This document shows positions 1-39,956 of a DNA stretch of 39,956 nt, one piece after another. Every line of letters starts with the position of its first letter. The first letter of the stretch is position 1. The translations under genes and the position numbers were made by a program. The notes beneath the pieces were generated by a model. The model ran no database searches, had not been told where the DNA came from, and saw only the letters and a list, made by a program, of their open reading frames with translations. The DNA is from Candidatus Dormiibacterota bacterium (GTDB taxonomy: Bacteria; Chloroflexota; Dormibacteria; Aeolococcales; Aeolococcaceae), in the NCBI GenBank assembly GCA_003141695.1, contig PLNE01000098.1, positions 5,287 through 45,242 on the forward strand, given 5' to 3'.

Positions 1-231
1 TCGGGCAAACTGACGTGCATGGAGTCGAGCGGAGACATCGCGCAACGGGACCCCGGCGATCCCCACAGGCGACGAGGCAAGTACGGCGTCGACGGAGGTA
101 ACGTCGGCGTACCGATGTTCGCCGTTGTCGAGGCCGGGCTTGCGGGCACGCTGTGGTGGGCGCTGCGCCGTGGCAGGCGCGGCATCGCCAGTGTGGTCGG
201 CCTCGCCAGCCTCACGGTGGCGGTTGCTCAC
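1..231 (-). CDS. Unidentified protein, N-terminal part (runs off left edge)
   Basis: An open frame begins with GTG at 231-229 and stays open for 77 codons to the window edge. The GTG shares the bases GTGA with the cpaF stop codon, which is the usual sign of translational coupling in this genome. The visible protein starts MSNRHREAGEADHTGD, is hydrophilic, rich in Ala, Arg, Pro and His for about 45 residues, then reads DVTSVDAVLASSPVGIAG. No domain is recognised. Its place directly after a CpaF-type ATPase suggests a further component of the same Tad or pilus-like operon, but the usual TadB membrane pattern is not visible in this stretch. The existence of the gene is inferred from the open frame and the overlap. 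Confidence 0.5.
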   Translation of the reverse strand, partial: MSNRHREAGEADHTGDAAPATAQRPPQRARKPGLDNGEHRYADVTSVDAVLASSPVGIAGVPLRDVSARLHARQFAR

Positions 232-2048
232 CGCGGTCCCTCAGCCTGAGCCCCTACTGCTTGTCGATCGCCGGCGCTCTGCTCGCCGGTCGCGGTCTTC
301 CGTCGGGTGACGGGAGTTCGGGTCAACTCCGGGTCAAAGAGCTCGGCCGCGACCATGCTGTCGTAGATGGCCATCTTCTCCATGACACGGGGCAACACTC
401 CGGTCGCCTCGAACCACCCGGCATCTCCATCCTTCACGAATCGATAGATCACCTCGAACCGAGGAGCATCCTCGAGGCCGAAGTGCGGGAGCTCAGCGAT
501 CTGCAGTATTCGCCTTGTACCATCGATCATTCGTGCCTGATGGATGAACAGGTTGATGGACGAGCTCACCTGCGCCCTGATCGCGAGCAACGGCAGGTCC
601 GCTGATCCTGCGATGACCATGGTCTCCAGACGTGACAATGCCTCGGTAGCCGAGTTGGCGTGAATGGTGGACATGCTGCCGTCGTGACCGGTGTTCATCG
701 CCTGCAGCATGTCCAGCGATTTAGCACCTCTCACCTCGCCAACGAGAATGCGATCCGGACGCATGCGCAGGCTGTTGCGCAGCAGCTCGCGCACGTTGAG
801 CTCGCCGCGACCCTCCACACTTGCTGGGTGACATTCAAGCGTCACCACATGGGGGTGATGCAGCTTCAATTCCGCTGAGTCTTCGATGGTGATCACCCGT
901 TGACCATCAGGAATCATGGAGCCCAGAACGTTCATCGTCGTCGTCTTGCCGGCGCCCGTACCGCCCGAGATCAGGATATTGGCTCGACCCCGCACTGCTC
1001 CTTGCAGGAACAAAGCCATCGATGAGCTGAGCGTGGTTTGCCTGATGAGGTCCTCCATCGTCATGGCAAAACTGGAGAACTTTCGAATCGTCAAGATCGG
1101 CCCGTTGGGTGAGACCGGCGGCAGGACCGCGTTGAGTCGACTCCCGTCAGCAAGGCGGGCATCGACCATGGGGCTGGATTCGTCGATTCGCCTACCGGCC
1201 AGTTCAACCAGCTTGCGAATGGTCTCCGAGAGCTCATCGTTGTCGATGAATCGCAAGTCGCTTCGCAGAATTACCCCGTCGCGTTCAAAGTAGACTTCGC
1301 CGGGGCCGTTGACCATGATCTCCGTGATAGTCGGATCCTTGATTAGCGGATCGATCACCCCAAAGCCGACTGCCTGCTGCACGATGAGGTTGGCGACGCC
1401 TTGCTTCTGGTCAGGGGTGAGTTGGATCGGCTCGTTCGCCATGAGCCCGTCCAGCTTCTCCCGTATGGCCGCCTCGAGTGCCCCCGTATCCGAGGAGTTG
1501 GAGATTATCTGCGAAAGGATCTGCTGATAGGTGCTCGCGAGGTGGCGAAGGTTCGGATCGAGTGCCATGGCAGATGTTGGTCCGTACTGCGCTCCCGTGG
1601 GTATCCGATCTCTAGGCGCGTAGACAAACGGGTGCGTCGACTGATCGAACGACGAGGTGTCGCCTTCCTTGAAGTCACTGACGGTCGCGATCGCACGCTT
1701 GGAGATGGCGGCCTTGATGAGCGTGGACAGACCGGGATTCCAGAGGCGGACATGCAGCATCTGGCCAACGTCGGCAAAGAAATCATCGCGGTATGTGTGC
1801 ATGAAACTTCCGTCGACAAGCCGGAGCACGAGCTTCTGGGCCTTCGACCCTTGGCGCGGGTCCTGCTCACTGATCGTGGGATGCTCTTCCCGGACGACGA
1901 CGTACTTCAGAGCGCCGACGGCCACTCGCACGGACTGGATGTTGGTCTGGTTGACAAAGATGGAGAAGTCATCGGCCGGAAGGTCAGCTGCGTCCAGCTC
2001 TCCGTCGATGCGTGCGCCGTCGAGAAAGTAGGCGGTCACCGTTAACAC
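228..2048 (-). CDS. cpaF: CpaF/TadA-type secretion ATPase with extra N-terminal domain
   Basis: A 606-residue type II/IV secretion ATPase that should power assembly of a Tad-type pilus or a related envelope machine at the inner face of the membrane. The P-loop GGTGAGKTT lies near residue 365, the Walker B region ILVGEVRG near residue 436, and the His-box segment STIHANS follows; the N-terminal CpaF domain (VDPLIKDPTITEIMVNGP) is also intact. The first 130 or so residues are not typical of CpaF, look beta-rich and resemble a small regulatory or PilZ-neighbouring domain, making the protein longer than the usual 400-480 residues. The GTG start at 2048 has a good GGAGGA site seven bases upstream. 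The last 25 residues are hydrophilic. The neighbour at 231 overlaps its stop. Confidence 0.93.
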   Translation of the reverse strand: MLTVTAYFLDGARIDGELDAADLPADDFSIFVNQTNIQSVRVAVGALKYVVVREEHPTISEQDPRQGSKAQKLVLRLVDGSFMHTYRDDFFADVGQMLHVRLWNPGLSTLIKAAISKRAIATVSDFKEGDTSSFDQSTHPFVYAPRDRIPTGAQYGPTSAMALDPNLRHLASTYQQILSQIISNSSDTGALEAAIREKLDGLMANEPIQLTPDQKQGVANLIVQQAVGFGVIDPLIKDPTITEIMVNGPGEVYFERDGVILRSDLRFIDNDELSETIRKLVELAGRRIDESSPMVDARLADGSRLNAVLPPVSPNGPILTIRKFSSFAMTMEDLIRQTTLSSSMALFLQGAVRGRANILISGGTGAGKTTTMNVLGSMIPDGQRVITIEDSAELKLHHPHVVTLECHPASVEGRGELNVRELLRNSLRMRPDRILVGEVRGAKSLDMLQAMNTGHDGSMSTIHANSATEALSRLETMVIAGSADLPLLAIRAQVSSSINLFIHQARMIDGTRRILQIAELPHFGLEDAPRFEVIYRFVKDGDAGWFEATGVLPRVMEKMAIYDSMVAAELFDPELTRTPVTRRKTATGEQSAGDRQAVGAQAEGPR

Positions 2049-2367
2049 TGCACTTCCTCCGAGTACGTCAGCAGCCGGCCGCGGTTCGGCGTGGTTTGTC
2101 CTGATCGATCGCCGAGCGATAGCCGGCGTGCCATGCTCTTGGCTTTTGGATCACATTGTCCTCCACCGCCTGGATCTCGTCGTTGCTGTCACTCTCATTC
2201 GACCGCACTGTCCGATCGAATCGATTATGTTCAGGGGTCGACAGCCGCGAAGCGTCCGATCTCAGAGATCGGTCGGCGCGGGTCGATCAGGTCCCGGACC
2301 GAGGCGTCACTTTCGGCGAGCTCGGGGGGCGGGCGGCGGCTTCAACCCGGGAGCCGGCACCGGACCA
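2049..2367. other. Intergenic region upstream of cpaF
   Basis: About 320 bases between the methyltransferase stop and the cpaF start. It holds a perfect inverted repeat, CCGATCTC-A-GAGATCGG at 2256-2272, which could be a weak terminator stem for the methyltransferase gene or a protein site. A CATAAT hexamer on the minus strand near 2225-2230 might serve as a -10 element for cpaF, but no convincing -35 is seen. A 28-codon minus-strand frame (2154-2068) with a GGAGG site is discussed under rejected items. Confidence 0.4.
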
Positions 2368-3009
2368 TCAAGAAGATGCCACCTCCGTCCCCGCTCGTCG
2401 CCGTGCCCAGAAGAGGGAGTGGGTCACCGCCCCGTCGGCGACCCGAGACTCGTCGGTGATGACGAGCCCCGCCGCCCGAACCCAGGCGCGGTAGGCCTCC
2501 AGGTCCGCTTGGCTCCACCACATCGGCGTCCCGCCACCCAGCCAATCCGGCTGCGATCCGGTCCACGCCCGGTCCCCCGCGGTGAGGAGGAGCCATCCGC
2601 CGGGCCGCAGCCAAGTGGCGAGCCTGGCCAGGAAGCCGGGCTGCTCCTCGAGTGGGAGATGGATGATCGCGTAGAGGCAGACGATCGCATCGAAGCTCTC
2701 GGGCGCTTGGTGGAGCTCGGCCATGTCCGCGCAGATGAAGTCGGCCTCGGGCACGAGCCGCCGGGCCCGTCCGAGCTGGACCTCGCTGAAGTCGACGCCC
2801 GTGACCTGGTGCCCCGCCGCGGCGAGCGACCGCGCCACCGGAACCCCGCAGCCGCAACCCAGGTCGAGCACCTCGGAACCGGGAACTAGCCGGCCCAGCA
2901 GCTCGCGGGTCCATGCCAGGTATTCCGCGGGTGCGTCCTCGTCGGCGCGGTAGAGCGTCGAGAGGCGGTCGTAGCCCCTGCGAACCTGCTGCTTAGGGTC
3001 GGGGATCAA
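2368..3009 (-). CDS. Class I SAM-dependent methyltransferase
   Basis: A 213-residue methyltransferase of the small Rossmann type. Motif I is VLDLGCGCGVPVARSLA near residues 47-63, followed by the acidic end of strand beta2 (VTGVDFSEVQL), motif II-like FICADMAEL, and FDAIVCLYAIIHLP in the position of motif IV; LRPGGWLLLTAG is the post-motif. This is the pattern of Methyltransf_11/25 proteins that methylate small molecules, but the substrate cannot be read from the sequence. The start appears to be TTG at 3009, preceded by GAGGGAACG; no ATG or GTG in frame fits better. It stands alone: the next gene upstream is divergent and cpaF is separated from it by more than 300 bases. Confidence 0.85.
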   Translation of the reverse strand: MIPDPKQQVRRGYDRLSTLYRADEDAPAEYLAWTRELLGRLVPGSEVLDLGCGCGVPVARSLAAAGHQVTGVDFSEVQLGRARRLVPEADFICADMAELHQAPESFDAIVCLYAIIHLPLEEQPGFLARLATWLRPGGWLLLTAGDRAWTGSQPDWLGGGTPMWWSQADLEAYRAWVRAAGLVITDESRVADGAVTHSLFWARRRAGTEVASS

Positions 3010-3386
3010 CGTTCCCTCACCGGCAGTCGGAGAACGGTGCTCGTTCCCGGGCGTGAAGTGATCATGTGCCGAGTCTAGTGGTCATGCCCACTCGTCCCCA
3101 ACCGGTTGGCGACCGCCGGGTGTCCGCTGCGTGCACCACCCGCGTCGTCAGCTGCGCCACCATAGACTGGCGGGAGATTCCACTCGGCCTCGGGAGGCTG
3201 GGCCGCGCCCTTGCCCTGAGCCGGCCCTGGACAGGTGCTCCGTCGAATGTCATTCGAGAACACTGGGCCCGCGGGCTGTGCTGTCAACCCTATTTGGGCA
3301 AATTGCGCGACCCCATCGCGCCGGACGGGTTGGAGCGCGTTAAAGCGACACACGCCGGTGAACCTCATCGGCGGTACTCTTGCGAA
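3010..3386. other. Intergenic region between divergent genes
   Basis: Roughly 377 bases between the methyltransferase (minus) and the reductase-like gene (plus). An open frame extends upstream of 3387 in the frame of the reductase but shows no protein-like pattern, so it is treated as non-coding. A TACTCT hexamer at 3375-3380 could be a -10 element placing transcription start close to the ATG at 3387, which also lacks a clear ribosome binding site, so a leaderless transcript is possible. No other motif was recognised. Confidence 0.35.
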
Positions 3387-3935
<549 letters not shown>

Positions 3936-4409
3936 CCATCGGGCTTGCTAGCCCGAGCCGGCCGCATCATGGAGCCCTGGTTCGCGGCTCTTGCGCGCCC
4001 CACCGGAGCGGTTCCCTCCGCGGCGGCCCACAACAACGTCTTGGCCCTGACCGGTCCCCATTAGGACCGCCGACGGCCCCTGCCACTGGCTGCGAGCCGC
4101 TGACCGACGAACACCATACTCATACGACGCAGGCACCAGAGCAGATGTGACCGAGAACTTCGGCTGCCCGGGAGCGTGACAGGCGAAGGGGCAACGGACG
4201 GACCGACCTTCACGACCTCATCTCAGGTCCATCGGCCGCCTCGCCGCCGCCGTTCTACAGAGCGTCACGTTGTGGTCGGACAGCTGCGTACTAGAGGGTG
4301 TGATCTCACTGGTCGGGAGGCTCGTCATGCTGGAGGCCGGGGCGACGACGTTCCGATCGTCCTCGATCCTGCTACTGGCCTTCTGCGGTGTCGATCGGAG
4401 GTCCTGCCG
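3936..4409. other. Intergenic region upstream of lipoprotein gene
   Basis: About 474 bases without a convincing gene. The frame of the downstream lipoprotein is open from 4176, but the translated segment before 4410 carries no signal peptide or domain and the lipoprotein signal begins at the GTG at 4410. A GGAGG site at 4397-4401 serves that start. No terminator or operator was identified. Confidence 0.35.
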
Positions 4410-5951
4410 GTGAGAACGGTGCGCGTGGTTGGCATCCTGCTGGCGGCTGTCCTGGTGGGGTGTGGTACCGGGACCGGGTCGGGACTGGGTGGAACATCCC
4501 CGTTGCCCTCCGAGGGCTCCACCCACGCGCCCTCCCCGACTCCCACGAACTGTCCCCAGGCTGTGTTCGGCAAGCCATGCTTCACCCTGGTTCCCTCCAC
4601 GCCGACAGCAACGCCAGGGCCGATCGCCTACTTACGGCCGACCTCGATGAGCTTCATCGACGACAACCACGGCTGGGTGCTCGGTGCTGCCTGCGACGCG
4701 CGAGGCAATTGCCGCCCCGGTATCGCCCGGACCGACGACGGCGGTGCCTCCTGGTCGCTGCTCCCGTTCCCGTCGGAGGAGGAGCTGGGGGTCGGCAGCA
4801 TTTACTTCTCCTCCATCGACGATGGGTGGCTGATCGACCCCTCGCTGGCGGAAACCACCGACGGCGGGGATACGTGGACGAGTGTCAACCCGCCGGGGGC
4901 AGCTTTGGTGGCGGGGGTCGTCTCGTTCGACGGCTCCGCGTGGGCGGTCAGCGGGTGCGTCGCCTGCGGAACCACGATCTGGGAGTCCCCCGCGCCCGGC
5001 TCGCCCTTCGAGCCGGCACCGTCTCAGCCTCCGAATCCCACCGGGACGAACGCCAGCTTCACCCAGGCAATGGTTGCCGGCTCACATCTCATCCTCTCCG
5101 GCCCGATGAGCGGCGGCGAGATCGCCGCCAGCCCAGACGGTCGGTCGTGGGAACTGGCCGACCTGCCTTCGGCGTGCGTCGGCGACGATCAGCTTGGCGC
5201 CTCCCCAGCGGGCACCTTGCTCGACGTCTGTGCGGTCGAGGTTGGCGGGGGCTTCGCGCCCAAGGAGGCATGGACCTCAACGGACTGGGGATCGCACTGG
5301 ACCCTCCTGAGCCGCAGCATGAATTGGCCGCCTCCGTCGGGTGCTGCACCGATCGGCCAGATCCCGGCATGGGGGTACCCGAACGACATCGCCATGCCGA
5401 CGTCGCTCGACGCCTGGATGTCGATGGACCGGGAGGACATGTACGAGACCCATGACGGGGGGGTGACCTGGACTGCTTCGGCGGTGCCTGGAGAGTTCGG
5501 GGGCAACGCCGCCGGTGCCGGGCAAGTCACCTTCGTCGACGCCACCCATGGCTGGGCGCTCAGTGCAGAGGGCCTGTACGGCACCACCGACGGAAGCCAC
5601 TGGGCCCAGATCACGGTGCTCGGCCCCGTCCCCGGCGCCGCTCCGTCCCCGTCATCCGGACGGCGGATGGCTCTAACCAAGCCCCAGTCCTGGGTCGTCT
5701 CCAATGACATTCCCCAGCGCCGCCCACCCCAGGCGGTCGGGGGGTCGGCGCCCAGGCCCGATCGCGGCATCGGGCCCGCGTGCCCGGGAGCCTCCCACGA
5801 CCCGGGGCATCCCAACTGGGATGAAGGGAAAGTAGCTACCATTCTCATCCTCGCTACCGTCTCGTCGAAATTGGGTAGCACCGCCAGCCCAACCGGTGAG
5901 CACCGGGGTCAGGTCACCCCGCACTCGCACCGGAGGGCATTCCTGCTCTGA
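4410..5951 (+). CDS. BNR/sialidase-like beta-propeller lipoprotein
   Basis: A predicted cell-surface lipoprotein of 513 residues. The N-terminus VRTVRVVGILLAAVLVGCG has a lipobox (LVGC) with the lipidated Cys at about residue 18, followed by a Ser/Pro/Thr-rich linker. The body carries repeated propeller blades of the BNR/Ycf48 kind: FIDDNHGWVLG, RTDDGGASWS, TTDGGDTWTSV, SMDREDMYETHDGGVTWT and FVDATHGWALS, with the Asp-box pattern S/T-x-D-x-G-x-x-W. Such proteins bind ligands or assist protein assembly; no catalytic residues can be assigned. The GTG at 4410 has GGAGG eight bases upstream. The last 95 or so residues are Arg/Pro-rich and unlike the propeller, and lie over three inverted repeats, so the original stop may have been lost. 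Confidence 0.75.
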   Translation: MRTVRVVGILLAAVLVGCGTGTGSGLGGTSPLPSEGSTHAPSPTPTNCPQAVFGKPCFTLVPSTPTATPGPIAYLRPTSMSFIDDNHGWVLGAACDARGNCRPGIARTDDGGASWSLLPFPSEEELGVGSIYFSSIDDGWLIDPSLAETTDGGDTWTSVNPPGAALVAGVVSFDGSAWAVSGCVACGTTIWESPAPGSPFEPAPSQPPNPTGTNASFTQAMVAGSHLILSGPMSGGEIAASPDGRSWELADLPSACVGDDQLGASPAGTLLDVCAVEVGGGFAPKEAWTSTDWGSHWTLLSRSMNWPPPSGAAPIGQIPAWGYPNDIAMPTSLDAWMSMDREDMYETHDGGVTWTASAVPGEFGGNAAGAGQVTFVDATHGWALSAEGLYGTTDGSHWAQITVLGPVPGAAPSPSSGRRMALTKPQSWVVSNDIPQRRPPQAVGGSAPRPDRGIGPACPGASHDPGHPNWDEGKVATILILATVSSKLGSTASPTGEHRGQVTPHSHRRAFLL

Positions 5952-6000
5952 GCAGGTGGGCGTTCAGGAACTGGGGTCAGCTTCGGTGGGGAAATCGGAC

Positions 6001-7062
6001 ATGGTCGAGACCAGGAAACCCAGGACCGCGCTCACCATCTACGACGTCGCCCGCCACGCCGGACTCTCGATCGCCTCGGTCTCCCGGGTCCTCAATGGGA
6101 GCGGCAACCCGCGCTCCGAGACCCGAGAGAAGGTGATGCTGGCCGTCCGGGAGCTGAGCTACATCCCGGATGGGGCCGCTCGGGCGCTCTCCAACGGCCT
6201 CAAGGAGGTGGTGGGCGTCGTCTTCCGCCGCGGTGACGACCTCGGCTTCGAGGATGAGGCCGAGAGCCCGCTGTTCGATGAGGTCGTGACCCGCGGCATC
6301 GAGGCGTCGGCTCAGCGTACGAGCTTCGATGTGCTGATCTCGATGATCGGCACCGGCGACGCCACAGCGCGACTCTCCGGCCTGGCGGGCAAGACCGACG
6401 GCCTCATCCTTCACGATCGTCTCATCTCCGGCGCCGCCCTCGCCCGCCTGGCCGCCCAGCTGCCGGTCGTGATTCTGGTGGGTAAGCCCTCTCCGGAGAC
6501 GATGAGCGTGCGCGCCGACAACCAGGCCGGGATGCGGGCGCTGGTCCGCCATCTGGTCGCCGATCACGGGTACAGGAGCATCGGCTACATCTCGGGCCAC
6601 GCCGACAGTCCCGACAGCCTGGCCAGAGCCGCGGCGCTGGAGATCGAGGCCAGAGACCTGGGCGCTCGGGCCATCACCGGGCCGCGGTGGACGGGCGACT
6701 ACAGCGCCAGGGGAGGGGCGAGGGTGATCGCGACCCTGCTCGGCGAGCATCACAAGCTCCCCCGAGCGATCGTCTGCGCCAATGACCAGACCGCCATCGG
6801 AGTGATGCATGCACTGGATCAGCAGGGCATCCGGGTGCCCGGCCAGGTGGCGGTCACGGGCTTTGACGACGTCGCGGTGGCACGGCATCTCCACCCCACC
6901 CTCACCACGGTGCGGCAGCCGATCCGTGAGATGGGCGTGATCGCCTTTGATCTGCTGCACGCCGCCATCACCGGGGCGCCGGTGGCCCAGCGCGACGTCG
7001 TCCTCCCGGTCGAGCTGGTCATTCGCGAGAGCTGCGGATGCCGCGGCCCCAGGCGGAGGTAG
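6001..7062 (+). CDS. LacI-family transcriptional regulator
   Basis: A 353-residue LacI/PurR-type repressor. The helix-turn-helix is at the N-terminus (TIYDVARHAGLSIASVSRVLNG, residues about 12-33 of the chosen protein), followed by the hinge helix DGAARALSNGL whose Leu normally wedges into a central CpG of the operator. The rest is a periplasmic-binding-like sugar domain, with CANDQTAIGVMHALDQQG and VAVTGFDDVAVARHLHPTLTTVRQP as typical late motifs. The ATG at 6001 (MVETRKPRT) fits the family start; GTG 15 bases upstream is an alternative. A perfect LacI-type palindrome with a central CpG sits about 180 bases after the stop, upstream of the next gene, so it probably represses that secreted protein in response to a sugar. 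Confidence 0.93.
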   Translation: MVETRKPRTALTIYDVARHAGLSIASVSRVLNGSGNPRSETREKVMLAVRELSYIPDGAARALSNGLKEVVGVVFRRGDDLGFEDEAESPLFDEVVTRGIEASAQRTSFDVLISMIGTGDATARLSGLAGKTDGLILHDRLISGAALARLAAQLPVVILVGKPSPETMSVRADNQAGMRALVRHLVADHGYRSIGYISGHADSPDSLARAAALEIEARDLGARAITGPRWTGDYSARGGARVIATLLGEHHKLPRAIVCANDQTAIGVMHALDQQGIRVPGQVAVTGFDDVAVARHLHPTLTTVRQPIREMGVIAFDLLHAAITGAPVAQRDVVLPVELVIRESCGCRGPRRR

Positions 7063-7240
7063 CCGCGCCGGCCGCCACCCGGACAGCGCGCGGCAAGGCC
7101 CGAGTTCGGCTCACCCTCCTCGCCACGGGGTCCGCCTCGACCTCAGCCTCCCCCTGCACGCTGCTTGCGGCGGTGTGGGCGCGCTCGACGTTGTAGGAGG
7201 CGGGGTTGAGGGGGGTCACGTGGATCTCGGCTGGACGGTG

Positions 7241-7254
7241 TGTAAGCGCTTACA
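7241..7254. promoter_or_regulatory. LacI-type operator palindrome
   Basis: TGTAAGCGCTTACA is a perfect 14-base palindrome with a central CpG, the classic architecture of LacI/PurR/CcpA-family operators. It ends five bases before a TTGACA -35 element. The LacI gene at 6001-7062 is the obvious candidate regulator. Confidence 0.85.
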
Positions 7255-7259
7255 AGAAC

Positions 7260-7288
7260 TTGACAAGCGCGTCCCGGATGCCTAGCGT
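7260..7288 (+). promoter_or_regulatory. Predicted sigma-70-type promoter of the beta-helix gene
   Basis: A perfect -35 hexamer TTGACA at 7260-7265 is followed, after 17 bases, by TAGCGT at 7283-7288, which matches the -10 consensus at three of six positions. The operator directly upstream supports the assignment. Transcription would begin near 7295, giving a leader of about 200 bases. Confidence 0.6.
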
Positions 7289-7492
7289 TACCGACGCCCC
7301 GAGCGCGCCGATCATAGCGACGGCACAACCGCCGGGGCGCCGCCGGGGGTCGCGGGGAGCGATCGGGAAGGCCGGAGGTCGAAGGGAGAGGCAGGGCGGC
7401 AGGAAGGCAGGGAGGGCGCCGGGCGCCGATTCTCTGCTGGGAGCCTGCCGCCGCACGTTGGACTCGTCCGCTTACAGGGAGGCACGCGACCG

Positions 7493-9721
<2,229 letters not shown>

Positions 9722-9737
9722 CCTAACACCCGCCACG

Positions 9738-9768
9738 CGCCAGCGCTCTCGCATCGGGAGCGCTGGCG
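9738..9768 (+). terminator. Stem-loop after beta-helix gene
   Basis: CGCCAGCGCTC (9738-9748) pairs perfectly with GAGCGCTGGCG (9758-9768) around a nine-base loop, 17 bases after the stop codon. There is no T-run, so it may act as a transcript 3' end stabiliser or the first of a tandem terminator pair. Confidence 0.6.
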
Positions 9769-9791
9769 TGCGGGGCGGAGCGCCGTTTGAC

Positions 9792-9827
9792 CACAAGACC
9801 GGGAGGAACCTGCCTCCCGGTCTTGTG
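9792..9827. terminator. Strong intrinsic terminator, possibly bidirectional
   Basis: CACAAGACCGGGAGG (9792-9806) and CCTCCCGGTCTTGTG (9813-9827) form a perfect 15-base-pair stem with a six-base loop, followed by CTTTG. It lies between the beta-helix gene and the convergent response regulator gene and could stop transcription from both sides. Confidence 0.8.
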
Positions 9828-9984
9828 CTTTGACGCACTGGCGTCCCACCGGCTCGCAGCGCCTCGACGCCCTGGAATCGTTGGCCCTATCGTGGGAACG
9901 TCCGGAACGAGGGGACCACCGCTTCGCCGGTGTGGGACCGGTTACCCGACCACCCGGAAACGCCCCGTCGTCCTCACCGTGTCC

Positions 9985-10638
9985 TCAGATCATCCGCCGG
10001 TCCATCGCCCAGCGGGTCAGCTCGTAGCGGCTGGATAGCTGGAGCTTGCGCAGCACCGACGAGACGTGGGTCTCCACCGTCTTGGCGGAGAGATTGAGCC
10101 GCACCCCGATCTCCTTGTACGTGAAGCCTCGGGCGATGTGGCGGAGCACCTCGCGCTCTCGGGGGGTGAGCTGGTCGAGTTCGGGGTCGATGCTGGTGGG
10201 CAGATCCCCTCGGAAGGCGTCGAGCACGAATCCCGCCAGGCGCGGGGAGAAGACGGCGTCCCCGCTGTGCACCCGGCGGATGGCGTCCGCCAGCTCGGTG
10301 GGGGAGATGGACTTGGTGACGTAGCCGCGGGCACCGGCACGGATCACCCCGATCACGTCCTCGGGCGCATCGGAGACCGAGATGCCGAGGAAGCGCGTCG
10401 GCGCCGCACCGCGCCGGGTGATGGCCTCAGCCACCGTGGCACCCCCACCACCCGGGAGGTGGACGTCGAGGAGGACCACGTCCGGCTTGAGCGTCGCGAT
10501 CCCGGCGACCGCCTGGTCCACGTCGCCGGCCTCGCCCACGATCTCGAATTCGCCCTCCAGCTCGGCGCGGAGCCCGCTGCGGAAGAGCTGGTGGTCGTCG
10601 ACGAGGAAGAGCCGGGTGCGGGGGGTGGCGGGGCTCAT
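9985..10638 (-). CDS. NarL/LuxR-family response regulator
   Basis: A 217-residue two-component response regulator. The receiver domain shows the acidic pair (FLVDDHQLF), the phospho-acceptor Asp in DVVLLDVHLPGGG and the conserved Lys in GYVTKSISPTEL. The C-terminal LuxR helix-turn-helix is LTPREREVLRHIARGFTYKEIGVRLNLSAKTVETHVSSVLRKL. Its ATG shares ATGA with the stop of the upstream kinase gene, so the two are translated together. The partner is the PspC-fused kinase; together with the divergent LiaF-like proteins they resemble a LiaFSR- or DesKR-type envelope stress circuit. The DNA targets are probably in the divergent region, but no box was firmly recognised. Confidence 0.95.
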   Translation of the reverse strand: MSPATPRTRLFLVDDHQLFRSGLRAELEGEFEIVGEAGDVDQAVAGIATLKPDVVLLDVHLPGGGGATVAEAITRRGAAPTRFLGISVSDAPEDVIGVIRAGARGYVTKSISPTELADAIRRVHSGDAVFSPRLAGFVLDAFRGDLPTSIDPELDQLTPREREVLRHIARGFTYKEIGVRLNLSAKTVETHVSSVLRKLQLSSRYELTRWAMDRRMI

Positions 10639-11915
10639 GACGTGACCCTCGGGAGCTGGAGCTGAACCTCGGTGCCGTGGCCGGGCTGGCTGGTGATCGT
10701 CGCTGACCCGCCGTGACGGCGCATCCGTCCGATCACCGACTGGGCGATGCCGCGGCGGTCGGGGGGCACCGCATCGACGTCGAAGCCTGCGCCCTCGTCG
10801 CGGACGTAGGCGGTGATCCCGTCGGCGTCCGCCTCGACATAGATGGAAACCCGCGGCGACCCGGAATGACGGGCGGCGTTGATGGCCGCCTCCTGGCAGG
10901 CGAGGAGCAGGGCGCCGGCATGCTCGGTGACCGGGGCGTCGCCCACCACCACGGTGTCGACGGTCACGTGATGGAGCTCCTCGACCCGCGAGGCCAGGGC
11001 GTCCACCGCCCCGCGCAGGTCCTGCTGTTCGGAGGGGGTGGGACGATGGTCGAGCCAGGCTCTGAGCTCGCGCTCCTGCCGCCGCGCCAGGGCGGCGACG
11101 TCGGCCGGGTCCTCGCTCCGCTGGATCAGGGCGAGGGTGTGCAGCACCGAGTCATGGAGATGGGCGGCGATCTCCGCCCGCTCCTCGGATCGGATGCGCT
11201 GCCGACGCTCCTCGCCGGCGTCATGGGCGAGGCGGAGTATCCAGGGCCCCAGGATCAGACCCAGCCCGACGGCGGTGACCAGCACCGCGAGCAGCGCGGT
11301 GCGGGCGGTGGCCAGAGCGCCGCTGACGACCAGGAAGAGCGTCATGCCGGCGGCGACGAGGAGCCCCCCACCCGCGACCCGCAGGGGGGAGACACGCCCG
11401 CCGAAGACGCTCACCACGGGGTTGCCGGGCAGCCGCTCGCTGATACGGGCCCAGCGGCTCCGGTCGGCCTCGTCGCTACGGGCCCAGATGAGTGCGGAGC
11501 CGGCGGCCCCCACCGCGACCGGCCAGGCCAGGGCGTCGCCGAACCAGAGACCGACGTTGCGGAGGATGAGCATGGCGCCCGCCACGATGCAGGCGACGGC
11601 GGCGATCTGAAGGTTCCGAGGGCGGGTCCGGGTCGGCGCGGCAGGGGTCGTGGCGTCAGGCTCGACGCTCAGTAGCCAGAGCGTCAGGTAGAGGACGATC
11701 CCGACGCCACCCGCCGCCGTGAGCACGGCGAGCCCGAGGCGGACCAGCAGCGGGTCCAGGCCAAGCGCTTCGGCGAGCCCCGCCGCGGTGCCGGTCAGGA
11801 CGCGGTCGCCCCGGCTGCGCACCACGAACCGGAAGCGCCGGGCCTCCGGCTGGTCGGGCCCCTCGCGTGGCGCGTTCGTCCCTCCGGGATCGTGAGTGGC
11901 GGAGGTTGCGCTCAT
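10635..11915 (-). CDS. PspC-domain sensor histidine kinase (DesK/LiaS class)
   Basis: A 426-residue membrane sensor kinase. A PspC domain (FRFVVRSRGDRVLTGTAAGLAEALGLDPLLVRLG..LYLTLWLL) occupies about residues 23-82, followed by several hydrophobic segments to about residue 225. The HisKA_3 dimerisation box is EIAAHLHDSVLHTLALIQ with the phospho-His near residue 253. The HATPase_c domain has the N-box (LLACQEAAINAARHSG) and the G-box YVRDEGAGFDV. The frame is open further upstream, but the ATG at 11915 (MSATSATHDPGG) lies where conserved sequence begins and was chosen. It is coupled to the response regulator gene by a four-base overlap and is divergent from another PspC gene at 12122. Confidence 0.92.
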   Translation of the reverse strand: MSATSATHDPGGTNAPREGPDQPEARRFRFVVRSRGDRVLTGTAAGLAEALGLDPLLVRLGLAVLTAAGGVGIVLYLTLWLLSVEPDATTPAAPTRTRPRNLQIAAVACIVAGAMLILRNVGLWFGDALAWPVAVGAAGSALIWARSDEADRSRWARISERLPGNPVVSVFGGRVSPLRVAGGGLLVAAGMTLFLVVSGALATARTALLAVLVTAVGLGLILGPWILRLAHDAGEERRQRIRSEERAEIAAHLHDSVLHTLALIQRSEDPADVAALARRQERELRAWLDHRPTPSEQQDLRGAVDALASRVEELHHVTVDTVVVGDAPVTEHAGALLLACQEAAINAARHSGSPRVSIYVEADADGITAYVRDEGAGFDVDAVPPDRRGIAQSVIGRMRRHGGSATITSQPGHGTEVQLQLPRVTS

Positions 11916-11933
11916 CGTGTCAAGCGTGACACG
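11916..11933. promoter_or_regulatory. Inverted repeat abutting the kinase start
   Basis: CGTGTCA-AGCG-TGACACG is a perfect inverted repeat with seven-base arms, immediately upstream of the kinase ATG in the divergent region. It could be an autoregulatory operator (for example for the LuxR-type regulator) or an mRNA hairpin at the start codon. Its function is inferred only from position. Confidence 0.45.
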
Positions 11934-12121
11934 CGGCGAGCGGAGGCGATATCGGGTGCTCCCCTGAGAGATGCAGGTCCGGTTCCGGGATACTCCAGGG
12001 ACTCCCCGGATGGTGGTCGCGAGCGACGAGGTCCACGCTGGGCAGGCGACCGAGAGGCTCGGACCGGCGTCAGGACCGCCGCCACCGCCTCCGGATGGTC
12101 GCCAGATCCAGGAGATCGAAG

Positions 12122-13735
12122 ATGGAGAAGACACCCGGCCAGCAGGGCCCCGAGACGTCCGGCTCGCCAGCCGCTGACGAGAACCCGGTCGGCGAGGCCG
12201 CAACTCCGCCGGAGAGCGGGTCGGCCCCCCCGTCGGGCGGGTCGGTACCTCCGTTCGGTGGGACACCACCCCCGCGCCGCCTCTATCGCCTCCGGAACAA
12301 CCGCATGCTCGCGGGCGTTGCCTCCGGCCTGGGTGCCCACTTTGAAATCGACCCCGTCTGGGTTCGGCTGGCGTTCGTCGTGCTCACCTTCTTCGGCGGC
12401 ATCGGGGCGATCCTCTATCTGGCCGGGTGGGTGCTCATGCCGGCCGTTGATTTCGCTCCTCCGATGGGGACGATGCAGCCGCCGGTCCGTCGCCTCTACC
12501 GGCTCCGCAATGACCGGGTCATCGCCGGGGTCGCCTCCGGGCTCGGTGCCCATCTCGACGTGGACCCGATCTGGATCCGGCTGGCCTTTGTCGTGCTCGC
12601 CTTCGCCGGCGGGCTGGGGGTCATCCTCTACTTCGTCGGATGCGTGGCGATGCCCCTCGTCGACAACATCCCCCCTGGTGGGGCTCCGCCTGGCTGGATT
12701 CCCCTCGCTGGAACGGTGCCCTCTCACCGTGGCCGGGGCGGGGGCACCGACCTGCGCATCATCGCCGGTGCCGTCTTCCTCATCGCCGCCGTCTTCGTGC
12801 TGGCCGGCACCTTCGACTTCCACGACGCCGGCCTGATCTGGGGGGCAGCGCTGATCGGCATCGGCCTGCTCTTCCTGATCGGGGACCAGTGGCCCTCGAG
12901 ATACCCGGGGGGAGCCCCCCCCGCTCCGTCCGGCCCCGTGGATCCGGCCGGGTACGCATTCCCGGCGAGCGCAGCCGGGGAGGTGCCCTCCGCGTACCCC
13001 CCTGCGGCGCCCGCGGGGCAGGCGTACACCTCCTCCCACGCGCCCTACACGCCGTACACCACGCAACCGGCGTACGCCGCGCCCGGGTATGCGGCGCCGG
13101 CAGCGTGGTCCGGGAGCGCATACCGATCCGGCGGCCTGCGCCTCGGGTCGGTGGGCCTGGCCGTGGTGATCCTGGCCGTCGGCGTCGCCCTGCTCCTGCA
13201 GAGCGCGGGGGTCATCCACCTCACCGCCGAGATGGGCTTCGGCATCCTCCTCCTGGTGCTCGGCCTCACCCTGGTGATCGGGGCGCGGTTTGGACGCTCC
13301 CCTCTGCTGGTGTGCCTCGGCATCTGCCTCCTCCCCTTCGCGGCGGCTGCGGTGCTCGTCCCGGAGCCGCTCACAGGCGGGGTGGGCCAGATTCGCTACG
13401 CCCCCCAGACCCTCACCGCCGTGCAGCCCGCCTACCACCTCGCTGCGGGACAGATCACCATCGACCTGACCACCCTGGAGCTGGGCGACCAGAACCTCAG
13501 GGTCGCCGCCAGCGATGCGGTGGGGCAACTTGTGGTCGTCGTTCCGCTGGGCACCACCGTCGATGTGACGGCCAAGGTCGGGGCGGGAGAAGTGAATCTG
13601 CTGGGGCGGACCGACTCCGGCGTGCAGTTCACCTCGGTCGCCAACTCGGTGGCGGGGGTGGAGCCCAGCGGGACGCTCACGCTGGCGTTGAGCGTCGGCT
13701 GCGGGCAGATCACGGTCGAGACCGGAGCACAGTGA
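12122..13735 (+). CDS. Double-PspC, LiaF-like membrane protein
   Basis: A 537-residue membrane protein. After a Pro/Ser-rich cytoplasmic start it has two tandem PspC domains, each beginning RRLYRLRN and containing RLAFVVL (about residues 56-115 and 122-180). Then come hydrophobic pairs, a Pro/Tyr/Ala-rich linker (about residues 265-330), two more hydrophobic segments, and a C-terminal beta-rich domain (YHLAAGQITIDLTTLELGDQNLRVAASDAVGQLVVVVP) like the LiaF C-terminal or DUF4097 fold. LiaF-type proteins inhibit their cognate kinase until the envelope is damaged, and the divergent PspC kinase is the natural partner. The ATG at 12122 has an AGGAG site eight bases upstream; the nine codons before it were not included. 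Confidence 0.88.
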   Translation: MEKTPGQQGPETSGSPAADENPVGEAATPPESGSAPPSGGSVPPFGGTPPPRRLYRLRNNRMLAGVASGLGAHFEIDPVWVRLAFVVLTFFGGIGAILYLAGWVLMPAVDFAPPMGTMQPPVRRLYRLRNDRVIAGVASGLGAHLDVDPIWIRLAFVVLAFAGGLGVILYFVGCVAMPLVDNIPPGGAPPGWIPLAGTVPSHRGRGGGTDLRIIAGAVFLIAAVFVLAGTFDFHDAGLIWGAALIGIGLLFLIGDQWPSRYPGGAPPAPSGPVDPAGYAFPASAAGEVPSAYPPAAPAGQAYTSSHAPYTPYTTQPAYAAPGYAAPAAWSGSAYRSGGLRLGSVGLAVVILAVGVALLLQSAGVIHLTAEMGFGILLLVLGLTLVIGARFGRSPLLVCLGICLLPFAAAAVLVPEPLTGGVGQIRYAPQTLTAVQPAYHLAAGQITIDLTTLELGDQNLRVAASDAVGQLVVVVPLGTTVDVTAKVGAGEVNLLGRTDSGVQFTSVANSVAGVEPSGTLTLALSVGCGQITVETGAQ

Positions 13736-14034
13736 TGCGTCGTCGTCGAACCAGCTGGTCGACCCTCGTCTTCGGCCTCATCTTCGCCGGTGCCGGCGTC
13801 CTCCTCCTCACCAACGGGGTGAGCCTCGTGACGCGGCTCGACTGGATTGGTCCAATCTTCCTGATCCTGGTGGCGTTGTGCCTCTTCGCCTCGGCCATCG
13901 GGGATCGGCCCCGTCCCGTGCAGGCTCCTCTCGCAGCGGTCCCGCAGGCACCGTGGGGGGGTGCCCATGAGAGTTCCGGAGCGGGCTCCCCCGAGGCCGG
14001 AACCGAGGCGTCCGGCGAGGCGCCGCCGGTCTGA
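13735..14034 (+). CDS. Small LiaI/LiaF-TM-like membrane protein
   Basis: A 99-residue protein whose ATG overlaps the stop of the LiaF-like gene (TGATG). RRRRTSWSTLVFGLIFAGAGVLLLTNG and WIGPIFLILVALCLFASAIGD form two membrane segments in the arrangement seen in LiaI/LiaF-TM and DUF5668-type modules; the last 40 residues are a Pro/Ala/Gly-rich tail predicted to be cytoplasmic. The coupling to the LiaF-like gene and proximity to the PspC kinase pair suggest a membrane co-factor of the same stress circuit. No catalytic function is indicated. Confidence 0.75.
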   Translation: MRRRRTSWSTLVFGLIFAGAGVLLLTNGVSLVTRLDWIGPIFLILVALCLFASAIGDRPRPVQAPLAAVPQAPWGGAHESSGAGSPEAGTEASGEAPPV

Positions 14035-14073
14035 TCCACTCTCGGGCGGTGGACCCTGCTACGATCCGCCTCG

Positions 14074-14160
14074 ATGTTCGCGATCGCGCCGCGGTTCTAC
14101 TTTTACTTTGAGTACGCCACATCGGCCCCTGGGCCGGTGCGGGTGCTGCTGAGCAAGTAG
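14074..14160 (+). CDS. Phe/Tyr-rich leader peptide of the DAHP synthase gene
   Basis: A 28-residue frame starting ATG at 14074 reads MFAIAPRFYFYFEYATSAP and ends at TAG 14160. Four Phe and three Tyr codons are concentrated in residues 2-14, with FYFYFEY nearly uninterrupted. It lies 85 bases upstream of a gene for the first step of aromatic amino acid synthesis. This is the hallmark of ribosome-mediated attenuation: stalling at Phe/Tyr codons when the charged tRNAs are scarce would change folding of the following RNA. A TACGAT hexamer at 14060-14065 could be a -10 element, which would make the leader transcript nearly leaderless. The role is inferred from composition and position. Confidence 0.75.
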   Translation: MFAIAPRFYFYFEYATSAPGPVRVLLSK

Positions 14161-14168
14161 TCCTGCGC

Positions 14169-14206
14169 CGAGATCCCGGGAGGCCGAGCGGCCGACCCGG
14201 ATCTCG
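14169..14206 (+). promoter_or_regulatory. Predicted attenuator hairpin after the leader peptide
   Basis: Beginning nine bases after the leader stop, CGAGATCCCGGG (14169-14180) pairs with CCCGGATCTCG (14196-14206) with one bulged base, capped by an inner GGCC/GGCC stem (14182-14193). CCGGGCCCGG at 14211-14220 can offer alternative pairing. No T-run follows, so control may work through ribosome access or Rho rather than intrinsic termination. Confidence 0.55.
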
Positions 14207-14245
14207 CGAACCGGGCCCGGTCCTCACACGACACTGGAGGCACCG

Positions 14246-15352
14246 ATGCTCACGGATCTGCTCAAGCCCATCACCTCGTCACCGGCGCGGCGTCGCGTCA
14301 CCATCGGGGGCGTTGTCTTCGGTGGTCCGGCGGTCCCGGTCATCGCCGGGCCCTGCGCGGTCGAGCCGGAGTACGTGACTCACGCGCTGGCCATGCGCGA
14401 TGCCGGCGCCTCGATGCTGCGGGCCAGCATCTTCAAGCCGCGCACCCGTCCGGACGCCTTCCAGGGGATGGGCGAGGAGGGCCTTGCGCTCGTCGAGAAG
14501 GCCAGGACGCTCACCGGCAAGCCGGTGCTCGTCGAGCCGCTCTCGGTCGAGCACGTGGAGATGCTGACCGGCCGGGTCGACGCCTTCATGATCGGTGCGC
14601 GCTCGATGCAGAACACCCCCCTGCTGCGTGCCGCGGGCCGCTCCGGCCTCCCGGTCGTGCTCAAGCGCGGGATGGCCGCCACCTACGACGAATGGCTTGC
14701 CGCCGCTGAGTACGTGCTCGCCGAGGGGAATACCCAGGTCATCCTCTGCGAGCGGGGTATCCGCACCTTCGAGACGGCCACCCGCAACACCCTCGACGTC
14801 TCGGCTGTGCCGGTGTTGCGCGAGCGCACGCCGCTGCCTGTGATCGTCGACCCGAGCCATGCCGCGGGCCGTGCCGACTGGGTCCCCGCGCTGGCGCTGG
14901 CGGCCGTGGCCGCCGGGGCTGACGGCCTCCTGATCGAGTCCCACCCCGTGCCGGCGGAGTCCTGGAGCGACGCGGCCCAGGCCATCACGCCGGAGACCCT
15001 CGAGGCGATCATCGCCGGGGCCGCGGTGCTGGCGCCGATGCTGCGCGGTCACCAGGCGGCCGAGCTCGCCGAGCACCGCCAGATCATCGACTCGCTGGAC
15101 CTCGCCCTGGGAGCCGTGCTCCAGAGTCGCGCCGGGGCGGTCGACGCCGTGCAGCGGGACAAGCGCCGGACCGGTCTGACCGTCCGTGACCGCAGCCGCG
15201 AGCAGGAGGTCATCGCCCACGTCGCCAGCCGGGTGCCGCGTCTCTCCGCCGAGGCCGTCGGACGGGTGATGACCGCGGTCATCGACGGCTGCGTGGAGGC
15301 GAGCGAGCGCTTGGCGGTGAGCGCCGACGAGTCCGGTACGCTCTCCGATTGA
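14246..15352 (+). CDS. aroF: Bifunctional DAHP synthase / chorismate mutase
   Basis: A 368-residue enzyme joining phosphoenolpyruvate and erythrose 4-phosphate to DAHP, the entry step of the shikimate pathway. The N-terminal 260 residues are a type I beta (B. subtilis-like) DAHP synthase: VIAGPCAVE, LRASIFKPRTRPDAFQGMG, VEPLSVEHVEML, IGARSMQNTPLLRAAG, VVLKRGMAATYDEWLAAAEYV, ILCERGIRTFE and VIVDPSHAAGR. The C-terminal 90 residues (HRQIIDSLDLALGAVLQSRAGAVDAV..DRSREQEVIAHVAS) are an AroQ-type chorismate mutase, usually the feedback-sensing module. The ATG has TGGAGG five bases upstream. A leader peptide and hairpin precede it, and its stop overlaps the next gene's start. Confidence 0.93.
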   Translation: MLTDLLKPITSSPARRRVTIGGVVFGGPAVPVIAGPCAVEPEYVTHALAMRDAGASMLRASIFKPRTRPDAFQGMGEEGLALVEKARTLTGKPVLVEPLSVEHVEMLTGRVDAFMIGARSMQNTPLLRAAGRSGLPVVLKRGMAATYDEWLAAAEYVLAEGNTQVILCERGIRTFETATRNTLDVSAVPVLRERTPLPVIVDPSHAAGRADWVPALALAAVAAGADGLLIESHPVPAESWSDAAQAITPETLEAIIAGAAVLAPMLRGHQAAELAEHRQIIDSLDLALGAVLQSRAGAVDAVQRDKRRTGLTVRDRSREQEVIAHVASRVPRLSAEAVGRVMTAVIDGCVEASERLAVSADESGTLSD

Positions 15353-16260
15353 TGGGAGTCACCACGCAGACGGCGGCCATCGTGGTCGAGGAGCTGCGCA
15401 AGTCGTACGGCTCGCTGCATGCCGTGCGCGGGGTCAGCTTCAGCGTGGAACCCGGCGAGGTCTTTGGCCTGCTCGGTCCCAATGGCGCGGGCAAGACGAC
15501 GATCGTCGAGATCCTCGAGGGGTACCGCCATCGTGACTCGGGGAGAGTCGAGGTCCTCGGCGGCGACCCCGCGACCGGTGGCCGCGGCTTCCGCCGGCGG
15601 GTCGGCATGGTCCTGCAGGAGTGCGCCGTCGAGCCCTACCTCACGGTGCGCGAGGTGGTCGACCTCCACCGCGGCTACTATCCGAAGCCGCTCGCGACTG
15701 ACGACGTCATCGAGCTGGTCGGCCTGGAGGAGAAGTCCGGCGTCCGGGTCAAGAAGCTCTCCGGCGGGCAGCAGCGCCGTCTCGATCTCGCCCTCGCGCT
15801 GATCGGAGACCCTGAGCTGCTGTTCCTCGACGAGCCGACGACCGGCTTCGACCCGTCGGCACGGCGCAACGCGTGGGAGATCGTGCGCGGCATGCGCAAG
15901 CTGGGCAAGACCATCCTGCTCACCACCCACTACATGGACGAGGCCCAGAACCTCACCGACCGCGTCTGCGTCGTGAGCGCCGGGGAGGTGGTCCGGATCG
16001 GCACCCCTAGCAGCCTGCGCGCCGAGCGCGCCGAGACGAGGATCCAATTCGTCCGCCCCGACGCTGTCGCCGTGCCCAAGGTGGGCGAGGTCGTCCCCGG
16101 AGGCGAGGACGGGCTGATCGCGATGATCACCGACACGCCGACCAAGGCCCTGCACGAGCTGACCGAATGGGCCGTCGCCCACGGCCTCGAGCTGCAGCGA
16201 TTGGAGGTCAGCCAGCCGTCCCTGGAGGACGTCTACCTGGAGCTGACCGGCGATGAGTGA
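15352..16260 (+). CDS. ABC exporter ATP-binding subunit (first exporter)
   Basis: A 302-residue ATPase of the DrrA/CcmA-like class that drives ABC-2 type exporters. Walker A is GPNGAGKTT near residue 42, the signature LSGGQQRR near residue 136, Walker B LLFLDEPTTGFDP near residue 157 and the H-loop LLTTHYMDEAQ; a DrrA-type C-terminal extension ends with SLEDVYLELTG. The ATG at 15352 uses the last base of the aroF stop, so the two proteins are translationally coupled, which is an uncommon arrangement for a DAHP synthase. The permease follows with an eight-base overlap. The exported substrate is unknown. Confidence 0.92.
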   Translation: MGVTTQTAAIVVEELRKSYGSLHAVRGVSFSVEPGEVFGLLGPNGAGKTTIVEILEGYRHRDSGRVEVLGGDPATGGRGFRRRVGMVLQECAVEPYLTVREVVDLHRGYYPKPLATDDVIELVGLEEKSGVRVKKLSGGQQRRLDLALALIGDPELLFLDEPTTGFDPSARRNAWEIVRGMRKLGKTILLTTHYMDEAQNLTDRVCVVSAGEVVRIGTPSSLRAERAETRIQFVRPDAVAVPKVGEVVPGGEDGLIAMITDTPTKALHELTEWAVAHGLELQRLEVSQPSLEDVYLELTGDE

Positions 16261-17053
16261 CCTGGCCGTCAGCCTCCGTCAGGTGCGCGCCGAGCAGCGG
16301 GGCTTCTGGCGCAACCGGGTCGCGGCCCTCTTCGGCTTCGGTTTCCCGATCATGTTCCTCCTCATCTTCGGCACCATCTTCAAGGGGCAGAGCACCTGCG
16401 TCGACGGCACCTTCAGCGCGCGCGGTCAGTGTGTCGGCGGCGCCGAGGTCCCGTACAACAACTTCTTCGTCCCGGCCATGGCCGCCTGGGGCGTGCTCAC
16501 CACCTGCTTCTCCAACCTGACCATCAGCGTCGTCAACCGCCGCGACAACGGACTCCTCAAGCGGCTGCGCGGGACGCCGCTGCCGTCTGCGGCGTTCGTC
16601 GCCGGCATTCTCGGCTCGGCGCTGATCTCCGCCGTCATCGTGGTGGCACTGACCGCAGTGGTTGGCCATCTCCTCTATCAGGCTCCGTGGCCCGCCCACC
16701 CGCTGCCGGCTCTCGTCACGGTGCTCCTCGCCGGCGTCGTCTTCTGCGTCATCGGGCTGGCCATCACCGCGGTCATCCCCAATGCCGACGCCGCGCCGGC
16801 GGTGGTGAACTTCACCTCCCTCCCCATCCTCTTCATCTCCGGCTTCTTCTTCAACTTCAACAACGCGGTGTTCGGGGACATCGCCAAGGTCTTCCCCATC
16901 TACTGGTTCAAGGAGTCGATGCTCACCGCATTCGGCGCCAAACCGAGCTCGGGCGGCTGGAACGGCGAGGACCTCCTGGTGCTGCTGATCTGGGGGGTGC
17001 TCGGGCTGGCGGTGACGCTGCGCTTCTTCCGCTGGGAGTCGCGGAGGGTCTGA
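16253..17053 (+). CDS. ABC-2 type exporter permease (first exporter)
   Basis: A 266-residue membrane protein with six predicted membrane segments and the ABC-2 pattern: an amphipathic start (LRQVRAEQRGFWRNRVAALFGFGFPIMFLLIFGTIF), an extracellular loop with two Cys, the coupling region NRRDNGLLKRLRGTPLPSAAF, and the late motif FTSLPILFISGFFFNF followed by VFPIYWFKESMLTAF. It overlaps the ATPase gene by eight bases and forms a complete exporter with it. The next gene, a TetR regulator, is convergent and begins its stop 33 bases away. Confidence 0.9.
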   Translation: MSDLAVSLRQVRAEQRGFWRNRVAALFGFGFPIMFLLIFGTIFKGQSTCVDGTFSARGQCVGGAEVPYNNFFVPAMAAWGVLTTCFSNLTISVVNRRDNGLLKRLRGTPLPSAAFVAGILGSALISAVIVVALTAVVGHLLYQAPWPAHPLPALVTVLLAGVVFCVIGLAITAVIPNADAAPAVVNFTSLPILFISGFFFNFNNAVFGDIAKVFPIYWFKESMLTAFGAKPSSGGWNGEDLLVLLIWGVLGLAVTLRFFRWESRRV

Positions 17054-17086
17054 GGTCGTCGCTGCGGCGCCCCTCCGGCGTCTGGC

Positions 17087-17689
17087 TCAGCCCTCGGCCG
17101 TGGACGGCATCAGGCCTCGGAACATCGCCATCTCGGCGCGCTCCCAGGCCGCGTCGGCCTGCTCAGGAGGACCGAGCCAGCCGAGCAGCTCGAGGCTGGT
17201 CAGCCCGTGGACCAGGCTGAAGAAGATGGTGGCCAGGCTGAGCGGATCGCCACTCAGCAGTCCGGCATCGACGCAGCGCCCGAGCGCCTCGACCAGAGAC
17301 CCGAACGTGCCCATCGCCATCACCCGGTCCTCGTCCCCGGGCAGGAACTGGGGGAAGGGCTGGCCGAACATCAGGTCGTACAGGTGCGGGTTGGCCCGGG
17401 CGTTGGCCCGGAAGGCGGCGCCGAGGGCGGTGAGGTCGGCCAGCGGGTCATCAGTACGCTCCAGCGCGGCGATCCGCTCGGCGAAGCGCCGGAAGCCCTC
17501 CCGGAACATCTCCTCGACCAGTCCCCACTTGTCGCCGAAGAGGCTGTAGACGGCGGAGGCGGAGGTGCCCGCCCGCTCGGCGAGGCGGCGGACGGTCAGA
17601 GCGGCTGGTCCCTCCTCCGCCAGCAGACGCCCGCCCTCGTCGAGCAGGCGGAGGCGGAGCTTGTCGTCGTGGGTCCTCGGTCTGGCCAC
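17087..17689 (-). CDS. TetR-family transcriptional repressor
   Basis: A 200-residue TetR/AcrR regulator. The helix-turn-helix is LTVRRLAERAGTSASAVYSLFGDKWGLVEEMFREGF (about residues 26-61). The C-terminal ligand domain contains FRANARANPHLYDLMFG and SLATIFFSLVHGLTSLELLGWLG, a WHG/TetR_C_13-like pattern. Its GTG start at 17689 directly abuts a TTGACA element of the divergent exporter promoter; a TATACT hexamer on the minus strand 12 bases upstream suggests an almost leaderless transcript. A near-perfect 22-base palindrome lies in the same gap, so it very likely represses both itself and the second exporter. Confidence 0.92.
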   Translation of the reverse strand: MARPRTHDDKLRLRLLDEGGRLLAEEGPAALTVRRLAERAGTSASAVYSLFGDKWGLVEEMFREGFRRFAERIAALERTDDPLADLTALGAAFRANARANPHLYDLMFGQPFPQFLPGDEDRVMAMGTFGSLVEALGRCVDAGLLSGDPLSLATIFFSLVHGLTSLELLGWLGPPEQADAAWERAEMAMFRGLMPSTAEG

Positions 17690-17722
17690 TTGACAAGTAT
17701 ATCCCGAACATGGTTTTATAAC
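17690..17722 (+). promoter_or_regulatory. Promoter of the second exporter operon
   Basis: TTGACA at 17690-17695 is a perfect -35 hexamer. Two -10 candidates follow: TTTTAT at 17714-17719 (18-base spacer) and TATAAC at 17717-17722 (21-base spacer). The TetR operator overlaps the downstream edge. Confidence 0.55.
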
Positions 17723-17741
17723 GCTGTTCTAGAGCAGTGTT
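17720..17741. promoter_or_regulatory. TetR operator palindrome
   Basis: A 22-base palindrome centred on TCT|AGA between 17730 and 17731. Nine of eleven pairs match; the core is CTG-T-TCTAGA-G-CAG with mismatches only at two symmetric pairs. It overlaps the -10/start region of the exporter promoter and lies 31 bases from the TetR start codon. Confidence 0.75.
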
Positions 17742-17813
17742 CCGAAACCCCCATTTCCACTTCCCACCCCGCCCCCCGGTGCCGGCGGCCCGCCCAGCAG
17801 GAGGTGATTCCCT

Positions 17814-18815
17814 ATGATTTCGACTGAGCCGATGCCCGCCGCCACGCGGCTGGGGGGAGAGATGGCAGACATCGACGTCACCGGCCTGGTCAAGCGCTAT
17901 GGCGACGTGGTCGCCGTGGACGGCCTGACCTTCGCGGTCCAGAAGGGCGAGGTCTTTGGCATGCTCGGGCCCAACGGCGCGGGCAAGACGACGACCCTGG
18001 AGATCATCGAGGGCCTCCGGACACCCGATGCCGGCACCGTCACCGTTCTCGGCACCGACGTCCTCGCCCATCCCGGCACGGTCAAGGAGCGGATCGGGGT
18101 TCAGCTCCAGGCCACCGCCCTGCCCCCGTTCACCAAGGTCCGCGAGGCGGTGCAGCTCTTCGCCGCCCTCTACCAGCGGTCGCGGCCGGTGGAAGAGGTC
18201 ATCGAGGAGTTCAACCTCGGGGAGAAAGCCGACGCCTACACCGACAAGCTGAGCGGGGGCCAGATGCAGCGGCTGAGCATTGCCCTGGCATTGATCAACG
18301 ACCCCGACCTGGTCTTCCTCGACGAACCGACCACCGGGCTCGACCCCCAGGCGCGGCTCAACATCTGGAGCGTCATCGAGGGCATCAAGGGGCGGGGCAA
18401 GACCGTCGTGCTCACCACCCACTACATGGAGGAGGCGGAGCGCCTCTGTGACCGCGTCGCGGTGATCGAGCGAGGACGGATCGTCGCCCTCGACACCCCG
18501 CGCCGCCTGATATCCCAGTACGCTCCCGGGACGACTGTCGAGTTTGCCAACGTTCCCGGTCTCGACGTCGAGAGCCTGCGCAAGGTGCCCGGTGTGGAGC
18601 GTGTGGTGGCGGACGGGCGGGTGAGCATCACCACGCGGAAGCCCGAGATCGTGCTCCACGCCCTGCTCGACCCCAGCGCCCCGTGGGTTCCCTCGGGGGG
18701 TGCCGACGGTGACGCCGGCGGGGAGGGGGAGGGGGTGATCCGCGACCTGATGGTCCGCCATGGCACCCTCGAGGATGTCTTCCTCCGCCTGACCGGACGG
18801 AGCCTCCGGGAATGA
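17814..18815 (+). CDS. ABC exporter ATP-binding subunit (second exporter)
   Basis: A 333-residue DrrA-type ATPase: Walker A GPNGAGKTT near residue 52, signature LSGGQMQR near residue 146, Walker B VFLDEPTTGLDP, H-loop LTTHYMEEAERLCDRV, and a C-terminal extension with a Gly/Asp-rich insert before GTLEDVFLRLTG. The start ATG has an almost ideal Shine-Dalgarno sequence, AGGAGGTGA at 17799-17807; an internal ATG at residue 17 (MADIDVTGL) is where family similarity starts and is an alternative. It overlaps the permease gene by four bases. The TetR operator upstream suggests induction by an exported toxic compound. Confidence 0.92.
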   Translation: MISTEPMPAATRLGGEMADIDVTGLVKRYGDVVAVDGLTFAVQKGEVFGMLGPNGAGKTTTLEIIEGLRTPDAGTVTVLGTDVLAHPGTVKERIGVQLQATALPPFTKVREAVQLFAALYQRSRPVEEVIEEFNLGEKADAYTDKLSGGQMQRLSIALALINDPDLVFLDEPTTGLDPQARLNIWSVIEGIKGRGKTVVLTTHYMEEAERLCDRVAVIERGRIVALDTPRRLISQYAPGTTVEFANVPGLDVESLRKVPGVERVVADGRVSITTRKPEIVLHALLDPSAPWVPSGGADGDAGGEGEGVIRDLMVRHGTLEDVFLRLTGRSLRE

Positions 18816-19900
18816 ACGGCTTCCGCTCCTTCCGTGCGCTGGCGGTCAACGAGGTGCGCGCCTCGGTGCGCAACCGGACCGCGCTGATCTTCACCCTCGG
18901 GCTCGCCGTCCTCTTCATGATCATCTTCGGGTTGCTCTTCGGTGGCAGCGGGGTCTCGGTGACCTTTGACGCCGTGAACAACGACCACACCGCGGTGTCG
19001 GCCAGCTACCTGAAGGCGTTGAGGGGCATCAGCGGGGTCTCCGTCGATTCGAAGTCGCACACGGCCGCCTTCGCCGACCTGAAGAGCGACTCGGTCATCG
19101 CCGTCCTGGTGATCCCGAGGGGCTTCGGTGCGGCGATCGAGGGCCAGGGCCCATCCCAGAAGGTGGCGATCTACCAGGCCGGTGGCGGCTCCTCGTCGAC
19201 CGCCATCGCCGACGACGTGGTGGCACAGGTGACGGCCGGCTTCGCCGGTGGCGGCCACGCCAGCGTCACGCTGGGCACGCCGCAGTCCGCCGAGGTCAAC
19301 CAGGTGACCGAGATGGACTACATGCTGCCCTCGATGATCGCGTACATCATCCTTTTCTCCGGCGTCAACTACGTCGCGATCGGGCTGGTCGAGAAGCGCG
19401 TCACCCAGGTTCTCCGGCGCTTCCGCGCCACCCCGGTCCGGTCCAGCACCATCCTCGCCGCGCAGGTGGTGGGTGGCGGGTTGACCGTGCTGCTCCAGAT
19501 CCTGGTGCTGGTGGCGCTGGGCGTCTGGGTCTTCGGGGCCAAGAACTACGGCAGCTGGCTGCTCCTCATCCCGCCGATCGTGCTCGGCACCGCATCCTTT
19601 GTCGGCATCGGATTCCTGATCACGAGCGTCTCCCGCACCAGTGAGGCGGCGCGCGCGCTCGCGGCGATGATCACCTTTCCCCTCATGTTCCTGAGCGGGC
19701 TCTTCTTCCCGATCAGCTCGCTCCCCACTGTGGTGCAGGACATCGCCCGCGTCCTCCCGCTGGCGTGGGCCAGTGATGCGCTCCACCAGATCATGAACGA
19801 CGGAGCAGGGTTCAGCGCCATCACGACCGACTGCCTGGTGATGGCGGCGTGGGCCGTGGTCACCATCTCCGTCGCCGCATGGCGCTTTCGCTGGGATTGA
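18812..19900 (+). CDS. ABC-2 type exporter permease (second exporter)
   Basis: A 362-residue permease with one N-terminal membrane segment (LIFTLGLAVLFMIIFGLLFGG), a large extracytoplasmic domain of about 150 residues (SVTFDAVNNDHTAVSASYL..VAIYQAGGGSSSTAIADDVVAQV) and five C-terminal segments, the layout of the YhgE/ABC2_membrane_3 class. The coupling segment EKRVTQVLRRFRATPVRSSTIL and the late motif FPLMFLSGLFFPISSLP are typical. Its ATG sits in ATGA with the stop of the ATPase gene. Together they form a second, unrelated exporter: unlike the first permease, this one carries a large external domain. Confidence 0.9.
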   Translation: MNGFRSFRALAVNEVRASVRNRTALIFTLGLAVLFMIIFGLLFGGSGVSVTFDAVNNDHTAVSASYLKALRGISGVSVDSKSHTAAFADLKSDSVIAVLVIPRGFGAAIEGQGPSQKVAIYQAGGGSSSTAIADDVVAQVTAGFAGGGHASVTLGTPQSAEVNQVTEMDYMLPSMIAYIILFSGVNYVAIGLVEKRVTQVLRRFRATPVRSSTILAAQVVGGGLTVLLQILVLVALGVWVFGAKNYGSWLLLIPPIVLGTASFVGIGFLITSVSRTSEAARALAAMITFPLMFLSGLFFPISSLPTVVQDIARVLPLAWASDALHQIMNDGAGFSAITTDCLVMAAWAVVTISVAAWRFRWD

Positions 19901-20019
19901 TCCGCAGAGGGTGCTTTCGCGACGTGGAGCACAAAGCGCCGCCCACACCGGCGCGGGTGTCGCCGCCCGTGCCACCTCGACAGCGGCCGCCCCGGCCCGC
20001 GTCGCATAATCCTGACCAC

Positions 20020-20178
20020 ACCTGAATAACGCCCCGGGTTGAACGGGAAGCCGGTGTGAATCCGGCGCTGTCGCGCAACTGTGAGCGGGGAGCCAAGGTC
20101 AGCGTGCCACTGCGAGACGTGAGTCTCGTGGGAAGGCGACCGATGGCGACGATCCGCAAGCCAGGAGACCGACCCGAG
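20020..20178 (+). ncRNA. Cobalamin (adenosylcobalamin-type) riboswitch
   Basis: The region carries the conserved cobalamin aptamer core: GAACGGGAAGCCGGTGTGAA, then TCCGGCGCTG, CGCGCAACTGTGAGCGGGGAG, AAGCCAGGAGACCG (the B12 box, about 20157-20172). An outer helix P1 can form between CGGGTT (20035-20040) and GACCCG (20171-20176) with one wobble pair. It lies about 100 bases upstream of a five-gene operon and predicts that the operon is controlled by a B12 coenzyme. A CATAAT hexamer at 20005-20010 could be the -10 element, although no -35 is clear. Confidence 0.95.
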
Positions 20179-20213
20179 GCACGACTCCACCCCCGCGCGT
20201 GACGGGAGGACGG

Positions 20214-20267
20214 CCTCATGGCGGCGAGGATGCCTTCGGCGAGGTGGAGACCGATCGCCGCCTGAGG
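20214..20267 (+). promoter_or_regulatory. RBS-sequestering hairpin (riboswitch expression platform)
   Basis: CCTCATGGCGGC (20214-20225) pairs with GCCGCCTGAGG (20257-20267) as an 11-base-pair stem with a single bulged T. The right arm includes part of the GAGGAG ribosome binding site (20264-20269) of the gene starting at 20276. A competing pair, CTCCACC (20185-20191) with GGTGGAG (20243-20249), overlaps the loop. The design fits translational control by the upstream riboswitch. Confidence 0.65.
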
Positions 20268-20275
20268 AGCGTGGG

Positions 20276-22537
20276 ATGAAGGGATCCCGCAGGTGCACCG
20301 CCGTGGTGACGGCACTAGGTCTCGTCGGCGCGTGTGCGCTCTTCGGCGTGCAACCGGGGAGGGTGGTCCAGGCGCAGGAGGACCCCGCCTCGCGCGCGCT
20401 CGCGTATCTGCAGACGCAGCAGCAGCCGGACGGGTCCATCCCGGGAACGGCGGGCAGCTACGCGGACAGCGAGCTGTACGCCATCGCGGCGGCGGCCGAC
20501 GGGTACGACCCCAACGCGCTCAGCGCGCCATCCGGCACCTCGGTGATGACCTACCTGGCGGACAACGCCGCCGCCGCCTGCACGGTGAGCGACCCGGGCG
20601 CGTGCGGCGAGCTGATCCAGGCGGTGGTCGCCGCCGGAGGACATCCCGCCAGCTTCGGGGGCCAGGACCTGCTGACCACGCTGGCCGTCGCTTACGACGC
20701 GACCACGGGCGAGTACGGCGACGGGGAGGCCTTCACCCAGGCGCTCGCCATCCAGGGGCTGGTGGCCGCCGGCGCCCAGGTGCCCGCCGCTGCCGTCACG
20801 CTCCTGGTGGGCGCCCAGGACAGTGACGGCGGCTGGGACTACGAGGACGACGCCAACGACCCCAACGCGGCTACCGACTATGACGCGAGCGACACCAACT
20901 CCACGGCGATGGTGTTGATGGCGCTGGACGCCACTGGTGACCACACGGATGACGCGAGCGCCCTGACCTGGCTGACCGGCCAGCTGGACACGGACGGCGG
21001 CTTCCCGTACCAGGCCGGCCCCCTCGCCTACAGTGACCCGGACTCGACGGCGCTGGTGGTGCAGGCGATCGTCGCGACGGGAGGCGACCCGTTCGCCGCC
21101 GCCTGGACGACGGCAGGCGGGAGTACGCCGCTCGGCTACCTGGAGGCCACCCAGGCCGCCGACGGTGGCTACACCTTCCCCGGCAACTCCGGCCCCGACG
21201 CCTTCACAACCAGCGAGGTACCGGCCGCGCTGCTCCTGCAGCCCTTCCCGATCCGGGCGACTTTCAGCTCCGGATTCACCCCGGCACACGAGGATCAGTC
21301 GATCCTGCAGTCCCTGCTCTACCTGCAGACGCAGCAGGCGGCGGACGGGTCGATCGCGGGCAGCTACGCGGATAGCGAGCTGTTCGCCATCAGTGCGGCG
21401 GCCGACGGCTACGATCCCAAGGCGCTCGCGGCGCCGTCGGGGACCTCGGTGATGACCTACTTGGCCGACAACGCCGCTGCCGCCTGCACGGTGAGCGATC
21501 CGGGTGGGTGCGGCGAGCTGATCCAGGCGGTGGTCGCCGGCGGGGGCGATCCCACCAGCTTCGGGGGCCAGGATGTGCTGACCACGCTGAACGCCGCCTA
21601 CGACGCCGGCGAGTACGGGGACGGCGACGCCTTCACTCAGGCGCTCGCCATCCAGGCGCTGGTGGCCGCCGGCCTCTCGGTGCCGACGGCCGCGACCCAG
21701 TTCCTGGAGAGCACCCAGGACCCTGACCACGGCTTCGAGTACCTGCCGGGATGGGGCAGTGACACCAACTCGACGGCGATGGCGCTGATGGCGCTGGACG
21801 CCGCTGGCGATCACGCGGATGACGCGAGTGCGCTGGCGTGGCTGGCCACTCAGCAGGACACCGACGGCGGCTTCCCGTACCAGGCCGGCCCCCTCGCCTA
21901 TAGCGACCCGGACTCGACGGCGCTGGTGGTGCAGGCGATCGTCGCGACGGGGGGCGACCCGTTCGCCGCAGCATGGGTGATGGCAGACGGGAACACGCCG
22001 CTCGGCTACCTGGAGACGACCCAGGACACCGGCGGGGGCTACACCTTCCCCGGCAACTCCGGCCCCGACGCCTTCACCACCAGCGAGGTCCCGCTGGCCC
22101 TCGAGCGGCTAGCGCTGCCCGTCTCCTTTGGCAGCCGGCAGTGGTACACGCCGGGGGCGACCCTGGGCAGCCCGTCGCCACCTTCGGCGAGCCCCACCCC
22201 CACCCCCACGCCCTCCTCCGGCCCGCCGGCTGGCGTGATCACAGCGTCGCCCACGCCGACCGCATCCCCATCCGCCGCGCCGCAGGTCCGGCCGGAGTCG
22301 GAGGTCCAGACGCCGTCGCCGGCGGCCACCTCCGTGGTCGCGACCGCGGCACCCACGCCGGTCCCGGCGACGACCGCACCGTCGCCCGCGGCCCAGGCCT
22401 CCGTGGGCTCGATCGGACCCTCCGGAGCCGACCCCTCGGGGGGTTCCCCGCCGGCTCTGCTGATCTATGGGCTGGTGGCCCTTGTGGTGGCGCTGGTGGT
22501 GGGCGCCGGCCGGATCGCGCTGGTGGCGCGGCGATGA
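20276..22537 (+). CDS. Membrane-anchored intrinsic factor/transcobalamin-like protein with two alpha/alpha-barrel domains
   Basis: A 753-residue surface protein, probably the capture protein for vitamin B12. It has a signal peptide (RRCTAVVTALGLVGACALFGV..VVQA), then two homologous domains of about 280 residues (roughly 38-322 and 340-612) built from prenyltransferase/squalene-cyclase-type helical repeats such as ALAYLQTQQQPDGSIPG, DTDGGFPYQAGPLAYSDPDSTALVVQAIVATGG. Human intrinsic factor and transcobalamin use the same alpha6/alpha6 fold. A 110-residue Pro/Thr/Ser-rich stalk and a C-terminal membrane segment (LLIYGLVALVVALVVGAG) anchor it. GAGGAG lies seven bases before the ATG. The riboswitch upstream and ECF genes downstream support cobalamin; enzymatic prenyltransferase activity is unlikely because the protein is exported. 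Confidence 0.82.
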   Translation: MKGSRRCTAVVTALGLVGACALFGVQPGRVVQAQEDPASRALAYLQTQQQPDGSIPGTAGSYADSELYAIAAAADGYDPNALSAPSGTSVMTYLADNAAAACTVSDPGACGELIQAVVAAGGHPASFGGQDLLTTLAVAYDATTGEYGDGEAFTQALAIQGLVAAGAQVPAAAVTLLVGAQDSDGGWDYEDDANDPNAATDYDASDTNSTAMVLMALDATGDHTDDASALTWLTGQLDTDGGFPYQAGPLAYSDPDSTALVVQAIVATGGDPFAAAWTTAGGSTPLGYLEATQAADGGYTFPGNSGPDAFTTSEVPAALLLQPFPIRATFSSGFTPAHEDQSILQSLLYLQTQQAADGSIAGSYADSELFAISAAADGYDPKALAAPSGTSVMTYLADNAAAACTVSDPGGCGELIQAVVAGGGDPTSFGGQDVLTTLNAAYDAGEYGDGDAFTQALAIQALVAAGLSVPTAATQFLESTQDPDHGFEYLPGWGSDTNSTAMALMALDAAGDHADDASALAWLATQQDTDGGFPYQAGPLAYSDPDSTALVVQAIVATGGDPFAAAWVMADGNTPLGYLETTQDTGGGYTFPGNSGPDAFTTSEVPLALERLALPVSFGSRQWYTPGATLGSPSPPSASPTPTPTPSSGPPAGVITASPTPTASPSAAPQVRPESEVQTPSPAATSVVATAAPTPVPATTAPSPAAQASVGSIGPSGADPSGGSPPALLIYGLVALVVALVVGAGRIALVARR
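20390..22110 (+). repeat. Internal tandem duplication of the barrel domain
   Basis: The segment 20390-21240 is repeated at 21301-22110 with long nearly identical stretches, for example around 20997-21100 and 21867-21972 (both coding DGGFPYQAGPLAYSDPDSTA). The second copy lacks about 15 codons present in the first (the EDDANDPNAATDYDAS region). The nucleotide identity, including synonymous sites, points to a recent duplication. Confidence 0.9.
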
Positions 22538-23406
22538 GGGTGAGGCGCCTGGGGCATCTCCTCACCATCCCCTTGATGGGCGTCGCGCTCGGTGTCGGGG
22601 GCGGCGCGATCCACCTGCTCGCGGCGCCGGCGCCGTGCACGGCCGCGACCTACAGCAGCCACGTCACCCTCGTCGTCGAGCACGGCGACGGAGGTGTCGT
22701 CGGCCTCTGCGTCGGCTTTGACGGCACGAGCATCAGCGGGGAGGAGATCCTCCAGGCAAGCGGCCTGGAGTACGCGACGGCGGGGTACGGCTCACTCGGC
22801 GACGCGGTGTGCCAGATCGACGACGAGCCGTCGGCGTACAGCTCCTGCCTGCCGAGCGGCGGGTCGTACTGGGTGGTCTTCGTGTCGCGCGGAGGTGGCT
22901 CCTGGCAGACCTCCGGAAGCGGGATCTCGACGCTGACATTCGAGAGCGGTGATGCCGAGGGCTTCCGCTATGACTCCCAGAGTGGTGCCGATCCACCGCC
23001 GGCGTCCCCGGCGGGGATCTGCGCGGCCGCCCTTGCCGGGACGTCCGCGACTCCCTCCGGCTCTGGGAGCGGAGGCGCGACCGCCGCAGCGTCGGGCTCC
23101 GCCGGCGGTGAGGGCTCCGCTTCGGGATCCGTCCCGGGGAGCAGTGGCGGATCCGTCGCCTCACCTGGAGGTGCATCCAGCCCGGCGTCCGGCAGCCCGC
23201 AGGCATCGCCATCGGTGGGCGCTTCGGGGCCGCCGGCAGCGGTCATCGGGCCGGTCGATGGGCCGCGAACCGCCACGACCAGCTCCACGGCGGGTGGCGC
23301 CGCGGGTGCGGGCATCAGCCCGGCGCTGCTCGTGGCGGCGGTGATCCTTGGCGCGCTCGGCGGGCTGGCGGTGGTCCAGCTGCTGCTGCGCCGCAGGCGG
23401 GCATGA
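22534..23406 (+). CDS. Membrane-anchored DUF4430-like (transcobalamin C-terminal domain-like) protein
   Basis: A 290-residue exported protein starting at an ATG that shares ATGA with the previous stop. It has a signal peptide (LGHLLTIPLMGVALGVGGGAIHLLAAPAP), then a compact domain of about 110 residues containing VTLVVEHGDGGVVGLCVGFDGTSISGEEILQAS, GYGSLGDAVCQIDDEPSAYSSCL and SYWVVFVSRGGGSWQTSGSGIS. This order of a strand, an EEIL-type helix, a Gly-Asp/Cys loop and a W-W strand is what I recognise as DUF4430, the small beta domain that closes over B12 in transcobalamin. A 100-residue Ser/Gly/Pro stalk and the final membrane segment PALLVAAVILGALGGLAVVQLLL follow. It probably pairs with the upstream barrel protein. 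Confidence 0.72.
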   Translation: MRVRRLGHLLTIPLMGVALGVGGGAIHLLAAPAPCTAATYSSHVTLVVEHGDGGVVGLCVGFDGTSISGEEILQASGLEYATAGYGSLGDAVCQIDDEPSAYSSCLPSGGSYWVVFVSRGGGSWQTSGSGISTLTFESGDAEGFRYDSQSGADPPPASPAGICAAALAGTSATPSGSGSGGATAAASGSAGGEGSASGSVPGSSGGSVASPGGASSPASGSPQASPSVGASGPPAAVIGPVDGPRTATTSSTAGGAAGAGISPALLVAAVILGALGGLAVVQLLLRRRRA

Positions 23407-24227
23407 GCACACGCGCCCTGGCGGCGTGGTCGGCGTCGGGACTGGTCATCGCGCTCTCGACGAGCAATCCCGTGTATCGCGCCGCCGTCCTTCTCTGCGC
23501 CCTCAATCTCCTCCTGGCCCGGGGGCGCCGGGGATCCGGCACCCGCCTCCTCCTGACCGGCATCGGGATCGCGGGTCTGATCGCCACCCTGCTGACGCTG
23601 CTGCTGAGCCACACCGGGCAGCACGTCCTGGTGCGGCTCCCCGCCAGTATCCCGGCGATCGGCGGGCCGCTGACCTTGGAGGCGCTCGCGTTCGGCCTGG
23701 CCACCGGGCTGGGCATCGCGGCGGCCCTGCTCGCGGTGGCCCCTCTCACCCTGGTCAGCCAGCCGCACGAGCTGGTCGACGCGCTGCCCTCGCCGCTCGC
23801 CCGCACCGGTGCCGCGGTGGGCGCAGCCCTCAACCTCATCCCCGGCACCCTGCGCAGTGCCGCCGAGATCAGGGAAGCCCAGCGCATGCGGGGCTGGCGG
23901 GCGCGGCGTGTCGTCGACTGGCCGGCGGTGGCGGTGCCGGTGGTCCTCACCGCCATCGAGGGGTCGATGACCCTGGCAGAGGCAATGGAATCGCGGGCCT
24001 ACGGCACCAGCGCCCGGACCCATTTCGGCATCCAGCGCTGGGCTCGGTACGACACCCTGGTCTCCGCCACCGCCCTGCTCGGCGCCGCCGGCTTCCTGGC
24101 CCTCGCCCTCACCGGTGAGGCGCCCGGCTGGTTCCCGTTCCCGGTGCTCTCCGCGCCGGCGATCAGCGTCCCGGCGCTGCTCTGCTGCGCGCTGCTGGTG
24201 GTGCCGTCACTCCGGGCGCGACGGTAG
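23403..24227 (+). CDS. ecfT: ECF transporter transmembrane (T) component
   Basis: A 274-residue membrane protein of the EcfT/CbiQ family that couples ATP hydrolysis to substrate import. Hydrophobic segments fill the N-terminal 120 residues and the C-terminal 70; between them the cytoplasmic coupling helices carry the two expected Ala-Arg-type motifs, EAQRMRG and ESRAYG. VSQPHELVDALPSPL and AALNLIPGTLRSAAEIREAQ match the family. Its ATG overlaps the upstream stop (ATGA), and the ATPase gene begins immediately after its TAG. Within this operon it would form the shared energising module. Confidence 0.9.
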   Translation: MSTRALAAWSASGLVIALSTSNPVYRAAVLLCALNLLLARGRRGSGTRLLLTGIGIAGLIATLLTLLLSHTGQHVLVRLPASIPAIGGPLTLEALAFGLATGLGIAAALLAVAPLTLVSQPHELVDALPSPLARTGAAVGAALNLIPGTLRSAAEIREAQRMRGWRARRVVDWPAVAVPVVLTAIEGSMTLAEAMESRAYGTSARTHFGIQRWARYDTLVSATALLGAAGFLALALTGEAPGWFPFPVLSAPAISVPALLCCALLVVPSLRARR

Positions 24228-25586
24228 ATGCACACCCTCTCCTTCGCCGGACTCCATTACACGTATCCGGAGACCGCGTCCCGCGCCCTCGACGGGGTGG
24301 ACCTGGAGATCTCCTCCGGCCTCACGCTCCTCACCGGCGCATCTGGGAGCGGCAAGTCCACCCTGCTGCGGGTCTGCAACGGGCTCATCCCCCACTTCCA
24401 CGGCGGGGTGATCGGAGGCAGCGCACGCGTCCTCGGCCGCGAGGTGGTCCGCACCCCGACCCGGGAGCTCGCCCGCGAGGTCGGCTTCGTCTTCCAGGAT
24501 CCTGAGCTGCAGGCGGTCTACCCCTCCGTCGAGCGCGACGCCGCCTTTGGACTGGAGAACCTCGGTGTCGCCCGTGGGGAGATGCTCCGCCGGGTCGGCG
24601 ACGCTCTCGAGATCTGCGGCATCGCCCACCTCCGGAGCCGTGCGGTCGGCACCCTCTCCGGCGGCGAGCGGCAGAGGCTCGCGCTGGCCGGGGTGCTGGC
24701 GATGCGCCCGCGACTGCTGGTCCTCGATGAGCCGCTCTCCCAGCTCGACCCGGAGGGTGCGGCCGCGCTGCTCGCCGCGCTCCACGCCGCCGTCCAGGCT
24801 GGCACCACGGCACTGGTGGCGGAGCACCGCCATCACCTGGTGCTGGGGCGTGCCGATCGGTGCCTGCGCATGGCCGAGGGACGGGTCACCGCGTGCGCCC
24901 CGGAGCGGCCGGTCGAGACCGCGCCTCTTGCGGCGTCCCGCGGCGTCCGGGTCTCCCCCGAGCTCAGCTGGCGCCTTCACCAGGTGAGCGCCGGCCCCGC
25001 GGGGGTCGCGGTGCTGCACGACCTCGACCTGGCGGGGGGGACCGGCGAGGTGGTGGCTCTCACCGGCGCCAACGGCAGCGGCAAGACCACCCTGCTGCGC
25101 ACCATCGCCGGGCTGCTCCCCCCACTGTCGGGCAGCGTGGAGCGTTGCCCCGGCCGGATCGCCTACCTGCCCCAGAATCCGTCAGCGCTCCTGCACCGGG
25201 CGACGGTGCGCTCGGAGATCGATTGGACGCTGCGGCGCACCCACTCGACGGGCCGGGCTGACACGGTGCTGGAGGAGCTGGGGCTTGCCGCCGTGGCCGA
25301 GCGCGATCCGCGGGACCTCAGCACCGGCCAGCGCCAGCGGGCGGCCCTCGCCTCGGTGCTCGCGGGCAGCCCTGCGCTGGTGCTCCTGGACGAGCCGACG
25401 CGGGGGATGGACGGCGCCGCCCGCGCTGCCCTGACCGCGGCCGTGGCCCGCATCGCGGATCGGGGCGGGAGCGCGGTGGTGGCGACCCACGATCCGCAGC
25501 TGGTGGCCGCGGTGGCCACCCGGGTGGTCGATCTCGGCGAGGGTATCGCCCGGGAGCGGCGGTCACTCACGGCGGCAGCCAGATGA
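24228..25586 (+). CDS. Fused ECF transporter ATPase (EcfA-EcfA' in one chain)
   Basis: A 452-residue protein holding two ABC ATPase domains. Domain 1 has Walker A GASGSGKST near residue 37, Q-loop VFQDPELQAVYPSVERDAAFGLENLG (the ECF type), signature LSGGERQR and Walker B LLVLDEPLSQLDP. Domain 2, from about residue 245, has Walker A GANGSGKTT near residue 278, IAYLPQNPSALLHRATVRSEI, signature LSTGQRQR (a Thr instead of the usual first Gly) and Walker B LVLLDEPTRGMDG. In many bacteria the two subunits are separate genes; here they are one. The ATG directly follows the EcfT stop, without its own ribosome binding site, so translation is coupled. Confidence 0.93.
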   Translation: MHTLSFAGLHYTYPETASRALDGVDLEISSGLTLLTGASGSGKSTLLRVCNGLIPHFHGGVIGGSARVLGREVVRTPTRELAREVGFVFQDPELQAVYPSVERDAAFGLENLGVARGEMLRRVGDALEICGIAHLRSRAVGTLSGGERQRLALAGVLAMRPRLLVLDEPLSQLDPEGAAALLAALHAAVQAGTTALVAEHRHHLVLGRADRCLRMAEGRVTACAPERPVETAPLAASRGVRVSPELSWRLHQVSAGPAGVAVLHDLDLAGGTGEVVALTGANGSGKTTLLRTIAGLLPPLSGSVERCPGRIAYLPQNPSALLHRATVRSEIDWTLRRTHSTGRADTVLEELGLAAVAERDPRDLSTGQRQRAALASVLAGSPALVLLDEPTRGMDGAARAALTAAVARIADRGGSAVVATHDPQLVAAVATRVVDLGEGIARERRSLTAAAR

Positions 25587-26518
25587 CGTGGCGGCGGTGG
25601 CGGCCGGATGACACCCGCGGCGGTGGCCCGATGAGGCCCGCGGCGGTTGTCCCGATGACGCTCGTGGTTGTGTCGATCCTCGGGGCGGCGCTCTTCATCT
25701 GGCCGTTTGCCGTCTCCAGCGCTCCCGCTCCGGTGGTGGCACTCACCCTGGCCCTGGGGACCCTCGCCGCCCTCGCCGCGGTGGAGACGGCGATGCGCCG
25801 TCTCGACGCGCGGCGCTTCGCCCTTCTCGCCGCCATCGCCGGCATCGACGCGGCGCTGCGGCTCGTCCTGGTGACCGGCGCCGGGGGGTTCAGCCCGATC
25901 TTCTTCCTCATTCTCGCCACCGGTTACGTCTACGGGCCCTCCTTCGGCTTCCTCTGCGGGGCCACGTCGCTGCTCGCGTCGGCGGTGGCCACCGGGGGTA
26001 TCGGGCCCTGGCTCCCCTACGAGATGTTCGGTTGCGGCTGGACCGGGGCGGCGGCGGGGATCGCCGGGCTTCGCCGTTCCTCGACCCCGGGCATGCGGGA
26101 CATCGCCGTTCTCGCGGTCGTCAGCGTGGTCGCCGGCTACGCCTACGGGGCGCTCCTCGACGTCTGGGATTGGACCACCTTCTACCGGGGGAGCCCCTCG
26201 TTCGGATTCCTGCCGGGCGCCGGGACGGGGGTGCTCCTGCAGCGGTTCGGGCGCTTCTACCTGGCCACCTCGGTGGTCTGGGACAGCTTTCGCGCCGCCG
26301 GTGACGCTCTCGCCGTGATCGTCCTCGGGCTGCCCGTGCTCGCTGCCCTGGCGCGGGTGAAGAGCAGGCTGACCTTCACCGTCTCCAGCCCGGGAGGTGG
26401 CGACGGAGCCCGGCCGTCCTCAGATGGCGCGGTGCCCTGGGCCTCCGGTGCCGGGCTCGCCGCTCAGCCCCCCACCCCGACCCGGTCGGGCCTGCTGCCC
26501 GGGTCGGGGTCTCAGTGA
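25583..26518 (+). CDS. ECF transporter substrate-binding S component, predicted for cobalamin
   Basis: A 311-residue membrane protein with about six hydrophobic segments starting near residue 22. FFLILATGYVYGPSFGFLCGATSLLASAVATGGIGPWLPYEMFGCGWTGAAAGIAG is the characteristic S-component core: a small-residue helix that docks on EcfT and a loop with conserved Gly, Pro and Trp. Its ATG overlaps the ATPase stop (ATGA). The last 55 residues are disordered Gly/Ser/Pro sequence. The riboswitch and the transcobalamin-like partners point to B12 (compare CbrT), but specificity is inferred. Its 3' end overlaps the convergent dehydrogenase gene by seven bases, and a GC-rich stem sits in its last codons. 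Confidence 0.85.
   Translation: MTWRRWRPDDTRGGGPMRPAAVVPMTLVVVSILGAALFIWPFAVSSAPAPVVALTLALGTLAALAAVETAMRRLDARRFALLAAIAGIDAALRLVLVTGAGGFSPIFFLILATGYVYGPSFGFLCGATSLLASAVATGGIGPWLPYEMFGCGWTGAAAGIAGLRRSSTPGMRDIAVLAVVSVVAGYAYGALLDVWDWTTFYRGSPSFGFLPGAGTGVLLQRFGRFYLATSVVWDSFRAAGDALAVIVLGLPVLAALARVKSRLTFTVSSPGGGDGARPSSDGAVPWASGAGLAAQPPTPTRSGLLPGSGSQ
26474..26510. terminator. GC-rich stem at the end of the ECF operon
   Basis: ACCCCGACCCGG (26474-26485) pairs perfectly with CCGGGTCGGGGT (26499-26510) around a 13-base loop. It lies inside the last codons of the S-component gene and at the 3' end of the convergent dehydrogenase gene. There is no T-run; it may separate the two transcripts. Confidence 0.55.
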
Positions 26519-27729
26519 CCCTTGGGGGTGCGCTCTTCGCAGCCCCAGGGGGTGTTGTGAGACGTGAGCAGCTCCAGGAAGGGGTCCGCCGGGAACGCCT
26601 CCGGACCGAGGACGCCGGCTCCCGACCAGACCTTGGACTCGATCAGCTCGAGCGCGGCCAGCGGGTTGACCGCCGTCTGCCACACCACCGCCTGCGACCC
26701 GTACTCGGCCATCGAGGCGGCGTTGTCCACCACGTGATAGAGATAGACCTCACGCGGCTTGCCGTCCTTCCCGGTGCCGCGCACCAACGTGCCGGCGCAG
26801 GTCAGGCCGGACATGCGATCCCCCAGGCCGGCGGGATCGGGCAGGCACGCGGCCACGACGTCGCGCGGCGAGACCCGGCATTCGCCGACCTCCACCGGGG
26901 AGGTCGAGTCCAGCCCGAGCTTGTGCAGCGCCTTGAGGACGCCGATGAACTCGCCGCCCAGCCCGTACTTGAAGGTGACCCGCCTGCAATCGACCCAGCG
27001 CGGCACCAGGAGCACCTCCTCGTGCTCCACGTTCACGCACTCGACCGGACCGATGCCCGCGGGGAAGTCGAATATCTCGGGCTCGCTGAAGGGCGGCGTC
27101 GTGTACCAGCCACGCCCGCGCTCGTAGATGATCGGCGGGTTGAGGCATTCCTCGATCGTCGTCCAGATGGAGAAGGTGGGGGCGAACTCGTATCCCTCGA
27201 CGACCAGGTTGGCCCCGTCGCGGACGCCCACCTCGTCGATGGAGGAGAAGAGGTGATCGGCGGCGTAGCGCGCGAAGACGTCGGCGAGGCCGGGCTCCAC
27301 GCCCATCCCCACCAGGGCCAGGAGCCCCTTGCTCTCCCATTCACCGGCGAGGGCAAACTGCTCGTCCCCGAGCTTGACGCCGGGCGTGGCGAAGGGGTCG
27401 TCCGGGTGGGGGCGGGAGAGCGACATGGCCATGTCCAGGTAATTGACCCCGGAGGCCAGCGCGGCCCGGAAGAGAGGCATGACGAACCTGGGGTCCACGG
27501 CGTTGAGGAGCACGTCGCACCGCTCCGCCGCCAGGAGTTGCGCCACCGCCTTCTCGTCGCCGGCATCCAGGCCAACGGCCGTGAACCGGGCGCCAGCGGC
27601 GGCGACGGCGCGCTCCGCCCTGACTCGGTCGTGGTCGGCGACCACCATCGCCTCGAACAGGTTCCAGCGCGACGCCGTGCGGGCGATCGCGGTCCCGACT
27701 CCACCGGCCCCGACCAGCAATACACGCAT
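26512..27729 (-). CDS. Saccharopine dehydrogenase-like NAD(P)-dependent oxidoreductase
   Basis: A 405-residue protein with an N-terminal Rossmann fold ([22 protein letters not shown]) followed by [14 protein letters not shown] and [33 protein letters not shown], the Sacchrp_dh_NADP pattern; the larger C-terminal half ([34 protein letters not shown]..) matches the catalytic part of saccharopine/carboxynorspermidine dehydrogenases. Such enzymes form or split a secondary amine between an amino acid or diamine and an aldehyde. It is divergent from the aldehyde dehydrogenase-GabT-permease cluster, so it probably acts in the same diamine or lysine route. GGAGGG lies nine bases before the ATG, with a TATAAT element just upstream. 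Confidence 0.85.
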
Positions 27730-27739
27730 CGCAGAAAAC

Positions 27740-27773
27740 CCTCCGGCCGGCGATTATACTTGCCGGCCGGAGG
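27740..27773. promoter_or_regulatory. Perfect inverted repeat enclosing divergent -10 elements
   Basis: CCTCCGGCCGGC (27740-27751) and GCCGGCCGGAGG (27762-27773) are exact 12-base inverted repeats flanking GATTATACTT. The spacer reads TATACT on the plus strand and TATAAT on the minus strand, both good -10 hexamers. The site lies between the divergent dehydrogenase and aldehyde dehydrogenase genes and could be a shared operator. No -35 was recognised. Confidence 0.6.
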
Positions 27774-27824
27774 CGTTGCGGGGGGTGCCGGCGCACAGCG
27801 TGGACAGGTTGGTGGGAGGCGGCC

Positions 27825-29268
27825 GTGGGCGCTACAGACGGCAGATGGGGAAACTTCGTGGGGGGCCGGTACGTCGACCCCAAGGACGGCTCCTTCAGTC
27901 AGCTCATCGATCCTGTGACCGGAGAGCCGTTCGCCGCGGCACCACTCTCTCAACCCGCGGATGTGGAGCACGCCCTCGGCGTTGCGCAGGCGGCGTTCGA
28001 GAAGTGGCGTGAGACCACTCCGGCGGAGCGGAGCCTCGCCCTGCTGCGCTTCGCCGACGCGGTCGAGAAGCGCGGTGCTGAGCTGGTCGACCTCGAGTGC
28101 CGCAACACCGGCAAGCCGCGTGCCCTGACGACCTCCGAGGAGCTGCCGCCGGTGCTCGACCAGATCCGCTTCTTTGCCGGCGCGTGCCGGCTTCTCGAAG
28201 GACGCGCGGCGGCCGAGTACATGCGGGGCTACACCTCCTTCGTGCGCCGGGAGCCGGTGGGGGTGTGCGCCCAGGTGACGCCCTGGAACTACCCGATGAT
28301 GATGGCGGTGTGGAAGTTCGCACCGGCCATCGCCGCGGGGAACACCGTCGTCCTCAAGCCGGCTCACACCACCCCGCTCAGCACCCTGTTCCTGGCTGAG
28401 ATCGCTGCGGAGTTCCTCCCGCCCGGGGTGCTGAACGTGCTCTGCGGGAGCAACCGCGACATGGGTGCCGCCTTGATCGGCCACCCGATCCCCCGCATGG
28501 TCTCGATCACCGGCAGCGTGCGAGCCGGACGCGAGGTGGCTCAGACGGCGGCTGTCGATCTCAAGAGGGTGCATCTCGAGCTGGGAGGCAAGGCCCCCGT
28601 GGTCGTGTTCGACGACGTCGACGTGGCCAAGGCGGCCGCGGGCATCGCCATGGCCGGCTTCTTCAACGCGGGCCAGGACTGCACGGCCGCCACGCGTGTG
28701 CTCGCTGCTCCGCGTGTCTACGCAGACCTGGTCGACGCGCTGGCGGAGCGGGCCAGGAGCCAGGTGGTCGGCGCTCCGGACGATGCGCACGTGGACCTCG
28801 GTCCGCTCAACAGTGAACACCAGCTCAAGGTCGTGAGCGGCTACGTGGATCGGCTGCCCGCGCACACCGAGGTGCGCGCCGGTGGCCACCGCATCGGCGA
28901 CCGGGGCTTCTTCTACCAGCCCACCGTGGTCACCGGGGTCGAGCAGCCCGACGAGATCGTCCAGGAGGAGGTGTTCGGACCGGTCATCACGGTGCAGCGC
29001 TTCTCCGACGAGGAGCAGGCCGTGACCTGGGCCAATGAGGTCGAGTTCGGGCTGGCATCATCGGTCTGGACCCGCGACCACGGTCGCGCGATGCGCATGA
29101 GCAAGCGGCTCGACTTCGGGTGCGTCTGGATCAACACGCACATCCCGCTGGTGGCCGAGATGCCCCACGGTGGCTTCCGGCATTCGGCGGTACGGCAAGG
29201 ATCTGTCGGTGTACGGCTTCGAGGACTACACGAGGATCAAGCACGTCATGACGGCGCTGGACGTCTGA
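27825..29268 (+). CDS. Aminobutyraldehyde/betaine-type aldehyde dehydrogenase, frameshifted near the end
   Basis: An NAD-dependent aldehyde dehydrogenase of about 480 residues, likely oxidising an omega-amino aldehyde such as 4-aminobutyraldehyde. [45 protein letters not shown], the catalytic Glu in [15 protein letters not shown] and the catalytic Cys in [14 protein letters not shown] are intact. After [10 protein letters not shown] (about 29190) the frame breaks: one base extra in TCGGCGGTAC. In the +1 frame the normal ending resumes as [20 protein letters not shown] and stops at TGA 29266-29268. Without correction the frame reads straight through into GabT, giving a 926-codon artefact. GTG start at 27825 with GGAGG upstream. 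It may be a sequencing error or a real lesion. Confidence 0.85.
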
Positions 29269-29285
29269 GCCAGGTGGGCCCGAAG

Positions 29286-30605
29286 GTGAACACCACCCCC
29301 GACGAGGTTCCGCAACAGCGCCGGCTCCTGACCGAGATCCCCGGGCCGCGCTCCCGCGAGCTGGCCGGGCGCCGGGATCGCGCCATCCCCAGGGGGGTGA
29401 GCACCACCCTGCCCGTCTTCGTCGTCCGGGCGGGCCCGGGCATCCTCGAGGACGTCGACGGCAACCGGCTGATCGACTTCGGCTCCGGCATCTCGACGAC
29501 CAATGCCGGCAACAGCGCCCCCTTGGTGGTCGAGGCCATCCAGGAGCAGGCCGCCCTCTTCACTCACACGTGCTTCCAGGTGACCCCGTACGCCGGCTAT
29601 GTCGAGGTCTGCGAGCGCCTGAATCAGCTCACCCCGGGAGACCACGAGAAGCGCTCCTTCCTGGTCAACTCCGGCGCCGAGGCGATCGAGAACGTGGTCA
29701 AGGTGGCGCGCTACGCGACCGGCCGCCCGGGGATCGTGGCCTTCGACCACGGCTTTCACGGGCGCACCCTGCTGACCATGACGCTGACCGGCAAGGCCAT
29801 GCCCTACAAGCGCGGATTCGGCCCCTTCGCCCCGGAGGTCCATCGCGCCCCCTACTCGTATCCCTTCCGAGGGACGGGGCGCCTCGCCGAGACCATCACC
29901 ATGCTGGAGACGAGCGTCGGGGCGGAGAGCATCGCCGCGGTGCTCGTCGAGCCGATCGCCGGCGAGGGTGGGGTCGTCGTGCCGGAGGCGGGATGGCTCG
30001 CCGGCCTGGCCGGTTGGTGCCGGGAGCGGGGCATTCTCCTCATCGCCGACGAGGTCCAGACCGGCTTCGGGCGCACCGGCGACTGGTTCGCCTGCGAGCA
30101 CGAGGGGGTCGTGCCCGACCTGGTGGCGACCGCCAAGAGCCTGGGGGGCGGGCTGCCCATCGGTGGGGTGACGGGCCGCGCCGAGGTGATGGACTCGGTC
30201 CACCCCGGGGGCCTCGGCGGGACCTTCGGGGGCAACCCGGTCTCCTGCGCCGCCTCCCTGGCCGCGATCCGCACCATCGAGACCGAGGGTCTCATCGAGC
30301 GAGCCCGCCTCATTGGCGAGGCGGTGCTCCCCCGGCTGCGCAAGCTCTCCGCCACCCTACCCGCGGTCGGGGAGGTGCGCGGCAGGGGCGCGATGGTGGG
30401 CATCGAGTTCGTCCGGGACGACGGGATCACGCCGGACCGGGAGATCACCGGCCGGGTGCTGCGCAGGTGCCATCAAGCCGGGCTCCTGGTGCTCACGGCG
30501 GGGACCTACGGCAACGTCATCCGCCTCCTCCCACCGCTCGTCATCTCGGACGGGCTCCTCGAGGAGGGGCTGGCGATCCTGGAGCAGGCGGTGGCGGCGT
30601 CATGA
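29286..30605 (+). CDS. gabT: 4-aminobutyrate aminotransferase (class III)
   Basis: A 439-residue PLP enzyme that moves the amino group of GABA to 2-oxoglutarate, giving succinate semialdehyde. Features of class III aminotransferases: [50 protein letters not shown], the PLP-binding Asp in [15 protein letters not shown] and the Schiff-base Lys in [21 protein letters not shown] at 29286 was chosen because AGGTGG lies eight bases upstream; GTG at 29274 is the other option. It begins 18 bases after the corrected aldehyde dehydrogenase stop. The product would be used by the downstream semialdehyde dehydrogenase at 32271. Confidence 0.88.
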
Positions 30606-30672
30606 CCAACGGTGCCACCCGAGAGATCGGAACTGAAGGCAGGAGAGGGGATCGCGGACGCGGAGGGACCCC

Positions 30673-32262
30673 ATGACCGCGAGCACCCTCACCGAGACCC
30701 AGGTGGACAAGGGTCTCAAGCCCGGCGCTCTCTCCCTCGTCTCCAACATCGTCATCGGGGTGGCCTCGGTGGCGCCCGCCTACAGCCTGGCGGCGACCCT
30801 GGGTTTCGTCGTCGGCCTGGTGGGGCTGATCACCCCGCTCGTGGTGGTGATCGCCTTCATCCCCATGCTGTTCGTCTCGATCGGCTACAGCGAGATGAAC
30901 AAGGCCGACCCCGATTGCGGCACCACCTTCACCTGGGCGACGCGCGCCTTCGGCCCGCGCACCGGCTGGATGGGCGGCTGGGCCATCCTCGCATCGGACA
31001 TCCTGGTCATGGCCAGCCTCGCCCAGGTGGCCTCCCAGTACACCTACCTGCTCTTCAACGCCACCAGCATCGGCCGGGATGCGACGAGCGGCTGGGTGCT
31101 GCTGCTCGGTGTGGTGTTCATCGCCGTGATGACCTACATCTGCTACCGGGGCATCGAGATCTCGGCGCGGATCCAGCGGGTGCTGCTCTCGATCGAGGTG
31201 GTCATGCTGCTCGTCTTCGGCCTGGTGGCGCTTGTCCGGGTGCTGACCGGCAACGCACCTCCCGGCCACGTGACGCCGAGCTTCTCCTGGTTCAACCCGG
31301 GGGCGGTGCCGTTCTCGGCGCTGGTCAGCGGCCTCATCCTCATGCTCTTCATCTACTGGGGCTGGGACACGTCGGTCTCCGTCAACGAGGAGACCGCCGA
31401 TCGCACCCGGTCCCCCGGGCTGGCTGCGATCATCTCCACCGTCCTGCTGCTGGGGATGTACTTCATCGTCACCCTGGGCGCCCAGTCGTTCGTCGGCGTG
31501 GGGACCACCGGGCTCGGCCTCTCCAACCCGGCCAACGCGGGTGACGTGATCTCCGTCCTCGGCATCGCGGTGTTCGGCAGCTCCTGGCTGGGCCAGGTCT
31601 TCTACCACCTCCTCCTGCTCATGGTGTTGAGCTCGGCGGCCGCCTCGACGCAGACGACCATCCTCCCGACCGCCCGCACCATGCTTTCGATGGCGGTGTA
31701 CAAGGCGATCCCCGACTCGTTCGCCAAGATGCACCCGCGCTACTTCACTCCCACGGTGGCCACCCTGGCGATGGGGGGCGTCTCGGCCGTCATGTACGCG
31801 GCGATGAACTACATCTCCGGCGGTGACGTGATCGCCGACGCGGTCACTGCCATCGGCGTCTGGATCGCCTTCTACTACGGCCTGACCGGTTTCACCTGCG
31901 GCTGGTACTACCGCAAGACCCTGCTGAGCAGCGCCCGCAACCTCTGGATGCGCGGCGTCCTTCCGGTGCTGGGCGGGCTGATGCTCTACTTCGCCCTGGG
32001 CTGGAGCGTCAAGGCCGACTTCGACTTCAGCAGCGGGGTCAGCTACACCTCCTGGCAGCTCCCCGTCGGGCCCCGCTGGGTGATCGGCGGCGTGTTTCTC
32101 ATCGCCCTGGGCTCGGCGGTGCTGGGGGTGGTCCTGATGGCCGCGTGGAACATCGCCCGCCCGGCCTTCTTCCGCGGCGAGATCCTCAACCGATCCACGC
32201 CGACCCTGGTGCCCGACGAGCCCGTGATCCCGGGCATCAGCCCTCCCACGAGCGCCGCCTAG
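30673..32262 (+). CDS. APC-family amino acid/polyamine permease
   Basis: A 529-residue permease with about twelve hydrophobic segments and the APC pattern: SLVSNIVIGVASVAPAYSLAATLGFVVG in helix 1, PMLFVSIGYSEMNKADPDCGTTFTWATRAFGPRTGWMGGW after helix 2 and the helix 6-7 region LMLFIYWGWDTSVSVNEETAD. GGAGGGACCCC stands directly before its ATG. Located between gabT and a succinate-semialdehyde dehydrogenase gene, it probably imports GABA, putrescine or a related amine for this pathway. The substrate cannot be fixed from sequence alone. Confidence 0.9.
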   Translation: MTASTLTETQVDKGLKPGALSLVSNIVIGVASVAPAYSLAATLGFVVGLVGLITPLVVVIAFIPMLFVSIGYSEMNKADPDCGTTFTWATRAFGPRTGWMGGWAILASDILVMASLAQVASQYTYLLFNATSIGRDATSGWVLLLGVVFIAVMTYICYRGIEISARIQRVLLSIEVVMLLVFGLVALVRVLTGNAPPGHVTPSFSWFNPGAVPFSALVSGLILMLFIYWGWDTSVSVNEETADRTRSPGLAAIISTVLLLGMYFIVTLGAQSFVGVGTTGLGLSNPANAGDVISVLGIAVFGSSWLGQVFYHLLLLMVLSSAAASTQTTILPTARTMLSMAVYKAIPDSFAKMHPRYFTPTVATLAMGGVSAVMYAAMNYISGGDVIADAVTAIGVWIAFYYGLTGFTCGWYYRKTLLSSARNLWMRGVLPVLGGLMLYFALGWSVKADFDFSSGVSYTSWQLPVGPRWVIGGVFLIALGSAVLGVVLMAAWNIARPAFFRGEILNRSTPTLVPDEPVIPGISPPTSAA

Positions 32263-32270
32263 TACGCTTC

Positions 32271-33650
32271 ATGCCCAGAATCGTGGACGAGATCGTCACC
32301 GTCAACCCCGCCACCGAGGCGGAGCTCCGCCGCTACCCCGTGATGACCGAGGACGAGGTCGGAGCCATCCTGGATGACGTCCGGAGAAGCGGCACCGGCT
32401 GGCGCGAGGTGCCCATGGGGGGGCGCGCCGAGCTGATGCACGCTGCCGCGGGTGTGCTCCGGCGGCGCGCCGGCGAGCTCGCCGGGCTGGTCACCGCCGA
32501 GATGGGCAAGCTGACCGCCGAGGCTCGCGCCGAGGTGGAGAAGTGCGCCACGACCTGCGACCACTTCGCGGACCATGCTGAGGAGTACCTGGCTGATCAA
32601 CCGGCCCCGTCCGACGGTTCCTCCAGCTTCGTGGCCTTCGAGCCCCTCGGGACGGTGCTCGCGATCATGCCCTGGAACTTCCCGCTCTGGCAGGTGATCC
32701 GCTTTGCCGCCCCCGCCCTGATGGCCGGCAACACCGCGTTGCTCAAGCACGCTAGCAACACCACCGGATCGGGGCTCGCGGTCGAGGCCGTCTTCCGTGA
32801 GGCCGGCTTCCCCGAGTCGGTCTTCCGGACCTTGGTGATCCCCGGCCGGCGCGCCGGCGCTGTCGTCGAGGATCCCCGCGTCGCCGCCGTGACCCTCACC
32901 GGCAGCGAGGAGGCCGGCGCCCAGACCGCCGCCATCGCCGGCCGCTGCCTCAAGAAGACGGTCCTGGAGCTCGGCGGCTCGGACGCCTTCGTCGTCCTGG
33001 AGGATGCCGACATCGAGGCGGCCGCGGCGACCGCGGCGAGGGCGCGGTTCCAAAACTGCGGCCAGAGCTGCATTGCCGCCAAGCGGTTCATCGTCGTGGA
33101 CGCGGTCGCCGAGAGCTTCGAGGAGGCGTTTGTCGCCGCGACCCGGCGGCTTCGTGTCGGCGATCCCAGCGAAGCCGAGACCACCATGGGACCGCTGGCG
33201 CGCGATGATCTTCGCGACGACTTGGAGCGCCAGCTCCACGGGTCCCTGGACCGCGGGGCGCGCCTGCTCACCGGAGGCCGGCGCCCCGATCGGCGCGGCT
33301 GGTTCTACGAGCCGACCATCCTCACGGGCTGCACGCCGGGGATGCCGGCGTTCGACGAGGAGACCTTCGGGCCGCTGGCCGCGGTGACCAGGGTCTCAGG
33401 GGAGGACGAGGCCCGGCGCCTCGCCAACCACTCCGACTTCGGTCTGGGCGGCAATGTCTGGACCCGGGATGTGGAGCGTGGCGTGAGATTCGCCCGGAGC
33501 CTGGAGACCGGAGGGGTCTTCGTCAACGGCATGACCCACTCGGATCCCCGCCTTCCGTTCGGCGGGGTCAAGCGGAGCGGCTACGGTCGCGAGCTCTACT
33601 CCTTCGGCATCCGCGAGTTCGTCAACATCAAGACGATCTGGGTCGGTTAG
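32271..33650 (+). CDS. gabD: NAD(P)-dependent succinate-semialdehyde dehydrogenase
   Basis: A 459-residue aldehyde dehydrogenase of the short SSADH type that passes the GABA carbon skeleton to succinate. It begins PRIVDEIVTVNPATEAELRRYP, which fits the family start at ATG 32271, eight bases after the permease stop. PWNFPLWQVIRFAAPALMAGNTALLKHASNTTG, the catalytic Glu in VLELGGSDAFVVLEDAD, the catalytic Cys in FQNCGQSCIAAKRF, EETFGPLAAV and LPFGGVKRSGYGRELYSFGIREFVNIK are all present. Together with GabT it completes GABA breakdown. No ribosome binding site is obvious, so coupling to the permease gene is likely. Confidence 0.88.
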   Translation: MPRIVDEIVTVNPATEAELRRYPVMTEDEVGAILDDVRRSGTGWREVPMGGRAELMHAAAGVLRRRAGELAGLVTAEMGKLTAEARAEVEKCATTCDHFADHAEEYLADQPAPSDGSSSFVAFEPLGTVLAIMPWNFPLWQVIRFAAPALMAGNTALLKHASNTTGSGLAVEAVFREAGFPESVFRTLVIPGRRAGAVVEDPRVAAVTLTGSEEAGAQTAAIAGRCLKKTVLELGGSDAFVVLEDADIEAAAATAARARFQNCGQSCIAAKRFIVVDAVAESFEEAFVAATRRLRVGDPSEAETTMGPLARDDLRDDLERQLHGSLDRGARLLTGGRRPDRRGWFYEPTILTGCTPGMPAFDEETFGPLAAVTRVSGEDEARRLANHSDFGLGGNVWTRDVERGVRFARSLETGGVFVNGMTHSDPRLPFGGVKRSGYGRELYSFGIREFVNIKTIWVG

Positions 33651-33667
33651 CGGCCTTCGCGCCGGCG

Positions 33668-33706
33668 TCTCAGGTGAGCCTCAGCTGCCTCTCAGAGGTC
33701 TCTCAG
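33668..33706. promoter_or_regulatory. Four CTCAG direct repeats with exact 11-base period
   Basis: CTCAG occurs at 33669, 33680, 33691 and 33702, each 11 bases apart, 35 to 72 bases upstream of the next gene. Repeats on one face of the helix with an 11-base step are the usual layout of OmpR/PhoB-family regulator sites. The regulator is not in this window. Confidence 0.65.
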
Positions 33707-33740
33707 CGGGTGCCACCCGCCGGAGCCTTAGCGTGGGGGC

Positions 33741-35291
33741 ATGAACGGAACGACCCCGACGGTCATGACGTGGGGCAGCGGCTGGACCCGCTGCGCCGGG
33801 GCAGCGGCACTGCTCCTGCTGGGGCTGGTGGTCGGCGGCTGCGCCAATGCATCCGCAGTCATGGAATCCGTCGCCCGGGCGTCCGCCTCGCCGCGGGTGG
33901 CGGGCTGGCGCCGTGCCTGCCGCGGTCTCGAGACCTCCCCGTCCCCCCGCAGTCGCCGTTCCGGTGGCATCGAGAAGCGGACGGACGGCGCCTCAGGGAT
34001 ACGGTGCACGCGGCGGCTGGCGGGCCTCGCCATCGCGTGCGGGACGCTCGTCGTGGCGGCCTGCGGGTCGACGACCAGCTCCTCCGCCGTTCAGCCCACG
34101 CCGACCGCTTCCGCGCCTGTGTCCGCCGGCACCCAGCTCACTCCCCTGGCGCAGACCCCGGGCTCCGTGCCCGCCGAGTACCAATCTCAGTACACCGCTA
34201 TCCAGGCCGACGCCCAGGCCTTCGAGGGGATGGCGGGCACCCCCTCGAGTGGCGGCACGACGACGGTCGGCGCCGAGCTGCTCGCCGCCAACGGCAACAT
34301 CGGGACCGGTCTCCTCTCGGCGCACGCGCTCTCGGGCGTCGAGACCGAGCTCGACGCCTACCAGGCCCTCGGGGTCCAGGGCGTCACCGTCTGCGTGTCG
34401 TTTCCGCTGCTGCTGCCGAGCACACCCAACAGCTCCGGCTACCTGAGCTTCTACGAGCAGGTCGCCCAGCAGGTGCACGCGAGAGACATGGTGCTGTCTG
34501 TCGAGGAGAACCCGATCTTCGCCGGCACCCCGCTGACCCCGCTGTCGATCAGCTACGCGGGGCTCACCCTCGACTCCTATGCGGCCGAGCAGCAGCAGCA
34601 GGCCCAATTGATCATCAATGACATGCAGCCGGCGTACCTCTCGCTGCTGACCGAGCCCGACACCTTCTCGAGCGTGCTCCACCTGGATCTGGACACACCG
34701 GCGACGGCGTCCCAGGTGGTCACCCAGGAGCTCTCCGGCCTGAACCGCGGTACCACCCTGGTCGGTGCCGGCAGCGGCACGTGGTCCAGCCCCTCCATCG
34801 ACCAGGCGCTGCTCGCGACCTCGATCGACTACCTGGACGTCCACGTCTACCCGCTCGCGCCGGCCGACCTCGCCAACCTGACCAGTGACGTGGCCGCGGC
34901 CAAGGCGGCGCACAGGCCGCTGGTCATGGACGAGACCTGGCTCTACAAGGACCTGACCAGCGGCAACTTCGGCCCCGCCGGCACCTCACAGTCGAACCCC
35001 AGTGGACCCGAGAACGAGATGAAGGACGTGAGCTTCAGCTTCTGGGAGCCGCTCGACGAGAGCTACGTCGCCGCGATGGTGAGCTACGTCCGGTCGCAGG
35101 GCTTCTCGTACGTGGCGTTCTTCGACGGCTCACGGTGCTTCTTCGGCTACCTGACCTGGTCGTCCCCGCTCGACGCAGCCTCCTATGAGACGTTCTCGCA
35201 GGAATACAACCAGATGGTTGCGGCCAACCTCGCCGGCCCGGCCGTCTCGGGCACCGGGCTGAGCCTCCAGAAGGCGATCGTAGACAGCTAG
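33741..35291 (+). CDS. Glycosidase-like (TIM-barrel) lipoprotein with two lipobox sequences
   Basis: A 516-residue predicted surface protein. Two lipoprotein signals occur in one chain: LLLLGLVVGGC with Cys at residue 34, and LAGLAIACGTLVVAAC with Cys at residue 108, separated by an Arg/Ser-rich stretch. The body from about residue 150 looks like a clan GH-A TIM barrel: GVQGVTVCVSFPLLLPS, YLSLLTEPDTFSS (possible acid/base in TEP), YLDVHVYPLAPADL, VMDETWLYKD (possible nucleophile Glu) and FSYVAFFDGSRCFFGYL. Substrate unknown; the catalytic assignment is inferred. ATG at 33741 was kept since no in-frame start lies between the two lipoboxes and residue 42. Phased CTCAG repeats precede it. Confidence 0.68.
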   Translation: MNGTTPTVMTWGSGWTRCAGAAALLLLGLVVGGCANASAVMESVARASASPRVAGWRRACRGLETSPSPRSRRSGGIEKRTDGASGIRCTRRLAGLAIACGTLVVAACGSTTSSSAVQPTPTASAPVSAGTQLTPLAQTPGSVPAEYQSQYTAIQADAQAFEGMAGTPSSGGTTTVGAELLAANGNIGTGLLSAHALSGVETELDAYQALGVQGVTVCVSFPLLLPSTPNSSGYLSFYEQVAQQVHARDMVLSVEENPIFAGTPLTPLSISYAGLTLDSYAAEQQQQAQLIINDMQPAYLSLLTEPDTFSSVLHLDLDTPATASQVVTQELSGLNRGTTLVGAGSGTWSSPSIDQALLATSIDYLDVHVYPLAPADLANLTSDVAAAKAAHRPLVMDETWLYKDLTSGNFGPAGTSQSNPSGPENEMKDVSFSFWEPLDESYVAAMVSYVRSQGFSYVAFFDGSRCFFGYLTWSSPLDAASYETFSQEYNQMVAANLAGPAVSGTGLSLQKAIVDS

Positions 35292-35319
35292 CCCACCCCT
35301 CGTCTTGACGGCTGGCGGC

Positions 35320-35721
35320 ATGTTTTCCAGAATCGAGGCTGTGTCGGAGCAGGAGATCGACGCCTACCTGGCGAAGCTCGAGGAGCCCAAGCGGAGCACC
35401 CTGCGTGAGCTGCGGCGGACCATCCACGAGGTCATCCCCGAGGCGGAGCAGTGCATCTCGTATCGAATGCCGGCCTTCCGCCTGCACGGCAAGGTGGTCG
35501 CCGGATTCGCCGCCTTCACCAACCACCTGAGCTACCTCCCCCACAGCGGGTCCGTGCTCTCCGTGCTGGCCGATGACCTCGCCGGTTACGTGAGCACCCC
35601 GGGTTCGCTCCACTTCCCCGTCGATCAACCCCTGCCGAGATCGCTCGTGGAGAAGCTCATCGAGGTGCGCCTCCGTGAGGTGCGCCAACGGGGCGCGTCA
35701 CGCTCGGTTTCCGGGCTCTGA
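35320..35721 (+). CDS. DUF1801 (YdhG-like) family protein
   Basis: A 133-residue protein beginning MFSRIEAVSEQEIDAYLAKLEEPKRSTLRELRRTIHEVIPEAEQCISYRMPAFRLHGKVVAGFAAFTNHLSYLPHSG. This is the DUF1801/YdhG pattern: an N-terminal helix pair, I-SYRMPAF and a Phe-containing strand with SYLPHSG. These small proteins adopt an iron-chaperone-like (frataxin-related) fold, but their function is unsettled. The ATG at 35320 was chosen; GTG at 35341 is a possible later start and TTG at 35305 an earlier one. No close operon partner; the upstream lipoprotein stops 28 bases before. Confidence 0.85.
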   Translation: MFSRIEAVSEQEIDAYLAKLEEPKRSTLRELRRTIHEVIPEAEQCISYRMPAFRLHGKVVAGFAAFTNHLSYLPHSGSVLSVLADDLAGYVSTPGSLHFPVDQPLPRSLVEKLIEVRLREVRQRGASRSVSGL

Positions 35722-35766
35722 GATCGTCGCGCCCGTCCGCCGGGCTGGTCGTCTAAGAAATTAGAA

Positions 35767-35799
35767 ATATTTCGTGACGAATATTTCGTGACGAAATAT
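35767..35799. repeat. AT-rich tandem palindromes (14-base period)
   Basis: ATATTTCGTGACGA at 35767-35780 is repeated at 35781-35794, and each copy is the left part of a palindrome; the second is perfect, ATATTTCGT-G-ACGAAATAT at 35781-35799. The element is strikingly AT-rich against its surroundings. It resembles a double operator for a TetR- or MarR-type protein, or a short iteron pair. Confidence 0.6.
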
Positions 35800-35944
35800 A
35801 GCGAGGATCAAAAAAAGAGAGAGGCGCCTTCCCCAGCCTTGGCAGTCGTCAGAGGTGCCAGACGGTCTCGTTGACGCCGGGAAGCGCTCGTCTCCTGTCC
35901 CGGCTGTGATGTCGCCAGTGCCGGCATACACGCCGGGAGTATGG

Positions 35945-35984
35945 CGAACAGATGTACGTCATCCAAACATGGGTTCGCTATAAT
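35945..35984 (+). promoter_or_regulatory. SOS promoter: two LexA-like boxes and TATAAT
   Basis: CGAACAGATGTACG (35945-35958) and CAAACATGGGTTCG (35964-35977) each match the Gram-positive/actinobacterial LexA pattern CGAAC-N4-GTTCG at nine of ten bases, with centres 19 bases apart. A perfect -10 hexamer TATAAT follows at 35979-35984. Binding of LexA would block the promoter of imuA-imuB-dnaE2, genes known to belong to the SOS response. Confidence 0.75.
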
Positions 35985-36052
35985 CGGACTCCCGGCCTCG
36001 CTCCCGTCCCGTCATCCCCCTTGGGCCGGGGACCCACGAAGGCGAAGGAGCG

Positions 36053-36931
36053 ATGCCCACCCCGCTGTCCCAGGCTCTGGCGACGCTGCGACGGCGCCAC
36101 GGCGATACCGTGATCCGATCCGGCGACGCCCTGGGCGGAGTCGAGGCCTGGCCGACCGGGCTCCCGGTCCTGGACCACCGGCTCACCCCCGGAGGGCTGC
36201 CGGTGGGGCGGGTCAGCGTCCTGGCCGCCGCTCCGGGAGCGAGCGGACGGCTCACCCTGCTCCAGGCCCTGATTGCCGCCGCCAGCCGGGAGCGGGTCGC
36301 CGTCTACCTCGACCTGGTGGGCAGCCTCGATCCCGGGTTTCTCGCCGACCTCGGGGCAGACCTCAGGGCCCTGCTGGTGGTCCGGCCGCCCTCGGGGCGC
36401 TGGGGAGAGGGGTTCTCCATGGCCCGGAGCCTGGTGATGGCCGGAGCCCCCTGGCTGGCCGTCGCGCTCCCGGCGGGGGAGGCGAGCGCCATCCCGAGGC
36501 ACCCCATCTCCCCGGCAGTCGGTGCGGGCTCTGGCCCGGAGGGGAGGTCGCGTCCGCGCTCCGATCTCAGGTGGGAGCACCGCCTTTCCACCCTGGTCGA
36601 ATCGGTCGCCGCACGCCGAGCCGTCTGCCTGGTCTCCGCCGCCTCACCGCTGCCACTGGCACTGGGGTACGCCTCCTCCCTGACCCTGGAATGTGCAGCG
36701 AACGGCTGGGAGGAGGCTCACGGCGACGTGCTCGGCCTGCGCACCCGCCTCACCGTGGTCAAGAGCAAGGTGAGCACGCCGGGGGAGACGGCGGCTCTGC
36801 TGCTCCGCTATCCCCGCCCCTTCGCCGTCGCCGAGGCGGTGGGCCGGCCGGCGGTGGTCGACCTGACTGCCACCAGGAAGGTTCTCGATGTCACGGCGGT
36901 GGCATCTGATATCCCGGCGGTGGCGGGTTGA
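36053..36931 (+). CDS. imuA: ImuA-type RecA-like mutagenesis protein
   Basis: A 292-residue RecA-fold protein that in other bacteria accompanies ImuB and DnaE2 in error-prone translesion synthesis. LPVLDHRLTPGGLPVGRVSVLAAAPGASGRLTLLQALIAAA occupies the P-loop position, but the invariant GK is replaced (ASGRLT), so ATP binding is probably weak or lost. Later segments follow the ImuA/SulA-RecA order: YLDLVGSLDPGFLADLGADLRALLVVRPP, LGLRTRLTVVKSKVSTPGETAALLLRYP. AAGGAG lies only two bases before the ATG, which is unusually close. Its stop overlaps the imuB start. Two LexA-like boxes precede it. Confidence 0.82.
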   Translation: MPTPLSQALATLRRRHGDTVIRSGDALGGVEAWPTGLPVLDHRLTPGGLPVGRVSVLAAAPGASGRLTLLQALIAAASRERVAVYLDLVGSLDPGFLADLGADLRALLVVRPPSGRWGEGFSMARSLVMAGAPWLAVALPAGEASAIPRHPISPAVGAGSGPEGRSRPRSDLRWEHRLSTLVESVAARRAVCLVSAASPLPLALGYASSLTLECAANGWEEAHGDVLGLRTRLTVVKSKVSTPGETAALLLRYPRPFAVAEAVGRPAVVDLTATRKVLDVTAVASDIPAVAG

Positions 36932-38253
36932 GTGACTCTCGCGTCCTCTGTGCCCGCTTCCCCCACCTTGCCCTGGTCGTCGCCTGGCGCCGCCATCCCG
37001 AGCTGCGCTCCGAGCCCGTGATCGTCGGCGGCGCCCCAGAGCTCCGCCTGCCCGTCCTCGCCGCCTCGGCAGCGGCTCGGGCCTCCGGGGTCCGGCCCGG
37101 CCAGCCGCTGCGCGAGGCCCAGCAGCGCTGTCCGGGAGCCGCCTTCGTCGCCGCCGACGAGGCGGCGGTGGCACATCTCCGCGAGGAGCTGCTCTCCCGT
37201 CTCAACCGGCTCGCCCCCGTCGTCGAGGTGGGCGATGAGGGCGCCTGGTGCGACCTCACCGGCAGGCATGCCGCCCATCCCGACAGCACCGGCTGGGCGG
37301 TCGCGGTCGCCCGCTGTATCCGGGAGCTGCTCGATGACGACGACGTCGCCGTCGGTGTCGCCTCCTCGCGCCAGGTGGCCGAGATCGCCGCTCGGCAGGC
37401 GGGGCCTCGCCACATCCGCCGGGTCGCTCCCGGGGAGGAGGCCGCCTTCCTCGCCCCGCTCCCGCTCAGCGTCCTGCCCCTGGACCCGGCTGTCGCCTCC
37501 CGGCTCGCGGCCCTCGGCCTCGACTGCGTCGGAGCGGTGGCCAACCTCTCCGCCGCCGACCTGCAGCGCCAGTTCGGACCGGTGGGCATGGACCTCTGGC
37601 ATCAGGCGCGGGGTGGGGATGGAAGGGGGGAGTGGAGCCCGGGGCATGGGCTCGGCATACCCGAGCCGCCCCGGCGGCTGGGGGAGCGCATCGTCCTCGA
37701 GGGTGGCACCGGAGACCTGGAGGCACTGCGCTTCGCCGTCCACCGCTCCGCTCTGGATCTGGGCGACCGGTTGCGCCGCCACGCCTGCCGGGCTGCGGCG
37801 GTCACCCTGGTCTGCGAGCTGGAGGATGCCGAGCCGTCGGGGCTGCGGATCACCCCGCTCCAGCCGCCGGGAAGCGGCGCCGAGCTCTGGCCGGTGGCCC
37901 TGGAGCTGCTCGCCGGCATGGCCCTGACGGCACCGGTCACGGCGGTCCGCCTGGAGGTCGAGGGACTGCAGCCGGGGGCAGGTCGCCAGGTCGATCTCTG
38001 GCGGGGTGGCGATGCCGCCGGCGAGGAGATCGGCGGAGCCGCCTCGCGTCTGCGCGCCCGTTTCGGCCGGATGGCGGTACGTCGTGCCGAGCTGACCGTC
38101 GATCCCGGGGACCTTCCCGAAAGGCGTTTCCGCTGGACCGACCCGGTGGCTGCGGATGCCGGGGGAGAGGGGCGCGGCTCCCGGGTGCCGGAGCATCGGC
38201 CGGCGCCGGTGTCTGGGATCCCGGCGGCGGCGATGCCGCTACTGCGGCGATGA
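36928..38253 (+). CDS. imuB: ImuB, catalytically degenerate Y-family polymerase-like protein
   Basis: A 441-residue Y-family DNA polymerase relative. Active members have a DxD-type start (VDMDAFFA); here the strand reads RVLCARFPHLALVVAWRRHPEL, so the first catalytic Asp is missing, as in known ImuB adaptors that link DnaE2 to the beta clamp. GVRPGQPLREAQQRCPGAAFV, GVASSRQVAEIAARQAGP, LPLDPAVASRLAALGLDCVGAVANLSAADLQRQFG (helix-hairpin-helix) and the little-finger region up to about residue 380 follow; the tail is Gly/Pro-rich. The start is TTG at 36928, overlapping the imuA stop by four bases; no ATG or GTG in frame is available. Confidence 0.87.
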   Translation: MSDSRVLCARFPHLALVVAWRRHPELRSEPVIVGGAPELRLPVLAASAAARASGVRPGQPLREAQQRCPGAAFVAADEAAVAHLREELLSRLNRLAPVVEVGDEGAWCDLTGRHAAHPDSTGWAVAVARCIRELLDDDDVAVGVASSRQVAEIAARQAGPRHIRRVAPGEEAAFLAPLPLSVLPLDPAVASRLAALGLDCVGAVANLSAADLQRQFGPVGMDLWHQARGGDGRGEWSPGHGLGIPEPPRRLGERIVLEGGTGDLEALRFAVHRSALDLGDRLRRHACRAAAVTLVCELEDAEPSGLRITPLQPPGSGAELWPVALELLAGMALTAPVTAVRLEVEGLQPGAGRQVDLWRGGDAAGEEIGGAASRLRARFGRMAVRRAELTVDPGDLPERRFRWTDPVAADAGGEGRGSRVPEHRPAPVSGIPAAAMPLLRR

Positions 38254-38555
38254 CCGAGCTTCTCGACGGGATCGCCGATGTCCGGTTCGGCGACTCGGGC
38301 GCCATCTGTGCCGTGCGCCTGGCCGGCGGCTGGGCCACGGTCAGCCGGGTCGCCAACCAGTGGGTGGTCGAGACCGACTGGTGGCGCACCCCGGTGCGGC
38401 GCCACTACGTCCGCCTGCTCCTCGAGAGCCGGGGAGGCGGCCGCCGAGCCACGGGGCCCGGGACGGCGGACCGGCGGGAGCTCGCGGACGAATGCGTCGA
38501 GCTCTACCACGATCTGGAGACCGGCGTTTGGCACTGGTCTCGCCGCTATGACTGA
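38250..38555 (+). CDS. Small protein of the imuB-dnaE2 cassette (DUF6504-like)
   Basis: A 101-residue protein whose ATG shares ATGA with the imuB stop. It reads GIADVRFGDSGAICAVRLAGGWATVSRVANQWVVETDWWRTPVRRHYVRLLLESRG, with WVVETDWWRTPVRRHYVRLLL and a final ELYHDLETGVWHWSRRYD as the notable parts. I recognise this as the small DUF6504-type protein found beside actinobacterial imuB genes; no function is established to my knowledge. Aromatic and Arg clusters may bind DNA or a partner, but this is a guess. It precedes a hairpin and then dnaE2. Confidence 0.7.
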   Translation: MTELLDGIADVRFGDSGAICAVRLAGGWATVSRVANQWVVETDWWRTPVRRHYVRLLLESRGGGRRATGPGTADRRELADECVELYHDLETGVWHWSRRYD

Positions 38556-38622
38556 AGCCGGGGCGTCCCGCACGTCCTCCGCCGGGGAGCAGGGTGAGTC
38601 AGCTTCCGGGTGGGGGTGCGGA

Positions 38623-38652
38623 GGGCCGCCGGTCGAGGGGGACCGGCGGCCC
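38623..38652. terminator. GC-rich hairpin between the small gene and dnaE2
   Basis: GGGCCGCCGGTC (38623-38634) and GACCGGCGGCCC (38641-38652) form a perfect 12-base-pair stem with a GAGGGG loop. It lies 68 bases after the small gene stop and 79 before dnaE2. No T-run follows; it may attenuate or end the upstream transcript. Confidence 0.6.
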
Positions 38653-38730
38653 ATGCGGGGGAATTGCAGTGTCCTGGCCGATGCTGTCTCGCGCAGAAAG
38701 ACTGTGCAGCATAGTTACACAAGTTTGTAG

Positions 38731-39956
38731 ATGATGTCAAGCGTGCCCTTCGCCGAGCTGGCGGTCCGCTCCCACTTCTCCTTCCTGGAGGGTTCGGCCT
38801 CACCCCGCGACCTGGTCGAGGTCGCGGCCCGGCTGGAGATCGGAAGCCTCGGCCTCTGTGACCGCAACGGGCTCTACGGCGCCGTCGGCTTCATCGAGGC
38901 CGCCCGCAAGGCCGGCATCCGCCCGGTGGTCGGCGTCGAGCTGGACCTGGTCGGCGCCGGCCGGATCCGGCTCCTCGCCCGTGGCCGCCGTGGCTACCGC
39001 CAGCTCTGCCGGACGATCAGCGCCGCCCAGCTCGCCGGCGTCAAGGGCCAGCCCCGGCTGCGCATCGCCGGCCTCACGGATGCGCCGGAGAGTGAGGTTG
39101 GGAGCCGCGAAGCACCACCCCCAGCCCTCCGCCGTCGCCACCTCCTCCTTCCCCCGCCGTCGCGCCCGCAAGCGCTCCGGCCCACCGCCGGGCCGTTCCC
39201 CGAGGGATGGCCATCGCTGCCCTCGACCCGGGATCGGGTGGAGAGCCAGCCGGCGGTGGTGGACCCCGCCGACCTCGACGACTGCGTCGCCCTCGCCGGC
39301 GGACCGGAGAGCGTCGTGGTCGCCGCCCTCGTCGCCGGCGACCGGCGAGGAGCCCAGCGCCTTGCCGAGCGGCTGCGCGAATGCTTCGGCCGGGACCGGG
39401 CGGCTCTCCTGCTCACCAACCATCGCCATCCCGCCGATCGCTGGCTCGCCGCCGAGGTCGCCGAGCTGGCGGAGCGGGCCGGCCTGCCGCTCGTCGCGAG
39501 CAGCACCCCCTTCCACGCCACCCGCGACGACAAGCCGCTGCTCGACGTGCTCACCGCCATCCGCCACCGCACCACCCTCGACCAGGCGGCGGCCCATGGG
39601 CTGCTCCTGCCCAATTGCGAGCACCGCCTGCTCTCCGAAGCCGGTCTGCGGCGGCGGCTTGCGGACTTCCCCGGTGCCTTCGACCATGCAGCGCGCATCG
39701 CGGCCCAGTGCAGCCTCGACCTCGACTTCACCGAGGTCCGCTTTCCGGGCTTCCCCGTCCCCGAGGGCGAGACCCCCTTCTCCGTCCTCTACGGCCTCTG
39801 CCAGGACCAGGTCCGGCGCCGCTACCGCCCGCTCACCCCTCTGGTCGCGCAGCGGCTGCAGACCGAGCTGGACGTCATCCAGAAGACCAATCTCGCCGAA
39901 TTCTTCCTGATCGTCCACGAGATCATGGGGTGGGCCCGGGAGCATGGCGTGCCCGG
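38731..39956 (+). CDS. dnaE2: Error-prone DNA polymerase III alpha subunit DnaE2, N-terminal part (runs off right edge)
   Basis: A frame open for 408 codons to the window edge. PFAELAVRSHFSFLEGSASPRDLVEVAARLEIGSLGLCDRNGLYGAVGFIEAARKAGIRPVVGVELDL is the PHP domain start of DnaE-type polymerases, in the DnaE2 style. Later segments include AERAGLPLVASSTPFHATRDDKPLLDVLTAIRH, LRRRLADFPGAFDHAARIAAQC, and ELDVIQKTNLAEFFLIVHEIMGWAREHGV, the beginning of the polymerase core. Between them is a Pro/Arg-rich insert near residues 125-160. ATG at 38731 and 38734, and GTG at 38743, are all possible; none has a clear ribosome binding site. It is the catalytic partner of ImuA/ImuB. Confidence 0.92.
   Translation, partial: MMSSVPFAELAVRSHFSFLEGSASPRDLVEVAARLEIGSLGLCDRNGLYGAVGFIEAARKAGIRPVVGVELDLVGAGRIRLLARGRRGYRQLCRTISAAQLAGVKGQPRLRIAGLTDAPESEVGSREAPPPALRRRHLLLPPPSRPQALRPTAGPFPEGWPSLPSTRDRVESQPAVVDPADLDDCVALAGGPESVVVAALVAGDRRGAQRLAERLRECFGRDRAALLLTNHRHPADRWLAAEVAELAERAGLPLVASSTPFHATRDDKPLLDVLTAIRHRTTLDQAAAHGLLLPNCEHRLLSEAGLRRRLADFPGAFDHAARIAAQCSLDLDFTEVRFPGFPVPEGETPFSVLYGLCQDQVRRRYRPLTPLVAQRLQTELDVIQKTNLAEFFLIVHEIMGWAREHGVP

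Follow-up and report, generated by a model that had tools for sequence, protein, structure and literature searches.

A predicted leaderless leader peptide that may place a DAHP synthase gene of Dormibacteria under aromatic attenuation

In the metagenome-assembled genome (MAG) of an uncultured Candidatus Dormiibacterota soil bacterium, the gene for a DAHP synthase fused to chorismate mutase is preceded by a short open reading frame rich in phenylalanine and tyrosine codons, and there is little doubt in our minds that this frame is an aromatic-sensing leader. How such a leader would work is less firmly placed: we think it probable that it mediates ribosome-dependent attenuation in response to aromatic amino acids and that the step controlled is translation initiation of the DAHP synthase gene. 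The window discussed throughout is the whole stretch of 39,956 nucleotides that was analysed.

An aromatic leader precedes the DAHP synthase gene

The original prediction, that a 28-codon frame rich in Phe and Tyr lies ahead of an aromatic entry enzyme, is borne out by the frame at 14074–14160, in which FYFYFEY makes up codons 8–14. The start codon of the enzyme gene, an ATG at 14246, is 85 nt from the end of this frame. The features to which the text refers are as follows.

14057–14065, + strand: extended -10 element TGCTACGAT, eight bases before the leader ATG; predicted transcription start within ~2 nt of that ATG
14074–14160, + strand: leader peptide ORF MFAIAPRFYFYFEYATSAPGPVRVLLSK, 28 codons, ATG start, no Shine–Dalgarno (SD) sequence before it; orthologous leaders in 26 genomes
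14076–14082, + strand: 5′ strand of outer helix P0, GUUCGCG; partner 14205–14211; group A only
14090–14102, + strand: 5′ strand of helix P1, covering codons R7, F8, Y9 and part of F10; partner 14155–14167
14095–14115, + strand: regulatory codon run F-Y-F-Y-F-E-Y, codons 8–14; this place is aromatic-rich in all relatives
14120–14139, + strand: leader hairpin CATCGGCC-CCTG-GGCCGGTG, directly 3′ of the aromatic codons; equivalent hairpin in other groups
14155–14167, + strand: 3′ strand of helix P1, holding the leader stop codon
14166–14207, + strand: post-stop hairpin P2, -29.8 kcal/mol, z -3.9
14218–14245, + strand: hairpin P3, CGGUCCUC/GAGG-c-ACCG, sequestering the SD
14236–14240, + strand: SD GGAGG of the DAHP synthase gene
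14246–15352, + strand: DAHP synthase (type I beta core) with C-terminal AroQ-type chorismate mutase, 368 aa, without the N-terminal extension of its paralog

Profile searches identified the enzyme as DAHP_synth_1 (5.6e-62) fused to CM_2, a type II chorismate mutase domain (2e-11). Its nearest named relatives, at 94–99% identity, belong to MAGs of Candidatus Dormiibacterota recovered from bog, fen and palsa samples, which places the window in that group. A drrA-like ABC transporter ATPase gene at 15349–16260, which matches TIGR01188 at 3.4e-72, below that model's cut-off, overlaps the stop codon of this enzyme gene (15350–15352). With its start so placed, the ATPase gene may share a transcript with the DAHP synthase gene and come under the same leader. 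On the other side, ending upstream of the leader, the frame at 12095–13735 encodes a membrane protein of the envelope-stress type, which has two PspC domains and is LiaF-like at its C terminus.

The leader probably begins at its own transcription start

The extended -10 element at 14057–14065 had been missed in the original prediction. Comparison of the 24 leaders that could be read directly brings out how strictly it is placed. All of them have TAnnnT ending 6–11 nt before the start codon, and in 22 it is a full extended -10, TGnTAnnnT; at RTG sites in the window the background frequencies are 0.4–0.5% for TAnnnT and < 0.1% for the extended form. Two leaders (L020 and L023) additionally carry TTGACA. 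An SD-like sequence before the leader start is absent in 23 of the 24. The sequence therefore has the arrangement expected of a leaderless leader peptide, a -10 box positioned for a predicted transcription start at the start codon together with the lack of an SD. From this fixed spacing and missing SD, we conclude that the leader is probably translated leaderlessly.

There is precedent for such an arrangement in Actinobacteria. The distance from the -10 element to the transcription start averages 6.3 nt in Streptomyces lividans, a species with several leaderless leader peptides for amino acids (PMC8079986), and ilvL of Corynebacterium glutamicum begins one nucleotide from its own transcription start (PMC11857589). 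The Dormibacteria leaders resemble trpL, leuL and ilvL of S. lividans (PMC8079986) and the leader of ilvBNC of C. glutamicum (PMC11857589) in that all start at or next to the transcription start behind a TAnnnT -10 and contain a run of codons for the product amino acid. They differ in that several of the S. lividans leaders and that of C. glutamicum ilvBNC are associated with actual or predicted transcription termination, and their targets are not DAHP synthase genes.

Aromatic codons are conserved across the class

Orthologs of the enzyme (E ≤ 1e-80) were found in 27 genomes of the class. One of these (G078) lies on a contig that begins inside the gene and was left out; the leader is present in all 26 assessable orthologs, which come from four families of the class. 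Identity of the enzyme to the protein encoded in the window runs from 99% down to about 54%. Twenty-four leaders were read directly and two, at contig edges (G024 and G030), were recovered by covariance model. The original prediction had named loss of the Phe/Tyr run or of the hairpins in close relatives as the outcome that would count against it, and no such loss was seen. Indeed, orthologs down to ~57% protein identity, across the four families, still have the leader start with its -10 box, the run of aromatic codons, the leader hairpin and an SD-covering hairpin.

The leaders fall into groups. Those most like the window's (group A) read RFYFYFEY, RFYFWFEY or RFYFYFIN; group B has -AR-YF followed by a CCAGCC/GGCTG hairpin, and includes HFYFYFY; groups C1 and C2 contain WFTF, IWRYFEFAF, VWTYWYSF and similar runs. 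Most leaders are lineage-specific versions of the run (FYFWFEY, RRYF, RFYF, IWRYFEFAF, VWTYWYSF), with Phe codons in every leader, Tyr codons in most and Trp codons in several. The pattern points to placement of Phe and Tyr codons at this site, with Trp codons added in several lineages. The Phe/Tyr attenuation originally predicted is thereby supported and is refined on two counts: some lineages add Trp codons, and sequestration of the SD is a likelier output than termination (below).

The orthologs further indicate that codon identity rather than peptide sequence is under constraint. Within group A the reading frame is maintained through the aromatic run and shifts after it between lineages: L005 has a 2-nt and a 1-nt deletion past the run, and L006 a 1-nt insertion. 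The peptide tails consequently differ (VRVLLSK, AGAALR, LGAAR) while the RNA GGGUGCUGC is invariant, the stop codon falling within a few bases. Frame shifts past the aromatic run with the RNA preserved fit an attenuator, not a functional peptide.

RNA structure of the leader

The whole leader of the window folds at a z of -4.1. P1, the hairpin that follows the aromatic codons and P3 at the SD recur among the leaders, as does the post-stop P2 in groups A and B. P1 pairs pre-aromatic or aromatic codons with the stop region, so that the codon run lies in strand 1. Over 18 related leaders, which are not independent tests, this duplex averaged -24.4 kcal/mol against -20.8 kcal/mol in shuffles (0 of 300 replicate means); in single group B sequences it is often no better than chance. 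The bulged hairpin noted in the original prediction is real and corresponds to P2. P0 is almost invariant within group A and so yields no covariation evidence. Covariation elsewhere is modest: cells changed on both sides numbered 12 against 7.3 in shuffles for group B and 2 against 0.3 for group A. Some of the changes in P3 and in the leader hairpin are compensatory.

P3 places the SD of the DAHP synthase gene within a helix. The unpaired probability of the window's SD is 0.01, compared with 0.28 in shuffles, and over the 18 related leaders, again not independent tests, it is 0.13 compared with 0.32 when the intergenic part is shuffled (0 of 100 replicates). Taken singly, SD pairing is strong in group A and in part of C2 and weak in group B, where the SD lies only partly in a hairpin and single sequences do not beat their shuffles. 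In one family of the class (L021, L022, L033 and L034) the aromatic codons are near-perfect complements of the stop region, as are GCGCUAUUUCG and CGAAAUAGCGC of L022; a near-perfect complement also exists between CUCGUCUCC and the SD GGAGACGAG.

We looked for the element that would switch P3. Helices competing for its 5′ (anti-SD) strand were no stronger than in dinucleotide shuffles (mean z -0.09), and when a ribosome was masked codon by codon in equilibrium folding, the SD of group A stayed paired at nearly every position. Apparent changes in SD pairing with ribosome position occurred in a few sequences only, for example L021 and L005. Any switch would therefore have to be kinetic, acting during transcription, or use other helices; and because a competing anti-sequestor does not rise above chance, the SD exposure that stalling would drive is a step that we infer.

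Occurrence beyond the orthologous leaders

Covariance models built for groups A and B (R1 and R2) confidently matched these leaders only, one per genome, and gave no convincing copy before other genes. Three weak R2 matches (E 0.0005–0.006) were set aside; two of these are reverse-strand matches at the leader loci themselves. Searching for the group B hairpin as a pattern, with 2 mismatches allowed, gave mostly background, no relatives were found among viral contigs, and no leader was found before the genome's own trpE (one locus). No Rfam leader, T-box or riboswitch covariance model matched the leader.

Dormibacteria often have two DAHP synthases (L178–L185), one N-terminally extended, for which no leader was found, and one unextended with an aromatic leader. 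The extension comprises about 100 residues, and no leader precedes the extended paralogs in the set scanned, which excludes the own-genome paralog L177. The isozyme with the leader may thus depend on regulation through its RNA where its paralogs carry an added domain.

Outside the class, in a more distant genome of the same phylum (L189 in G173, at about 650–960), a leader MSAGQNVYTMRFGFYFYYGFRIPVAVGGA stands behind TTGACA-TAGAAT. It contains FYFYY, has a leaderless appearance and is followed by GAGCGAGC...GCTCGCTC-CTGACTTTTT, a hairpin and T-run, before its own gene. Read by eye, that gene resembles a chorismate mutase of the AroH type, with a DAHP synthase after it. Whereas a hairpin and T-run lie past this leader, the last hairpin of the Dormibacteria form covers the SD; the distant leader is likely to be a transcriptional attenuator, that is, a transcriptional form of the same idea.

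Proposed mechanism and alternatives

In the mechanism that we favour, transcription would start at or within ~2 bases of the leader ATG and a ribosome would load on the 5′ end. When charged tRNA-Phe or tRNA-Tyr (or, in some relatives, the Trp counterpart) is scarce, the ribosome would stall on the aromatic run. It would then mask the leader hairpin together with the 5′ strand of P1, so that the RNA at the leader stop and beyond could rearrange. With aromatics plentiful, the ribosome would reach the stop codon, P2 and P3 would form and P3 would hide the DAHP synthase SD. A shortage of aromatics sensed by the leader would thus switch on the enzyme, with exposure of the SD as the likeliest route.

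The main competitor is a leader that senses aromatics but acts on transcription, P2 or P3 serving as a terminator that has no T-run and is Rho-dependent or non-canonical. The hairpins 3′ of the leader are GC-rich and stable, the DAHP synthase leader of a distant relative is followed by a hairpin and TTTTT, and an attenuator leader has been predicted at C. glutamicum aroF (PMC4046766). Against this, a scan of the window for a GC hairpin with T-run found no intrinsic terminator between leader and gene, and none of the 24 leaders read has a T-run, in agreement with the original observation that no T-run follows the hairpins. Terminator-like matches in the scan all lay inside the leader ORF, where they are driven by composition. 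Moreover, P3 overlaps the SD, whose pairing exceeds that of shuffles. We therefore regard control of transcription as unlikely, if still the most serious of the alternatives, and a classical attenuator of the trp/phe/his type was rejected because no terminator stands between leader and gene.

A nascent peptide that arrests the ribosome on sensing a free aromatic amino acid or other ligand, as TnaC does, would account for N-terminal residues that are constant within groups (MF-I--RFYF; -AR-YF), but the peptide varies widely between groups, which have aromatic codons as their common feature, and the region after the run is frame-shifted among L001, L005 and L006 with the RNA kept; we consider this improbable. 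Marginally less probable still is a small ORF that merely boosts expression of the gene behind it, through ribosome loading or reinitiation, without amino acid sensing. A role for leader uORFs in raising downstream expression has been proposed (PMC4833913), yet here the aromatic run stands consistently before an aromatic pathway enzyme in 26 genomes, and the gap from leader to gene start is 85–96 nt in most members of groups A and B. That the frame is a chance ORF in GC-rich intergenic DNA can practically be dismissed, plentiful as short ORFs are in the window. DNA encoding FYFYF occurs once in the genome's 3.1 Mb and nine times in 110 genomes of the class (once for a reversed-pattern control); seven of the nine matches are these leaders, at orthologous sites, and the other two (L120 and L123) sit within long ORFs. 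Aromatic codons are also confined mostly to the leader frame, with seven there and one in each of the other two.

Relation to known systems

The pairing in P1 follows the pheA, trp and his attenuators of E. coli, where the codon run is strand 1 and the stop region strand 2. The E. coli leaders are SD-initiated and end in an intrinsic terminator. In its proposed mode of action the Dormibacteria leader resembles the leaderless trpL and ilvL leaders and the LEU element upstream of leuA in Actinobacteria, a different phylum; the LEU element reads leucine rather than aromatic codons. It has a conserved pseudoknot, and its base stem joins the run of leucine codons to the SD itself (Seliverstov 2005, PMC1262725), whereas in the Dormibacteria leader the codons are aromatic and the SD pairs with a post-leader strand. 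We therefore rejected membership of the LEU element, as no leucine codon run pairs with the SD. For the phenylalanine and tyrosine genes of Actinobacteria, the same authors reported that RNA structures were not conserved (PMC1262725).

Two systems share the target. The predicted aroF leader of C. glutamicum, with Phe-Tyr-Phe (PMC4046766), is likewise an aromatic leader peptide before a DAHP synthase gene, although in another phylum; it is a briefly reported putative attenuator, and the likeness is drawn from its description. The uORFC-13-1 motif of Acholeplasma aroF (PMC8632094) is likewise a uORF with Phe codons but adjoins an intrinsic terminator; the Rfam-wide search gave no match to the window's leader, the motif's own presence in Rfam being unconfirmed. 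The literature searched contained no report of an attenuator in Dormibacterota, and the one paper to mention both the group and 'leader peptide' concerned secondary-metabolite potential.

Implications

More tentatively, and with rather less than even confidence in the whole, we propose a terminator-free, leaderless attenuator that is class-wide and reads the charging of Phe, Tyr and in some lineages Trp tRNAs together. It would exert translational control over the DAHP synthase that lacks the usual N-terminal extension. This isozyme would then be regulated through its RNA rather than through the protein part that it lacks, and related lineages of the phylum would use a terminator version. At least 24 diverged leader sequences with fixed promoter spacing provide a testable set. 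The leader yields a prediction about how Dormibacterota soil bacteria control entry into the aromatic pathway and, if its output is translational, SD-based leaderless attenuation would extend from leucine, as in the LEU element, to the aromatic amino acids and to another phylum.

Follow-up and report, generated by a model that had tools for sequence, protein, structure and literature searches.

Introduction

Scavenging of vitamin B12 was predicted in 2007 for bacterial toroid/SLBB proteins encoded with CbiO and CbiQ (Burroughs et al., PMC1796856). The general idea behind the operon described here is thus not new, having an independent precedent of the same logic. The clade defined in that work resembles ours in its secreted or anchored proteins, which combine an SLBB beta-grasp domain with an alpha/alpha toroid on either side of it, and in its operons with an ECF-type ATPase and a CbiQ protein in bacteria that lack B12 synthesis. 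The text of PMC1796856 regards the clade as an innovation of Gram-positive bacteria and makes no mention of a riboswitch, Chloroflexota or Streptomyces. An alpha/alpha barrel and a beta-grasp domain are likewise the building blocks of animal transcobalamin, intrinsic factor and haptocorrin, and these carriers are among the best Foldseek matches of our beta-grasp protein B and the best of a natural fusion of the barrel protein A with B. On the transport side, the closest parallel is ECF-CbrT of Lactobacillus delbrueckii (6FNP, PMC5997447), which shares with our operon the pairing of an ECF module with an S component, CbrT being the closest solved S component. Finally, the NCBIfam families SCO2321 and SCO2322 (NF053823 and NF040672) hold the same types of protein as our A and B. 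The present analysis newly adds the evidence from riboswitches, an S component that resembles CbrT, and a view of how far this divergent branch extends.

Results

The locus lies within a stretch of 39,956 nucleotides (the window) from a soil bacterium whose genome assembly comprises 3.09 Mb and is 79.6% complete. On the plus strand, a riboswitch is followed by five tightly packed genes encoding A, B, EcfT, a fused EcfA-A' (AA') and an S component, an operon already recognised in the preliminary description and confirmed here by RF00174, Pfam, profile matches to the PDB and hydropathy:

20019..20191, plus strand: full-length aptamer of a cobalamin riboswitch (RF00174, model 1-189; 105.7 bits, E 1.2e-25)
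20214..20268, plus strand: candidate expression platform, a hairpin pairing CCUC with GAGG of the gene A ribosome-binding site (MFE structure)
20276..22537, plus strand: gene A, secreted and C-terminally anchored, 753 aa, two alpha/alpha-toroid (squalene-cyclase/prenyltransferase-like) barrels (Pfam, NCBIfam, hydropathy)
20375..21292, plus strand: barrel 1 of A (profile E 2.5e-96, barrel 1 itself being inside the profile)
21293..22165, plus strand: barrel 2 of A (74% identity to barrel 1)
22454..22510, plus strand: transmembrane anchor at the C terminus of A, preceded by a P/S/T-rich linker (hydropathy, residues 727-745)
22534..23406, plus strand: gene B, secreted and C-terminally anchored beta-grasp protein, 290 aa, DUF4430/transcobalamin beta-domain fold, SCO2322-like (hydropathy, fold, profile)
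22627..23019, plus strand: beta-grasp domain of B, the region modelled (pLDDT 89.3)
23326..23382, plus strand: C-terminal transmembrane anchor of B (hydropathy, residues 265-283)
23403..24227, plus strand: EcfT, CbiQ family (PF02361, 36.7 bits, cut-off 25)
24228..25586, plus strand: fused EcfA-EcfA' ATPase, two nucleotide-binding domains (ABC_tran, two stretches, E 5e-53)
25583..26518, plus strand: ECF S component, CbrT/FolT-related (ECF_trnsprt, 21.3 bits); translation may begin instead at an internal ATG, 25655

The aptamer, the only cobalamin riboswitch found in the genome, stands far above the Rfam cut-off of 31.5 bits over the full model, as had been proposed for the element ahead of the five genes. 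The hairpin downstream of it appears in the MFE structure with a z-score of only -1.4, and might conceivably serve as an expression platform at the ribosome-binding site of gene A. The genes had also been described as joined throughout by overlap or direct abutment. This stands for A/B and B/T, which are ATGA overlaps, and for T/AA', where TAG is followed directly by ATG; at AA'/S an ATGA overlap exists only with the S start at 25583, and is uncertain because the S proteins of relatives align from residue 25 (the ATG at 25655).

Protein A is an anchored alpha/alpha-barrel protein, as previously described, but with two barrels rather than one: it is a tandem duplicate whose halves are identical in 217 of 295 aligned columns (74%). 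Hydropathy places a hydrophobic stretch at residues 7-25, ahead of the C-terminal transmembrane stretch. In Pfam the protein matches SQHop_cyclase_C/TED-type alpha/alpha toroids (SQHop_cyclase_C, 42 bits), and it scores 143.6 bits against the SCO2321 family, below the curated cut-off of 300. Its sequence matches in the PDB are confined to squalene cyclases, prenyltransferases and other toroids. The Cobalamin_bind family (PF01122) gave no Pfam match in the window's A, and the best homologue reached only E 0.29; transcobalamin is absent from the PDB sequence matches of both A and B, and emerges by fold only.

Protein B begins with a hydrophobic stretch at residues 12-30. Its label as DUF4430-like holds by fold and by profile, though not by the Pfam model: PF14478 matched neither B nor any of 17 aligned family members, and was not found in the window's genome. 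Comparison of the B profile with true DUF4430 proteins gave a profile-profile match of 93.9% (E 1.5e-7). The model consists of strands 11-18 and 24-31, a helix at 38-45, a hairpin at 49-53/59-64, and strands 80-87, 104-106 and 110-117, which is the beta-grasp with an extra beta-hairpin after the helix that characterises DUF4430/transcobalamin-like SLBB domains. In Foldseek its best PDB matches are 3u7z (DUF4430), followed by transcobalamin and haptocorrin (E 4e-5 to 1e-2). A search of the PDB by sequence returned nothing relevant for B, and against the SCO2322 family it scores 13.6 bits, below the curated cut-off of 85.

The remaining genes supply all the parts of an ECF transporter: EcfT, two EcfA-type domains and a membrane S component, the last recognised through its family profile. 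The two ABC_tran stretches lie within one AA' protein of 452 aa. By itself S falls below the Pfam ECF_trnsprt cut-off (30.7 bits), and it is the S family profile that matches solved S components, best 6fnp (CbrT, E 2.2e-7) and then FolT (E 1.6e-5); the names given earlier to the three transporter genes are upheld by PF02361, ABC_tran and this profile match. No relatives of S were found in viral contigs.

The same set of genes recurs in operons of relatives throughout Chloroflexota and Actinomycetota. The co-occurrence with cobalamin riboswitches proposed earlier as a check is indeed found, with one upstream in 38 of the 43 scanned operons from named genomes, at a distance of 149-502 nt from the first A/B domain; placement was by contig coordinates, with a few coincidental cases (for example two in L090), and direct Rfam scans confirmed ten loci. 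L110, whose mapped riboswitch precedes the first domain match by ~870 nt, was left uncounted. The riboswitch-bearing set spans Streptomyces, Kribbella, Amycolatopsis, Acidimicrobiales and Anaerolineae, and among Chloroflexota loci with visible receptor/transporter operons the fraction is 16/19. A true DUF4430 gene occupies the slot of B at L063, between a toroid gene and T, and stands in front of T at L064; neither locus has a detectable cobalamin riboswitch. As a counter-pattern we sought homologous operons that lack the riboswitch and are tied to another vitamin, and met none in the survey. Solitary S homologues (L046, L047, L050, L056 and L061) are uninformative about another vitamin, since the neighbours tested are of such mixed kinds: an ammonium transporter, a pseudouridine synthase, a solute-binding protein and others.

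In the window A and B are separate genes; in homologous operons barrel and beta-grasp also occur as one unit, as A-B (L143), A-A-B (L090), B-A (L089) and B-A-A (L092 and some ten loci in actinobacteria). When the L143 fusion model was searched against about 350,000 PDB chains, the nine best matches were all transcobalamin, with both domains aligned (E 2.8e-9 to 8.6e-8). The AlphaFold model itself arranges the two domains differently from transcobalamin (TM about 0.40, rmsd about 22 A), showing no closed transcobalamin-like arrangement or pocket, so that any B12-sized pocket between the two proteins is putative.

Discussion

Overall, we believe that the locus is very probably a B12-repressed corrinoid import operon, in which A and B would capture cobalamin and deliver it to an S component resembling CbrT. 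The capture of B12 by a split transcobalamin-like receptor, as first proposed in the preliminary description, is supported by the riboswitches of the survey, the fold of B, the transcobalamin matches of L143 and the CbrT-like S. At low intracellular cobalamin the riboswitch would presumably permit expression of the operon. The membrane-anchored double alpha/alpha toroid of A and the beta-grasp of B would then capture their predicted ligand, cobalamin, outside the membrane, most likely clasped between barrel and beta domain as in transcobalamin and intrinsic factor. The two proteins would hand it to S, and EcfT together with the fused EcfA-A' ATPase would power import through S. The more specific model, a dedicated ECF transporter supplied by a two-subunit receptor outside the membrane that is the bacterial counterpart of transcobalamin and hands B12 to the CbrT-like S, we favour with somewhat less assurance.

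The strongest competing view, which we consider unlikely but deserving of weight, is that B alone feeds S and that A is an accessory for storage, for spanning the cell wall or for capturing other cobamides, with no joint pocket. Riboswitch-B-T-AA'-S operons that lack A exist among the Dormibacterota relatives, and four genomes (G027, G079, G111 and G071, with assemblies 92-96% complete) contain no A homologue anywhere, so A, and with it a two-part receptor, is not obligatory and B alone may be sufficient. Solitary A genes, each preceded by a riboswitch of its own (L112, L139 and L145), point the same way, as does the solved structure 5np4, an isolated transcobalamin beta domain with cyanocobalamin. 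Against this, the widespread fusions in both orders and the conserved adjacency of A and B speak for the two acting together wherever A occurs, and in transcobalamin the ligand is held by both domains (PMC1796856).

It is improbable, in our estimation, that the cargo is not intact cobalamin but a precursor or analogue (cobinamide, cobyrinate, dimethylbenzimidazole/alpha-ribazole) or cobalt, any of which would come under riboswitch control because it feeds the B12 supply. Cobalt transporters are also found under cobalamin riboswitches (PMC2667541), T and AA' share families with CbiQ and CbiO, and CbrT itself accepts both Cbl and Cbi (PMC5997447). B, however, has the fold of the transcobalamin beta domain and the A-B fusions match transcobalamin, while the PDB matches of the S profile include CbrT and FolT and no cobalt S component. 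No match to the corrin-ring gene CbiC, moreover, turned up in the window's genome, nor in 28 of 30 relatives; at the completeness of the window's genome this absence is only suggestive, but a cell lacking CbiC would probably gain little from cobalt or early precursors, and the host seems unable to make vitamin B12. The same genome encodes a B12-binding-domain protein in a MetH-sized frame of 1227 aa.

That A is a secreted terpene/squalene cyclase-like enzyme in a lipid or terpenoid operon merely regulated by B12 is scarcely credible: its nearest sequence relatives are indeed squalene-hopene cyclases and related alpha/alpha toroids rather than transcobalamin, but A is secreted and anchored, is fused to or adjoins a transcobalamin-like beta domain, is encoded with a complete ECF importer whose S resembles CbrT, and carries, in its toroids, DTDSTA/DTNSTA-type motifs at what is presumably the place of the cyclase motif DXDDTA.

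If cobalamin capture by A and B is correct, the operon would represent a working mode of ECF transporters, across Actinomycetota and Chloroflexota, that is not described in the literature searched, in which no comparable system has been characterised. Membrane-embedded S components are what usually defines an ECF system, and here one would use an extracellular binding protein as well. The model also suggests a B12 uptake route for many members of both phyla, streptomycetes included, and offers a function for two widespread families, SCO2321 and SCO2322; the recurrence of the operon makes this predicted role in B12 capture testable. Barrel and beta-grasp proteins within bacterial B12-regulated import operons, in turn, bear on the origin of the animal B12 carriers.

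Set beside the known systems, the operon is distinct in each case. SCO2321 and SCO2322 are adjacent locus numbers in S. coelicolor, which fits the A/B pair of the surveyed Streptomyces loci, but the window's A and B are related to these families below their curated cut-offs, and the family names give no function. Unlike the clade of PMC1796856, the window has a beta domain too divergent for Pfam DUF4430, separate A and B and a doubled barrel, and its operon type carries a dedicated CbrT-like S component and a conserved riboswitch. In L. delbrueckii a single ECF module serves eight predicted S components, and the characterisation of CbrT involved no extracellular receptor (PMC5997447), whereas the window's module is encoded with its own S and the operon adds two anchored receptor-like proteins. 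Compared with the animal carriers, finally, the window's receptor differs in sequence (PF01122 is unmatched), has two barrels, and is split into two anchored proteins that are fused only in relatives, and its predicted delivery is to an ECF transporter rather than to an endocytic receptor.

Operon organization

The preliminary description had read a cobalamin riboswitch followed by five genes joined by overlap or abutment, and this arrangement is confirmed.

Features of the operon and its downstream neighbours
20019-20191, + strand: cobalamin riboswitch, full-length, 105.7 bits
20276-22537, + strand: gene 1 of five, A, anchored alpha/alpha-toroid protein
22534-23406, + strand: gene 2 of five, B, anchored beta-grasp protein
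23403-24227, + strand: gene 3 of five, EcfT (T)
24228-25586, + strand: gene 4 of five, fused EcfA-A' ATPase (AA')
25583-26518, + strand: gene 5 of five, S component (S), start possibly 25655
26512-27729, - strand: carboxynorspermidine synthase-like dehydrogenase
30673-32262, + strand: amino acid permease

The five genes are tightly packed downstream of the riboswitch; the A/B and B/T junctions are ATGA overlaps, and AA' begins directly at the end of T. The last junction is less certain, since alignment to the S components of relatives begins at residue 25, so that the true start may be 25655 and the AA'/S overlap unreal. A search of the entire 3.09 Mb assembly found no second cobalamin riboswitch. 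The GAGG of the ribosome-binding site can pair within a leader fold between the aptamer and the ATG, with no significant advantage over shuffled sequences, and the mode of control by the riboswitch is thus one we can only infer.

The downstream neighbours are perhaps a polyamine/amine catabolic cluster with no relation to B12. Between the two tabulated neighbours lie dehydrogenase/aminotransferase genes, where a 926-aa frame (27825-30605, +) is an apparent aldehyde dehydrogenase-aminotransferase fusion; because a normal dehydrogenase ending is found in the next frame near 29185, it looks like a frameshift, either a sequencing error or a real shift.

Relatives and riboswitch association

S homologues occur in 35 of the 151 genomes of the phylum searched; twelve loci (L046, L047, L050, L052, L054, L056-L058, L060-L062 and L065) carry one alone, with no nearby EcfT, receptor or riboswitch. 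Among the neighbourhoods fetched for these homologues, the gene orders were riboswitch-A-B-T-AA'-S, riboswitch-A-B-S-T-AA', riboswitch-A-T-AA'-B-S and riboswitch-B-T-AA'-S. Scanning GTDB species genomes with a profile gave 589 relatives, and the 80 loci kept, in which HMM annotation co-locates A, B, T, AA' and S, span Dormibacterota, Chloroflexota and Actinomycetota, Streptomyces among them.

Riboswitch searches of whole genomes, with hits assigned to loci, were combined with direct Rfam scans: 38 of the 43 operons with a visible start have a same-strand cobalamin riboswitch upstream, 149-502 nt before the first A/B domain. Three of the 38 (L105, L116 and L136, 28.6-31 bits) fall slightly below the Rfam cut-off of 31.5 bits, as do the matches at L099 and L103 (31.1), all positioned as expected. 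Given 1-14 such riboswitches per genome of 1-11 Mb, we estimate chance placements of this kind at well under one in the set. Stand-alone A genes, each behind its own cobalamin riboswitch, lie at L112:1732-3021 (-), L145:1633-2760 (-) and L139:16652-17867 (+), two of the three divergent from the main operon.

The putative receptor proteins

Both A and B have an N-terminal hydrophobic, signal-like stretch and end in a P/S/T- or G/S-rich linker followed by a transmembrane segment. A is the barrel protein originally described, with a duplication that the description lacked: its two tandem barrels are 74% identical (295 columns). A matches alpha/alpha-toroid families of Pfam (SQHop_cyclase_C at 42 bits and TED_complement at 27.7), and A and B are related to the NCBIfam families SCO2321_fam and SCO2322_fam, respectively, with scores below cut-off.

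The proposed DUF4430 likeness of B holds by fold and by profile-profile comparison with Pfam-confirmed DUF4430 proteins (93.9%, E 1.5e-7), but a Pfam search with B itself gave no match. Modelled from 56 natural family members, the B domain (22627-23019; mean pLDDT 89.3) shows beta-grasp strand order, the helix being followed by an additional hairpin, a trait that characterises the transcobalamin-like SLBB clade (PMC1796856). Foldseek against the PDB ranked 3u7z first; this protein, RUMGNA_00854 of Ruminococcus gnavus, is assigned to the CATH superfamily that also contains the animal B12 carriers (PMC13385337). Entries for transcobalamin and haptocorrin came next, among them 5np4, a structure of the transcobalamin beta domain on its own with cyanocobalamin.

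True DUF4430 genes offer a bridge. Pfam-level matches occur in only 3 of 201 genomes of the phylum, and at L063 and L064 such a gene directly precedes T-AA'-S, in the slot of B, which suggests that within such operons the two have the same job; at L063 a toroid gene lies directly upstream. No cobalamin riboswitch was detectable at these two operons. In the third genome, a gene for a small secreted DUF4430 protein, followed by one for a DUF6580 membrane protein, lies behind a cobalamin riboswitch match that is below threshold (23.8 bits, E 0.038); the three together (L151:7658-8748, -) are a candidate minimal B12 uptake unit that may hint at DUF6580 function.

In many loci a single open frame joins the A and B domains, as A-B (L143, Nocardioidaceae), A-A-B (L090, Chloroflexota), B-A (L089) or B-A-A (L092 and about ten actinobacterial loci, one with three barrels); a sortase-type LAXTG-like end on some actinobacterial fusions is consistent with surface anchoring. 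Circumstantially, these natural fusions argue strongly for joint action of A and B where both are present. The nine best structural matches of the L143 fusion model (pLDDT 85, beta domain less confident) are all transcobalamin, with alignments spanning both domains. The two domains are, however, placed differently relative to each other than in transcobalamin (TM about 0.40, rmsd about 22 A), so that any B12 pocket between them is hypothetical as far as this model goes. Squalene-hopene cyclases superpose on the model with higher TM-score and lower rmsd; as modelled, the transcobalamin likeness of A therefore rests on its combination with B, the barrel alone being insufficient.

The transporter

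In Pfam, T belongs to the CbiQ family, AA' contains two ABC ATPase domains and S is a weak ECF_trnsprt match. A profile of 22 S proteins searched against the PDB matched best 6FNP (E 2.2e-7), the solved L. delbrueckii ECF-CbrT B12 transporter (PMC5997447), with FolT behind (1.6e-5). At L055:9434-13417 (+), adjoining a B-A-A fusion, a whole ECF transporter is read as a single chain, its 1327-aa open frame spanning the S component, EcfT and the two EcfA domains; the locus is of high GC, and the beginning of the frame is possibly spurious.

Discussion

Overall, the riboswitch association, the fold of B and CbrT as best S-profile match support the original B12 reading of the operon, which we consider very probable. 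The corrin-ring gene CbiC was not found in 28 of 30 relatives or in the window's genome, which does encode a B12-binding domain, within a frame whose 1227 aa match methionine synthase in length; with that assembly 79.6% complete, a need for external B12 is only suggested.

The main rival holds that B alone is the receptor. It is favoured by riboswitch-B-T-AA'-S operons in four genomes (G027, G079, G111 and G071, 92-96% complete) that lack an A homologue altogether, so that the barrel is dispensable. Other genomes yield weaker toroid hits in frames of about 450-910 aa, which probably represent ordinary squalene cyclases. A and B capturing B12 jointly, in keeping with the fusions, and handing it over to S is the reading toward which we lean, with less assurance than the B12 assignment.

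We thus predict an ECF importer of B12 served by an extracellular receptor that is transcobalamin-like and split, a kind already predicted by Burroughs et al. 2007 (PMC1796856), who described anchored bacterial proteins with SLBB and toroid parts joined in one order or the other and encoded beside CbiO-like ATPase and CbiQ-like membrane protein genes, in bacteria without B12 synthesis, and proposed B12 scavenging. Within the library of papers searched, none characterises a system of this kind or shows B12 binding by such proteins. The proposed receptor described here falls in a branch whose sequences escape recognition by Pfam. Neither riboswitches nor Chloroflexota nor Streptomyces are named in the text of PMC1796856; compared with the proteins of that study, the riboswitch and the reach into Chloroflexota and Streptomyces are features of the present survey.
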